Assembly (NCBI GenBank): GCA_017516885.1
Contig: JAFXAR010000043.1
Coordinates: 1-54,577, forward strand
Direction of reading: 5' to 3'
DNA from: Bacteroidaceae bacterium
GTDB taxonomy: Bacteria > Bacteroidota > Bacteroidia > Bacteroidales > Bacteroidaceae
Length of the DNA stretch: 54,577 nt
Part shown: positions 1-54,577 of the stretch, piece after piece
Position numbering within the stretch: position 1 is the first letter of the stretch
How the letters are laid out: every line of letters begins with the position of its first letter
Translations under genes and position numbers: made by a program
Notes under the pieces: generated by a model
Told to the model about the DNA's origin: nothing
Database searches by the model: none
The model's input: the letters and a program-made list of their open reading frames with translations, nothing else

Positions 1-4
1 CTGG

Positions 5-63
5 CTTGCAACTTGTTGCAAGACTGAGGAGTAGATGAATAATATGCATGTGATGACTGCCCA
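5..63. repeat. interspersed hairpin repeat, copy 1
   Basis: A near-perfect dyad (CTTGCAAC, TT, GTTGCAAG at 5-22) is followed by a stretch that recurs base for base at 657-699 (43 bp, copy 1 at 21-63). The copy at 640-699 has the same layout with a less perfect dyad. The two copies lie about 635 bp apart in direct orientation and bracket a gene-poor stretch. No transposase or open frame is linked to them. Confidence 0.7.
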
Positions 64-429
64 ACTCCTCCGTCTTCAAAACTTTGTTTTGAATCCACCT
101 CCTCTATTATGGGATAGAGGAGGACTGGGATTTTATTTTCAAGTGACACGTTTTACTGTTGTTATTCATAGTCTTTGTCACACCGACCATACCTTAATAA
201 AATAAATCAAAAGAGATTTTCGATGAGCGCAGCGAACTAACAGCATGTGAGGAATCTCTTGTTTCGCGGTCATTGTTATCCTGAACGAAGTCTAAGGAAC
301 CAAATGCTATACTAATGGAAAGAGATGTTTCGCTGCGGAATGACGCGGCGTGCGGCTTTGTGTTGTAAACTGACGAAAAATAGGGAAAATGGTAATTTTC
401 GTCAGTAGGAACTCGCTTGCAGAAATAAG
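64..429. other. gene-poor stretch with several small dyads
   Basis: No credible gene is seen. Visible structure: TCAAAAC/GTTTTGA (76-92); CCTCCTCTAT/ATAGAGGAGG (98-107 and 114-123); AAGAGATT/AATCTCTT (211-218 and 253-260); and CTGACGAAAA/TTTTCGTCAG (370-379 and 396-405). The density of short inverted repeats looks like accumulated small non-autonomous elements, but none can be named. Confidence 0.4.
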
Positions 430-561
430 ATGATAAAGAGAAACTGTTATTTAAATCAATTGATTCAATTGCGTGACCAGGATTTAATAAAAGTGGTCAC
501 GGGTATTCGCCGTTGTGGAAAGTCAACCCTGTTGCAGGACTTTCTTATTTCGCGGTTTTGA
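430..561 (+). pseudogene. N-terminal fragment of an AAA ATPase (AAA_14/DUF4143 type)
   Basis: An ATG opens a 43-codon frame that ends in TGA at 559-561. The product contains VTGIRRCGKSTLL (a Walker A P-loop, GxxxxGKS/T), preceded by the polar helix typical of the start of AAA_14/DUF4143 ATPases, which are normally near 400 residues. Everything after the P-loop is missing: no Walker B, no DUF4143 domain. The fragment lies between the two copies of the 43-bp repeat, so it is best read as the stub of a deleted gene. Family assignment rests on the P-loop and its context only. Confidence 0.65.
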
Positions 562-639
562 GATCCCTCGCTTCGCCGCGGTATGAACAGAATCCGCGGA
601 AAAAACATTCCAAGTGCTCCTCATGCGAAGAGGAGCTGT

Positions 640-699
640 CTTGCAACATAGTTGCTAGACTGAGGAGTAGATGAATAATATGCATGTGATGACTGCCCA
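640..699. repeat. interspersed hairpin repeat, copy 2
   Basis: This is the second copy of the repeat at 5-63. The left arm CTTGCAAC (640-647) is kept and the right arm has decayed to GTTGCTAG (651-658). The following 43 bases (657-699) are identical to 21-63. Such exact identity in non-coding DNA suggests a recent duplication or a mobile or selected repeat. Confidence 0.7.
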
Positions 700-718
700 A
701 ACTCTTCCGTTAGACAAT

Positions 719-750
719 AAAAAATGGCGGTCGTATGACCGCCATTTTTT
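719..750. terminator. hairpin terminator, usable in both directions
   Basis: A 13-bp stem AAAAATGGCGGTC / GACCGCCATTTTT with a GTAT loop has A and T tracts on both sides. It lies just downstream of the minus-strand winged-helix gene ending at 769 and would end that transcript. Confidence 0.85.
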
Positions 751-768
751 ATACTTTGATGCTTCAAA

Positions 769-966
769 TTACTTGAGAGCGAAGATTTCCTCCTCACCTG
801 CTACGCAAGAGAAGATTTTATCCTCACGGAGCAACCAGCCAAGGCCAAGGTACAGCTCCTTCTCTTTCAGTTTTGCCTTTGTCTTAATCTCTTTCAATGT
901 GAGACCCTCTGTCTCGTTCAAAGCAGTCCAGATGCGGCCTGCAAATGCACCAGCATTTTCAATCAT
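769..966 (-). CDS. DUF2582 winged-helix protein
   Basis: A 65-residue acidic protein. The pattern of an N-terminal helix ending in RIWTALNE, then LTLKEIKTKAKL (helix-turn-helix), then a LYLGLGWLLREDKI wing fits the winged-helix family DUF2582 (PF10771), common in Bacteroidota as a single-domain protein of 60-80 residues. In this family the fold resembles a DNA-binding domain but no target is known. It is monocistronic, with a terminator at 719-750 and a long AT-rich upstream region. The function is unknown; family assignment is fairly secure from the conserved GLGWL-REDKI signature. Confidence 0.8.
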   Translation of the reverse strand: MIENAGAFAGRIWTALNETEGLTLKEIKTKAKLKEKELYLGLGWLLREDKIFSCVAGEEEIFALK

Positions 967-1134
967 AGTTCTAATATTTAAAATTCAACACTAATATTCT
1001 TTTTCTTTAAAAACATTGACGTTCAGCTGTTTGGCGTTTATGCCTATGCCGAAAGCCTCCGTTTTTTAAATTCGGGTGCAAAGGTACTGCTTTTTTTTTA
1101 TATAACAAACAAAAGTTGGTGATTTTCAATAATA
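967..1134. other. AT-rich intergenic region
   Basis: This 168-bp gap separates two minus-strand genes and contains the leader of the 769-966 gene. No convincing promoter box or RNA structure was found in it. Confidence 0.4.
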
Positions 1135-1611
1135 TTATTCATTGTTAATGCTTTTTTCACTCTTTTTTGCTATATATTCGCACCAAATGCGCGCTGATTC
1201 CTCTACCATTTTTACGCATGGGCGTTTCTTGTAGTATTCGGCGCTTCTTGCTTCGGGCGTTGCCGGGGTAGGGGCGTTCTTGGCGAGACCGAGCAGTTCG
1301 GCGCATATAAGCGAACCATTGCGCTTGCGGAACTCTTCGGCCAGTTCCTGTACGGTTTTATAGTTTGCCTCTTTGCCTTGGCGGTCTTTCCCATCGGTGC
1401 ACCCGGTTTCAAGTCCTGCGAGCATAAAGAGGCCGCATGCTGCGCCGCAAGTCTGGCGCATGCGTCCTATTCCGCCGCCAAAGGATGCCGACATTTTCAA
1501 TGCCTGTTCGGGGGTAAAGCCATATAGGTCGGCAAATGCGGCTACTACCGACTGGCTGCAGTTGTATCCCTCTTTAAAGAGTGATACGGCTTTTTCTATT
1601 CTTTCTTCCAT
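1135..1611 (-). CDS. C_GCAxxG_C_C family protein (putative redox protein)
   Basis: 158 residues. The conserved cysteine pattern of family TIGR01909/PF09719 is visible: GYNCSQ near residue 18, CGAACGLFML near 55-64, then later isolated cysteines (GCTDG, ICAELL, RPCVKM). The cysteines suggest a metal or disulfide redox role, but the family has no proven function. The start lies 18 nt after the stop of the peptidase gene upstream (1630-3747), so both are probably one transcript. The length is normal and the frame is intact. Confidence 0.85.
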   Translation of the reverse strand: MEERIEKAVSLFKEGYNCSQSVVAAFADLYGFTPEQALKMSASFGGGIGRMRQTCGAACGLFMLAGLETGCTDGKDRQGKEANYKTVQELAEEFRKRNGSLICAELLGLAKNAPTPATPEARSAEYYKKRPCVKMVEESARIWCEYIAKKSEKSINNE

Positions 1612-1629
1612 AAATTTACCGTTTGGTGG

Positions 1630-3747
1630 TTATTTAAGTCCGCGTGCGCGGAGGAGTGCTGCCGGGTCGGGGTCTGCTCCGCGGAATTTCTTGTATTCGC
1701 GCATGGGGTCTTTGCTGCCGCCCATTTCAATAAGGCTCTTGAAGGCTGCTGCGGTGTTCTTGTCGAAGATGCCTTTTTCAAGGAACAGTTCAAAGGCGTC
1801 GCAGTCAAGGACTTCGGCCCACAGATATGAGTAGTAGCCAACTTCATAGCCGCCGCTGAATACATGCGAGAAGTTGGTGCTGCGGTAGCGGTATTCTATT
1901 TCGGGTATGAAGCCGAGTTCCTTGCGCAGCTGCTGTTCGTACTCGTTGCAGTTGAAATTGCTGTAATCGTCAATGAGGTGCATTTTCATGTCGAGCAAGG
2001 CTGCGGCTACAAGCTCTGTTGTCTCAAAGCCCATGTTGAAGTGGGCGCTCTTCTGCATCTTCTCAATGAGTTCGGCCGGTATTGGCTCGCCGCTTTCGTA
2101 ATGCTTTGCGAATGTGGGCATCACAGAGGGGTGTACTGACCATTTTTCGTTAATTTGCGAGAAGAGCTCCACAAAGTCGTGCTTGACGTTTGTTCCGCTT
2201 ACGCTCGGGTAGTGTGCCTGTGTGAGCAGTCCGTGCAGGGCGTGGCCGAATTCGTGGAACAGGGTGCGTGTCTCGTCAATGTTGAGCAGGGCGGGGATGT
2301 TGCCTTGCGGTGCTGTAAAGTTGCAGACGTTTACAATCATTGGGCGCACCTCCTGGCCGCAGATGTTTCTTTGGTTCACGAAGTTTGTCATCCATGCGCC
2401 CTGGCGCTTTGTGGCGCGGGGGAAGAAGTCGGTGTAGAATATTCCAAGATGCTTGCCGTTGCTGTCAAGAACTTCGTAGGTTTCCACCTCGCTGTTGTAT
2501 ACCGGAATGCCGGTGCGCTTCTCGAATTTGACGCCGTAGAGCTTTTCGGCGCAGTCAAATGCTCCCTGGAGTACATTCTCGAGCTTGAAGTAGGGCTTTA
2601 TTGCCTCGTCGTTGAGGGCATATTTCTCCTTGCGCAGCTTTTCGGTGTAGTAGAACCAGTCCCAGCCTTCTATCTTGATTCCTGCGCCTTCGCGGTCGGC
2701 AATCTTTTGCAGTTCGGCTTTCTCCTCCTTGGCGCGCTGCAGTGCCGGTTGCCAGATGCTGTTCATGAGGCTGAGCGCCGCTTCGGGTGTCTTTGCCATC
2801 TTTTCGCTGAGCACAAAGTGGGCGTATGTCTTATAGCCAAGCAGCTTTGCCTTTTCCTGACGCAGTTGGAGGATTTCTTTTATTATGGCTGTGTTGTTGT
2901 TCTGGTTGTCGTTGTTGCCGCGGCCGTAGTATGCCTTGTACACCTTCTCGCGTAATGAGCGGTTGTCGGCATACTGAAGGAATGGAATGCAGCTTGGCTT
3001 GTCGAGCGTGAAGGTCCAGCTTTTGCCATCTTTGCCGGCGGCTGCGTCAATTACTCCCTGGGGAAGGCCGCTGAGGTCTTTCGGGTCTGTGATTACGAGC
3101 TTGAAGTCCTTGTTGTCGGCAAGAAGGTTGCTGCCGAACTTTACCGACAGAAGTCCTAATTGGGTGTCAATTTCAAGAAGCTTTGCCTTGTCTTCCTGGC
3201 TGAGGAGCGCGCCGCCGCGCACGAATGACTGGTAGTAGTTGTCGAGCACAATCATCTGCTCTTCGTCAAGGCCGAGGCTGTTGCGGCTGTCGTAAAGGGC
3301 GCGTATGCGCGAGAAGAGGGTGTCGTTCATGAAAATGTAACCGTTGAGGTCGGTCATTTTGGGAATGGCATATTCCTCAATCTCTGTCATTTGGGGCGTG
3401 TTTTCGCTTTCGTTGAGGTTGAAGAATATTGAACTTACCTTTTCAAGGTTCTTGCCGCTAAGCTCAAGGGCTTCCACTGTGTTGGCGTATGTGGGGGCTT
3501 CCTTGTTCTCAATTATTTTCTTTATGTCGGCGCGTTTTTCGGCAAATGCCTGGTCGAACGCCGGCTTGTAGTCCTCAATCTTGAACTTGTCAAACTCAGG
3601 CGCTCCGAACGGCGCCTTGCTTTCGGCAAGCAAGGTGTTCTCCGCTTTCTGCCTGTTTTCGTTCTCTTTTCCGTTTTCTTTCTGTTTGCATGCGTTCATA
3701 CCTAACAAAATTGATAGTGTAAATACTGAACAAATAATTTTTTTCAT
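1630..3747 (-). CDS. dcp: peptidyl-dipeptidase Dcp, M3 family, lipoprotein
   Basis: A 705-residue zinc metallopeptidase that removes C-terminal dipeptides. The N-terminus is a signal peptide ending in a lipobox (LGMNAC, Cys20), so the enzyme is probably membrane-anchored and periplasmic; E. coli Dcp has no such signal. The catalytic motif HEFGH is at residues 498-502 with the third zinc ligand Glu527 in FVELFSQ, the spacing expected for M3 thimet-type peptidases. A Lys/Glu-rich linker follows the lipobox. It leads an operon with the C_GCAxxG_C_C gene. A TATCTTAGC element on the minus strand (3779 to 3771) could be its -7 box. Confidence 0.95.
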   Translation of the reverse strand: MKKIICSVFTLSILLGMNACKQKENGKENENRQKAENTLLAESKAPFGAPEFDKFKIEDYKPAFDQAFAEKRADIKKIIENKEAPTYANTVEALELSGKNLEKVSSIFFNLNESENTPQMTEIEEYAIPKMTDLNGYIFMNDTLFSRIRALYDSRNSLGLDEEQMIVLDNYYQSFVRGGALLSQEDKAKLLEIDTQLGLLSVKFGSNLLADNKDFKLVITDPKDLSGLPQGVIDAAAGKDGKSWTFTLDKPSCIPFLQYADNRSLREKVYKAYYGRGNNDNQNNNTAIIKEILQLRQEKAKLLGYKTYAHFVLSEKMAKTPEAALSLMNSIWQPALQRAKEEKAELQKIADREGAGIKIEGWDWFYYTEKLRKEKYALNDEAIKPYFKLENVLQGAFDCAEKLYGVKFEKRTGIPVYNSEVETYEVLDSNGKHLGIFYTDFFPRATKRQGAWMTNFVNQRNICGQEVRPMIVNVCNFTAPQGNIPALLNIDETRTLFHEFGHALHGLLTQAHYPSVSGTNVKHDFVELFSQINEKWSVHPSVMPTFAKHYESGEPIPAELIEKMQKSAHFNMGFETTELVAAALLDMKMHLIDDYSNFNCNEYEQQLRKELGFIPEIEYRYRSTNFSHVFSGGYEVGYYSYLWAEVLDCDAFELFLEKGIFDKNTAAAFKSLIEMGGSKDPMREYKKFRGADPDPAALLRARGLK

Positions 3748-3791
3748 ATATAAAGTTTCTATATTATTTTGCTAAGATAGTAAAAAAATAT

Positions 3792-3828
3792 AATCCGTTT
3801 GACTTTATTTGAGGAAATCAAACGGATT
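3792..3828 (-). terminator. Rho-independent terminator of the 3855-4733 gene
   Basis: An 11-bp stem (AATCCGTTTGA / TCAAACGGATT) with a 15-nt loop, followed on the minus strand by an ATATTTTTTT tract. Confidence 0.8.
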
Positions 3829-3854
3829 GTCATTGAATACTGGAGCTTTTTCAG

Positions 3855-4733
3855 TTATCTGTATTCGTATCCTATGACCTCAAGACCAAGATTCATTGGA
3901 ATTTTCTCAGGTTCGGCAACTGCTCCGTTGCGTATGTATCCTGCTTTGAGGAAGAGGGGGAAGAATATGCTCTTCTTGCTCATTTCGTATCTCTTCTTGT
4001 TGTCCCACGACTCCTCGTCCTGCCACTCCTTTTGGGCTTCTTCGCTGCAGTGTACAAACTTTACCGATACATAGTATCTGCCGGCATCTAATCTGATTAC
4101 CTCTTTGGGCGCAATGGCTATTTCCTGCTTTTTTGGGCTTGTGGGGATGTTGACGTATATTGGCCGCTTCAGTATGTTGGCTAAACTGCCGGTTTCTTCA
4201 CCGGTGCGGTAGATGTTTATGCTCAGCTTAAGGCTGTCAATTGCGTTTGACTGTACTCTGAAACGTATTTCCTCAACATCGAAAGTTCTTTTGCTCTCTA
4301 TTATCGAGCCTATTTCGTTGCCTATGTTTGCCGGTGTCCACATGGTTTTTGCGCCTTTTACCCGCATTCCCCTGTTTGCTAATTTAGCCTTTTTCCTTTT
4401 TCCCGAAAATACAGTAATTTCCTTAAGTTCTCTTGTGTGCATTCTTACGGTTAATGGAGTTCCGCTGCCGAGCAGTTCCTTAGCTGCAATTTCCTTTTTG
4501 CCGTATGAGACATGGGAGAAGGTTACGGTGTCGTTGCCTGTGGCGGGTATCTTGAGGCTGAAATGCCCGCTTGCGCTTGACACTGTGCCTGTTCCTTTGC
4601 CCATAATGCCTACTGTGACGAATTCTACAGCGTTGCCGTCTTCGTTTACTATGCAGCCTTCGATTCTCTTGTATTCTTGCGCCTGTGCCGTAAAAGAGGC
4701 TGCAAGAAGGAGTGTTGCAAATATTTTCTTCAT
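3855..4733 (-). CDS. exported carboxypeptidase-regulatory-like domain protein
   Basis: 292 residues. A Sec signal peptide is visible (MKKIFATLLLAASFTAQAQ, cleavage after AQA). Residues about 22-100 form a CarboxypepD_reg-like beta sandwich (IEGCIVNEDGNAVEFVTV, then FSHVSYGKKE), the N-terminal module of SusC/TonB-linked and other Bacteroidota envelope proteins. The remaining 190 residues are unrecognised, basic at first (KRKKAKLANRG) and then beta-rich. There is no TonB plug, barrel or C-terminal sorting domain, so it is not a SusC fragment. It follows the XRE gene by 53 nt and has its own terminator. Probable periplasmic or outer-membrane protein of unknown function. Confidence 0.75.
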   Translation of the reverse strand: MKKIFATLLLAASFTAQAQEYKRIEGCIVNEDGNAVEFVTVGIMGKGTGTVSSASGHFSLKIPATGNDTVTFSHVSYGKKEIAAKELLGSGTPLTVRMHTRELKEITVFSGKRKKAKLANRGMRVKGAKTMWTPANIGNEIGSIIESKRTFDVEEIRFRVQSNAIDSLKLSINIYRTGEETGSLANILKRPIYVNIPTSPKKQEIAIAPKEVIRLDAGRYYVSVKFVHCSEEAQKEWQDEESWDNKKRYEMSKKSIFFPLFLKAGYIRNGAVAEPEKIPMNLGLEVIGYEYR

Positions 4734-4786
4734 AATTTTTTTTTAAAATGAAGCATGTTGTTTTTTAAACGTCACTTAGGTGTCTG

Positions 4787-4993
4787 TCATTCGGCTCTGT
4801 ATTCAAGAATGTCACCCGGCTGGCAGTCAAGCGCCTTGCACAGTGCATCAAGGGTGCTGAAGCGTACAGCCTTGGCCTTTCCTGTCTTCAATATTGAGAG
4901 GTTGGCTTGTGTTATTCCTATTTTTTCGGCAAGCTCGCCCGAAGTCATCTTGCGCCTTGCAAGCATGACATCAACATTTACTATAATTGACAT
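4787..4993 (-). CDS. small XRE/Cro-C1 regulator paired with DUF2975
   Basis: A 68-residue protein that is essentially one HTH_XRE domain: MLARRKMTSGELAEKIGITQ gives helices 1-2 and ANLSILKTGKAKAVRFSTLD gives the recognition helix, ending in CQPGDILEYR, the typical C-terminus of YozG-like regulators. It starts 15 nt downstream of the DUF2975 gene. Small XRE proteins of this kind are usually encoded next to a DUF2975 membrane protein and are presumed to work with it. It probably autoregulates the operon. Confidence 0.9.
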   Translation of the reverse strand: MSIIVNVDVMLARRKMTSGELAEKIGITQANLSILKTGKAKAVRFSTLDALCKALDCQPGDILEYRAE

Positions 4994-5008
4994 GATGTGC
5001 TGCGTTTA

Positions 5009-5482
5009 TTATATAGTCAAATTATTCTCCTCGCTCACTCTTACTGCTACCTTATATATAAGTGCAAAAACAACGAGCAGCGCTGCATAGAGCAATGTGT
5101 CGCCGTTGATTGCAAATGCAGCGTGGCTGCTGCTGGTCAGGGCGGTGGCTATGTTGTCGTCGCAGATGTTGCCTATTAGGTAACTGCCGGCAATGCAGTA
5201 GAGTATAGTTACATTTATGCCCGGAAAAAGAACGCCGCTCTTTATGGCCTTAATCTGCTTGAAAAGGAATACCATGATAAGGGCGTAGAACATGGACTTG
5301 AACAGCAGACGCCCGGTAAATATGGCCGCCTGGAGAGGGTAGAGCTCTTCGTGCCATACAATGCAGCCTTCGCCGCTTCCGGTGCTGATAAAATAACTTT
5401 GGCAAAAAATCCATACAATGCTTACTGTGCATAACAGTGATGCCGCAACGGCAATTCCTGTCATTCCTTTGCTTGTTTTCAT
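5009..5482 (-). CDS. DUF2975 integral membrane protein
   Basis: 157 residues with four hydrophobic segments (about 9-29, 53-75, 85-108 and 124-146). FTGRLLFKSMFYALIMVFLFKQI and the general layout match DUF2975 (PF11188). It forms an operon with the XRE regulator at 4787-4993. The pair resembles a membrane sensor with a dedicated small repressor, but the ligand is unknown. Its promoter is at 5526-5556. Confidence 0.85.
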   Translation of the reverse strand: MKTSKGMTGIAVAASLLCTVSIVWIFCQSYFISTGSGEGCIVWHEELYPLQAAIFTGRLLFKSMFYALIMVFLFKQIKAIKSGVLFPGINVTILYCIAGSYLIGNICDDNIATALTSSSHAAFAINGDTLLYAALLVVFALIYKVAVRVSEENNLTI

Positions 5483-5525
5483 GATTCAGATGTTTTTTTA
5501 TGAATTGTTATTTTTCTTTCTCGGT

Positions 5526-5556
5526 GCAAATATATGGTGAATTTATTGCAAAACAA
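5526..5556 (-). promoter_or_regulatory. Bacteroidota promoter of the DUF2975/XRE operon
   Basis: On the minus strand TTG (5556-5554) is followed after 19 nt by TATATTTGC (5534-5526), a full match to the -7 consensus TAnnTTTG. The start codon is 44 nt further on. Confidence 0.7.
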
Positions 5557-5751
5557 TAAAAAGTATTGGAAAAACAATAAATTTAATATTGTTTAACGAT
5601 AAAAGAACTGCAGAGTGCGGATAATCCTGATTTGCTTGCTTTGAGAGATACATCTCGCAAACGGCGACCCGCGTGACGCTTATCAGCTTACCCGCTGAGG
5701 ACGGAAAGAGAGTTTTTAAACCGTTTTTTATAACTTCTTGCTGCGGTTGCA
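5557..5751. other. upstream region of glyA with a possible structured element
   Basis: No protein gene is supported here; the 73-codon minus frame at 5543-5764 looks accidental. From about 5637 to 5712 the base composition turns GC-rich in otherwise AT-rich DNA, with GAGAT/ATCTC (5645-5656) and several GCG/CGC complementarities, then T-rich tracts at 5713-5732. This could be a small RNA between the two promoters, but I cannot derive a convincing fold or name a family. Confidence 0.25.
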
Positions 5752-5780
5752 TTGTAAGTGGCATATTTTTGCTATCTTCG
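5752..5780 (+). promoter_or_regulatory. probable glyA promoter
   Basis: TTG at 5752 and TATCTTCG at 5773-5780 with an 18-nt gap resemble the Bacteroidota -33/-7 pair, with the -7 box deviating (TTCG for TTTG). The same TATCTTCGC variant occurs before pgk. Confidence 0.5.
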
Positions 5781-5860
5781 TGGCATGATGATTTAACGGA
5801 CTGTGGCAGAATGTGCTGCCGGTCAATTTATTTATAAATTTAAACAACTTTTATATCAAG

Positions 5861-7141
5861 ATGAAACGTGACAGACATATTTTTCAGTTAATTGAGAGTG
5901 AATACCGCCGTCAGTTAAAGGGTATTGAACTTATTGCATCGGAGAATTTTGTGAGCAACGAGGTTATGCAGGCTATGGGCTCTGTGCTTACAAACAAATA
6001 TGCCGAGGGTTATCCCGGCAAGCGCTACTATGGCGGCTGTGAGGTGGTTGACATTGTTGAGGATATTGCACGCGAGCGCCTGAAGGAACTGTATGATGCC
6101 GAGTGGGTAAATGTGCAGCCTCATTCGGGCGCGCAGGCCAATGCGGCTGTGTTCCTTGCCGTGCTGAATCCGGGAGACAAGTTCATGGGGCTTAACCTGG
6201 CTCATGGCGGCCATCTCTCGCACGGTTCGGCTGTAAATACATCGGGGCTTATATATACTCCCTGCGAGTATAATCTTAATCCTGAAACCGGCCGTGTGGA
6301 CTATGACCAGATGGAGGAGGTTGCACTGCGCGAAAAGCCCAGGATGATTATTGGCGGCGGTTCGGCTTATTCCCGTGAGTGGGACTACAAGCGCATGCGC
6401 GAAATTGCCGACAAGGTGGGTGCAATTCTTATGGTGGATATGGCGCACCCGGCCGGATTGATTGCAGCCGGCTTGCTTGACAATCCTGTAAAATATGCCC
6501 ACATTGTGACCTCTACCACTCATAAGACTTTGCGCGGCCCGCGCGGCGGTGTAATAATCCTTGGAAAGGACTTCCCCAATCCATGGGGCAAGACAACTCC
6601 GAAGGGCGAGATTAAGATGATGTCGCAGCTGCTTGATTCGGCAGTGTTCCCCGGAATACAGGGCGGTCCGCTCGAGCATGTGATTGCTGCAAAGGCTGTG
6701 GCATTTGGCGAGGCGCTGCAGCTCGAATTCAAGGAGTATCAGGCGCAGGTGAAGCTGAATGCTTCAGTGCTGGCACAGGAACTTATGAACCGCGGTTTCG
6801 GCATTGTCTCAGGCGGAACAGACAACCACTCAATGCTTGTTGACTTGCGCAGCAAATATCCCGACCTTACAGGAAAGGTTGCCGAGAAGGCGCTTGTTGC
6901 AGCCGACATTACAGCAAACAAGAATATGGTTCCGTTTGATACACGCAGCGCATTCCAGACTTCAGGCATACGCCTCGGCACGCCGGCAATAACAACGCGT
7001 GGCGTAAAGGAGGATATGATGCCATTTATTGCTGAAATGATTGAGGCTGTGCTCAATGCTCCCGAGGACGAAAAGGCTATTGCAGCAGTGCGCAGAGAGG
7101 TAAATGAGACAATGGCCGAGTTCCCATTGTTTGCTTATTGA
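5861..7141 (+). CDS. glyA: serine hydroxymethyltransferase
   Basis: 426 residues. It makes glycine and 5,10-methylene-THF from serine. The N-terminal [14 protein letters not shown], the [14 protein letters not shown] loop and [13 protein letters not shown] with the PLP lysine at residue 222 are all standard. The frame extends upstream to 5813, but the ATG at 5861 gives the normal N-terminus ([15 protein letters not shown]), so that start is used. The gene is monocistronic; a promoter-like pair lies 80-110 nt upstream. Confidence 0.97.
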
Positions 7142-7329
7142 TGATTACAGAACTTGCCGGTGTGTTCTTTTCCGAAGATGACTGACAAATGTATTTGATA
7201 CCCGAAATTTGGCAACACTCGTTGTAGAATAGCAAAGTAACTTTGCATTTAACTAGTTTGCACAAATTTTCTTGCGTTACGCTTGCCTTCAAAATCCTCA
7301 TTTACGTTTTTATTCATCTCCCTACAAAC
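7142..7329. other. intergenic region with a decayed copy of the 84-bp repeat
   Basis: At 7201-7262 the order AAATTTGGC, CACTCGTTGT, then a GCAAAG/CTTTGC hairpin and AGTTTGC follows the layout of the 84-bp repeats at 7809 and 23311, but with many changes. No gene is seen. Confidence 0.4.
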
Positions 7330-7362
7330 GTGGGTGGCCCATTTCACTTTTGGGTCACCCAC
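7330..7362. terminator. strong hairpin, terminator or leader
   Basis: A 12-bp stem GTGGGTGGCCCA / TGGGTCACCCAC with one G-T wobble and a 9-nt loop. It lies 190 nt after glyA and 113 nt before the next gene, and is followed by only a short T run, so it may be the end of glyA transcription or a leader structure of the 7475 gene. Confidence 0.5.
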
Positions 7363-7474
7363 CATCCTTTTATGCGGTTATCTTTTCCTCTTTTGCATTG
7401 TGGAAAATAATAGGTTGATATTGGAATGTTCACGGCTGTTTTTCTTAAATACATTTGCTGAAAGAAGAAATTTT

Positions 7475-7711
7475 ATGGACGATAGAGAAATTTTGTTGGA
7501 CAGAATGCTTCCCGGCGAGTGCTACACATTGGATGAACTGGAATCGCTTACGGAATTTAACCGCCTGCGGCTTTTAAAACTGTTGCTCGGCCTATTGCAT
7601 GAGGGATGCATTGAGAGCAGGAGTGCTGGCAATGGGGCTGCCTATGTAAATGTCTATGGCAAACGTGTTGTAGAGAGATATTTTACTTCGGCGTTCTTTG
7701 AGCTGTTTTAG
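7475..7711 (+). CDS. small winged-helix-like hypothetical protein
   Basis: 78 residues from the ATG at 7475. The same frame stays open back to 7283, but that part is low-quality hydrophobic sequence. The protein reads as a helix-turn-helix followed by a wing (YTLDELESLTEFNRLRLLKLLLGLLHEGCIE, described here in parts: helix 16-27, helix 30-44), then a C-terminal strand and aromatic tail. A TACATTTGC -7 box at 7450-7458 fits a very short leader. No family recognised; a small DNA-binding protein of MarR/ArsR-like topology is possible. Confidence 0.6.
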   Translation: MDDREILLDRMLPGECYTLDELESLTEFNRLRLLKLLLGLLHEGCIESRSAGNGAAYVNVYGKRVVERYFTSAFFELF

Positions 7712-7808
7712 TTGCTGAAAACGGCGGGGAATCTGTCCGTTGCAGGGATTATTGGAAAATTTAACAAATGATATGACTGTTTGAGGGCAAATAGTTGGGA
7801 AATATTGC

Positions 7809-7986
7809 TATATTTGCGCTACGCGCGAACATAGCCTGCACTCGCTGTAATAAACATTGAAACAAGTTTCATGTTTCTTGCTCGTTTGTTCGTATATTTG
7901 CGCTACGCGCGAACATAGCCTGCACTCGCTGTGATAAACATTGAAACAAGTTTCATGTTTCTTGCTCGTTTGTTGTTATATTTGCG
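7809..7986 (+). repeat. 84-bp hairpin repeat, two tandem units plus the start of a third
   Basis: Units start with TATATTTGCG at 7809, 7893 and 7977, an exact 84-bp period. Each unit holds GCACTCGCTG, a stem with arms AAACATTGAAAC and GTTTCATGTTT separated by AA (7852-7876 in unit 1), and CTTGCTCGTTTGTT. The two units differ at only a few bases. The final TATATTTGCGG is a perfect Bacteroidota -7 box 56 nt before atpD, so the repeat probably supplies the operon's promoter. Related units precede ligA and rfbA. Confidence 0.85.
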
Positions 7987-8005
7987 GTAAACTGCAATTG
8001 TTTAA

Positions 8006-9556
<1,551 letters not shown>

Positions 9557-9562
9557 TGTTTT

Positions 9563-9835
9563 ATGGCAGACGGAATGATTAAACTTGAGATTCTCTCTCC
9601 CGAAAAGAGATTATTCAGCGGTGACGTCACTTGTGTACGTCTGCCGGGGAGTGCAGCTCCGTTTACTGTTCTCTATAACCATGCTCCGCTTATAGCGCAT
9701 CTTCAAAAAGGTGTCGTTTCGTGGGAAGCCCCACAAGGCGGAGGATATATTGCAATTGAAAGCGGTTTTGCCGAGGTTAGGGACAACACTGTTTCGGTGT
9801 GTGCCGAAACGGCAAACATTGTAACAGAAAAATAA
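9563..9835 (+). CDS. atpC: F1 ATP synthase subunit epsilon (short form)
   Basis: 90 residues: only the N-terminal beta-sandwich is present (IKLEILSPEKRLFSGDV, then FTVLYNHAPLIAHLQKG, then IESGFAEVRDNTVSV). The C-terminal two-helix domain that inhibits ATP hydrolysis in other bacteria is absent, because the frame ends 7 residues after the last strand. Short epsilon subunits are usual in Bacteroidota. The gap to atpD is 6 nt; its stop overlaps the next ATG (TAATG). Confidence 0.95.
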   Translation: MADGMIKLEILSPEKRLFSGDVTCVRLPGSAAPFTVLYNHAPLIAHLQKGVVSWEAPQGGGYIAIESGFAEVRDNTVSVCAETANIVTEK

Positions 9836-10224
9836 TGCATGCGATGAACAAAGGTAACTTGATAATGGCAATAACAGTGACAGCAGTGCTGCTTGCCGCT
9901 GTGGGTGAGGGCATTGTTTACTGCATTGTGCCGGGGTACAATTCAGTGGCCCGCTTCATCATTCCCTTTTACTTTTGGGCATTGTACACTCTGTTTGTGC
10001 TTGTGGCAGGAATTCCGGCAGACAGCAGTTCGTTTGCCAAGCGCTTTATGGCTTTCAAGAGCGCCAAGATGGTGCTGTCGCTTTTTGTGGCATTAGGATT
10101 GGCGTTCGCCTTTAAGGGATGCGCTGTTGAGGTTGTTGTCAACTTCTTTGCCTATTACATTCTGCTGCTTGTCCCTGAGAGTGCTGCTGTGATATATATA
10201 AAAAAGAGAATGTTGAAAAGTTGA
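9835..10224 (+). CDS. AtpI-like membrane protein of the ATP synthase operon
   Basis: 129 residues from the ATG overlapping the atpC stop; ATG at 9844 is an equally good start. Four hydrophobic segments (about 8-30, 38-57, 75-94, 99-120) separated by short polar loops (AKRFMAFKSAK). The position between epsilon and subunit a matches the atpI/uncI slot, where the product helps c-ring assembly, but similarity to AtpI is in topology only. The gene ends 11 nt before atpB. Confidence 0.75.
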   Translation: MHAMNKGNLIMAITVTAVLLAAVGEGIVYCIVPGYNSVARFIIPFYFWALYTLFVLVAGIPADSSSFAKRFMAFKSAKMVLSLFVALGLAFAFKGCAVEVVVNFFAYYILLLVPESAAVIYIKKRMLKS

Positions 10225-10235
10225 ATGGCTGTATT

Positions 10236-11312
10236 ATGAAGAGAATATTTTACATGCTCTTGGCATTTGCGTTGCTGCTTTCAGTTCCTGCAAGGGGAGT
10301 GGCGGCAGACGGCAGTCCGGCCCATGATGGGGTGGATGTCAAGGGTGTTATATTCGGCCATATACAGGATTCCTATGAATGGCATCTGACAACAATAGGC
10401 GGAAAGCATATTGCAATAAGCTTGCCGGTTATTCTCTATTCCGAACGCACGGGATGGGAAGTTTTCTCCTCGTCGGTGTTCCATGAGAATAGCGAATACA
10501 ACGGCTTCAGAATTGCTGTCGAGGGCAAGAATGAGGGCAAGATTGTGGAGAGCGACAAGCACGGCAATGAGGTGCGTCCGCTGCTTGACATATCAATTAC
10601 CAAGACGGTGGCATCGGTGTTTATGACCGGGCTTCTGCTTGTTGTCATAGTGCTGTGCACTGCACGCTGGTATCGCCGCCACGATGTAACGAAAGAACCG
10701 CCCAAGGGGTTTGTTGGAGTAATGGAGATGCTTATTACAATGGTGGTTGACGATGTGATAAAGCCTAATGTAGGCAGCAAATACAGGAAATATGCTCCCT
10801 ATCTGCTTACGCTGTTTTTCTTCATATTCCTGAGCAATCTTATGGGGCTTTTGCCCTTGTTCCCGGGCGGTGCTAATGTTACAGGAAATATTGCAGTAAC
10901 TCTGGCGCTTGCTCTGTGCACTTTTGTTGCCGTGAACTTTTTTGGCAACAGGGAGTATTACAGGGAGGTGTTCTGGCCCGATGTGCCTCTGTGGCTCAAA
11001 GTGCCCGTGCCGCTGATGCCGCTGATTGAAATTTTCAGTATGTTTGTAAAGCCCTTTGCGCTTACAATAAGGCTTTTTGCAAATATTCTTGCCGGGCATA
11101 CGGCATTGCTTGCTTTTGTAAGCATAATATTTATAACAATGTCTGTAAATGTGTATATAGGCAGCGGAATGACTGTGGTTTCTGTCTTCTTCACAATTTT
11201 CATGAATGTGCTTGAACTGCTTGTGGCGTTTGTGCAGGCATTTGTGTTTACAATGCTTTCGTCGGTGTTTATAGGGCTTTCACAGCCTGAACATAAGGCG
11301 GGAAGCCACTGA
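10236..11312 (+). CDS. atpB: Fo ATP synthase subunit a
   Basis: 358 residues from the ATG at 10236; the frame could open at TTG 10221 but the ATG begins a proper signal sequence (MKRIFYMLLAFALLLSVPARG). A periplasmic N-terminal extension of about 110 residues precedes the membrane part, typical for Bacteroidota. The proton-channel arginine is in LTIRLFANILAGHTAL. The C-terminal helix FVQAFVFTMLSSVFIGL is standard. Confidence 0.96.
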   Translation: MKRIFYMLLAFALLLSVPARGVAADGSPAHDGVDVKGVIFGHIQDSYEWHLTTIGGKHIAISLPVILYSERTGWEVFSSSVFHENSEYNGFRIAVEGKNEGKIVESDKHGNEVRPLLDISITKTVASVFMTGLLLVVIVLCTARWYRRHDVTKEPPKGFVGVMEMLITMVVDDVIKPNVGSKYRKYAPYLLTLFFFIFLSNLMGLLPLFPGGANVTGNIAVTLALALCTFVAVNFFGNREYYREVFWPDVPLWLKVPVPLMPLIEIFSMFVKPFALTIRLFANILAGHTALLAFVSIIFITMSVNVYIGSGMTVVSVFFTIFMNVLELLVAFVQAFVFTMLSSVFIGLSQPEHKAGSH

Positions 11313-11354
11313 GAGTGATAAAATAGTATAATAACCAATAAATTAGATAGTGTT

Positions 11355-11609
11355 ATGTTTTCAACAATTTTTCTACAGGCGCTGGCAGGTGCCGGTCTTG
11401 CCAAAGTTGGAGCTGCATTTGCAGCAAGTGTTGCCGTAATTGCTGCGTCGCTTGGTATAAGCAAGATAGGAAGCACGGCGCTTGAGGCTATCGCACGTCA
11501 GCCCGAGGCTGCGGGTGACATTCGCTCAAGCATGATTCTTGCAGCTGCCCTTATTGAGGGTGTGGCAATGTTTGCTGTTGTGGTGTGCTTCCTTGTGCTG
11601 TTTGTGTAA
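11355..11609 (+). CDS. atpE: Fo ATP synthase subunit c
   Basis: 84 residues, two membrane helices joined by the ARQPEA loop. The ion-carrying carboxylate is in AALIEGVAMFAVVV; Glu followed by Gly, without the Gln and Ser of sodium-binding c subunits, suggests a proton enzyme. The gap to atpF is 18 nt. Confidence 0.97.
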   Translation: MFSTIFLQALAGAGLAKVGAAFAASVAVIAASLGISKIGSTALEAIARQPEAAGDIRSSMILAAALIEGVAMFAVVVCFLVLFV

Positions 11610-11627
11610 TCAGGAATTCTTTGCAGT

Positions 11628-12137
11628 ATGTCTCTTCTGTTGCCCGATGCCGGTTTGCTGTTCTGGATGCTTGTCGCTTTCGGAATAGTATTCCTTGTGC
11701 TATATAAATATGGCTTTCCTGTTATACTTTCCATGATTGAGAAACGCAGCCGGTTCATTGACGATGCACTGCGCAATGCGCATGAGGCAAATGAAAAGCT
11801 TGCCGGCATTGAACGTCAGGGCGAGGAGATTGTGATGGCCGCACAGGAGGAGCAGGCAAGAATTTTGCGCGAGGCTTCTGCAGCTCGCGAACAGGTAATG
11901 AAAGAGGCGCGCAAGAGGGCCGAGGATGAAGCCGAGAGGATTATCGCTGAAGCGCGGAGAAAAATTTCTCATGAGCGTGACGAGATGCTTAGCGGAATGC
12001 GGAACGATGTTGCGGAGCTTTCACTGGCAATTGCCGAAAAGATTGTCGGCAAGGAACTGTCGGCCGATGGCGCGCAGCAGGAGTATATTGACAAACTCCT
12101 GAATGAGGAACTTGACAAAGTGAAGGAGAAGAAATGA
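11628..12137 (+). CDS. atpF: Fo ATP synthase subunit b
   Basis: 169 residues. An N-terminal membrane helix (FWMLVAFGIVFLVLYKYGFP) is followed by a long charged coiled-coil stalk from residue 35 to about 140. The stop overlaps the atpH start by four bases (ATGA), indicating translational coupling. Confidence 0.96.
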   Translation: MSLLLPDAGLLFWMLVAFGIVFLVLYKYGFPVILSMIEKRSRFIDDALRNAHEANEKLAGIERQGEEIVMAAQEEQARILREASAAREQVMKEARKRAEDEAERIIAEARRKISHERDEMLSGMRNDVAELSLAIAEKIVGKELSADGAQQEYIDKLLNEELDKVKEKK

Positions 12138-12685
12138 ATACGGGTGTTGTTTCAGCACGATATGCGAAGGCCTTGTATGAATATGCTGCAGGGTTAAAGG
12201 CGGAGGATGCCATGTACAGCAGCATGCTTCAGCTGCTCCACACGCTGCAGAGCGTAAAGGAGTTTATGCTGCTGCTGCGAAATCCTTCCCTTGGGCAGAA
12301 AGAGCGGACCGATTTGCTTTGTTCGGCCGTTGAGCCTTCTCCTGTATTCAGGAACTTCGCCAGGCTTGTGGTAAAGGAGGAGCGCGAGGAGCTCTTGCTT
12401 TTCATTGCGCACGCCTACATTTCGCTTTACCGCAAGGAAAAGGGCATACAGGCCGTTAAGTTTGTTACCGCAACGCCAATTGGTGAAGAGTCTCTTGATA
12501 AGGTGTCACGCCTTATATCCGAGAAGAGCGGAAACGCTGTTGAGATGGAGAGTGTTGTTGACCCTTCAATAACAGGCGGTTTCATTATTGAAACTGATTC
12601 AGCACGGTTTGACGCGAGCGTGCAGGGACAGATAAGGGAGATAAGGAAGCTATTAGTAAAAAAGAATAGAAAACTTGTACAATGA
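12134..12685 (+). CDS. atpH: F1 ATP synthase subunit delta
   Basis: 183 residues, OSCP family. The N-terminal [11 protein letters not shown] and the C-terminal [29 protein letters not shown] are the family signatures. It links the b stalk to the top of F1. ATGA overlaps join it to atpF before and atpA after. Confidence 0.96.
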
Positions 12686-14265
12686 ATATAAAGCCAAGTG
12701 AAGTGTCAAAAGTGCTGCTTGAGCAGCTGCAGGGCATAAGAAGCAGCATTAAATACGATGAGGTGGGAACTGTGCTGCAGGTGAGCGACGGCGTTGTCAG
12801 GATATATGGCCTTTATAATGCCGAGGCCGATGAACTGCTTGAGTTCGACAATGGCATGAAGGCTATTGTTATGAATCTTGAGGAGGATAATGTGGGCGCA
12901 ATACTGCTTGGCCCTACTGACAAAATAAAGGAGGGCATGACAGTGAAGCGTACCGGACGCATTGCCTCAATTGATGTTTGCGACGCAATGCTGGGACGTG
13001 TCATTACTCCGCTTGGCGAACCTATTGACGGCAAAGGCGACATTGAAGGCGAAACTTTTGAAATGCCGCTCGACCGCAAAGCGCCCGGTGTCATATTCAG
13101 ACAGCCTGTTGCAGAACCTCTTCAGACAGGACTTAAGTCAATAGACTCAATGATTCCGATAGGGCGTGGACAGCGCGAACTTATAATAGGCGACCGCCAG
13201 ACAGGAAAGACTGCCATTGCCATTGATACAATAATAAACCAGCGTTCGGCATACGAGGCAGGAGAGCCTCTCTACTGCATATATGTTGCCATTGGACAAA
13301 AGGCTTCCACCGTGGCTTCGGTGGTGAACACTCTGCGCAAGCATGGTGCAATGGAGTATACGGTTGTTGTGGCGGCAACTGCTGCCGATACTGCTGCGTT
13401 GCAGTATTATGCTCCTATGGCGGGTGCTGCCATAGGGGAGTATTTCCGTGATACAGGCCGGCACGCACTTGTGGTTTACGATGACCTCTCGAAACAGGCT
13501 GTTGCATACAGGGAAGTTTCTTTGATTCTCCGCCGTCCGTCGGGCAGAGAGGCATATCCCGGAGATGTGTTCTATCTGCATTCACGCCTTCTTGAACGGG
13601 CTGCTAAGATTATTGCACAACAGGAGGTTGCCGAGAAGATGAATGACCTTCCGCCAAGCCTCATAGGCAAGGTGAAGGGTGGCGGTTCGCTTACTGCATT
13701 GCCTATAATTGAAACACAGGCAGGAGATGTGTCGGCATATATTCCCACAAACGTAATCTCCATTACCGATGGACAGATATATCTTGAAAGCGACCTCTTT
13801 AACCAGGGATTCAGGCCGGCTGTAAATGTGGGCATTTCTGTGTCGCGCGTGGGTGGCAAGGCTCAGGTCAAGTCAATGAAAAAGGTTGCCGGAACATTGA
13901 AAATCGACTATGCCCAATATCGCGAGCTTGAGGCTTTTACAAAATTCGGCAGTGAGATGGACCAGGTGACAAAGATGGTCATTGAACGCGGACGGCGCAA
14001 CAACAGGCTGCTTATACAGCCTCAGTATTCTCCAATGCCGGTGGGGGAGCAGATTGCTGTTCTTTATTGTGGAATAAACAATCTTTTGAACAACATACCG
14101 CTTGACAAGGTAAGCGAATTTGAGACTCTCTTCCTTGATGTCATGCGCACGCGTTGCAGGGAAAGCGTGCTTGAACCGCTTGCAAAAGGAACTGTGAATG
14201 AGGAGATTACTGCTGAAATAGAAAAGGTTGCAGCTGAAATATGCAGCGCATTAAAGAGTGAGTGA
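12682..14265 (+). CDS. atpA: F1 ATP synthase subunit alpha
   Basis: 527 residues. P-loop [33 protein letters not shown]-type region, and the arginine-finger stretch [17 protein letters not shown] are intact. It overlaps atpH by four bases. Confidence 0.98.
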
Positions 14266-15131
14266 TGAACTTAAGGGATGTCAAACATAGAATACTCTCT
14301 GTAAAGAGCACGCAGAAGATAACCTCTGCAATGAAGCTTGTAGCCTCGGCAAAATTGCGCAAGGCACAGGCTGCTATTGAGAGTATGCGTCCCTATGGCC
14401 ATAAACTCGGTCACATTATGGCGGAGCTCCTTTCATGCGCAGGGGAGAGTAAAACGCCATTCATCGCAGAGCGCGAGCCCAAGCGTGTGGCTATTGTTGC
14501 TGTAGCGTCCGATACCGGGCTGTGCGGAAGCTTCAACGCGAATATGATTGCGCTTATGCGTGAGACTGTTGCATCGTACAGGCAAAAAGGCATTGAGGTT
14601 GAAATATATACTGCAGGCCGCAAAATGCATGATGCTGTAAAGAGGGATGGCTTTGAACCCGACACTTCGCTTCTCAAGCAGGCCGGAGCGCCTGTTTATG
14701 GAACTGTAGCAGATGTTGCGTCACGCTTGATGGAGCGTTTTGCGAATGGCGAAATTGACCGTGTTGATGTTGTGTATCCTAATTTTGTGACAGCATCGGG
14801 CAATGTGCCGACAAGGGAAACGCTTTTGCCTGTTGATATTACAGCCATGCTCTCCGATGAAACAGAATGTGAATGCGATTATATTATGGAACCCGGCAGC
14901 GATGAATTGATTGCGGTTCTGCTGCCAAAGACAATTACCCTTTCCTTGTTTACAGTCCTTCTCTCTTCGGCTGCCGCAGAACATGCTGCACGCATGATTG
15001 CCATGCAGCTGGCAACCGACAATGCCGATGACCTGATTGCCGAACTTACTCTTGAATACAACAAGGGCCGCCAGCAGGCAATAACCAATGAACTGCTTGA
15101 TATTACCGCCGGCAGCGCTGGAACGCTGTAA
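14265..15131 (+). CDS. atpG: F1 ATP synthase subunit gamma
   Basis: 288 residues from the ATG at 14265 (TGATG overlap with atpA; GTG at 14262 is possible but unnatural). [20 protein letters not shown] and the C-terminal LTLEYNKGRQQAITNELLDI are classical. It is the last gene of the operon. Its TAA at 15129-15131 abuts the TAA of the minus-strand gene at 15132 with no base between, and no terminator is visible, so the operon transcript must run into antisense of that gene. Confidence 0.97.
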   Translation: MNLRDVKHRILSVKSTQKITSAMKLVASAKLRKAQAAIESMRPYGHKLGHIMAELLSCAGESKTPFIAEREPKRVAIVAVASDTGLCGSFNANMIALMRETVASYRQKGIEVEIYTAGRKMHDAVKRDGFEPDTSLLKQAGAPVYGTVADVASRLMERFANGEIDRVDVVYPNFVTASGNVPTRETLLPVDITAMLSDETECECDYIMEPGSDELIAVLLPKTITLSLFTVLLSSAAAEHAARMIAMQLATDNADDLIAELTLEYNKGRQQAITNELLDITAGSAGTL

Positions 15132-15377
15132 TTATTTCCCCTCGAAGCCGTGCAGTGTCTGCTGCAGCAGCTTGCCAATCTCATCGCCGTCCTGTTCTCG
15201 TTCCTTGCTTAGCTTTACCAGAAAATCGGCAGTGGTTTTCAGTGCCTGGTTTATTGTTCCTGGGTCTTCGCAGTCGTGCGTAAGCTTCTCTAATCTCTGT
15301 ATTAGTCTGTGAAATAGTGCAAGCGCTTCGTTGTGCACATCTTCAATTGTAACATTTTTATCACTTCTCTTTGCCAT
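15132..15377 (-). CDS. small helical hypothetical protein divergent from the phage-like block
   Basis: 81 residues, highly charged and predicted all-helical (two helices about 12-35 and 44-75, rich in Lys, Glu, Leu heptads). No HTH, metal site or membrane helix. It is transcribed away from the portal/polyvalent block and shares the 15373-15470 control region with it; its ATG lies inside the left arm of the first dyad. It abuts atpG tail to tail. It could be a regulator or small structural protein of the block; nothing in the sequence decides. Confidence 0.6.
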   Translation of the reverse strand: MAKRSDKNVTIEDVHNEALALFHRLIQRLEKLTHDCEDPGTINQALKTTADFLVKLSKEREQDGDEIGKLLQQTLHGFEGK

Positions 15378-15470
15378 GCTGTTGTCTTTGTTTGCGAAGA
15401 TAATGCAGCATGGCCTTTTTGTGTTTGCTGTAATGCCAAAAATGGCTGAATATGCATCAAAGTGGCATTA
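15373..15470. promoter_or_regulatory. divergent control region with two dyads of equal loop length
   Basis: Dyad 1: GCCATGCTG (15373-15381) and CAGCATGGC (15406-15414), 24 nt between arms; it covers the start codon of the minus gene and is followed on the plus strand by CTTTTT. Dyad 2: TAATGCCA (15431-15438) and TGGCATTA (15463-15470), also 24 nt between arms; its last base is the A of the ATG at 15470. Either they are operators or hairpins that hide both start codons. A TATCTTCGC element at 15404-15396 (minus) could start the 81-residue gene. Confidence 0.5.
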
Positions 15471-16045
15471 TGGCAACCTTGTCGCTGCTTGCCGGTATTT
15501 CTTTTGCGGCAAAAAAAGTTATGGGTACATCAAAATTTATGAACGGATTGAATGGGGCGCTCGGACTTTATGCCGGCGTGAAGGGAATGCTTGACTCTGC
15601 CGATGCAGCATCGAGGCAAAGAAAACTGTTGTCCGGCGCAAAGGCCGAAGAGGAGGGGTGGTTCAGAAGAAATTACTACAGTGACTTCTTAAACAACAGT
15701 TCGGCAAAGGCGGCTATAAAGAGGGTGGAAAACACTCTTCGCAGGCAGAATCAGCAGAACAGGGCTTACAATGCCATTAACGGCACTACGCATGAGCATG
15801 CGCTGGCGCGCAACAGACAGGGACTGAATTCGCTTGAGAATGTTTATACCAGTCTTGCAGCTATGGCCGATGATAAGAAGAATAGAATAGACAGCATTCA
15901 CAGACAGAACAGGAATGCACTGCTTTCGCAGGAGATGAATTACGCGCTTGGTGACGAGAAGAATTCGGCCTTGCTTGCAAAGAACGGACTGAATTTGCTG
16001 CAGAATGCTGTTCTTGGCGTAAACTGGGGAAAAGAGACACGATAA
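15470..16045 (+). CDS. phage-like helical protein with hydrophobic N-terminus
   Basis: 191 residues from the ATG at 15470 (an upstream ATG at 15452 adds six residues). It starts with a glycine/alanine-rich hydrophobic stretch (LSLLAGISFAAKKVMG, then LNGALGLYAGVKGML) and continues as polar helix with many Gln, Asn and Arg (RRQNQQNRAYNAI). This layout resembles virion ejection or pilot proteins that cross membranes, but no family is recognised. It is the first of four same-strand genes ending with the portal gene. No frame damage. Confidence 0.65.
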   Translation: MATLSLLAGISFAAKKVMGTSKFMNGLNGALGLYAGVKGMLDSADAASRQRKLLSGAKAEEEGWFRRNYYSDFLNNSSAKAAIKRVENTLRRQNQQNRAYNAINGTTHEHALARNRQGLNSLENVYTSLAAMADDKKNRIDSIHRQNRNALLSQEMNYALGDEKNSALLAKNGLNLLQNAVLGVNWGKETR

Positions 16046-16088
16046 GGCATGCTGCCTTTTTAGGAACTGACCGAAAATTCATGTTATT

Positions 16089-16526
16089 ATGAACGATACA
16101 ATAGACTACGACTATCTTAAAAGACTGTATGCCGAATCGCAGGAAAAGGACAAGGTGCGGCTTAGGGAGGCGAAGCGCAAACGCAATGTGGCCGCAATGG
16201 TTGACTTTGCCTCCAACCTTCTTACCCTTGCCGGCTACAGCAAAGGTGCAAGAGTGTCATTAGCAACAGACAATCTTCCAAAATATGAAAAACTCTACGA
16301 ACTGACAAAAGAGAGATACAATAATTCCATGCGTGACTACAATGGTGAAATAGCCAAAGATGGCCTCTTTGGGAGAGCGCGGAACGGAAACGGCGGCAAT
16401 AACAGCGGAAATGGTTCAAGGCGTATTCCATTCATTGCCGGATATAATGCAGCCGGAAAACCTAAACTTACATCGGGAATGTTTGAGCGTGCAGTGAATG
16501 ATTATTACAAGTTTAACAAAAGATAA
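16089..16526 (+). CDS. hypothetical protein of the phage-like block
   Basis: 145 residues. A basic, helical N-terminal half (KRLYAESQEKDKVRLREAKRKR), a short hydrophobic stretch (VDFASNLLTLAGY), then a Gly/Asn-rich flexible linker (residues about 98-112) and a C-terminal segment ending in NDYYKFNKR. No family recognised. It lies 43 nt after the previous gene and 16 nt before the 1495-residue gene, so it belongs to the same transcript. Linker plus short tail suggests a virion minor protein or adaptor. Confidence 0.6.
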   Translation: MNDTIDYDYLKRLYAESQEKDKVRLREAKRKRNVAAMVDFASNLLTLAGYSKGARVSLATDNLPKYEKLYELTKERYNNSMRDYNGEIAKDGLFGRARNGNGGNNSGNGSRRIPFIAGYNAAGKPKLTSGMFERAVNDYYKFNKR

Positions 16527-16542
16527 ATAATTAGATTACTTT

Positions 16543-19500
16543 ATGATTTTTGAGAATGACAACAGAAAGAGGAATGACAATTATGGCTATTCCGATTTGA
16601 ATTTTCGCAGCAACACCGATAGTGGTGCTGGTGCAAGTGATTATTTTAAGAGTGATTGGCCTGAACATGATTCAATGGAGCCAGGCGCTGAAGGTTCGCT
16701 GTATAATGGCCTTGGAGCTTCGCCGGCTTATGAGAGCGGCATGGGCTCAAGTGCTTTTCATAAGCCCGATGACCCTGTTAAGAGTAAAAAGTATTCAGGC
16801 TATGAAGGTGTCAATGCCGATGGTTATAAGCCTTATCCGCTAAAAAGGGAGGGCGATTCATATTATGGCAATTTTAGCAGACTGATTGCCGACGATGAAA
16901 CAAGGCGCAATTATGCGGTTTCGCCATGGGTGGTTGATGACAGGCTTGGGGATTATTACAAGAATGTGCTAAGCGCGTCATTAAAGAGAGCCCGCGCAAA
17001 GTCAAAGGAAAGGTCGCAGGAGGCGTACAGAAACTCCATGTCGGTTATTGGCGCTGACCCTGAAATTGCTATGGCCGATGCCATGAGGGTTGACAATCCT
17101 GTTGCCGACCTTGAAAGTGTAATGTCGCAAATAGACAATAATGAACTCAAAAAGAGGTTTAAGGGGGTTGCTGAGTTTTCGGGCTATGACCTTGATGACT
17201 ATATAGAAAAATTCGTGAAGCCTACGATTTACAATAAGCTTGCCGATGAGATGATTGACGAGAATGTTCCTAAAAGCAGTGTTGAATATCTTTTGCGCTC
17301 GTCAATAAACAACTCTCTTGCAGGAAAAATCTCCCAGACTAAACTTAATGCAATGTCGGACAACAATGTGCACAGCAACATGGAAATGAGCGCACTTGAA
17401 CGCTACAATCCGAACTGGGGCGAAGAGGTCCTTGCAGGCGTGGGCTCGCTTATTGTGGATTCGCCATTGTTCTCTGTTTTGGGAGCGGGCGCATCGGGCC
17501 TGGTGGGAAAGAGCGTGTTTTCGGCAACGGAGCGCGCTACCGCGCAGGTTATGGTGAATGGACTTGGCAGAGGCGTTACAGAGGAAGCGGCAAAGCAAGT
17601 GGCGAAGCGTGCAATACATGGCAAACTGAAAAACAGGATAATGCATAGTGCATTGACACAGGGACTTACATTGGGCTCTTATGACATTGCAAATAGTGTT
17701 GCCGATGATATTCTTATAAACAATGAAGTGAAAGTAGGCAAGGCTGCCTCTTCTTTTGTCAAGGGCATGGGCACTGGCATTGCTCTGGGTGCTGTGGGAA
17801 CTCCGCTGAGGGAGGCTGCCAACAAACTTAGAGGTGCAGTGAAAAAGAGCCTTGCTGCAGCCGGGGTGCTGTGTGCAGAATCGGGCGTATTCACAGGTGT
17901 GCAGACTGCTGACAAACTCCTTCATGGAGTGGAAATATCGCCAATTGACCTTGCAAATGACTTTGCCAAGAGCGCGGCTACTCTTGGAGTTATGAAATTG
18001 TCGCACTTGCCATTAAAAGGCGCCGATTATAAGCTTGACAAGTATGGAGAGCTAAAGAAAGGACTGAAACTCTCAATTTCGCAGAAGGTTGAATTGAGCG
18101 AGCTTGAAATGAATGTGGAGCAGTTCATGGATGCTATTGTGAATGAATTGAAACTGCCTACATTCGGCGGGAAAAGGAGCGAGTATATAAGGGAAACCTA
18201 TGCAAAGATTATGGCCGATGAAAATGTGTCACTTGCCACAAAATCGAAGCTGATGTTCCTCGTTGAGAATAAATTGACTTCAACGCCTCCTGTTCCGTTT
18301 GACTTTGATGCAAAGAGGAATGATAATGGAACATGGGATGTTATATTGTTCGATGCAGCCGGGAACAAGATTTCCACCCAGCACTTTGACCATGCCGGCA
18401 ATGCGAAGAGCCACATGCTTATGCAAAAGGCATTGCTGAGGCAAAACCGCATCTGTTTCTTTGAAAACGAGCTTACGCGAGGTGTGCAGTCGCAGAATTT
18501 TCTGTATCAGGCGGGGCGTTATGCAATGGAGAAGGGTGTTGACGTTGATAAGCTCGCCGATGCGCTTTACAAAAAGAGTACCGGTGAAAAACTTTCAGCC
18601 GGGGAGGATGCAATGATTGAAGAAATCATTGAGCGTTCGTCGTATACCAATACCGGAATGCTCAAGATGCTTGCCGATACACGAAATTATATTGAGGAGA
18701 AACACGACCTTCACCGCGGTAACCTCATGGAGGCCTTGGGGAAACCTTTTTTTAAGAATACCGTTGAACTGGACAAGGCTCTTGACGAGTATGAACGTGT
18801 TATAAGAGAGCATGTCAATGAACTGAAGAATGGCACAAGGAGTGACCTTGCCGAATATTACAAGAATGAGGGACTGGGCAGCGAGTACGCCGGCATGACA
18901 GCTGAAGAGGTCAGAAAGAAGGAGGCCGATGCTTATACTCATTGGTTCAGAACACGGAATGGTGACCGCCACAATGGAGAGAGTATGCCTATGGGCACTT
19001 ATTCAAACAGCGGGAGCACGCAGAAAGCTGTAGCAAGAGAAGCTGATGCTATAGCTGAAATTCCTGAAGGTGAGAACAAGTACATTACGGAACTTGACAG
19101 CGAGAGCAAGGCTAATCTGCCGCAGCATATCAAGGAATACGGCAAGCATGCCCAGGCTGTTGCCGATAAGTTAGGCGTTGATATTCATATCATATATTCC
19201 AAGAAGCAGATTCGGAAACCTGTGAGCGCAGAGGCCCAAGCGGAGTATAACACGATGCTCTGGGCCGAAGGGTGGATGGACAAGGATGGCATATATGTAA
19301 ATCTTTCAAACATGAACTCAAAGGAGATGGTTGAAAAGACTATGTTGCATGAGGTTGTTGGTCATAAGGGACTTTATGCGCTCTTTGGCCCGCATTTGAA
19401 CGAATTCCTGGAGGATGTTCTCAAGAAGGCAACACCGGATGTTGTCAGGGGCATAGAGAAACAGATGAAAAAATATGATGCCGGTGACAAGTATGTGGCT

Positions 19501-21030
19501 ATAGAGGAGTATCTTGCCCATTTGGCCGAGAGCACTGTGCTATCGCCGCAGGAGCGTTCCTTCTATTCAAAGGTAAAGGACTATATGAGGGATAAGCTTG
19601 GACAAATGGGACTTTACTCTGGAAGCAGGCGCAGAATAGGCGAGGAGGAACTCAGAAAACTGATGCAGCGTCATTGCGAGTATATTGTGAAGCGTACCAA
19701 CGCTGCCGATTATAGAAGAAGGGTGTTTGGCAGTTTTAAGGCTGCTCATGGCAACAATTCAACCTATTACGATAAAGAGGGGTATAACAGAAGAAAGGCC
19801 AGTGCGGTTGCTGACGGCAGTTTCCTCAATTCAACACCGCGTTATCTTAAGTTGAGCAAGATGCTGCATGCGTATGAATTCCTGCCGGAGGAGGGCAAGA
19901 AGCGAATCCGTGATATTTATGGTGTTTCAGATGAGTTTTTGAAGGGATATTTTGAGAAACGCTATAAGAAGCCCGACAGCGAAAATGGCAGGAACGGCGA
20001 ATTTCATATCATAAATGTAAACAAGGATGTTCCGCGAGAAAAGCCTGTTAATTATGAATCGATAGGGTCGTGGGGCGGTTCGGTTGGCCTGGGCAAAAAA
20101 CTCTTCAAGAACCCTATTCAGAGAATACTTAACCTAAAGAGCCCGAATTATGCCCGATTGTATCAGTCTATAGTTGAAAATAAGGAAAAGGAACACGATT
20201 CTTATGACACGCAGATGTATGACCAGCTTACTAATATGGCTTTGGAAGATGGCTATAAAATTTACCTGAAGGATGTTGTAAATGACAATGCCTTCTTCAG
20301 CAAGTATCCCGAACTCTCGGGCATGCCGGTTGAGTTCAGCCGCTCAGTGCCTTTCCCTGCCTATTACGACAAGGGAAAGAGCAGAATGCTTATAAATAGC
20401 AGAATGATGAGGTCGGAGAAAATGGATACATATCTCATGGGTGCAATGGAGATGGCTGCTAAAGAGTATGACAGAGAGCGCAATGAGGTTGAAACCGGTC
20501 TTGACGAAATAAATGTGGGATTGAAAGAGAAATATGAGAATGCAGTGGATGTGGCAAAAAAGCTGCGCTCAATGCAAAAGAGCATGCCTTTGTTTGACCC
20601 TAACAGTACGCTCAATGAAATGTTTGAGAAGGAGTACGGATTTGAACCGGCTGAATTCCTGAGGCGCTTCCCTAATATTGACGACTATTTCATTTACAGA
20701 GTGGCCCAGGATTTTCCGGGTGCAAGGCCTTCATTGGGCAACGCTCTCCCAGAGGGCAAGAATGCTGATGGGGAAATAAGCAGTTACAGGAGATATTTCC
20801 AAGGACCTTATGAGATAATTGTCGATGCTGTAAGGAAGAATAACAGGAATGGCGTTCTGAAACTGAGGGATGCCGGTTTGCGCAGTTCATCGCCTTTCCT
20901 TACTCCGCTTGATGAAAAGGAAATTGACAGGGAGTTCCAGCGCTACTTGAATGATGAGGGCTACGATGATGCCGGCGGATGGAACAAAGGGGTGCTTGAA
21001 AGATTTAAGGACAACAGAACCGATAACTAA
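16543..21030 (+). CDS. 1495-residue phage-type polyvalent protein with zinc metallopeptidase domain
   Basis: The largest frame of the window, unbroken. Residues 1-290: low-similarity, Gly/Tyr-rich then helical. About 296-325, 402-425 and 436-455: three Gly/Ala-rich hydrophobic segments like those of ejected virion proteins. About 870-1090: a zincin-like domain with HEVVGH at 936-941 (His936, Glu937, His940) in MLHEVVGHKGLYALFG and a likely third ligand Glu988 or Glu989 in EEYLAHLAE; this is the hallmark of peptidase domains in large polyvalent proteins of phages. The last 400 residues are unrecognised and helical. It starts 16 nt after the previous gene and ends 8 nt before the portal gene. 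Such proteins are thought to enter the host with the DNA. Cellular location and substrate are unknown here. Confidence 0.75.
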   Translation: MIFENDNRKRNDNYGYSDLNFRSNTDSGAGASDYFKSDWPEHDSMEPGAEGSLYNGLGASPAYESGMGSSAFHKPDDPVKSKKYSGYEGVNADGYKPYPLKREGDSYYGNFSRLIADDETRRNYAVSPWVVDDRLGDYYKNVLSASLKRARAKSKERSQEAYRNSMSVIGADPEIAMADAMRVDNPVADLESVMSQIDNNELKKRFKGVAEFSGYDLDDYIEKFVKPTIYNKLADEMIDENVPKSSVEYLLRSSINNSLAGKISQTKLNAMSDNNVHSNMEMSALERYNPNWGEEVLAGVGSLIVDSPLFSVLGAGASGLVGKSVFSATERATAQVMVNGLGRGVTEEAAKQVAKRAIHGKLKNRIMHSALTQGLTLGSYDIANSVADDILINNEVKVGKAASSFVKGMGTGIALGAVGTPLREAANKLRGAVKKSLAAAGVLCAESGVFTGVQTADKLLHGVEISPIDLANDFAKSAATLGVMKLSHLPLKGADYKLDKYGELKKGLKLSISQKVELSELEMNVEQFMDAIVNELKLPTFGGKRSEYIRETYAKIMADENVSLATKSKLMFLVENKLTSTPPVPFDFDAKRNDNGTWDVILFDAAGNKISTQHFDHAGNAKSHMLMQKALLRQNRICFFENELTRGVQSQNFLYQAGRYAMEKGVDVDKLADALYKKSTGEKLSAGEDAMIEEIIERSSYTNTGMLKMLADTRNYIEEKHDLHRGNLMEALGKPFFKNTVELDKALDEYERVIREHVNELKNGTRSDLAEYYKNEGLGSEYAGMTAEEVRKKEADAYTHWFRTRNGDRHNGESMPMGTYSNSGSTQKAVAREADAIAEIPEGENKYITELDSESKANLPQHIKEYGKHAQAVADKLGVDIHIIYSKKQIRKPVSAEAQAEYNTMLWAEGWMDKDGIYVNLSNMNSKEMVEKTMLHEVVGHKGLYALFGPHLNEFLEDVLKKATPDVVRGIEKQMKKYDAGDKYVAIEEYLAHLAESTVLSPQERSFYSKVKDYMRDKLGQMGLYSGSRRRIGEEELRKLMQRHCEYIVKRTNAADYRRRVFGSFKAAHGNNSTYYDKEGYNRRKASAVADGSFLNSTPRYLKLSKMLHAYEFLPEEGKKRIRDIYGVSDEFLKGYFEKRYKKPDSENGRNGEFHIINVNKDVPREKPVNYESIGSWGGSVGLGKKLFKNPIQRILNLKSPNYARLYQSIVENKEKEHDSYDTQMYDQLTNMALEDGYKIYLKDVVNDNAFFSKYPELSGMPVEFSRSVPFPAYYDKGKSRMLINSRMMRSEKMDTYLMGAMEMAAKEYDRERNEVETGLDEINVGLKEKYENAVDVAKKLRSMQKSMPLFDPNSTLNEMFEKEYGFEPAEFLRRFPNIDDYFIYRVAQDFPGARPSLGNALPEGKNADGEISSYRRYFQGPYEIIVDAVRKNNRNGVLKLRDAGLRSSSPFLTPLDEKEIDREFQRYLNDEGYDDAGGWNKGVLERFKDNRTDN

Positions 21031-21038
21031 AAGCTGTT

Positions 21039-23066
21039 ATGAATAAATTTCTTGACAAAAGGGTAAAGGCAGAGGCTGCCAAAGGCAAGGAAAGCAAGGC
21101 GCAAAATGAGGGCGTTGCTGCTGATTTTCTTGCCGAGTGCGCCTCGTGCTGGAACTCGCTTGACGAGGCGCGGCGCAAAATGCGCCGCAGCCTCATGTAC
21201 AGTTACGGCGACCAGTGGGGCGATTATGTTACCGACCCTGATACTCTTGCAAGGATAACCGAGGGCGAGCTTATTAAGAAGAACGGCAAGGTGCCGCTGA
21301 AAAATAATATGATAGCTCCCATACTCAGCAATATTGATGGTCAGCTTAGACAGAATCTTATGCGTCCGGTTTGCGTTGCCCGCGACCAGAGCGAGGCGCG
21401 TGTGGGCGAAATGATGTCCATTGCAATAGAGTATGTACACGATATAAACGAGGTTGAGGAACTTGATGCCGATAGCATGAGGATGCTGCTTAACGGAGGA
21501 ATGACTGCGCAGAGAATTGAATTTGGCGTGAACCCCTCAAAGGACAAGCGCGATGTGTGGATACATTCAGTTAATCCCTCGCGGCTTTTCTTTAATACAA
21601 ATCTTGAGGATGTGCGAATGTGGGATGTTACATGCGTGGGAGAATTGCTTGACTTGCCGCTTGAAGATGTTCTTGCCCATTTTGGAACTACGCCAGAGAA
21701 AAAGCAGCGTATCAAGGAAATATATGGTTCGCTCTCGCCTTCGGTGTTTGGCGGCAGCCGTGCAATGCAGGGCGAAGAGAGCCGAAACCTCTCTTTCTAC
21801 ATAGCGTCGCACTCATGGCTGTGCCGTGTCATTCTTGGCTGGAAACTTGAATCGCGCGATGCCTATCGTTGGAATGATACAAGAAACGGCAGCTGGGGAT
21901 ACATGCCTTATAATGACGAAAGCAAAAAGGAGATTGAGGCAGAGAATGAGCGGAGAAGGGCTGAGAGCGGAAAGAAAGGCCGCAGCGATGATGACCTGCT
22001 GCTTGTGGAATATGAATTTGCTACCGAGCGTTACTGGTATTACAGATATATGACCCCATTTGGTGATATTCTGCAGGAGGGGCGCAGCCCCTATTGGCAT
22101 GGAGAGCATAACTATGTGTTGCACCTCTATCCTCTTGTACAGGGCAAATTGGGTAATTTTGTAGAGCAGTTTATTGACCAGCAGCGTGCTATAAACCGAA
22201 CCGCTACGCTCATAGACTTCATACGCAGCACATCGTCAAAAGGCGTGCTTGTGGTTGATGACGATGCTTTTGAGAGCATGACACGCGAGGAGATTGTTGA
22301 TGAATATGTGCGCTATAATGGTGTGCTGTTTGTGAAGCTTAAGCCGGGACAGAGCATTGATGGAGTGGTGCGGCAATATAACAGCGGTGCAGCCATTGCC
22401 GGCGACTTTGAACTGCTGAGTCTTCAAATGCGCCTTATAAATGAAATTTCGGGCGTAAACTCAGCAATGCAGGGCCAAGCGCCAAAGGCCGGCACTCCGG
22501 CATCGCTCTATGCCCAGCAGACACATAATTCCTCATTGAACCTTAAGGGGGTGTTCGATAGTTTCAGGACTTTCCGCCGGCGCAGGGACTGCAAGGTAAT
22601 GAAGACAATACAGCAGTTTTATACTGAGGTGCAATATATTGACCTTGCCGGGAAGGAGTACAGTGCCGAAGCAAAGTGGTACGACCCGGCGAAAGTGCAG
22701 AATTGCGAGTTTGACTTGACGATTTCCGAAGGCTACAATACTCCTGCATACCAGTTGCTTGCCAATGATTTCCTTATGGAACTTTTCCGTGCTCGGGCAA
22801 TCGATGTCAAGACTATGCTTGAGAACAGTTCCTATCCTTTTGCTTCAAAGATTCTTGAGGCCATTAGGCGGAACGAGCAACAGGCAGCGCAGGGCAAGCC
22901 AATGGAAGGAATCCCGCCACAGTTGCTTGAACAGCTGGCTGCAGGCGGAGCGGGGCAGCAGATACCGGTGCAGCCGTCGGTTGAGGGTGTGCAGAATGCA
23001 ATGCAGGAAACAGTTCCTCAAGATGCTGCGGCCGGCAGCACTGCGGAAATAATGCAAGAACTATAA
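21039..23066 (+). CDS. P22-like phage portal protein
   Basis: 675 residues. The order of segments is that of P22-type portals (about 725 residues in P22): an N-terminal helix pair with WNSLDEARRKMRRSLMYSYG, then NNMIAPILSNIDGQLRQN, VNPSRLFFN (the wing strand), a hydrophilic mid-part, the long helix with EQFIDQQRAINRTATLIDFIR and a NEISGVNSAMQGQAPKAGTPASL loop, and a Gln/Ala-rich C-terminus. In a virion twelve copies form the DNA channel and dock the terminase. Here no terminase, capsid, scaffold, tail or integrase gene is adjacent: atpG lies on one side and ligA on the other. The frame is complete and base use equals that of the host genes, so it has been kept for long. Confidence 0.85.
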   Translation: MNKFLDKRVKAEAAKGKESKAQNEGVAADFLAECASCWNSLDEARRKMRRSLMYSYGDQWGDYVTDPDTLARITEGELIKKNGKVPLKNNMIAPILSNIDGQLRQNLMRPVCVARDQSEARVGEMMSIAIEYVHDINEVEELDADSMRMLLNGGMTAQRIEFGVNPSKDKRDVWIHSVNPSRLFFNTNLEDVRMWDVTCVGELLDLPLEDVLAHFGTTPEKKQRIKEIYGSLSPSVFGGSRAMQGEESRNLSFYIASHSWLCRVILGWKLESRDAYRWNDTRNGSWGYMPYNDESKKEIEAENERRRAESGKKGRSDDDLLLVEYEFATERYWYYRYMTPFGDILQEGRSPYWHGEHNYVLHLYPLVQGKLGNFVEQFIDQQRAINRTATLIDFIRSTSSKGVLVVDDDAFESMTREEIVDEYVRYNGVLFVKLKPGQSIDGVVRQYNSGAAIAGDFELLSLQMRLINEISGVNSAMQGQAPKAGTPASLYAQQTHNSSLNLKGVFDSFRTFRRRRDCKVMKTIQQFYTEVQYIDLAGKEYSAEAKWYDPAKVQNCEFDLTISEGYNTPAYQLLANDFLMELFRARAIDVKTMLENSSYPFASKILEAIRRNEQQAAQGKPMEGIPPQLLEQLAAGGAGQQIPVQPSVEGVQNAMQETVPQDAAAGSTAEIMQEL

Positions 23067-23071
23067 TGACG

Positions 23072-23104
23072 TTGGCATGAGGGTGAATGTCACTCTCATG
23101 CCAA
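23072..23104 (+). terminator. hairpin ending the phage-like block
   Basis: A 15-bp stem TTGGCATGAGGGTGA / TCACTCTCATGCCAA with one G-T wobble and a 3-nt loop, only 5 nt after the portal stop; A/T-rich DNA follows. It closes the block as one transcription unit. Confidence 0.8.
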
Positions 23105-23129
23105 TTGTGTAAAAATAAATTTTTACCCA

Positions 23130-25435
<2,306 letters not shown>

Positions 25436-25455
25436 GAGCAATAGTCTAAATGTCA

Positions 25456-25481
25456 TATTTTATAATATTTAATATAAAATA
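25456..25481 (+). terminator. weak AT-rich hairpin after ligA
   Basis: Arms TATTTTATA and TATAAAATA around an 8-nt loop, 20 nt after the ligA stop. AT-only stem, so the assignment is weak. Confidence 0.35.
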
Positions 25482-25484
25482 CTC

Positions 25485-25515
25485 TGTTAAATAGCAAAAT
25501 TTGATGTAATTTTGC
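25485..25515 (+). promoter_or_regulatory. dapA promoter
   Basis: TAATTTTGC at 25507-25515 matches the -7 consensus exactly; TGTT at 25485 is a poor -33 element at about the right distance. A start near 25521 gives a leader of about 24 nt. Confidence 0.65.
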
Positions 25516-25544
25516 AAACCGAAATTTTAAACGACAGAAATATT

Positions 25545-26426
25545 ATGCGAAATAGACTTGCAGGAATGGGTGTGGCGCTCATTACACCATTTAAAAAGAG
25601 TGGCGAGGTTGACTATGAGGCTTTGGAGAGATTAGTGCAGATGCATATTGACTGCGGAACGGCTTTTCTTTGCGTGCAGGGCACGACAGCGGAAACCCCA
25701 ACGCTGACAATGGAGGAGAAGCGCGAGATAAAAAAACGCATTATTAAGCAGGTTGACGGACGCATGCCCATTATGCTTGGCATAGGCGGGAACTGCACCA
25801 GGAATGTTATTGAGGAACTCAAAAACGAGGACCTTACAGGCGTTGATGCAATACTTTCTGTTGCACCATACTATAACAAGCCTACACAGGAGGGTATATA
25901 CCAGCACTATAAGGCAATTGCCCAGGCAACGGAACTTCCAATATACATGTATAATGTTCCGGGGCGTACAGGTGTGAACATCCTTCCCTCTACAGTGGTG
26001 CGTGTAGCACGCGAATGCCCTAATATCGTAGGTTACAAGGCTGCATCGGGCAATCTTGCGCAGGTAAAGGAACTGGTTGCCACAAAACCCGAAGGCTTTG
26101 ATGTGTTCTCGGGCGATGACGGCCTTACAGTAGACATTATGGAGGCAGGCGGCGTGGGAGTGATTTCAGTCTTCGGCAACGCATTCCCCAAAGCAATGAC
26201 AAAACTTGTTAAGGCTATGCAGGAGGGACGCGTGGGCGACGCGCGCAACCAGCATGTGAAGCTCAACGAACTCTTCCAGCTTATTTTTGTTGACGGCAAT
26301 CCGTCGGGCATAAAGGCGTTGATGAATATTCAGGGCCGCATTGAAAATGTGCTGCGACTGCCGCTTGTTCCGGCTTGCGACGACACTTACAGCGACCTTC
26401 AGCAGGCAATAACATTCCTTGACTAA
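25545..26426 (+). CDS. dapA: 4-hydroxy-tetrahydrodipicolinate synthase
   Basis: 293 residues, TIM barrel, first committed step of lysine/diaminopimelate synthesis from aspartate semialdehyde and pyruvate. GTTAETPTLT near residues 44-53, VPGRTGVN (Tyr-Asn-Val-Pro-Gly-Arg motif) and the Schiff-base lysine at residue 165 (VGYKAASGN) are present. The ATG at 25545 gives the normal start; 11 codons upstream would lie within the promoter. Confidence 0.96.
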   Translation: MRNRLAGMGVALITPFKKSGEVDYEALERLVQMHIDCGTAFLCVQGTTAETPTLTMEEKREIKKRIIKQVDGRMPIMLGIGGNCTRNVIEELKNEDLTGVDAILSVAPYYNKPTQEGIYQHYKAIAQATELPIYMYNVPGRTGVNILPSTVVRVARECPNIVGYKAASGNLAQVKELVATKPEGFDVFSGDDGLTVDIMEAGGVGVISVFGNAFPKAMTKLVKAMQEGRVGDARNQHVKLNELFQLIFVDGNPSGIKALMNIQGRIENVLRLPLVPACDDTYSDLQQAITFLD

Positions 26427-26437
26427 GAACCACCGAT

Positions 26438-27214
26438 ATGAATCATCTGAAGATGATGCTTGATGAGAAGGCACAGCAATACAACTGTGCCTCTTTCATT
26501 GCAAATGACCCGATAAGCTTTCCCCACTCCTTTTCCCGCCGCGAGGATATTGAAATTGCAGCCTTGCTTGCGTCAGTCATCGCGTGGGGCAACCGCAAGA
26601 TGATTCTCCGTTCGGGCAGCAAGATGCTTTATGAGATAATGCGCTCCGCGCCATACGATTATGTGATGAGCGGCGAATGGGAGAGTCTTGATGACAGAAT
26701 GAACATACACCGTACATTCTTTGCATCGGACTTCAAGTATATTTGCCGCGGACTGCAAAGTGTCTACTCTAAATATGGCACTATGGAACAGTTATTTGAA
26801 GGGTGTTCGCCTTGGGAGGGTATAGAGAATTTGCGCAAAGAACTTGCTGCTGTCAATGGCGGTGCATACACGCGCCACATAAGCAATCCAATGCCTGGGA
26901 AGGGAAAGCCTGCGTCAGCATGCAAGCGAATGCACATGATGCTCCGCTGGTTATGCCGCAAGGATGGCATTGTGGACATTGGAATATGGAACTCTCCGCA
27001 TCCGTCGCAGCTTATGGTTCCCATTGACGTGCATGTTGCACGCACGGCACGAATGCTCGGGCTCGTAAGCCGCAAGCAGAACGACCGCCGCACCGTTGAG
27101 GAACTGACAGCCAAGCTCAGAGAGCTCTCGCCTGACGACCCGGTGAAATATGACTTTGCGCTTTTCGGCGCGGGCGAGGCTGGAGACGCTCTGCCAGCGG
27201 AGCAGAAAGAATAA
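26438..27214 (+). CDS. TIGR02757 family protein (DUF2400)
   Basis: 258 residues. ANDPISFPHSFSRREDIEI at the N-terminus, IAWGNRKMI, and PIDVHVARTARMLGL near the C-terminus are the signature of family TIGR02757, conserved in Bacteroidota and some other phyla. The C-terminal half resembles the DNA-glycosylase HhH fold (DVHVARTARMLGL, then LFGAG), but no activity is established. It follows dapA by 11 nt, so they are probably co-transcribed. Confidence 0.9.
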   Translation: MNHLKMMLDEKAQQYNCASFIANDPISFPHSFSRREDIEIAALLASVIAWGNRKMILRSGSKMLYEIMRSAPYDYVMSGEWESLDDRMNIHRTFFASDFKYICRGLQSVYSKYGTMEQLFEGCSPWEGIENLRKELAAVNGGAYTRHISNPMPGKGKPASACKRMHMMLRWLCRKDGIVDIGIWNSPHPSQLMVPIDVHVARTARMLGLVSRKQNDRRTVEELTAKLRELSPDDPVKYDFALFGAGEAGDALPAEQKE

Positions 27215-27277
27215 TACAATTATTAAGAAAACAGCACCGGCGCTGCAATAATTGCTGCCGGAATAAATAATATAACA

Positions 27278-29557
27278 ATGGCAAAGTTTACAAAAGAAGA
27301 AGCACTTAATTACCATGCCGGGAAACGTCCCGGAAAAATTGAGGTGGTGCCTACAAAACCATATTTTACTCAAACCGACCTTTCGCTTGCCTATTCTCCG
27401 GGTGTTGCCGAACCCTGCCTTGAGATTCAGAGCGACCCGCAGAACGCCTATAAATATACCGACAAGGGCAATCTCGTTGCTGTTATTTCAAACGGCACAG
27501 CAGTTCTTGGCCTTGGAAACATTGGCGCTGTAGCCGGAAAGCCGGTAATGGAGGGAAAAGGACTGCTTTTCAAGATATATGCCGGCATTGACGTCTTCGA
27601 CATTGAGGTAGATGAAGAGAATCCCGAAAAGTTCATTGAGGCAGTAAAGGCAATAGCGCCTACATTCGGTGGAATAAATCTTGAAGACATTAAAGCACCT
27701 GAATGCTTTGAGATTGAGCGCAGGCTGAAGGCCGAGCTTGACATTCCCGTTATGCATGACGACCAGCATGGTACAGCCATAATATCGGCTGCCGGCCTGC
27801 TGAATGCTCTTGAGGTTAACGGCAAGGATATTTCAGAAGTGAAAGTTGTGGTTAACGGCGCGGGAGCTGCTGCAATATCATGTACAAAACTCTACATTGC
27901 GCTTGGCGTGAAGAAGGAGAATGTTGTTATGCTCGACAGCCGTGGCGTAATAAGCACTGAACGCACAAACCTTACTCCAGAGAAACTTGAGTTCGCTACA
28001 TCGCGCACAGATATTCACACTCTTAAGGAGGCAATAGCAGGCGCCGATGTGTTCCTGGGACTTTCAAAGGGCAATGTCCTTTCAAAGGATATGGTGCGTT
28101 CAATGGCCAATGACCCCATTGTGTTTGCGCTTGCAAATCCCGAACCGGAGATTACATACGAGGATGCCATGGAAAGCCGTCCCGATGTGCTGATGAGCAC
28201 AGGCCGCAGCGACTATCCTAACCAGATAAACAATGTAATTGGTTTCCCGTATATTTTCCGCGGCGCGCTTGATGTTGCTGCCACTGCAATAAATGAGGAG
28301 ATGAAGCTTGCAGCAGTGCATGCCATTGCCGACCTCGCCAAGCAGCCTGTTCCCGAGATTGTAAACAAGGTGTACAAGGTTGGCAATCTCTCATTCGGGC
28401 GCGATTACTTTATCCCTAAGCCTGTTGACCCTCGTCTGCTGGTAGAGGTCTCAACAGCTGTAGCCAAGGCTGCCATTGAGAGCGGCGTAGCGCGCAAGAC
28501 CGTTGAAGATTGGGACGATTACAAGGAGCATCTGCTTGAGTTTATGGGACGTTCTTCAAAGCTCACCCAGCAGATTTATGACATGGCGCGCACCGAAACG
28601 CAGCGCGTTGTGTTTGCCGAAGGCGCGCACCCTTCAATGATGAAGGCAGCAGTACAGGCAAAGGAAGAGGGTATATGCCAGCCGGTTCTTCTTGGCAACG
28701 ATGAAATTATAGCCAAGGTGGCTGCAGAGAATGGCTTGAATCTTGAGGGCATTGAGGTTGTGAACCTGCGTCATCCAAATGAACGCGAGCGCCGCGAGCG
28801 CTATGCTACAATACTTGCCAGCAAGCGCCAGCGCGAGGGATACACATTTGAGGAGGCCAATGACAAAATGTTCGAGCGCAACTACTTTGGCATGATGATG
28901 GTGGAGACTGGCGATGCCGATGCTTTTGTTACAGGTCTTTATACAAAATATTCAAACACTATTAAGGTTGCCAAAGAGGTGATTGGCATGCAGGAGGGTT
29001 TCAGCACATTTGCCACAATGCACATCCTGAACTCAAAGAAGGGTACATACTTTGTTGCCGATACGCTGATTAACCGCGCTCCGGAACTTGAGACCTTGAT
29101 TGATATTGCACGCCTTGCCGAGAAGTCGGTGCGTTTCTTCAATACCGAACCTGTGATAGCAATGACCTCATATTCTAACTTTGGCAGCGACCAGGGCGGC
29201 AGCGCTGAACGTGTGCGCAAGGCGATAGCCTATCTGCACAAGCAGTACCCCGATTGGGTTATCGATGGCGAGATTCAGGTAAATGTAGCCATGAACAGCG
29301 AGGTGCGCGATAAAAAGTATCCTTTTTCAAAACTTAATGGCAAGGAGGTAAATACGCTTGTGTTCCCCAATCTTAACTCGGCAACATCGTCCTACAAGAT
29401 GCTGCAGGCGCTAAGTCCCGACGTTGAGATTATTGGCCCTATTCAGATGGGATTGAACAAGCCTATCCACTTCATTGACTTTGAAAGCTCGGTACAGGAA
29501 ATCCTTAATGTTACAGCTGTTGCGGCAATTGATGCAATGGTAAATAAAAGGAAGTGA
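27278..29557 (+). CDS. maeB: NADP-dependent malic enzyme with phosphotransacetylase domain
   Basis: 759 residues. Residues 1 to about 425: malic enzyme (YSPGVAEPCLEI, then VMHDDQHGTAIISAAGLLNAL, VVNGAGAAAISC NAD(P) fold, ALANPEPEITYEDA). Residues about 430-759: a phosphate acetyl/butyryl-transferase domain (RVVFAEGAHPSMMKAAV, MTSYSNFGSDQGG), which in MaeB-type enzymes is regulatory. It decarboxylates malate to pyruvate with NADPH formation. A 17-bp hairpin follows. Confidence 0.96.
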   Translation: MAKFTKEEALNYHAGKRPGKIEVVPTKPYFTQTDLSLAYSPGVAEPCLEIQSDPQNAYKYTDKGNLVAVISNGTAVLGLGNIGAVAGKPVMEGKGLLFKIYAGIDVFDIEVDEENPEKFIEAVKAIAPTFGGINLEDIKAPECFEIERRLKAELDIPVMHDDQHGTAIISAAGLLNALEVNGKDISEVKVVVNGAGAAAISCTKLYIALGVKKENVVMLDSRGVISTERTNLTPEKLEFATSRTDIHTLKEAIAGADVFLGLSKGNVLSKDMVRSMANDPIVFALANPEPEITYEDAMESRPDVLMSTGRSDYPNQINNVIGFPYIFRGALDVAATAINEEMKLAAVHAIADLAKQPVPEIVNKVYKVGNLSFGRDYFIPKPVDPRLLVEVSTAVAKAAIESGVARKTVEDWDDYKEHLLEFMGRSSKLTQQIYDMARTETQRVVFAEGAHPSMMKAAVQAKEEGICQPVLLGNDEIIAKVAAENGLNLEGIEVVNLRHPNERERRERYATILASKRQREGYTFEEANDKMFERNYFGMMMVETGDADAFVTGLYTKYSNTIKVAKEVIGMQEGFSTFATMHILNSKKGTYFVADTLINRAPELETLIDIARLAEKSVRFFNTEPVIAMTSYSNFGSDQGGSAERVRKAIAYLHKQYPDWVIDGEIQVNVAMNSEVRDKKYPFSKLNGKEVNTLVFPNLNSATSSYKMLQALSPDVEIIGPIQMGLNKPIHFIDFESSVQEILNVTAVAAIDAMVNKRK

Positions 29558-29580
29558 CAATAATTGCTTTAATTTCTATA

Positions 29581-29620
29581 ATGAGCAATCGCCGTGAACA
29601 AAATCACGGCGATTGCTCAT
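29581..29620. terminator. perfect 17-bp hairpin between convergent genes
   Basis: ATGAGCAATCGCCGTGA (29581-29597) and its exact complement (29604-29620) enclose ACAAAA. It lies between the ends of maeB and aspD and can serve both, although neither side has a long T tract. Confidence 0.75.
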
Positions 29621-29696
29621 TTATGGGAAGCCATATAGATTAGGCCGGACAAGAACCAGCCGACAAGAATAATTGACTGCTAATTTAGAAGTTCCC

Positions 29697-31355
29697 TTAT
29701 TCTGCTGCGGGCAGGCTCTTTTTCCAGCGGGTGGCATAGGAGTCGAGAATGGCACGAACACTCATGCCTATTGTAACGTAATCCTTTTCGTCAAGGTTTG
29801 CAAGCGAAACGCGTATGCTCCATTGCGGACCGTCAAATCCTCCGCCGTTAAGCACCACGAGCGATGTTTCGGTGGCAAGACGGAATACAACGTCAAGCGG
29901 ACTGTAGGTTATGCGCAGCCAATCGGCAAAATCCTTGCTGTGGAAGCGCTCGGCCCAAACAAGCAGGTCAATCTCGGAATAGTATCCGGCACGGAGCGGG
30001 TCGGGCAGCAGAGTGAAGCCCATGCTTGTCCATAGTGCCTTCAGGCGCTTTTGTATTATTTCGTGCATTTTCTCGCGGAAGTGGTCACCCTCTCGCTTGT
30101 CAATGATGGAGTAGAGCGCAAAGAGTGTCATCTGCATCTGTTGCGGCAGGGAAAGCCCGGCAGTGTGGTTCAGTGCTACCTGACGGCTGTCGGCAACCAT
30201 GCGGTCAATGAAGCGCATGTTTTCAACGTCGTTCCTGATGCTGCCGTAGCGTTGCTTAAGCTCGTTCTTGCGTTTGCGAGGCAGGCGTTTTAGCATATTG
30301 TCGAAAATGTTGTCGCGGTGCAGGGCTATTACAGCAGTGCGCCAGCCTGTAGCGCCAAAGTATTTTGAGAATGAGTATACTGTTATGGTGTTGTGCGGCA
30401 ATCGTGCCATAAGTGACTGAAAAGACGGCACATAGGTTGCGTAGACATCATCGGTTACAATCATCAGCCCCGGATTCCATTTGCTTACAATATCAACAAG
30501 CAGTTCTATGGTGCTGCTGTCAAGTGCGTAACTTGGCGGATTGCTTGGGTTTACAATGAACAGTGCCTTGTATTCCGGGTCGCGCAGCTTGCTGATGTCC
30601 TTTTCATCGTACTGCCACAGATGCAACCCGTCAGCATTCATTCTGCTCGCAGGAATCTCCGTTACTTTGTAGTTGTAGCGGTAGAGCTTGGGTATTTCAA
30701 TGTAAGGGGTGAACACCGGTGTCATAAGCGCTATTTTGTCGCCGCGCTCAAGCAGACGGTTTTGCTGCAGACTGTCAAAAATATAGCACATTGCCGCAGT
30801 TCCGCCTTCTGTGGCAAAGAGGTCGGTTTCGCCAAGCGGCGGTCTGCCGTCGCATAGTTCCTGCGCAAGATAGTCGCGCACAGCAATTTCTGTGAACTTG
30901 AGAATGCGGTCAGGTACCGGATACTGGTTGCCTATAATGCTTTCCACCCATTCGTGTACAAGTTCATCGGCATCGGCTGAATGCTCGCTGAGCATGTAAC
31001 GATAACACTTGTCAAGAAATTTTACACTTTCATCGGATTGCTGCTCTTTCAGGAATTTTTCAAACCGGTGCGAAATTCCCTCTTTTTGCGGTATCCCTGC
31101 AATTCCTTCTCCGGTTTCCCAATTGCGCCGGCACTCGCTGATTCCAAAACGTCCTAATGAGAAAAATGCTTCGCGGGGAAGTGTAGCAACCCAATTGGGA
31201 TTGCCGCGGCCGGCATTAAGCATGGTGCGGGTCATTTTTCGTATGCTCTCACCGGCAAGTTCAATGAGCCTGTCCTTCAGTTCAAACGGACTGATTTTTT
31301 CAAGTTCCTTGTTGAACGAAGGAACTTCACTGTGGTCGTTTAGTAATTGTTTCAT
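29697..31355 (-). CDS. aspD: aspartate 4-decarboxylase (bifunctional aspartate aminotransferase)
   Basis: 552 residues, PLP fold type I. The long N-terminal region (NAGRGNPNWVATLPREAFFSLG) is characteristic of AspD and not of ordinary aminotransferases. SFSKYFGATGWRTA holds the PLP lysine; NPSNPPSYALD and the C-terminal RVSLANLDE (substrate arginine) are present. It converts L-aspartate to L-alanine and CO2. The transporter aspT follows upstream on the same strand, 102 bp away. Confidence 0.95.
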   Translation of the reverse strand: MKQLLNDHSEVPSFNKELEKISPFELKDRLIELAGESIRKMTRTMLNAGRGNPNWVATLPREAFFSLGRFGISECRRNWETGEGIAGIPQKEGISHRFEKFLKEQQSDESVKFLDKCYRYMLSEHSADADELVHEWVESIIGNQYPVPDRILKFTEIAVRDYLAQELCDGRPPLGETDLFATEGGTAAMCYIFDSLQQNRLLERGDKIALMTPVFTPYIEIPKLYRYNYKVTEIPASRMNADGLHLWQYDEKDISKLRDPEYKALFIVNPSNPPSYALDSSTIELLVDIVSKWNPGLMIVTDDVYATYVPSFQSLMARLPHNTITVYSFSKYFGATGWRTAVIALHRDNIFDNMLKRLPRKRKNELKQRYGSIRNDVENMRFIDRMVADSRQVALNHTAGLSLPQQMQMTLFALYSIIDKREGDHFREKMHEIIQKRLKALWTSMGFTLLPDPLRAGYYSEIDLLVWAERFHSKDFADWLRITYSPLDVVFRLATETSLVVLNGGGFDGPQWSIRVSLANLDEKDYVTIGMSVRAILDSYATRWKKSLPAAE

Positions 31356-31457
31356 ATTTCTTGATGTATTTTTCGGAAACTAAAATTCGTTGTATTGTTT
31401 GTTGAATGGCATATATTCTGAATGCTTTCACTCTTTCGGCAGGGAGGAAGGCTGCAT

Positions 31458-33176
31458 TTATGCTATCATCAGCGTAAGGAAAACTCCCCAGAGGATGAGC
31501 AATGTGTTACCTACTGCGTAAGTTACTGTGTAGCCAAGCGCAGGCGTTTCGCTTCCTAAACTCTCCTGTATTGCACCTATGGCTGCTGTTGTGGTTCGTG
31601 CCCCGGCGCAGCATCCAAGCGCTATTGCAGGGTGGAATTTGAACCACTTGACAGCAACGAAGAGGCCAAACAGCAAGGGCAGGGCAGTTGCTGCTATTCC
31701 GGCTGCGAATATCGACAATCCCGCTTCGCGGAAACCATTGGCAAAACCCGGCCCGGCAGAGATGCCAATAATGGCTATAAAAATATTCAGCCCTAGATTG
31801 TTGAAAACCCAAAGTGCCGCTTCAGGTATCGCACCGAATGTAGGGTGGTGCGAACGCCACCAGCCGAACACAAGACCGGCGATGAGCGCGCCACCGCTGC
31901 TGCTAAGGCTTATGGGCACATTGCCAATGTGCAGTGTGAGCGTTCCTATTATTGCGCCAAGCAGAATGCCAATTGAGAGAAATACCACATCGCTCTCGTT
32001 TGTGGCCGGGTCGGGGTAGCCAACCTCTTTTGCGGCGTGCATGACATCAATCCTTTTGCCCACAAGCTCCAATACGTCGCCGGTATCAAGCACCGTCTGT
32101 CCAAACACCGGTATGCTTATTCCCATGCGTCTTATCTTTTGTATCACAACGCCATGCATGAACGGCTGCGCACGCAATTCGCTTACACGCTTGCCGCTAA
32201 AAGAGACCTCCTTGCGGAACGACCTCCCTGCGACAGTGGTTCTTATTACCATAACCGGAAAAGCAAGAAGCTGCTCATCTTCAACCTCGCTGCCAATCCA
32301 TTTCTCCTCGCCAATGGTATATTCGTGCCGCCCGCTGAGTACAACCTCGTCACCAATGCCAAGGTGTTCCTTTGGGTTTATATCGTCAAGAATCCTTTTG
32401 CCCTTGCGTATGCGCTCCACGAAGAGGCGTTTTCCCTGTCTTTCAAAGAAATGCTCAAGGTCGAATACCGTGCGCTCTTTCATGAACCATTCGTTCTCAA
32501 TGCAGTAGCAGCGGAATTCCACTTCACGCTTTGCATGTATGAATCCCGGCTTGTCGCTCTCGTCGCGCCCCATTTTGGCCTCCAATTCACGACAGGCTAT
32601 TTTTATCTTGTCAATACCGCCAAGCATTTTAGGCCCTAAACGCGCCAAAATCCAGGCCGACCCCGCTGTTCCAAATATATATGTTACCGCGTAGGCAACC
32701 GGAATAATGCCAAGCATCTTCTCCTGTTCGGCAGCCGGCAAGCCAAGTCCGCGGATAGTGTCTCCTGCAACGCCAATTACCGCACTGATTGTTTGCGAGC
32801 CTGAGAGCAATCCCGCAGCCTCGCCGGCATTGTAACCCATTAAAAGCGATATTCCCCAAGTGGAGAAGAGAATGAAAAGACACATTACAACCGCAAATCC
32901 AACCTGAGGCAATCCCTCCTTTTTAAGTCCCGCAAAAAACTGCGGGCCTACCTTGTATCCAATGGCAAAAAGGAAGAGCAAGAACGCAGTCTGCTTGAGC
33001 GCCCCAGTCATAGGAATCTGCAGCTGCCCAACAAGCACGCCCACAAGCAGCACGCTTGTAACAATACCAAGGCTGAAACCCTTAATGTGTACTCTCCCTA
33101 AAAGAAATCCCAGCCCAAGCACCAAGTAAATAGCCAGTTCGGGATGCCCTCGCAACAAATCTGTAATCCATTCCAT
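31458..33176 (-). CDS. aspT: aspartate-alanine antiporter AspT
   Basis: 572 residues from the ATG at 33176; the frame extends 11 codons more, but [23 protein letters not shown] is the usual AspT start. Two blocks of membrane helices (about 10-185 and 385-572) surround a cytoplasmic pair of TrkA-C/RCK-like domains ([14 protein letters not shown], and [15 protein letters not shown]). [13 protein letters not shown] at the end is typical of the AAEx family. Exchange of aspartate(1-) in for alanine(0) out, with proton-consuming decarboxylation by AspD, makes proton motive force. aspT precedes aspD in the transcript. Confidence 0.95.
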
Positions 33177-33248
33177 AATGTAATTTTTTATCTCTTCGGA
33201 TAAACACACTTGAAGAGGTAAAAGTTTTGTTTTATTCTATAATCTTGC

Positions 33249-33263
33249 TACATTTACAATGTA
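33249..33263. promoter_or_regulatory. dyad upstream of aspT
   Basis: TACATT, TAC, AATGTA: a perfect 6-bp dyad 73 nt before the aspT start, at a position where an activator or repressor would sit. The binding factor is unknown. Confidence 0.35.
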
Positions 33264-33339
33264 AACCAAATGAAAAAAAGAGCATGCGAGCCTCTGCTGT
33301 ACAGATATTGACGATATTTGGCAAAACTTGGTATTATGA

Positions 33340-33468
33340 GTACCAGCGTCGGCATTGCCTGATACAGACTCTATTCATGTAAAGATTGTAATGGATGGCA
33401 AACTCCGCTGGAATCCTTCGTATGTAAATGATATATTTGTAGATATAATAGGCTTATATAATAAATAA
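33340..33468 (+). pseudogene. possible C-terminal gene remnant
   Basis: Between aspT and fic a plus-strand frame opens after TGA (33337-33339), has no proper start, and reads for 42 codons to TAA (33466-33468). The text is protein-like (TDSIHVKIVMDGKLRW, then NPSYVNDIFVDIIGLYNK). It looks like the end of a lost gene, but I recognise no family and a chance frame cannot be excluded. Confidence 0.25.
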
Positions 33469-33498
33469 TGTACGAAGGGTTATAAATAACCGTCATTT

Positions 33499-33560
33499 CT
33501 TGCCGATAACGGCAATAAATGCTATATTTGTGCTGTTTTTGATATAATAACTTGCCGATA
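33499..33560 (+). promoter_or_regulatory. fic promoter with direct-repeat and palindromic operator candidates
   Basis: TTG at 33500, then 20 nt, then TATATTTG at 33523-33530 is a good Bacteroidota promoter. CTTGCCGATA occurs at 33499-33508 and again at 33551-33560, and the first copy is half of the perfect dyad TTGCCG, ATAA, CGGCAA (33500-33515). The sites cover the -33 box and the start of the transcript, the places for autorepression. Confidence 0.6.
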
Positions 33561-33570
33561 GGTTTTATTT

Positions 33571-34458
33571 ATGGGTTTTATTTCGGTTTCTGAATTTGCA
33601 AAGAGGTATGGAGTTGCCGAGCGTACAGTGCGTAATTATTGCGCTCAAGGCAAAATTGCTGGTGCAGTGCTTGTTGGCAAGACCTGGAGCGTGCCTGTGG
33701 ATGCCCGGCTGCCAGAGCGCAGGACACGCCAGCGCAAGCCAATGCCGTTGCTCCTTGCACTTAAGGAGCAAAAGGATGCCGGGTTGAAGGGGGGCATATA
33801 TCATCGCACGCAGATTGACCTTACATATAATTCAAACCACATTGAGGGCAGCCGCCTTACTCATGAGCAGACACGTTTTATTTTCGAGACTAACACTGTT
33901 GGGGTAGATGGTGAGTCTTTGCGTGTGGATGATATTATTGAGACTGCAAACCATTTCCGCTGTATTGATATTGTTATTGACAGGGCGCAGGAGCATTTGA
34001 GCGAAGGGTTTATAAAGGAATTGCATGGTTTGCTTAAGCGTGGTACAAGCGATAGCGGAAAGACGTGGTTTGCAGTAGGGGAGTACAAACGCCTGCCTAA
34101 CGAGGTGGGTGGCAATAGCACGGTTGCTCCCAAGGATGTGTCACTGGCAATGAGGACTTTACTCAAGGAGTATAATGGTATAAAGCGAAAGTCGTTTGAG
34201 AATATTGTTGATTTTCACCAGCGATTTGAGGCGATACATCCGTTTCAAGACGGCAATGGCCGTGTGGGGCGTCTTGTTATGTTTAAGGAGTGCCTTGCCA
34301 ATGGTTTTGTGCCGTTTATTATCACTGATGAGCTTAAGATGTTCTATTATCGCGGCTTGCAACAGTGGCGTAGTGTGCGTGGGTATCTTTTGGATACTTG
34401 CCTCGCTGCCCAGGATAACTACAAGGAATTGCTTGATTATTTCAAGATTAAGTATTGA
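33571..34458 (+). CDS. Fic family protein with N-terminal helix-turn-helix
   Basis: 295 residues. Residues 1-50: MerR/excisionase-like HTH (VSEFAKRYGVAERTVRNYCAQGKIAGAVLVG). Residues about 75-290: Fic domain with the catalytic HPFQDGNGRVGR, His223 being the base, which fits HxFx(D/E)GNGRxxR. The inhibitory motif (S/T)xxxE(G/N) is present as SNHIEG at residues 88-93 (Glu92), so this is an auto-inhibited AMP-transferase with the inhibitor helix inside the protein. Target unknown. A direct-repeat promoter suggests autoregulation by its own HTH. It is flanked by a gene remnant and a heptamer array, which marks the locus as variable. Confidence 0.92.
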   Translation: MGFISVSEFAKRYGVAERTVRNYCAQGKIAGAVLVGKTWSVPVDARLPERRTRQRKPMPLLLALKEQKDAGLKGGIYHRTQIDLTYNSNHIEGSRLTHEQTRFIFETNTVGVDGESLRVDDIIETANHFRCIDIVIDRAQEHLSEGFIKELHGLLKRGTSDSGKTWFAVGEYKRLPNEVGGNSTVAPKDVSLAMRTLLKEYNGIKRKSFENIVDFHQRFEAIHPFQDGNGRVGRLVMFKECLANGFVPFIITDELKMFYYRGLQQWRSVRGYLLDTCLAAQDNYKELLDYFKIKY

Positions 34459-34472
34459 TTCTCCCTTTTATT

Positions 34473-34510
34473 CTCTGTACTCTGTACTCTGTTCTCTGTA
34501 CTCTGTACTC
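34473..34510. repeat. heptamer array, five units of CTCTGTA
   Basis: Units start at 34473, 34480, 34487, 34494 and 34501; units 1, 2, 4 and 5 are CTCTGTA and the middle one is CTCTGTT; CTC follows. The array fills the gap between the convergent fic and TPR genes. The same layout with another heptamer lies within ugd. Confidence 0.85.
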
Positions 34511-36712
34511 TTAGCTTATAAGGTCTCTTAGCAGAAGCAGTTCATTTTCACTTATGCCTCTTGAGATGAGTGTTTCCTTGTCGTGCATTATGTGGCTTGC
34601 TATCTTTTCGCTGCTTCCGCACAGCTGGGCGGCTTTGGTGTAGTATTCTACTGCTAATGCGTTGTTGCGGGTTACCCATTCAACATGTGCGGCGTTGAGG
34701 TAGTCCTCAAATGTGGGTTTGGGCATTTCGTGAAGACGCTTGTAGTATGCTCGCGCCTGGGTATCGTTTCCGGTTAGGAATGAGCACCATGCTATTGCGC
34801 GCATGGCGCGCATGGAGCCGGGCTTCAGGTATTCTACTTTGTAGAATCGGGAGAAGGCTTCTTCGTACTGTTTAAGTGTGGCGTAGCTTTCGCCTGTTTG
34901 CAGCAGAAGGGATATGTTCTCGGGCGCAAGTTCTTCGGCCATGAGATAGTAGCTCAATGCCTTTTCCGATTCGCCTTGCAGACGGTAGCACTGTGCAATG
35001 TGGCGCAGTGTCCACAGGGTGTCGGGCTTTACAATGTCGGCTTTTGTATAGTAGTCGACAGCGGTGTTGAAATCGCATTTTTTCTGCGCGCAGTAACCCA
35101 TCTCCTGGTAGAACTGCGCATCGCACTCTACGTTCTTCTCGCAGACCTTTCCGGCATTGAATGCTTCATCGTAATACTCTTTTTCCATTAGGTAGCGGAA
35201 GGTGCGCAGCGTTGCTTCGCTGTTGTTTATGAGTGCTGCAAGAGATTCGTTTTCAAGCAGATTGAGCGACATTGCAAATGGGTCGCTGAAGTCGTGCCTG
35301 TAGTTTGAAAGTTTGAAAAAGCGGTAAAGGTCCTGTATATATTGGTTGCTTTCAATTTCGGCGCGCTTGTCGGCCGGGATTGATGATGCTGCGTCCAAAG
35401 CCTGCGATGCTGCTTCGTCGTCGCCCATGAGCTGTCCCATTAGAGCATCGCGTTGTTCCTGCGGAACATTCTTGAATGTAAAGCAGAAGGAGTATTTGTC
35501 GCTGTTGCAAAAAATGTGCGATGCGCATATTGCGCCTATGAGGGTTCTGTTGTGAGGCACGTCCGATGGCAGAATCTCTGCAATTGCGGGCACAGTGAGG
35601 TCAAATGGACGGAACCAGTTGCAGATATCGCCAAAGAATGGGTAGTTCTTCAGTTGCGAGAAGGTGCTCATGTAGAGGTCTGCTCCTTCAATCTGCCATT
35701 TGCTCATCTCTTCAATCTTGCCTTTTATCTCATCTTCCTCAATCCACTTCTTCCATTCGGGGTTCTTATCGTCGTCGGCCTCAATCTCCTTTAGAATGTC
35801 GATGCTCAGTTTGTTGTTGCGCAGATTGGGGCTTTTCATCATTGCCGGAATGATTTCCTCGCGCATTTTGCGGTCAATCTTTTGAGTTTCGCGGCAGCGC
35901 AGCAGCTGAATCTGTATTGTTTGCGCGTAGTGCAGAATTCTTGGGTTCTCAGCGATGGCTGCAAGGGCGTGCGATATTTCGGGATAGTATTTTATGCGGC
36001 TGCTGTAGCGGAACAGAGTGATAATTATTCCAGTGATTGCTCTTGTGGCTATTATGCTTTCGTTGCTTGATGCCGCTTGGCATAAAGCAACAATTTTCAA
36101 TGGCTCAAAGCATTTCATTGCGCTCAGCATCATTGCGCTGACTATTACTGAGCGGTCGTTCTTTGAAAGTCCGCTGTCGCCTATTATTGCGTTGATGCTT
36201 TCAGCGGTGCTCTTGCTCCAGCAATTGCTGCTCCACACAGCACCAAAGAGCTGCGACAGCAGGCTGTCATGCTCTTTTGCAAGCCCGGATGTTAGATTGC
36301 GGCTATCCTCTTTGGGGAGTTGCATGGCAGCGTCAAGGTCCAATGCATTCTCCTTGAGGCGGGCATATATATCATTTATCTCTTCGGTGCGCTTGTATTT
36401 GCGGCGCATTTGGAAATAGAGGCTTATTGAGTGTTCGCCTTGTCTTGCAATTGCAATCTGGTCGTTCAGAACGTAGCATTTTCCAATCAGTTCGTGATGC
36501 AGACGCTCCCTGTCGGGGTCGGATGTTCCTGCACGCAGATACTCCAGCATATAATGGTATGCTGTCTGCATTTCGGTGTAGCGCGAGCGCAGTTCCCAGT
36601 CCTGCAGTTCGTCCATCCCTTCCTCAAGGATATTTATTGCTTTCTTGAGCATGGCTGCCTCAAGTGCATTGGCAACACTCTTCTGAATTTCAATGATACG
36701 TTTTTCTTCCAT
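34511..36712 (-). CDS. tetratricopeptide-repeat protein
   Basis: 733 residues from the ATG at 36712 (MEEKRIIEIQ); the seven codons before it overlap a repeat-rich leader. No signal peptide or membrane helix, so it is cytosolic. The N-terminal 500 residues are helical without recognised repeats. Residues about 535-700 hold at least four TPRs, for instance AQFYQEMGYCAQKKCDFNTA, LRHIAQCYRLQGESEKALSY, LLQTGESYATLKQYEEAFSR and MRAIAWCSFLTGNDTQARAY. Likely a scaffold for protein contacts. The function is unknown. The upstream region is the triple 120-bp repeat. Confidence 0.85.
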   Translation of the reverse strand: MEEKRIIEIQKSVANALEAAMLKKAINILEEGMDELQDWELRSRYTEMQTAYHYMLEYLRAGTSDPDRERLHHELIGKCYVLNDQIAIARQGEHSISLYFQMRRKYKRTEEINDIYARLKENALDLDAAMQLPKEDSRNLTSGLAKEHDSLLSQLFGAVWSSNCWSKSTAESINAIIGDSGLSKNDRSVIVSAMMLSAMKCFEPLKIVALCQAASSNESIIATRAITGIIITLFRYSSRIKYYPEISHALAAIAENPRILHYAQTIQIQLLRCRETQKIDRKMREEIIPAMMKSPNLRNNKLSIDILKEIEADDDKNPEWKKWIEEDEIKGKIEEMSKWQIEGADLYMSTFSQLKNYPFFGDICNWFRPFDLTVPAIAEILPSDVPHNRTLIGAICASHIFCNSDKYSFCFTFKNVPQEQRDALMGQLMGDDEAASQALDAASSIPADKRAEIESNQYIQDLYRFFKLSNYRHDFSDPFAMSLNLLENESLAALINNSEATLRTFRYLMEKEYYDEAFNAGKVCEKNVECDAQFYQEMGYCAQKKCDFNTAVDYYTKADIVKPDTLWTLRHIAQCYRLQGESEKALSYYLMAEELAPENISLLLQTGESYATLKQYEEAFSRFYKVEYLKPGSMRAMRAIAWCSFLTGNDTQARAYYKRLHEMPKPTFEDYLNAAHVEWVTRNNALAVEYYTKAAQLCGSSEKIASHIMHDKETLISRGISENELLLLRDLIS

Positions 36713-36731
36713 CAAACCAATGTTAAATTTC

Positions 36732-37150
36732 ACGTTTTACGTTTTACGTTTTCACGTTTTCCGCTTTGCCAACGCTGTCTAATCGCAACCCGCACGGCAC
36801 AAACTGCGTCTGTGCTTCGTGCGACTAATTGCTGCCAGCGCTGTCTAAACTTCGCCTCTGGCTCAGCTTTCAGTTTTACGTTTTCACTTTTCCGCTTTGC
36901 CAACGCTGTCTAATCGCAACCCGCACGGCACAAACTGCGTCTGTGCTTCGTGCGACTAATTGCTGACAGCGCTGTCTAAACTTCGCCTCCGGCTCAGCTT
37001 TCCGCTTTACGTTTTCCGCTTTGCCAACGCTGTCTAATCGCAACCCGCACGGCACAAACTGCGTCTGTGCTTCGTGCGACTAATTGCTGCCAGCGCTGTC
37101 TAAACTTCGCCTCCGGCTCAGCTTTCCGTTTTCAGTTTTCACTTTTACGC
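36732..37150. repeat. three tandem 120-bp repeats separated by heptamer tracts
   Basis: Cores start with CCGCTTTGCCAACGCTGTCT at 36761, 36892 and 37016 (periods 131 and 124) and are about 110 bp with very few differences. Each core has a stem CGCACG-GCACA / TGTGC-TT-CGTGCG and the phrase CGCTGTCTAA twice. Between and outside the cores lie 7-bp tracts (ACGTTTT at 36732, CAGTTTT/ACGTTTT/CACTTTT, CCGTTTT/CAGTTTT/CACTTTT). No protein-coding potential is likely. The block separates pgk from the TPR gene and carries no transposase. Confidence 0.85.
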
Positions 37151-37153
37151 TAT

Positions 37154-37189
37154 ATAATAAACAGCGCGGCCAACCGCGCTGTTTATTAT
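37154..37189 (-). terminator. perfect 16-bp hairpin after pgk
   Basis: ATAATAAACAGCGCGG and its exact complement around CCAA, 20 nt after the pgk stop. Confidence 0.8.
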
Positions 37190-37208
37190 GAACTATTTCG
37201 GCGGGATA

Positions 37209-38459
37209 TTATTCGCCCTTGATAGCTGCAACGCCCGGGAGAACCTTACCCTCAATAGCCTCAAGAAGAGCACCACCGCCTGTTGAGATGTATGATACCT
37301 GATCGGCCATGCCAAACTTGTTGATGCATGCTACAGAGTCGCCGCCGCCAATGAGTGAGAATGCACCGTTGGCTGTTGCCTTGCCGATAGCCTCAGCGAT
37401 AGCGCGTGAACCTGCTGTGAAGTTGTCGAACTCGAACACGCCTGCAGGACCGTTCCAAAGAATTGTCTTTGCGTCAACGATAGCAGCAGCAAATGCCTTC
37501 TGAGCCTCAGGACCTGCATCCAAGCCTTCCCAGCCTTCAGGGATTGCATCAGCAGGACACACCTGAGTGTTAGCGTCGTTAGAGAAGTCGTCAGCAGCAA
37601 CACAGTCCTTGGCAAGAACAAGGTTTACGCCCTTTGCCTTTGCCTGCTCCATGATGCTGATAGCGAGGTCAAGCTTGTCGTCCTCAACGATTGAACGGCC
37701 AATCTGCCCGCCCTGAGCCTTTGCGAATGTATATGTCATGCCACCGCAGAGGATAAGATTGTCAACCTTGTCCATGAGGTTCTCAATGATACCGATTTTT
37801 GTAGATACCTTTGAACCGCCCATAATTGCTGTGAAAGGACGCTTGATGTCCTTGAGGATGTTGTCAACAGCCTGAACCTCCTTCTCCATGAGGTAGCCGA
37901 GCATCTTGTTGTCTGCATCAAAGTAGTCGGCGATAACAGCTGTTGATGCGTGACGGCGGTGTGCTGTACCGAATGCGTCGTTGATGTAGCAGTCGGCGTA
38001 TGAAGCGAGAGTCTTTGAGAACTCCTTCTGTGACTCTTTCATTGCCTTCTTTGCATCGTTGTATGCTGGGTCTTCCTTGTCAATGCCTACAGGCTTGCCC
38101 TCCTCTTCGGGATAGAAACGGAGGTTCTCTAGCATGAGCACTTCGCCCGGTTTTAATGCGGCAGCAGCCTCAGCAGCCTTTGCGCAGTCGGGGGCGAACT
38201 GTACAGGTACACCCAGTTTCTCTGCAACAGCGTCAACAATCTGGCTCAAAGAGAACTTGGCGTTAACCTTGCCCTTTGGCTTGCCCATGTGTGACATGAT
38301 GATGAGAGCGCCACCATCGGCCAATACCTTCTTCAATGTGGGAAGAGCACCACGGATGCGTGTGTCGTCAGTAATCTTGCCCTCCTCATTCAAAGGCACA
38401 TTGAAGTCAACGCGAACGATTGCCTTTTTGCCGGCAAACTTGAAATTGTCAATTGTCAT
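37209..38459 (-). CDS. pgk: phosphoglycerate kinase
   Basis: 416 residues, glycolysis. The N-terminal [20 protein letters not shown], the [10 protein letters not shown] hinge and the C-terminal [13 protein letters not shown] / [13 protein letters not shown] (nucleotide) segments are complete. Monocistronic, with a strong terminator. A TATCTTCGC -7 candidate lies at 38550-38542 on the minus strand, 83 nt before the start codon. Confidence 0.98.
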
Positions 38460-38541
38460 AACTTAATTGATTTTATGTTAGTAATGGTTATTGTTAAATG
38501 CTTGTCTAATAACAGTGCCCGGCAAGGAACTGTTTCTCTTT

Positions 38542-38550
38542 GCGAAGATA
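38542..38550 (-). promoter_or_regulatory. candidate -7 box of pgk
   Basis: TATCTTCGC on the minus strand, the same variant as before glyA (5773). No clear -33 box at the usual distance. Confidence 0.35.
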
Positions 38551-38615
38551 GTGTTTTTTTAACAAAGAAAATGTTTAGAAGCTGTTTAAATTTCTATAAA
38601 AATAAATTTTATAGC

Positions 38616-39203
38616 TTATTGCGGCCCGAACTCCGGGTAGAGGTTTGTGCTGTATTCAAATGGAGAGTCAAACTCATCAAGCAAAGGGTGTTTTGTGTCC
38701 TTCTCCGACAAGATTACCTTATCGGCAGGAATCATCCAGTCAATGCCAAGGCTTGTGTCGCAGATACTGATTCCACTGTCGGCCTGCGGAGCATAGAAAT
38801 TGTCGCACTTGTATTGGAACACGGCAACATCGCTAAGCACGGCAAAGCCATGCGCAAAGCCGCGCGGAACAAAGAACTGGCGGTGGTTATCCTCGGACAG
38901 TTCAACTGCAACGTGCTTGCCAAAGGTGGGAGAACCCTTGCGGATGTCCACTGCAACATCAAGAACGCGTCCCTTTACACAGCGCACCAACTTGCTCTGC
39001 GTGAAAGGCGGCATCTGAAAGTGCAGTCCGCGCATAACGCCGTAGGCCGACATGCTTTCATTGTCCTGCACAAAATTAACCCTCCTTACTTTCTCCTCAA
39101 ATTCCCTTTGCGAGAAACTCTCAAAGAAATACCCCCTCGCATCGTTGAATATACGCGGCTCAATTATAACTACTCCTTCAATGTCTGTCTTTATTACTTC
39201 CAT
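38616..39203 (-). CDS. rfbC: dTDP-4-dehydrorhamnose 3,5-epimerase
   Basis: 195 residues from the ATG at 39203 (MEVIKTDIEGVVIIEPRIF); nine upstream codons are unlikely. RGYFFESF, VMRGLHFQ (catalytic His) and FFVPRGFAHGFAVL are the family motifs. It makes the rhamnose precursor. It follows rfbA by 85 nt on the same strand; rfbB and rfbD are not in the window. Confidence 0.95.
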   Translation of the reverse strand: MEVIKTDIEGVVIIEPRIFNDARGYFFESFSQREFEEKVRRVNFVQDNESMSAYGVMRGLHFQMPPFTQSKLVRCVKGRVLDVAVDIRKGSPTFGKHVAVELSEDNHRQFFVPRGFAHGFAVLSDVAVFQYKCDNFYAPQADSGISICDTSLGIDWMIPADKVILSEKDTKHPLLDEFDSPFEYSTNLYPEFGPQ

Positions 39204-39288
39204 ATTAACCGTTGCCCTTACAGGGAACATCTTTAAAAATCATTCAGCAGGTTTGTGTGCAGCTGCATGCAACCCGACTGCTTTTACG

Positions 39289-40194
39289 TTACTCTAAATT
39301 CTGCCTTCCGGTTTGCTTTACCTCGTCAATTACCTTTATGAGGTACTGCCCATACTGGTTCTTGAGCATTGGCTGCGCGAGTTCGCGCATGCGCTCCTCT
39401 GAAATCCAGCCTTGTCTGTATGCTATGCCCTCAAGGCATGCAACCTTCAGCCCCTGACGCTTTTCAAGCACCTCAATGTATGTGGAAGCCTCAGAGAGCG
39501 AATCGTGTGTGCCGGTGTCAAGCCATGCAAATCCGCGGCCCAGTGTCTGTATCCTCAGCTCGCCATCAGCAAGGAACTCTTGGTTCACGGTTGTTATTTC
39601 ATATTCACCGCGTGCCGATGGCTTAATGCTGCGGGCAACATTGACTACCTTGTTGGGGTAGAAGTAAAGTCCCACAACGGCATAGTTCGATTTTGGTTTT
39701 TCGGGTTTCTCTTCAATTGAGAGGCAATTGCCATCCTTGTCAAATTCGGCTACTCCGTAGCGTTCGGGGTCGTTTACCCAGTATCCGAATATTGTTGCAT
39801 TCTTATCCTCTTCGGCAGTTCGCACAGCCTCTCTTAGCATTGCAGTGAAGCCGGCTCCGTGGAATATGTTGTCGCCAAGCACAAGGCAAACGCTGTCATT
39901 GCCAATAAAGTCGGCGCCAATTGTGAATGCCTGTGCAAGACCGTCGGGCGATGGTTGTTCGGCATACTGGAAATTCACGCCGTAGTCGCTGCCGTCGCCA
40001 AGCAGACGCTTGAACCCCGGAAGGTCGTGCGGGGTGGATATAATTAGAATGTCGCGGATTCCTGCAAGCATAAGTACCGAAATGGGGTAGTATACCATTG
40101 GCTTGTCATATATTGGCATCAGCTGCTTTGAGATACCTTTTGTAATGGGATAGAGGCGTGTGCCGCTGCCTCCCGCAAGAACTATTCCTTTCAT
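39289..40194 (-). CDS. rfbA: glucose-1-phosphate thymidylyltransferase
   Basis: 301 residues. [25 protein letters not shown] at the N-terminus (nucleotide-binding GGxGTRL), [18 protein letters not shown] and [10 protein letters not shown] are standard. First step of dTDP-rhamnose synthesis. Upstream lie a stem-loop (40273-40307) and an inverted copy of the 84-bp hairpin repeat, which faces this gene with a TATATTTGC box. Confidence 0.96.
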
Positions 40195-40272
40195 GGTGTT
40201 TTCCTGTTATATATTCTTCAATGTTGTTTTGCTGTCTGTTACCCGATTACATATGCCTTAATATTTCAGGTT

Positions 40273-40307
40273 GTCGGCCAAGGGACAGAACCCTCTGGGC
40301 TGGCGAC
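40273..40307 (-). other. GC-rich stem-loop in the rfbA leader
   Basis: GTCGGCCA and AGGG pair with CCCT and TGGC-GAC around ACAGAA, with one 5-nt internal bulge. It lies 80-110 nt before the rfbA start and stands out from AT-rich surroundings. No riboswitch class recognised. Confidence 0.35.
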
Positions 40308-40330
40308 TGCTTTTCCTTTATCCTTGCGTT

Positions 40331-40434
40331 TTCGCGCGTAGCGCAAATATAGTAACAAACGAGCGAGAAACATGAAGCTGCTTCAATGTTTTTCACAGCG
40401 AGTGCAGGCTATATTCGCGGTTTACCGCAAATAT
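40331..40434 (-). repeat. 84-bp-type hairpin repeat, reverse orientation, upstream of rfbA
   Basis: Read on the minus strand: TATATTTGCGG at 40434, GCACTCGCTG, arms AAACATTGAAGC and GCTTCATGTTT around a single A, CTCGCTCGTTTGTT, and TATATTTGCGC at 40352. The distance between the boxes is 82 bp. It is oriented toward rfbA, as the other copies point to atpD and ligA. Confidence 0.8.
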
Positions 40435-40490
40435 ACAAAGAAAAACAAGTGAATAAGCAAAAATTGTTCAATAATTACACTTTACACTCA

Positions 40491-41630
40491 TCAGTTGCGT
40501 CTGATTCTTATCTGTATTGCATTTTCTATCGGAGTGTCGTTGACAATTACAAGATAGCCGCCGCCGCCCGCTCCGGTAATCTTGTAGCCCTTGACTTTGT
40601 CCTTGTATTCGTCAATGGCTTTCTGCACATGCGGAGAAATCATGTTGGGAAACATTGCTGTTTGTGCATTAAACGATGCTGTACAGGCCTTGCCCCAAGC
40701 ATTGACATCCATTGCATTGATGGCTTTCCAGCATTCGTCTGCCGCAATGGAGAGGGCGCGCGCTCCTGCCTCGTCAATATGAGTTTCAGCAAGGACGTCG
40801 TAATCCTCGCTGCGTGGTGCAAGATGGATAAGCCACAGATTATTTTCAATAAAATCAAGTATAGCGCTATCCTTGACGGTTTCAATGCTTTCGGGCCAGT
40901 AGCCGCCATCATAGTTCAGGCGGTTGAGGCATGGCATTACAATGCCTATGGCATCCTGTGAACCGCTGATGTATGAGCTTCCGGGAGGGTTTTCATAGCG
41001 GAACACCATTTTGGCAAGCGTTTCGCGGTCGCCTTCGGGAATATCTACATGCCACATTTCTATAGCTGCCTTGCGCGATGATGTGCTCATGCCGCCACGA
41101 TTATTGAAGTCGTAGTCGGGTTCAATGCTTATTGTCAGCACCGGTCCCGGATAATGCTTGCTTACATAGGGCTGGTCAAGCCATCCGCCAGCGAGGTCAA
41201 TGCGGTAGGGGATATTGCACTCCTGGCGCAGCGCAGTGGTGGAGCGTGTGGGAAGTCCGGCTTCGGGGATGCGGGTGCTTACAACAAGCTCTATGCCATT
41301 CTCTTCGCAAAAGCGCTTCTTGCCCGGGGTGTAGCCGTCGCTGTTTACAAAGAATATATCTGGTTTAAGACGCTTTACATCCTCCTCAAAGTCAAGGATT
41401 CCGCTACCGCTATTGATAAATGCATCCTTTACATATCGTATGGCCTTTACCATGTAGAGGCGCTCGCGCTCGGTGTTGATTGTCTTGCGGTCCTTCAGCT
41501 CGCGGATTGTGGCATCGGAACCAATGCCTACATAGAGGTCGCCATAAGTGGCCGCTTCCTTGAAAAATGCTACATGTCCAGAATGGAGCATGTCGTAACA
41601 ACCTGATACAAAAACCTTTTTGTTGCTCAT
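40491..41630 (-). CDS. bifunctional cytidylyltransferase-like / GHMP sugar kinase
   Basis: 379 residues. Residues 1-130: a nucleotidyltransferase of the RfaE-C/TagD fold with CYDMLHSGH (HxGH at 16-19) and the RTINTERERLYMV-type second motif. Residues 138-379: a GHMP kinase with RIDLAGGW at 143-150, GGMSTSSRKAA as the phosphate loop, and TGAGGGG at about 352-358. One chain could phosphorylate a sugar and then activate it with a nucleotide. HldE joins the same kind of transferase to a PfkB kinase, and Fkp joins other families in another order, so this pairing is distinct. The sugar is unknown (heptose or fucose are guesses). Next to ugd and rfbA, so it belongs to surface-glycan precursor supply. 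Confidence 0.8.
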   Translation of the reverse strand: MSNKKVFVSGCYDMLHSGHVAFFKEAATYGDLYVGIGSDATIRELKDRKTINTERERLYMVKAIRYVKDAFINSGSGILDFEEDVKRLKPDIFFVNSDGYTPGKKRFCEENGIELVVSTRIPEAGLPTRSTTALRQECNIPYRIDLAGGWLDQPYVSKHYPGPVLTISIEPDYDFNNRGGMSTSSRKAAIEMWHVDIPEGDRETLAKMVFRYENPPGSSYISGSQDAIGIVMPCLNRLNYDGGYWPESIETVKDSAILDFIENNLWLIHLAPRSEDYDVLAETHIDEAGARALSIAADECWKAINAMDVNAWGKACTASFNAQTAMFPNMISPHVQKAIDEYKDKVKGYKITGAGGGGYLVIVNDTPIENAIQIRIRRN

Positions 41631-41732
41631 AAGATTGTTCTGTATAATGTTTTGCTATTTTAACTTGTAACTTGAAATTTGCGCCTGTATATATATGCTA
41701 TACTCAACTTGTCAATATGAAATTAACAGCCC

Positions 41733-43064
41733 TTAGTCTCTGCGGAAAATATCGCGCGTATAAACCTTCTCTTTTGCATCGTCAAGGCAAGTGTCATAGC
41801 GGTTGGCTATGATTGCCTGTGAGAGGCGCTTGAATTCGGCCAGGTCGTTAACTACACGGCTGCCGAAGAATGTAGAGCCATCTTCAAGTGCCGGTTCGTA
41901 TATTATGACTTCAGCTCCTTTGGCCTTAATGCGCTTCATGACGCCCTGAATTGACGACTGGCGGAAGTTATCGCTGTTGCTTTTCATTGTGAGGCGGTAA
42001 ACGCCAATTGTCGGGAGTTGAGAGTTGAAAGTTGAGAGTTGAGAGTTGTATTGGTTGTTCTCGCTATATCCGTACCAGCCTGCCATGCGCAGCACTTGGT
42101 CGGCAATGAAGTCCTTGCGGGTGCGGTTGCTCTCTACAATGGCGCTCATCATATTCTGCGGCACTTCCTGATAGTTGGCGAGCAGCTGCTTGGTGTCTTT
42201 TGGCAGACAGTAGCCTCCGTATCCGAATGAGGGGTTGTTGTAGTGGTCGCCAATGCGAGGGTCAAGCCCTACGCCCTGGATTATGGCTGCTGAATCAAGC
42301 CCCTTAACTTCGGCGTATGTGTCAAGTTCGTTGAAGTAGCTCACGCGCAGGGCAAGGTAGGTGTTTGCAAAAAGCTTCACTGCTTCGGCCTCCTTTAATC
42401 CCATGAAAAGGGTGGGGATGTCCTGCTTTATCGCTCCCTGCTGCAGCAGTTCTGCAAATTTGTGTGCAGCTTCCTCAAGATGGTTGCCGGCAATGGCCTT
42501 TATTGCTTCGTTTTCCTCGCTGAATTTCTCTATCATTTTTGGATAGCCAACGATGATGCGGCTGGGGTAGAGGTTGTCATAAAGCGCCTTGCTCTCGCGA
42601 AGGAATTCGGGCGAGAACAGCAAGCGGAATTTGCGTGTAGTGTCCCATCCTCTTTCCTTGAATATTTTTGCATATTTTACATACAGGCTGCGGCAGTATC
42701 CAACCGGGATAGTGCTCTTGATAATCATTGTAGCCTCGGGGTTTACCTCAAGAACAAGGTCAATGACATCCTCTATGTGGTGGGTGTCAAAGAAGTTCAG
42801 CTGAGGGTCGTAATTTGTGGGGGCGGCTATCACTATGAACTCCGCATCGCGGTAGGCGCTTGCGCCGTCAAGGGTTGCCGTCAGGTTCAGCTCCTTCTCG
42901 GCAAGGTATTTCTCAATGTAGTCGTCCTGAATAGGGGAGATGCGCCGGTTGATTTTCTCCACCTTCTCAGGGATTACGTCTACTGCTACAACTTCGTTGT
43001 GCTGTGCCAGCAAGGTGGCAATGCTCAGGCCTACATATCCTGTTCCTGCTACTGCTATTTTCAT
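41733..43064 (-). CDS. ugd: UDP-glucose 6-dehydrogenase (nucleotide-sugar dehydrogenase)
   Basis: 443 residues, longer than the common 390. NAD fold [35 protein letters not shown], and the catalytic cysteine in [11 protein letters not shown] (about residue 286). C-terminal domain with [12 protein letters not shown]. Residues about 339-350 ([11 protein letters not shown]) come from a heptamer array at 42015-42049 and are not expected in the family; they sit in the linker between domain halves. It makes UDP-glucuronate for surface glycans. It lies 102 nt before the fusion gene on the same strand. Confidence 0.93.
42015..42049 (-). repeat. heptamer array, five units, inside ugd
   Basis: Plus-strand units GAGTTGA, GAGTTGA, AAGTTGA, GAGTTGA, GAGTTGT at 42015, 42022, 42029, 42036 and 42043. 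The middle unit is the variant, as in the array at 34473. The tract is read in frame. Gain or loss of a single 7-bp unit would shift the frame of ugd. Confidence 0.85.
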
Positions 43065-43135
43065 AACTTGTAATGTTTGAATACGGCTATTATTTTACTA
43101 ATTTAAAAAGCATCAGATTTTTCTTCAGGGAGGTT

Positions 43136-45337
43136 CTATTTGAGGTTCGCCTTGAAGAAGTCTGATATTCTTTCAAAAAGATGATAGCGGGTGTTGCGGC
43201 CATGATAGATGCTGTGGTTGCTGTCGGGATACAGCGCAGTCTCAAACTTCTTGCCGTTCTGCGTGAGTGCATGAATGTAGCGTATCATGTTACGAAGATG
43301 CACATTGTCGTCGGCAGTTCCGTGCACAAGCAGCAAATGACCGCTCAGCTTGCCGGCCAGGTGAATGGCCGAACCATTGTCATAGCCCTCTCTGTTCTCC
43401 TTTGGAGTGCGCATGTAGCGTTCTGTGTAAACCGTGTCGTAGAAACGCCAGTCTGTTGGCGCTGCAACAGCCACTCCGGCCTTGAACACCGGTTCGCAGC
43501 TCATTGACATGAGCGTGTTGTAGCCGCCGAAACTCCAGCCCCAAATGCCTATGTTATTTTTGTCAACATAAGGCAATGTTCCCAAATACTTGGCTGCCTC
43601 TACCTGGTCAGCAGACTCGTACTGTCCAATCTTCAGGTATGTGCATTTGCCGAATTTTGTACCGCGTCCGCCTGTACCGCGTCCGTCAACGCACACCATG
43701 ATGAAACCTTGGCTTGCCATGTAGCTCTCGAACATTGCGTTGCCGTAGTTGCCAACATACCAGCTGTCATGCACCTGCTGCGAATATGGACCGCTGTACT
43801 GGAACATTATCACCGGGTACTTTTTGTTGACATCAAAGTCGTGAGGCTTTACCATCCAGCCATTAAGCTCAATGTTGTCACTGGTTGTAAATGTAAAGAA
43901 CTCTTTTGCCGGCATATCAAATTCAGCAAGACGCTCAATGAGTTTCTCATTTGTAATAAGTGTTTTAAGCACCTTTCCGCTGTTGTCGTTTGCTGTTACC
44001 TGCGGAGGGGTATTCATGCTTGAATATGTATTTATAAAATACTTCATGCCGTTGCTGAAGACTGCCGAGTTTGTACCTTCGTTCTTGCTCAGCTTGCTCT
44101 TTTTCCCTTTTGCGCTTATTTTGTATATGCTTTCACGCAGGGGGCTGCCTTCATTGCTTGAATAGTAGAATTCGTTCTTTTTCCTATTCCAGCCGTAGAA
44201 CTTCTTTACCTCATACTCACCCGATGTTATCGGCTGGACAAGCTCGCCTGAAAGGGTGTATAAATAGAGATGGTTGTAACCGCTGCGCTCGCTCTGGAAT
44301 ACAAAGTGCTTGTCAAGGAACTCAATGCCTGCGTATGTCTGCTCATTAAGATAGGTGTCGCTCTCCTCGCGCATAATAGTCTTGCTTGTTCCTGAGAGAG
44401 GGTTTACAGCCTGTATCTCAAGCACGCTCTGGTGGCGGTTCAATGTCAGTACAGCGAGCACCGATGGGTCATTTGTGAACTTAATGCGTGGAATATATCC
44501 CTCTTGTGGTATTGTAACGTCGAGCTGGCGTGTAACCTTGCTCTTTATCTCATACGAGTGTACTGAAACCTTTGCGTTCTGTGCGCCGGCAACAGGATAT
44601 TTAAAACTGTAGGGGTCACAGAAGTCGTCATATTCACGGTTCTTGTTGTCTGAGGGCAGATACATTGGCATATCGTACATCATAACCTCGCTCTCGTCGT
44701 ACTTTATGTAGGCTATCACCTTGCTGTCAGCGCTAAAGTCATAAGAGCAGTCATTGGCAAATTCCTCTTCATTTACCCAGTCGGGGATTCCATTTATTAT
44801 TTTGCGGAATTCTCCGTCTTTGGTTACCTGCGACTCGCTGTTGCCGAACAGGAGCTTTACGAGGAAAATGTTGTTGTCGCGCACGAATGCAATCATTGTA
44901 CCATCGGGCGAGAATTTGGGAACCTGCTGTGCTCCGTTTTCTGAAAGCGGGGTACATCTGTTGTTCTTGCGGTTGAAGATATAGTGCTCCGCTGTGAATG
45001 AGTGTCTGTAGATTCCCCTTGTAGAGGTCTGCAACAGAATCATCGACTCATCGGGCGAGAACTTGTAACCGTCGATATACTTCTTACCGAAGTCCCTTGC
45101 TGTGTCCACGTTGAATAATGTATCTACAATCTCGCCGTTCTTGAACGAACCTTTCAGAATCATTCTGCGGTCATTGCTCATGCGGGCGAAATGCTCGCCG
45201 TCGGCCATTGGCTTTATTGCTGCATAGGTCTCAGGCCAATAACCTCCGTGAATGACATCCTTGAGAGTCAAGCCTTTGCCGGCCATTGATGGCACAGCAA
45301 AAAGCATTACTGCTAAAAACGAAAACAGGTTTTTCAT
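43136..45337 (-). CDS. dipeptidyl peptidase IV, S9 family
   Basis: 733 residues with a signal peptide (MKNLFSFLAVMLFAVPSMAG). N-terminal beta-propeller (residues about 40-480) and C-terminal alpha/beta hydrolase with nucleophile Ser602 in WGWSFGGY, Asp676 in HGTADDNVH and His708 in DSNHSIYHG, spaced as in mammalian DPP IV. The propeller carries the NEEEFANDCSYDFS region with the glutamates that bind the substrate N-terminus. It removes X-Pro/X-Ala dipeptides in the periplasm. Confidence 0.95.
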   Translation of the reverse strand: MKNLFSFLAVMLFAVPSMAGKGLTLKDVIHGGYWPETYAAIKPMADGEHFARMSNDRRMILKGSFKNGEIVDTLFNVDTARDFGKKYIDGYKFSPDESMILLQTSTRGIYRHSFTAEHYIFNRKNNRCTPLSENGAQQVPKFSPDGTMIAFVRDNNIFLVKLLFGNSESQVTKDGEFRKIINGIPDWVNEEEFANDCSYDFSADSKVIAYIKYDESEVMMYDMPMYLPSDNKNREYDDFCDPYSFKYPVAGAQNAKVSVHSYEIKSKVTRQLDVTIPQEGYIPRIKFTNDPSVLAVLTLNRHQSVLEIQAVNPLSGTSKTIMREESDTYLNEQTYAGIEFLDKHFVFQSERSGYNHLYLYTLSGELVQPITSGEYEVKKFYGWNRKKNEFYYSSNEGSPLRESIYKISAKGKKSKLSKNEGTNSAVFSNGMKYFINTYSSMNTPPQVTANDNSGKVLKTLITNEKLIERLAEFDMPAKEFFTFTTSDNIELNGWMVKPHDFDVNKKYPVIMFQYSGPYSQQVHDSWYVGNYGNAMFESYMASQGFIMVCVDGRGTGGRGTKFGKCTYLKIGQYESADQVEAAKYLGTLPYVDKNNIGIWGWSFGGYNTLMSMSCEPVFKAGVAVAAPTDWRFYDTVYTERYMRTPKENREGYDNGSAIHLAGKLSGHLLLVHGTADDNVHLRNMIRYIHALTQNGKKFETALYPDSNHSIYHGRNTRYHLFERISDFFKANLK

Positions 45338-45424
45338 AATGGTTGATTTTATTGTTTTATTAAATTTTTGTCTGTGAATTATTTAATCTATTTTATTTAA
45401 AGTAGTTTGCAGCAATGTAAGCGC

Positions 45425-45940
45425 TTATTCCCTATACCAGGATGCATACATTATATAATCCTTTGCTATGCGTTCGACAATATCCTTCTGCTGCTCCGTG
45501 CTTACCTCCTTGATTTTCCTTGCCGGAACGCCGGCGTATATCCACCCGCCTTCAACATGCATTCCTGAGGTCACAAGTGCATTTGCCGCAACAATTGCGC
45601 CGCTTTCCACAACAGCATTGTCAAGTATTGTAGCTCCCATGCCTATCAGGCTGTTGCTCTTTATTTCCGCACCATGTATGGTGGCATTATGGCCTATTGA
45701 GACATTGTCGCCTATTTTGGTTACGGAACGCTGGTACAGAGTATGTATTACAGCGCCATCCTGTATGTTCACATTGTTGCCAACTGTTATTGTATTAACA
45801 TCGCCACGAAGTACTGCGCCAAACCACACGGAACAGTTATTGCCAATTGTGACATCTCCAATGACAGCGGCATTGTCGGCTAAATAGCAGTTCTCTCCAA
45901 TAATTGGCTTCTGTCCTCTTACTTCCTTTATTATCGCCAT
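45425..45940 (-). CDS. gamma carbonic anhydrase family protein
   Basis: 171 residues, left-handed beta-helix. Hexapeptide repeats (IGDVTIGNNCSVWFGAVLRGD) and the metal histidines in VIHTL and IGHNATIHG are present. Proteins of this group are often called YrdA/PaaY-like; carbonic anhydrase activity is not certain. Its start lies 5 nt after the helicase stop, so it ends the lon-tgt-lpt-helicase operon. Confidence 0.92.
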   Translation of the reverse strand: MAIIKEVRGQKPIIGENCYLADNAAVIGDVTIGNNCSVWFGAVLRGDVNTITVGNNVNIQDGAVIHTLYQRSVTKIGDNVSIGHNATIHGAEIKSNSLIGMGATILDNAVVESGAIVAANALVTSGMHVEGGWIYAGVPARKIKEVSTEQQKDIVERIAKDYIMYASWYRE

Positions 45941-45945
45941 GATTG

Positions 45946-47379
45946 TCAGTCTGTTTTGTCGTTTTGGTTAAAGTTCTTCCTCGGGCGGCGGTAACGGCGG
46001 TTATTGCGCTTTTTTCTGCCGTTGGCATCTGACTGCTGCGCGCCTTCACCTGCTGCCGCTTCGTTTTTCCCTGCCTCAAATCCGGTCTTAGGGCTTGGCA
46101 TTTCTTTAACCTCCTTATTTCTTCTGTTTGCACCGCTGCGGCGTTTGCTGCCGCCTTTTGAACTGTTCCTTGAGGAATTTCTGCCTTTCGCGCTCTTTTT
46201 GCCTTTAACTGACGCCTTGTGCTTTTCGGGGGCATATTCAGGCGCAGAGCCTAAAGCTGCAGGAATATCCATTTTTGCAACATCCTGCTCAATAAAGTCC
46301 TCAATGCGCTTGAAAAACTCCTGATCCTCCTCCGAGACAAAGGTTATTGCTCGTCCCTTGCTTCCGGCGCGTGCTGTACGGCCTATTCTGTGTATATAGT
46401 CGTCACAGTCGCGGGGCACGTCGTAGTTGATTACAATTCTAATGTCGTCAATGTCAATTCCGCGCGCAAGAATATCTGTTGCAACAATCATGTCAATCTT
46501 GCGGCTTTTGTACTGGAACATTATTTCATCACGCTCGCTCTGGCTCAGGTCACTGTGCATTTCCCCAACATTGAACCCGCGCCTTTTTAGCGCAATGGCA
46601 ATCTCCTTAACCTTGCTTTTGCGTGATGCGAAGAGTATAACCCTCTCGCTGCTTTCGCTTTCAAATATGTGGCTGACAATGCCCATTTTCTGCGCTTCGT
46701 GGCACACGAAAGCTTGCTGTGTTATGCCCTCGGCCGGTTTTGCAAGAGCAAGGGTTATCTGTACTGGATTGTTCAGGATTTCCTTTGCCAAACGGCGTAT
46801 CTCTTCGGGCATGGTTGCCGAGAAGAGCATTGTCTGCCTCTCTTTCGGCAATTGCTTGGCAATGGTCATGATGTCGTTGTAGAAGCCCATGTCGAGCATT
46901 CTGTCGGCCTCGTCAAGTATAAAGAAGGATACTTTTGAGAGGTCTATGTTACCCAAGTTTATATGGCTAATCAGTCTTCCGGGGGTAGCTACAATTATAT
47001 CAGCTCCTTTAGCCATGCCACGGAGCTCCTGTTCATACCTCTGCCCGTCATTGCCGCCATACACGGCAACGCTTGACACCTGCATAAAGTAGGTAAACCC
47101 TTCGAGCTGGCGGTCAATTTGCTGCGCCAGTTCACGCGTAGGCGCCATGATTATGCAGTTTATTGCATCCTCGGGGTATCCTCCCCTGCAAAGTTTGTTG
47201 AGCACCGGAAGCAAATAGGCTGCGGTTTTTCCTGTGCCCGTCTGCGCAACGCCTATAAGGTCGTGGCCATCCATAAGCGGCCGCAACGTCTGTTCCTGGA
47301 TTGGGGTGCACTTCTCAAAGCGCATGGCGTCCAGTGCATCAAGAACTTCATCTTCAAAATCAAATTCGTCAAAATACAT
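45946..47379 (-). CDS. DEAD-box RNA helicase
   Basis: 477 residues. Q motif (FEKCTPIQEQTLRPL), motif I AQTGTGKTAAY, DEAD in ILDEADRMLDMGF, SAT (FSATMPEEI), ARGIDI and HRIGRTAR. The last 100 residues are a Lys/Arg/Ser-rich disordered tail (KGKKSAKGRNSSRNSSKGG) as in CsdA/RhlE-type helicases. RNA remodelling, probably ribosome assembly or cold response. The gap to lptF/G is 11 nt. Confidence 0.95.
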   Translation of the reverse strand: MYFDEFDFEDEVLDALDAMRFEKCTPIQEQTLRPLMDGHDLIGVAQTGTGKTAAYLLPVLNKLCRGGYPEDAINCIIMAPTRELAQQIDRQLEGFTYFMQVSSVAVYGGNDGQRYEQELRGMAKGADIIVATPGRLISHINLGNIDLSKVSFFILDEADRMLDMGFYNDIMTIAKQLPKERQTMLFSATMPEEIRRLAKEILNNPVQITLALAKPAEGITQQAFVCHEAQKMGIVSHIFESESSERVILFASRKSKVKEIAIALKRRGFNVGEMHSDLSQSERDEIMFQYKSRKIDMIVATDILARGIDIDDIRIVINYDVPRDCDDYIHRIGRTARAGSKGRAITFVSEEDQEFFKRIEDFIEQDVAKMDIPAALGSAPEYAPEKHKASVKGKKSAKGRNSSRNSSKGGSKRRSGANRRNKEVKEMPSPKTGFEAGKNEAAAGEGAQQSDANGRKKRNNRRYRRPRKNFNQNDKTD

Positions 47380-47390
47380 TTTATCTTAGT

Positions 47391-48494
47391 TTATCGTGGC
47401 GCTTTGCGGTAGAGGTATACCGCAATGAGCGCATAAAGAATATTCGGTATCCACACTGCAAGAATCACCGGCATCTGTTCGGCAAAGGCCGACGATACTG
47501 TCTGCAGCATAATGTAGGAGAAACTGAGCGCAAGACCCACTGCGAGAGATATGCCCATTCCTCCCTTTTTCTTTCTCGATGACAATGACGCACCTATTAT
47601 TGTAAGGATGAATGCGGCAAATGACATTGCAATGCGCTTGTGGTATTCAACTTCAAAAGTCTTTATCTTGCTCATTCCTCTTGCTTTCTGTTTTTCTATA
47701 TATTTGCTCAGCTGGGGCGAAGTCATTGTCTCCTGTTCGCCTTCAGAGATTAGGAAATCGGTGGGTTCGAGCGAGATAAGCGTATCAAGCGGTTCACGGT
47801 TGCTTGAGCGCAGAGTTCCTTCCCCCTCGCCCAGTTTCCATATTGTCCAGCGGCGGGCAGTCCATGTTCCCGGCCGGTCGGGATTGTATTTCACATTGTT
47901 GGCTGTCAGGCGCGACACGAGCTTCTTGCCCTCAAAACTGTCAAGAGAGAAGCGCCAGCCCATGTTGTTCCGGCTCTCGTAGCGCTCTATGAAGGCTATT
48001 GTGTTTTCATCAATCTTTACCTGGACATTGTTGGCCGATTCAACCTTCTTCTTCTTGTTGTACTGCTGTTCAAAAGCCAGACGGGTGCTGTTGCCTTGGG
48101 GTATTATGTAGGCGCTTAGCGTAAAGGTCATCAAGGCTATTATTCCGGCCGAAATCATGTAAGGCTTCATCAGTCTTCCAAAACTTACTCCCGAAGCGAA
48201 CATTGCAATAATCTCGGAGTTGTCGGCCAGCTTTGAGGTGAAGTATATTACTGAAATAAACACGAACAGGGCACTGAACGTGTTGGCATAGTAGGGCGCA
48301 AGGTTGAGATAATAGTCAAATATAATCTCATTGGTTGTTGCATTTGAAGTAGCGAACTTGTCAATCTTCTCGTTGTAGTCAAACACAACGATAATCACAA
48401 TAATCAGCGCCAGCGAGAAGAAGTATGTCCCGAGGAACTTTTTGATTATGTACCAATCGAGTTTGTTTATCTTTAAGTAGTTAAGCCATTTCAT
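47391..48494 (-). CDS. LptF/LptG family permease
   Basis: 367 residues, six membrane helices arranged 3+3 around a periplasmic beta-jellyroll (residues about 140-270), the YjgP/YjgQ layout. It forms the inner-membrane part of the lipopolysaccharide transporter with LptB. Bacteroidota often keep the two partners far apart; whether this is LptF or LptG is not decidable here. It starts 34 nt after tgt. Confidence 0.9.
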   Translation of the reverse strand: MKWLNYLKINKLDWYIIKKFLGTYFFSLALIIVIIVVFDYNEKIDKFATSNATTNEIIFDYYLNLAPYYANTFSALFVFISVIYFTSKLADNSEIIAMFASGVSFGRLMKPYMISAGIIALMTFTLSAYIIPQGNSTRLAFEQQYNKKKKVESANNVQVKIDENTIAFIERYESRNNMGWRFSLDSFEGKKLVSRLTANNVKYNPDRPGTWTARRWTIWKLGEGEGTLRSSNREPLDTLISLEPTDFLISEGEQETMTSPQLSKYIEKQKARGMSKIKTFEVEYHKRIAMSFAAFILTIIGASLSSRKKKGGMGISLAVGLALSFSYIMLQTVSSAFAEQMPVILAVWIPNILYALIAVYLYRKAPR

Positions 48495-48528
48495 CTTTAT
48501 TTCCCTGTTTTGTGTTCATCACATGGTG

Positions 48529-49659
48529 CTACAGCCTACGTGTAACCTCCTGGAGCATGCTTTTCTTCCAGCTTGAATAGTCATCGGCAAGTATGTGCTT
48601 GCGGGCCTCCTGCGTAAGCCACACATAAAACGCAAGGTTATGAATTGACGCAATCTCCAGCGCAAGCAGTTCCTGTGCAATGAAAAGATGGCGCAGATAG
48701 GCCTTGCTGTAGAGCGTATCAACGAATGATGCGCCATCCTCCTCAATGGGCGAGAAGTCATATTTCCACTTCTCGTTGCGCATGTTCATTATGCCATGTT
48801 TTGTAAAGAGCATGGCGTTGCGTCCATTTCGGGTAGGCATCACGCAGTCGAACATGTCAACTCCCCGCTCAATGCCTTCCAAAATATTTGCAGGAGTTCC
48901 TACGCCCATAAGATAGCGCGGTCTGTCAGTGGGAAGAATCTCGTTCACAACCTCAATCATCTCGTACATCTTCTCGGCCGGCTCTCCCACAGCAAGGCCG
49001 CCAATGGCGTTGCCGGCAGCCTCTTTTGACGCAATGAACTCAGCTGAACGACGGCGCAAGTCGGGGTAGACGCATCCCTGCACAATAGGGAAGAGCTGCT
49101 GCTCGTATCCGTATTTTGGCTCAGTTTCAGCCAGGCGGCCGATGCATCTGTCAAGCCATCGGTGCGTTCTCTCCATTGACTTTTTGGCGTAATCGTAATC
49201 GGCAGTGCCAGGAGTGCATTCGTCAAATGCCATTATTATGTCAGCGCCAATGCTGCGCTCAATGTCCATAACCCTTTCGGGCGAAAAGAAGTGCTTTGAA
49301 CCGTCAATGTGCGAACGGAACTCCACACCCTCTTCGTTCATCTTGCGAATATCCTTTAGAGAAAAAACCTGAAATCCGCCACTGTCGGTAAGAATAGGGC
49401 GGTTCCATGAATTGAACTTATGAAGCCCTCCGGCATTCTCAAGCACGTCAAGTCCCGGACGCAGATACAAATGATATGTGTTGCCAAGAATTATCTGGGC
49501 CTTGATGTCATCCTTGAGATACGGTATCTGCACGCCCTTTACCGAACCAACTGTTCCTACAGGCATGAATATCGGGGTCATAATATCCCCATGGCCGGTA
49601 GAGAGTATTCCAGCGCGGGCCTTGCTGCCGCTATCTGTATGCAAAAGATTGAATTTCAC
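48529..49659 (-). CDS. tgt: queuine tRNA-ribosyltransferase
   Basis: 376 residues with a GTG start one base after the lon stop. It exchanges guanine 34 of GUN-anticodon tRNAs for a queuosine precursor. DSGGFQVFSL, FDCVMPTRNGRNA and IASIHNLAFY are standard. The cysteine cluster (CxCxxC) that binds zinc before the SRAYLHHL-type helix in other bacteria is replaced by EEDGASFVDTLYSKAYLRHLF, with no cysteine. Bacteroidota-type Tgt sequences may share this. Confidence 0.95.
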   Translation of the reverse strand: MKFNLLHTDSGSKARAGILSTGHGDIMTPIFMPVGTVGSVKGVQIPYLKDDIKAQIILGNTYHLYLRPGLDVLENAGGLHKFNSWNRPILTDSGGFQVFSLKDIRKMNEEGVEFRSHIDGSKHFFSPERVMDIERSIGADIIMAFDECTPGTADYDYAKKSMERTHRWLDRCIGRLAETEPKYGYEQQLFPIVQGCVYPDLRRRSAEFIASKEAAGNAIGGLAVGEPAEKMYEMIEVVNEILPTDRPRYLMGVGTPANILEGIERGVDMFDCVMPTRNGRNAMLFTKHGIMNMRNEKWKYDFSPIEEDGASFVDTLYSKAYLRHLFIAQELLALEIASIHNLAFYVWLTQEARKHILADDYSSWKKSMLQEVTRRL

Positions 49660-49660
49660 T

Positions 49661-52129
49661 TTATTCTGTCAGGTTTATGGGGTTCTTTACTTTTTCGTCA
49701 AGCAGAGCAATGTCTAAAACTTCCTGAACGTCATTGACATAATGGAAGTTAAGTCCCGATAGGTAGATTTCGGGAATATCCTCAATGTTGCGCCTGTTCT
49801 CTTCGCATATTATAATATCGCTTATTCCGGCACGCTTTGCTGCAAGAATTTTCTCTTTTATTCCGCCAACCGGAAGCACCTTTCCACGAAGCGTTATCTC
49901 GCCTGTCATTGCAATGTTTGGCTTTATCTTACGCTGTGTCAGCGCCGAAGCCAAGGCTGTTGCCATGGTAATGCCGGCCGAAGGGCCGTCTTTTGGGATT
50001 GCGCCTTCAGGCACATGTATATGTATATCCCATTTGCCGAATACTTCGTGCGGTATGCCGAGCTGTGACGCGTGTGACTTTATGTATTCAAGCGCCAGCA
50101 TTGCCGACTCCTTCATTACATCGCCAAGGTTGCCCGTAAGCGTCAGCTTCTCGCCTTTGCCACGGCTCAAGCTGGTCTCAATCATCAATATCTCGCCGCC
50201 TACGGCCGTCCAGGCAAGCCCGGTCACCACGCCGGCATAGTCATTGCCCTGATACTTGTCGCGTGAATACATTTTCACGCCAAGCAGTTCCTTGAGATGT
50301 TCAGGCTTTACGGTTCTTGTCTCAATTTCCCCGGATACAGCCTTCTGGCACGCCAAGCGGCGGAAGATTTTGCCAATCCTCTTTTCAAGAGTTCTAACTC
50401 CCGATTCGCGCGTGTAGTCCTCAATGATTCTTTCAATGGCCTGATTGCTTATGGTTATTCTCTCTTTCTCAATTCCGTTTGCTGCCTTCTCTTTTGCCAC
50501 AAGATGACGCTTTGCTATTTCAATTTTCTCTTCAGTGAGATAGCCGCTGACCTCGATAAGCTCCATGCGGTCGAGCAGGGGCTCGGGTATTCCTGCGAGG
50601 TCGTTAGCTGTTGCAATGAACATAACCTTTGAAAGGTCATAGTCAACGCCGAGGAAATTGTCGTGGAAATTTGAGTTCTGTTCCGGGTCAAGCACCTCAA
50701 GCAATGCCGAAGAGGGATCGCCATGCATGGAAACACGGCCAACCTTGTCAATCTCGTCAAGAATGAACACCGGGTTGTCTGTACCGGCCTTTTGCAGGCT
50801 CTTCATTATGCGTCCCGGCATTGCACCCACATAGGTCTTCCGGTGTCCGCGAATTTCCGATTCATCGTGCACACCGCCCAGCGAAATGCGCACATATTTG
50901 CGCTTGAGCGCTCTTGCAATTGATTTTCCAAGGGAAGTTTTTCCCACTCCCGGAGGGCCGTAAAGACAAATTATAGGCGCTTTAAGGTCGCCACGCATCT
51001 TTATCACAGCCAGATGCTCAAGTATTCTCTCTTTTACTTTTTCAAGGCCGTAATGGTCGCTGTTGAGCACCTTTTCGGCATTTTTCATGTCAAGGTTATC
51101 CTTTGTGCATTTGCCCCAAGGAAGGCTCACAAACTGCTGCAGATAGTTCAGCTGCACATGATAGTCGGGACTTTGAGGGAATATGCGCTCAAGCTTGCTT
51201 ACCTCCTTCTCAAATGTCTCGCCAATCTCCTTGCTCCATTTCTTTCCCTTTGCAATCTCCAGCAGCTCCTTTGTGTCCTGTTCCTGTATGCTCCCGCCGC
51301 CAAGTTCCTCTTGAAGGTTCTTTATCTGCTGCTGTATGAAGTATTCCTTCTGCTGCTGCTCAATCTCAATGTTGGTCTTTTTTATAATCTTCTGCTCGAT
51401 TTTTGCCATCTGCTCCTCCTTGTTCAGGATTGTAAGCAGATGGTAGGCGCGCTCAACAAGGGAGTTCTCCCTGAAAAGGGAAATTCTCTCCTTTAGCGAA
51501 ATCTTCATGTTTGCGCACAGGAAGTTTATGAGCGGAGCGCCATCCTTCATGTTCTTCAGCGCGAATTGCGATTCCGGCTGTGCAGTTCCTTTGTGAAGAG
51601 TGCGCAATGCTGTGTTGCGGCAGCTTTCCATGAGCACATGGAATTCATCATCCTCCTTGAATGGCTTTTCAATCACACTGTTTACTGTAGCAGTCAAATA
51701 GGGCTCGTTCTGCGTAATTCCTGTTATCTCAACTTTTTGTATGCCTTTGAGTATAACCGTTGTCGCGTCTTCGTCAATGTCAAGAACTCTAATAATCTTG
51801 GCGGTTGTTCCAATGTTGTACAAGTCGTCCATTCCCGGCGCTTCCACCTTGGGGTCCTTTTGGCATACAACTGCTATAAGAGCTTCAGGATTGCCGGCAA
51901 TGCTCTGCAATAGTTTTTTTGACGATGCTCTTGCTACAGATACAGGTATTATGGTTAATGGAAACAATACCATATTGCGAAGCGGCAATATAGGCATCTC
52001 AGTTTCACTAAAATAATCGTTGCTTTCATGCATTTCGGGGGCGTTCGGGTCCTCAATTAGAGTAATGCCGCCCTCTTCAAACATCTCTTCCCAAAATGGG
52101 AAATCATCCTTTTTGTTTTCTTTGCTCAT
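49661..52129 (-). CDS. lon: ATP-dependent protease Lon
   Basis: 822 residues. N-terminal substrate domain ([18 protein letters not shown]), AAA+ module with Walker [14 protein letters not shown] and Walker [10 protein letters not shown], and the serine-lysine protease domain with Ser717 ([10 protein letters not shown]) and Lys760 (GGIKEKIL). First gene of a five-gene operon (lon, tgt, lptF/G, helicase, gamma-CA). It degrades misfolded and regulatory proteins. Promoter at 52203-52235. Confidence 0.97.
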
Positions 52130-52202
52130 CTTGCTTACTGTTTTTTTGATGCTTCAACATCTTTTCTACTCAACAAAATTCTCTAGTCATGCGTTACAAA
52201 TT

Positions 52203-52235
52203 GCAAAGTTAATAATTTTATTTTCCTGTTACAAA
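52203..52235 (-). promoter_or_regulatory. lon operon promoter
   Basis: On the minus strand TTTG (52235-52232), 20 nt, TAACTTTGC (52211-52203): a full consensus match. The start codon is 74 nt further on. No heat-shock CIRCE element is visible. Confidence 0.75.
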
Positions 52236-52390
52236 TATATAATATATTTTTAAATAAGGTTTGCGAAATAAGCCTGGTAAGCCTGGTAGTAAATTGAAAG
52301 TCAATTATTGGTTTTCAATGTTGTTATAGAACAGTGGCCGGCATTGAATTTATTTCCACGCCTTGCAATATCCGCTGGTTTTATTTTATT
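52236..52390. other. divergent intergenic region lon / lipid kinase
   Basis: AT-rich, holds the two promoter regions and a short tandem (AAGCCTGGT twice at 52270-52290). No gene seen. Confidence 0.4.
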
Positions 52391-52418
52391 GTATCGCCAA
52401 ATTTGGTTAATTTTGCAG
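52391..52418 (+). promoter_or_regulatory. promoter of the lipid kinase gene
   Basis: TTG at 52391, 16 nt, TAATTTTGC at 52410-52418, an exact -7 match; the GTG start is 34 nt on. Confidence 0.7.
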
Positions 52419-52451
52419 CGGATTTATTAGAAACGGTTTCTTAAGATTGTC

Positions 52452-53405
52452 GTGAAAAAGAAAAAAAGCATATTATTCCTCATAAACCCCAAATCGGGTG
52501 TGCAAACCAAGAAAAAAATACCTGAAAATATTGAGAAATATCTTGACAAAAATAAGTTTGATTTCTCAATAGAACACACACAGTATGCACGCCACGCTAC
52601 AGAGCTTGCAAAAAAAGCTGTTGAGCGCGGAGTGGATGTTGTTGTAGCCGTTGGCGGTGATGGTACAATCAATGAGGTAGGCTCTGCGCTTGCGCATACT
52701 GATACGGCATTGGGAGTTATTCCCTGCGGGTCAGGAAACGGTTTTGCACGACATTTGGGAATACCGCTCAATGCGCAAAAGGCAATAGAGTTCATTAACA
52801 AGGCCGAGGTTCAGTCCATTGATTACGGCAAATTGAACGGACGCCCTTTTTTCTGCGCCTGCGGAGTGGGATTTGACGCACTCGTGAGCAATCATTTTGC
52901 AAAAGGCAGCCGCAGGGGAATGTTTAGCTATATCCAAAAAACACTTACCGATTGGGTTACATACAAGCCTGAGGAATATGAAATTGAAACACCTCATGTG
53001 AAGAAAAACTTTAAGGCTTTTGTAATCGCATGTGGCAATGCCGCGCAATACGGCAACAATGCCTACATAGCACCTTATGCATCAATGCGCGATGGGCTGC
53101 TGACCGTGTCAATTCTCTCTCCGTTTCTCCCTATTGAAGTACCGGAGATTGTGACACTGCTCTTCACCAGTAAGTTTAAGGAGAGCCGCCACATGACAAC
53201 ACTGGCTTCGGAGTGGGTTAAAATTAAAAGGAAAGAGGCCGGTCCTGTACACTACGACGGAGAGCCTTGCGAAATGGAGAAAGACCTGCTCATTGAAATT
53301 GTCCCCTCAGGGCTGAAAGTGCTTGCTTCGCAAGGCTGGGACGGCACATGCGTTCCCATGCCTCTTTACAGGCAGTTCTACGATGTCATAGCGGGCAACG
53401 TATAG
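52452..53405 (+). CDS. diacylglycerol-kinase-family lipid kinase
   Basis: 317 residues with a GTG start; no ATG is available close by. SILFLINPKSG, VVAVGGDGTINEVGSAL (GGDGT nucleotide motif), VIPCGSGNGFARHLGIPL and the C-terminal HYDGEPCEM are the DagK/YegS/LCB5 signatures. It phosphorylates a membrane lipid such as diacylglycerol, or a sphingoid base, which Bacteroidota make. It stands alone with its own promoter and ends 10 bp from the convergent methyltransferase gene. Confidence 0.93.
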   Translation: MKKKKSILFLINPKSGVQTKKKIPENIEKYLDKNKFDFSIEHTQYARHATELAKKAVERGVDVVVAVGGDGTINEVGSALAHTDTALGVIPCGSGNGFARHLGIPLNAQKAIEFINKAEVQSIDYGKLNGRPFFCACGVGFDALVSNHFAKGSRRGMFSYIQKTLTDWVTYKPEEYEIETPHVKKNFKAFVIACGNAAQYGNNAYIAPYASMRDGLLTVSILSPFLPIEVPEIVTLLFTSKFKESRHMTTLASEWVKIKRKEAGPVHYDGEPCEMEKDLLIEIVPSGLKVLASQGWDGTCVPMPLYRQFYDVIAGNV

Positions 53406-53415
53406 TAAAATTCAT

Positions 53416-54126
53416 TTACATTATATATAAATAGAAATCTCCGAGAATTTTTTTTGCATCCTCGCTGTAAATGCCGGGCTCCTCTTCAAGCACCATGGTG
53501 GAACTCTGTGTATTCGCACATAGCGCGCGTACAAACTCCAATAGTGCGCGCTTAGGCATTTTGCGCGGAGTAGTCTTTATATAAGTTATTCTGCTTGCCG
53601 AGAATCCATTGATTGCCGCAGCATCCCTCCATTGCTCAACCATATCACATGGAATCACAATAGAAACTTTTCCGTCTAAAGCAAGAAGCTCTTTTGCCTT
53701 TTTGAAAAAATCCCCGCAGTTAAGCGTATCATCATGCCTTGCAATTGTGCGTGATTCAGAACCGCACTTCAAGCTATTCGCAAAGTATGGCGGATTACAC
53801 ACAATGCTGTCAAAGGGGGTAGTGGTGGCAAATTGCAACATATCGGCATTCACAATGTTTATGCGGCTGCCCCAAGGGGATGCGGCTGCATTCTCCGCTG
53901 CTTGAGCTGCTGCATCTGCATCAATTTCCACACCTGTTATTTCAGCATTACAACGCTGAGCCGCCATTATGGCGATTAACCCGCTGCCGCATCCTGCGTC
54001 AAGAATACGTTTGCTGCGCGAGCAGTCGAACCATCCGCCAAGCAGACATCCGTCAGTGCCTACTTTCATGGCGCAGTTTTCCTGCCTAATTGTGAATTGC
54101 TTGAATTTGAAATAGTTATTCGACAT
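53416..54126 (-). CDS. trmN6: tRNA1(Val) (adenine(37)-N6)-methyltransferase
   Basis: 236 residues, class I SAM methyltransferase. FTIRQENCAMKVGTDGCLLGGW is the YfiC N-terminus, then ILDAGCGSGLIAIMAAQR (SAM loop), and the catalytic NPPYF in IVCNPPYFANSLK. Position next to a tRNA gene on the same strand is fitting but may be chance. Confidence 0.92.
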   Translation of the reverse strand: MSNNYFKFKQFTIRQENCAMKVGTDGCLLGGWFDCSRSKRILDAGCGSGLIAIMAAQRCNAEITGVEIDADAAAQAAENAAASPWGSRINIVNADMLQFATTTPFDSIVCNPPYFANSLKCGSESRTIARHDDTLNCGDFFKKAKELLALDGKVSIVIPCDMVEQWRDAAAINGFSASRITYIKTTPRKMPKRALLEFVRALCANTQSSTMVLEEEPGIYSEDAKKILGDFYLYIM

Positions 54127-54143
54127 TGATGTTTGGCAAATTT

Positions 54144-54171
54144 AAAGGTCACATCAAACGACATGACCTTT
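54144..54171 (-). terminator. terminator of tRNA-Thr
   Basis: AAAGGTCA and TGACCTTT around a 12-nt loop, 11 nt after the tRNA 3' end on the minus strand. Confidence 0.65.
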
Positions 54172-54181
54172 ATTCTCTACG

Positions 54182-54254
54182 AGCCGAGTCGGGGACTCGA
54201 ACCCCGGACCTACTCATTACGAATGAGTTGCTCTACCAACTGAGCTAATTCGGC
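54182..54254 (-). tRNA. tRNA-Thr (anticodon CGT)
   Basis: Cloverleaf on the minus strand: acceptor GCCGAAT / ACTCGGC with one A-C mismatch, D stem GCTC/GAGC, anticodon stem ACTCA/TGAGT with loop TTCGTAA (CGT, bases 54221-54219), T stem CGGGG/CCCCG with TTCGAGT. No encoded CCA. Reads ACG codons. Confidence 0.95.
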
Positions 54255-54577
54255 AAAATGCTAACTAAATGTTCGCTAAAAAATATCTTTATCATCCGCA
54301 CCTACTCATTGTTCATATTTGGACGAATGAGTTGCCCTGCCAACTGAGCTAATTCGGCAAAATGTAAAAACGCATCATTGACCGCACCTACTCATTGTTC
54401 ATATTTGGACGAATGAGTTGCCCTGCCAACCGAGCTAATTCGGCAAAATGCTAACTAAATGTTCGCTAAAAATATCTTTACCATCCGCACCTACTCATTG
54501 TTCATATTTGGACGAATGAGTTGCCCTGCCAACCGAGCTAATTCGGCAAAACGCTAACTAAATGTTCGCTAAAAATA
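54255..54577 (-). repeat. tandem array of degenerate tRNA-Thr 5' halves
   Basis: Three copies (54301-54358, 54387-54444, 54490-54547; starts 86 and 103 bp apart) repeat the acceptor 5' strand, D arm and anticodon arm of the adjacent tRNA-Thr. All share GGCAGGGC for GGTAGAGC in the D arm and a 12-nt insertion (CCAAATATGAAC) after the CGT anticodon. The T arm and acceptor 3' strand are missing. A 45-nt spacer with CTAACTAAATGTTCGCTAAA follows the true tRNA and copies 2 and 3. The array may continue beyond the window. Confidence 0.85.

What the first reader, a model, noticed from the sequence alone, without database searches (positions are those of the whole stretch)
15132..23104. Isolated portal + polyvalent protease block fixed between the ATP synthase operon and ligA
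Seen: four same-strand genes (191, 145, 1495 and 675 residues) with tight spacing, a divergent 81-residue gene, a control region and a strong terminator. The last gene is a P22-like portal and the third has a phage-type HEVVGH zincin domain and membrane-like segments. No terminase, capsid, scaffold, tail, lysis or integrase gene is present and both flanks are core genes. Over 2500 codons remain open with host-like base use, which is unlike a decaying prophage. Inference: a domesticated DNA-channel/ejection module, a satellite that uses other phages' heads, or a defence system that poisons phage portal rings.
Basis: partly seen in the sequence, partly recalled or inferred. Interest (0 to 1): 0.85.

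Follow-up and report, generated by a model that had tools for sequence, protein, structure and literature searches.

The report
Scattered gut-bacterial gene transfer agent
A genus of gut bacteria has inherited a dismantled virus whose parts lie apart in the chromosome yet share the same genetic switch, which suggests that the cells build virus-like particles of their own, possibly to pass DNA to each other.

Summary
The block is real, but the portal is not alone. The same genome holds the matching large terminase, scaffold, capsid, adaptor, holin-like and tail-nozzle genes on other contigs. Of 44 same-genus genomes, 43 have a terminase match (42 without one prophage-only case), 43 the capsid, 42 the nozzle, 41 the portal, 42 the 1,495-residue protein. 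These genes are under purifying selection (median dN/dS 0.06-0.11) and their distances follow host LigA. The two loci share a promoter: of 36 exact copies of its pattern in 44 genomes, 35 stand before exactly these loci, and none occurs in the phage and prophage loci held. A second, separately derived lineage (Barnesiella type) has the same parts spread over up to 297 kb of a closed chromosome, with a different shared promoter before five units. Best reading: a host-controlled, podovirus-derived system that works like a gene transfer agent (GTA), domesticated at least twice in Bacteroidales. Particles, DNA packaging and delivery are inferred, not shown. My paper searches listed no GTA from Bacteroidota, but that library holds no preprints and few subscription papers. 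The block's place is not fixed: ligA follows it in 23 of 40 genus loci.

The parts
15132..15377 (-). P81, small helical-looking protein of unknown role, divergent from the block; shares the inverted repeat with P197
   Evidence: No Pfam match over its cut-off and no PHROG match; found in 37 of 39 genus portal loci, in none of the phage loci held
15423..15478 (.). Inverted repeat GTTTGCTGTAATGCCA ... TGGCATTATGGCAACC between P81 and P197, likely binding site of the activator (inferred)
   Evidence: Read from the sequence; repeat of this type in 31 of 37 genus loci against a mean of 0.7 in shuffles
15473..15507 (+). Shared promoter GCAACCT-N16-TNNTTYYTTTGC, exact match
   Evidence: The one match with up to 2 mismatches in the window, chance 0.14; second exact copy in this genome is at C10:878 before the scaffold/capsid genes
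15521..16045 (+). P197 (174 aa from the start after the promoter; ORF 15452-16045), putative ejected/internal virion protein (inferred)
   Evidence: Same family in prophage L038 and in Barnesiella-type loci (alignment A7); no Pfam or PHROG match
16089..16526 (+). P145, function unknown
   Evidence: ORF; recognisable relatives in 14 of 40 genus loci at E<=1e-8, so fast evolving
16543..21030 (+). BIG, 1495 aa, trimmed relative of the phage giant polyvalent protein, with a HExxxH motif; putative ejected protein (inferred)
   Evidence: 42 of 44 genus genomes; motif kept in 38 of 38 aligned; phage relative L165 has SNF2, LPD3 and ART-PolyVal domains, BIG has no Pfam match
21039..23066 (+). Portal protein, P22 type
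   Evidence: PF16510, phrog_156; profile reaches solved portal 8jov E=1.7e-19; 41 of 44 genus genomes
23071..23106 (+). Hairpin closing the block
   Evidence: -25.8 kcal/mol, z -6.95; not listed by the terminator scan

Best explanation
The block is one operon of a host-inherited system that works like a gene transfer agent and was made from a short-tailed (podovirus-type) phage. The portal/ejection operon (in the window) and the head/tail genes (terminase on contig C2; scaffold, capsid, adaptor, holin-like protein and nozzle on C10 of the same genome) are kept at separate places and are switched on together by a shared promoter. Inferred course: an unknown activator binds the GCAACC element; both operons are expressed, perhaps in few cells; capsids assemble on the portal; the terminase fills them with chromosomal DNA; the holin-like protein helps to lyse the cell; P197, P145 and BIG leave with the DNA and help it into a sister cell. 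Shown: gene identities, presence through the genus, selection, separate loci, shared promoter. Inferred: particles, packaging of host DNA, lysis and delivery.
Against: No particle, transcript or packaged DNA was seen. Which DNA is packaged cannot be read from sequence; a capsid might still be filled with one special region. The block's neighbourhood varies (ligA after it in 23 of 40 loci). The holin-like gene was found in 5 of 8 other head loci (in G025 the fetched piece ended before it), and no endolysin was identified. G018 TerL has an internal stop. TerL-portal distances correlate only at 0.50, and in G004/G020 the phage genes differ less than LigA does, so some exchange between species is possible. 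With one mismatch the promoter has 31 hits not in front of these genes, against 3 for the reversed control: other, unexplained sites exist.
Confidence: 0.75

Rival explanations
1. Host-kept particles with another use, such as killing of rivals (PBSX-like) or protein delivery by BIG; host DNA may be packaged, but gene transfer is not the selected function.
For: Same genomic evidence as for a GTA; BIG and the nozzle vary much faster than capsid and portal (BIG 30-44% against portal 73-82% identity), as one expects of parts that meet other cells.
Against: A terminase with intact motifs and a portal are kept in the whole genus, which a DNA-free killing particle would not need.
Confidence: 0.15
2. 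A defective or fragmented ancient prophage that is passively inherited and decaying.
For: The genes come from a phage lineage of which clustered prophages exist in the same genus (G009:C6, G016:C128).
Against: dN/dS 0.06-0.11, open frames in 40 of 40 capsids and 39 of 40 TerL (two more TerL are cut by contig ends), shared promoter kept over species.
Confidence: 0.05
3. An active phage or phage-plasmid with an unusual split genome.
For: All structural genes exist; related free phages exist.
Against: Parts lie up to 297 kb apart on one closed chromosome (G350) and 103 kb apart in G002, more than the 64-68 kb genomes of the three matching phages; host genes lie between; no integrase or replication gene was recognised in the loci read, although they were not all scanned with profiles.
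Confidence: 0.03
4. Satellite that uses other phages' heads, or a defence that poisons phage portal rings.
For: In the window only portal and ejection genes are visible.
Against: The genome encodes its own capsid, scaffold, terminase and nozzle of the same phage lineage under the same promoter.
Confidence: 0.02

Closest known systems
FpGTA of Faecalibacterium (PMC12946183; abstract, passages and results section 9 read)
   Same: Podovirus-like parts; terminase, portal, scaffold and capsid in one operon and further structural plus lysis genes in a second, about 125 kb away on one chromosome; present through the genus
   Different: Other phylum; FpGTA particles and packaged DNA were shown, here not. 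Here portal and ejection genes are split from terminase and capsid, and a shared promoter ties the loci. I did not compare the protein sequences with FpGTA.
RcGTA and other alphaproteobacterial GTAs (PMC9662315, introduction and passages read)
   Same: Phage-derived genes over several loci, vertical inheritance, host control
   Different: Other phage ancestry by the families seen here; RcGTA is siphovirus-like (recalled)
Related Bacteroidales phages, e.g. Bacteroides phage BS-TP4 (PQ571277), and prophages L165, L166, L168
   Same: Related portal, terminase, scaffold and capsid; BIG-portal and scaffold-capsid as neighbours
   Different: Genes clustered in one genome (64-68 kb for the three phages); polyvalent protein far longer, with helicase, LPD3 and ART domains in L165; promoter absent

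Membership tests
Gene transfer agent (six criteria of PMC9662315, read) | Uses proteins derived from tailed phages to form particles | tested here: met
   Portal, TerL, capsid and nozzle homologues; the particle itself was not seen
Gene transfer agent (six criteria of PMC9662315, read) | Fully endogenised in host genomes, often over several loci | tested here: met
   second lineage
Gene transfer agent (six criteria of PMC9662315, read) | Mostly vertical inheritance, co-diversifies with the host | tested here: met
   rho 0.64-0.81 against LigA, 0 of 500 permutations; one core gene only, and signs of some exchange
Gene transfer agent (six criteria of PMC9662315, read) | Cannot be fully packaged into its own particle | tested here: inconclusive
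   Spans of 297 kb (G350) and over 103 kb (G002) exceed related phage genomes of 64-68 kb; capacity of the particle itself unknown
Gene transfer agent (six criteria of PMC9662315, read) | Encapsidates mostly random host DNA | not testable with these tools
   Needs particles
Gene transfer agent (six criteria of PMC9662315, read) | Delivers the DNA to other cells | not testable with these tools
   Needs a transfer experiment
Temperate phage / prophage | Contiguous, excisable genome with integration and replication genes | tested here: not met
   Head and portal genes apart with host genes between; tested on the loci read, no att-site search was made
Podovirus-type tail | Portal, adaptor and tail nozzle of short-tailed phages | tested here: met

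The most novel reading that the evidence does not exclude
Bacteroidales have turned the same lineage of short-tailed phages into gene transfer agents at least twice, each time breaking the phage into dispersed operons and placing them under a new, lineage-specific promoter, so that whole genera of gut bacteria carry a host-run DNA exchange machine that prophage finders would miss.
Probability: 0.6. Interest if true: 0.92.

Novelty: new variant of a known kind. Interest (0 to 1): 0.87.

Why it matters
Known GTAs, by the two papers read, come mainly from Alphaproteobacteria and Brachyspira, with few others; my paper searches listed none from Bacteroidota. A heritable GTA in a major gut phylum would add a transfer route beside conjugation and phages. 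Two parallel domestications with parallel promoter capture would let one study how a phage becomes an organ of its host, in hosts of which some (Barnesiella) can be grown. The dispersed layout does not look like a prophage, so such systems may be under-counted.

Tried and rejected
Pfam Terminase_6N over the genus found a match in 1 of 44 genomes (G003, three places), a false lead that seemed to confirm 'no terminase'; a lineage profile found 43. Satellite and portal-poisoning readings were dropped once capsid and terminase appeared. P171 (window 45425-45940), next to the block in 9 of 40 loci, is a hexapeptide-repeat protein and taken as a neighbour. The third exact promoter match (G009:C47:10865) precedes a 423-aa ORF without Pfam match and lacks the TGTCATT half; left open. 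In G317 the shared element is AT-rich, TTTTATAWTTAT: 4 sites in 55 kb of its loci, 1 in 100 kb elsewhere, weaker than in G350. The capsid structure job (A8) was never accepted, so the capsid rests on profiles: PF17236 in phage homologue L040 E=1.3e-34, in the own capsid only E=0.019, below the cut-off; phrog_26635 (no function given) 1.6e-22; solved VP1 capsid 1.9e-13.

Rows dropped: G003 and G011 portals were not linked to a LigA contig; G021 and G027 portals are cut by contig ends; L182 gave no portal ORF in the classification; dN/dS medians use only pairs with dS under 1.5; 12 rows of other loci were left out of the portal tree for being short or surplus, and only 8 of the genus loci plus the window were put in. 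The scaffold query was out of frame; its proper matches are.
Full report
WHAT WAS CHECKED. The last gene is a P22-type portal, and its family profile reaches solved portals (8jov, E=1.7e-19). The 1495-aa protein (BIG) has no Pfam match. Its HEVVGH motif is HExxxH; that spacing is kept in 38 of 38 aligned genus proteins, HExxGH in 30. The first gene probably starts at 15521, because a promoter lies inside the longer ORF.

THE PORTAL IS NOT ALONE. A generic terminase model found almost nothing in the genus (1 of 44). I therefore took the neighbouring genes of clustered relatives (L054, L057, L165, L166 and others), aligned them and searched again. The window's genome has the large terminase on contig C2 and, on C10, a 156-aa gene facing a run of scaffold-like protein, capsid, 143 aa, adaptor, 94 aa, 161 aa (holin-like, PF05105 E=0.0017, below the cut-off), 136 aa (lipoprotein-like start, by eye) and a 949-aa protein. 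Over the 44 genomes of the genus: TerL match in 43 (in G016 only a prophage copy, so 42), capsid 43, 949-aa protein 42 (a fragment only in G027), portal 41, BIG 42. The genomes are 55-98% complete, so absences are weak. In 8 other genomes whose head loci were read, TerL, capsid, adaptor and the 949-aa family were found in 8 of 8, the holin-like gene in 5 of 8 (in G025 the piece ended before it). Scaffold relatives are in the same loci.

INHERITANCE AND SELECTION. The block moves as a unit: of 40 genus loci, 36 show P197, 38 BIG upstream of the portal; ligA follows in 23 (22 within 1 kb), at least nine loci with 8 kb or more of right flank lack it, and AtpG precedes in 12. So the block is kept, its address is not. 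Protein distances of TerL and capsid rank with those of LigA (rho 0.78 and 0.81; 18 genomes), portal with LigA 0.64 (22), TerL with capsid 0.73 (40), TerL with portal 0.50 (35); 0 of 500 permutations reached any of them. Median dN/dS for pairs with dS under 1.5: capsid 0.06 (120 pairs), TerL 0.10 (41), portal 0.11 (23, maximum 0.21), LigA 0.05 (7). Against a purely vertical story: G004 and G020 differ less in these genes (dS 0.21-0.28) than in LigA (0.52), and G018 TerL has an internal stop.

SEPARATION. In 11 genomes capsid and portal lie on one contig: 8-31 kb apart in ten, 103 kb in G002. In G039 at least 63 kb lie between them even if the contigs abut. In G025 and G002 the 949-aa gene sits on yet another contig between host genes. 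The three matching phages have genomes of 64-68 kb.

SHARED PROMOTER. The stretches before P197 (portal locus) and before the scaffold gene (head locus) carry the same element. The exact pattern GCAACCT-N16-TNNTTYYTTTGC occurs 36 times in the 44 genomes: 22 times before scaffold/capsid, 13 times before P197/BIG, once elsewhere. With one mismatch there are 48 more: 17 at these loci, 31 not in front of these genes, of which two (G037, G030) point the other way out of the same intergenic stretches. The reversed control gave 3 hits in all, so the remaining sites exceed that control and are unexplained; they may be ordinary promoters or further members. At least one of the two promoters is found at up to one mismatch in 31 of the 44 genomes, both in 21. 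No exact match occurs in 1.46 Mb of phage and prophage loci. Before P197 the element is half of an inverted repeat that faces the divergent P81 gene too (31 of 37 loci). I read this as a regulon that ties separate loci together; the activator is unknown.

A SECOND LINEAGE. In 295 Bacteroidales genomes drawn evenly, TerL matched in 24, the own genome included. Of the other 23, 21 also have portal and capsid, 19 a match to the nozzle profile, weak in G085 and G294. TerL and capsid lie on different contigs (12) or more than 30 kb apart (6) in 18 of the 21, 13 kb apart in G147, and close together in G079 and G198. Different contigs in draft genomes are weak evidence by themselves. On two closed chromosomes the set spans 297 kb (G350) and 52 kb (G317). 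The portal locus of G350 has the gene order of named Barnesiella contigs L184, L189, L190. In G350 the pattern TGCCAYAA-N19-NNNNTTTGC precedes portal, P197, scaffold and TerL exactly and the nozzle gene with one mismatch; 300 kb of background hold no exact match and two with one mismatch; of spacers 10 to 29 only 19 gives matches. The pattern was first noticed in these same stretches, so the fair tests are the background and the named Barnesiella contigs, where it stands before portal or P197 in five of six examined (L185 had none). Portal and TerL trees put the window's genus (99) inside a group of clustered phages and prophages, a prophage of the same genus as sister (97 and 96), and the second lineage in another group (99 in both) (quick trees, SH-aLRT only). 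In the portal tree three members of that second group (L192, L201, L203) have TerL or capsid within 10 kb. This means at least two domestications, unless genes were replaced later. Of 80 viral contigs with a related portal, 71 have TerL or capsid in the piece held, 2 do not, 7 are too short; of 77 bacterial contigs 14 have, 39 do not, 24 are too short.

TRIMMED POLYVALENT PROTEIN. Phage relatives of BIG are far longer: 3265 aa in L165 with SNF2 helicase, LPD3 and ART-PolyVal domains, 5391 aa in BS-TP4. In the genus BIG is 1100-1900 aa, in the Barnesiella type about 770 aa, and the one of each kind scanned has no Pfam match. I suggest that parts needed to take over a cell were lost and parts needed for DNA entry kept; this is inference.

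COMPARISON AND NOVELTY. Of the six GTA criteria in PMC9662315 (introduction read) three are met here (phage-derived proteins, endogenised over several loci, vertical inheritance), one is suggested (cannot package itself), two need experiments. The nearest known system is FpGTA of Faecalibacterium, podovirus-like with two operons 125 kb apart in one strain (PMC12946183, results section 9 read). Its abstract reports lateral transduction in Bacteroides. Searches of the paper library for 'gene transfer agent' with Bacteroidota, Bacteroidales, Bacteroidetes, Bacteroides, Barnesiella and Muribaculaceae listed no paper that names such a system in title or abstract; apart from these two papers I read no texts.

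VERDICT. A co-regulated, host-inherited, podovirus-derived particle system that works like a gene transfer agent; membership is not proven until packaging and delivery are shown.

Noticed in passing
G085:C14/C23, G198:C13, G294:C11: A more distant set with a shorter portal (461-493 aa frames); in G294 terminase lies 955 kb from capsid and portal on one contig. Possibly a third domesticated lineage.
   Followed up: no
G009:C6 (L031, L168), G016:C128 (L033, L268), G194:C32 (L353), G291:C77: Genomes that carry a clustered, prophage-like set beside the dispersed one; in G009 the phrog_32516-family tail gene is split over two frames.
   Followed up: partly
window 23130-23420: Repeated stretch TTAACTATGTTGAATTCTC...GTTATGCTCG in two copies between the block and ligA, followed by further repetitive sequence.
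   Followed up: no
L250 (G000:C10) 8779-19279: Downstream of the nozzle gene lie a PD-(D/E)XK nuclease protein and genes that look like AddA and SbcCD (by eye): recombination genes next to the head locus.
   Followed up: no
L337 (G009:C47:10865-10899): The one exact promoter match outside the two loci, before a 423-aa ORF without Pfam match; a possible further member of the regulon.
   Followed up: partly
L346 8913-9653, L184 14365-15111: In Barnesiella-type genomes a WG-repeat protein (about 246 aa) precedes the P197-P145-BIG genes; it may belong to that lineage's system.
   Followed up: no
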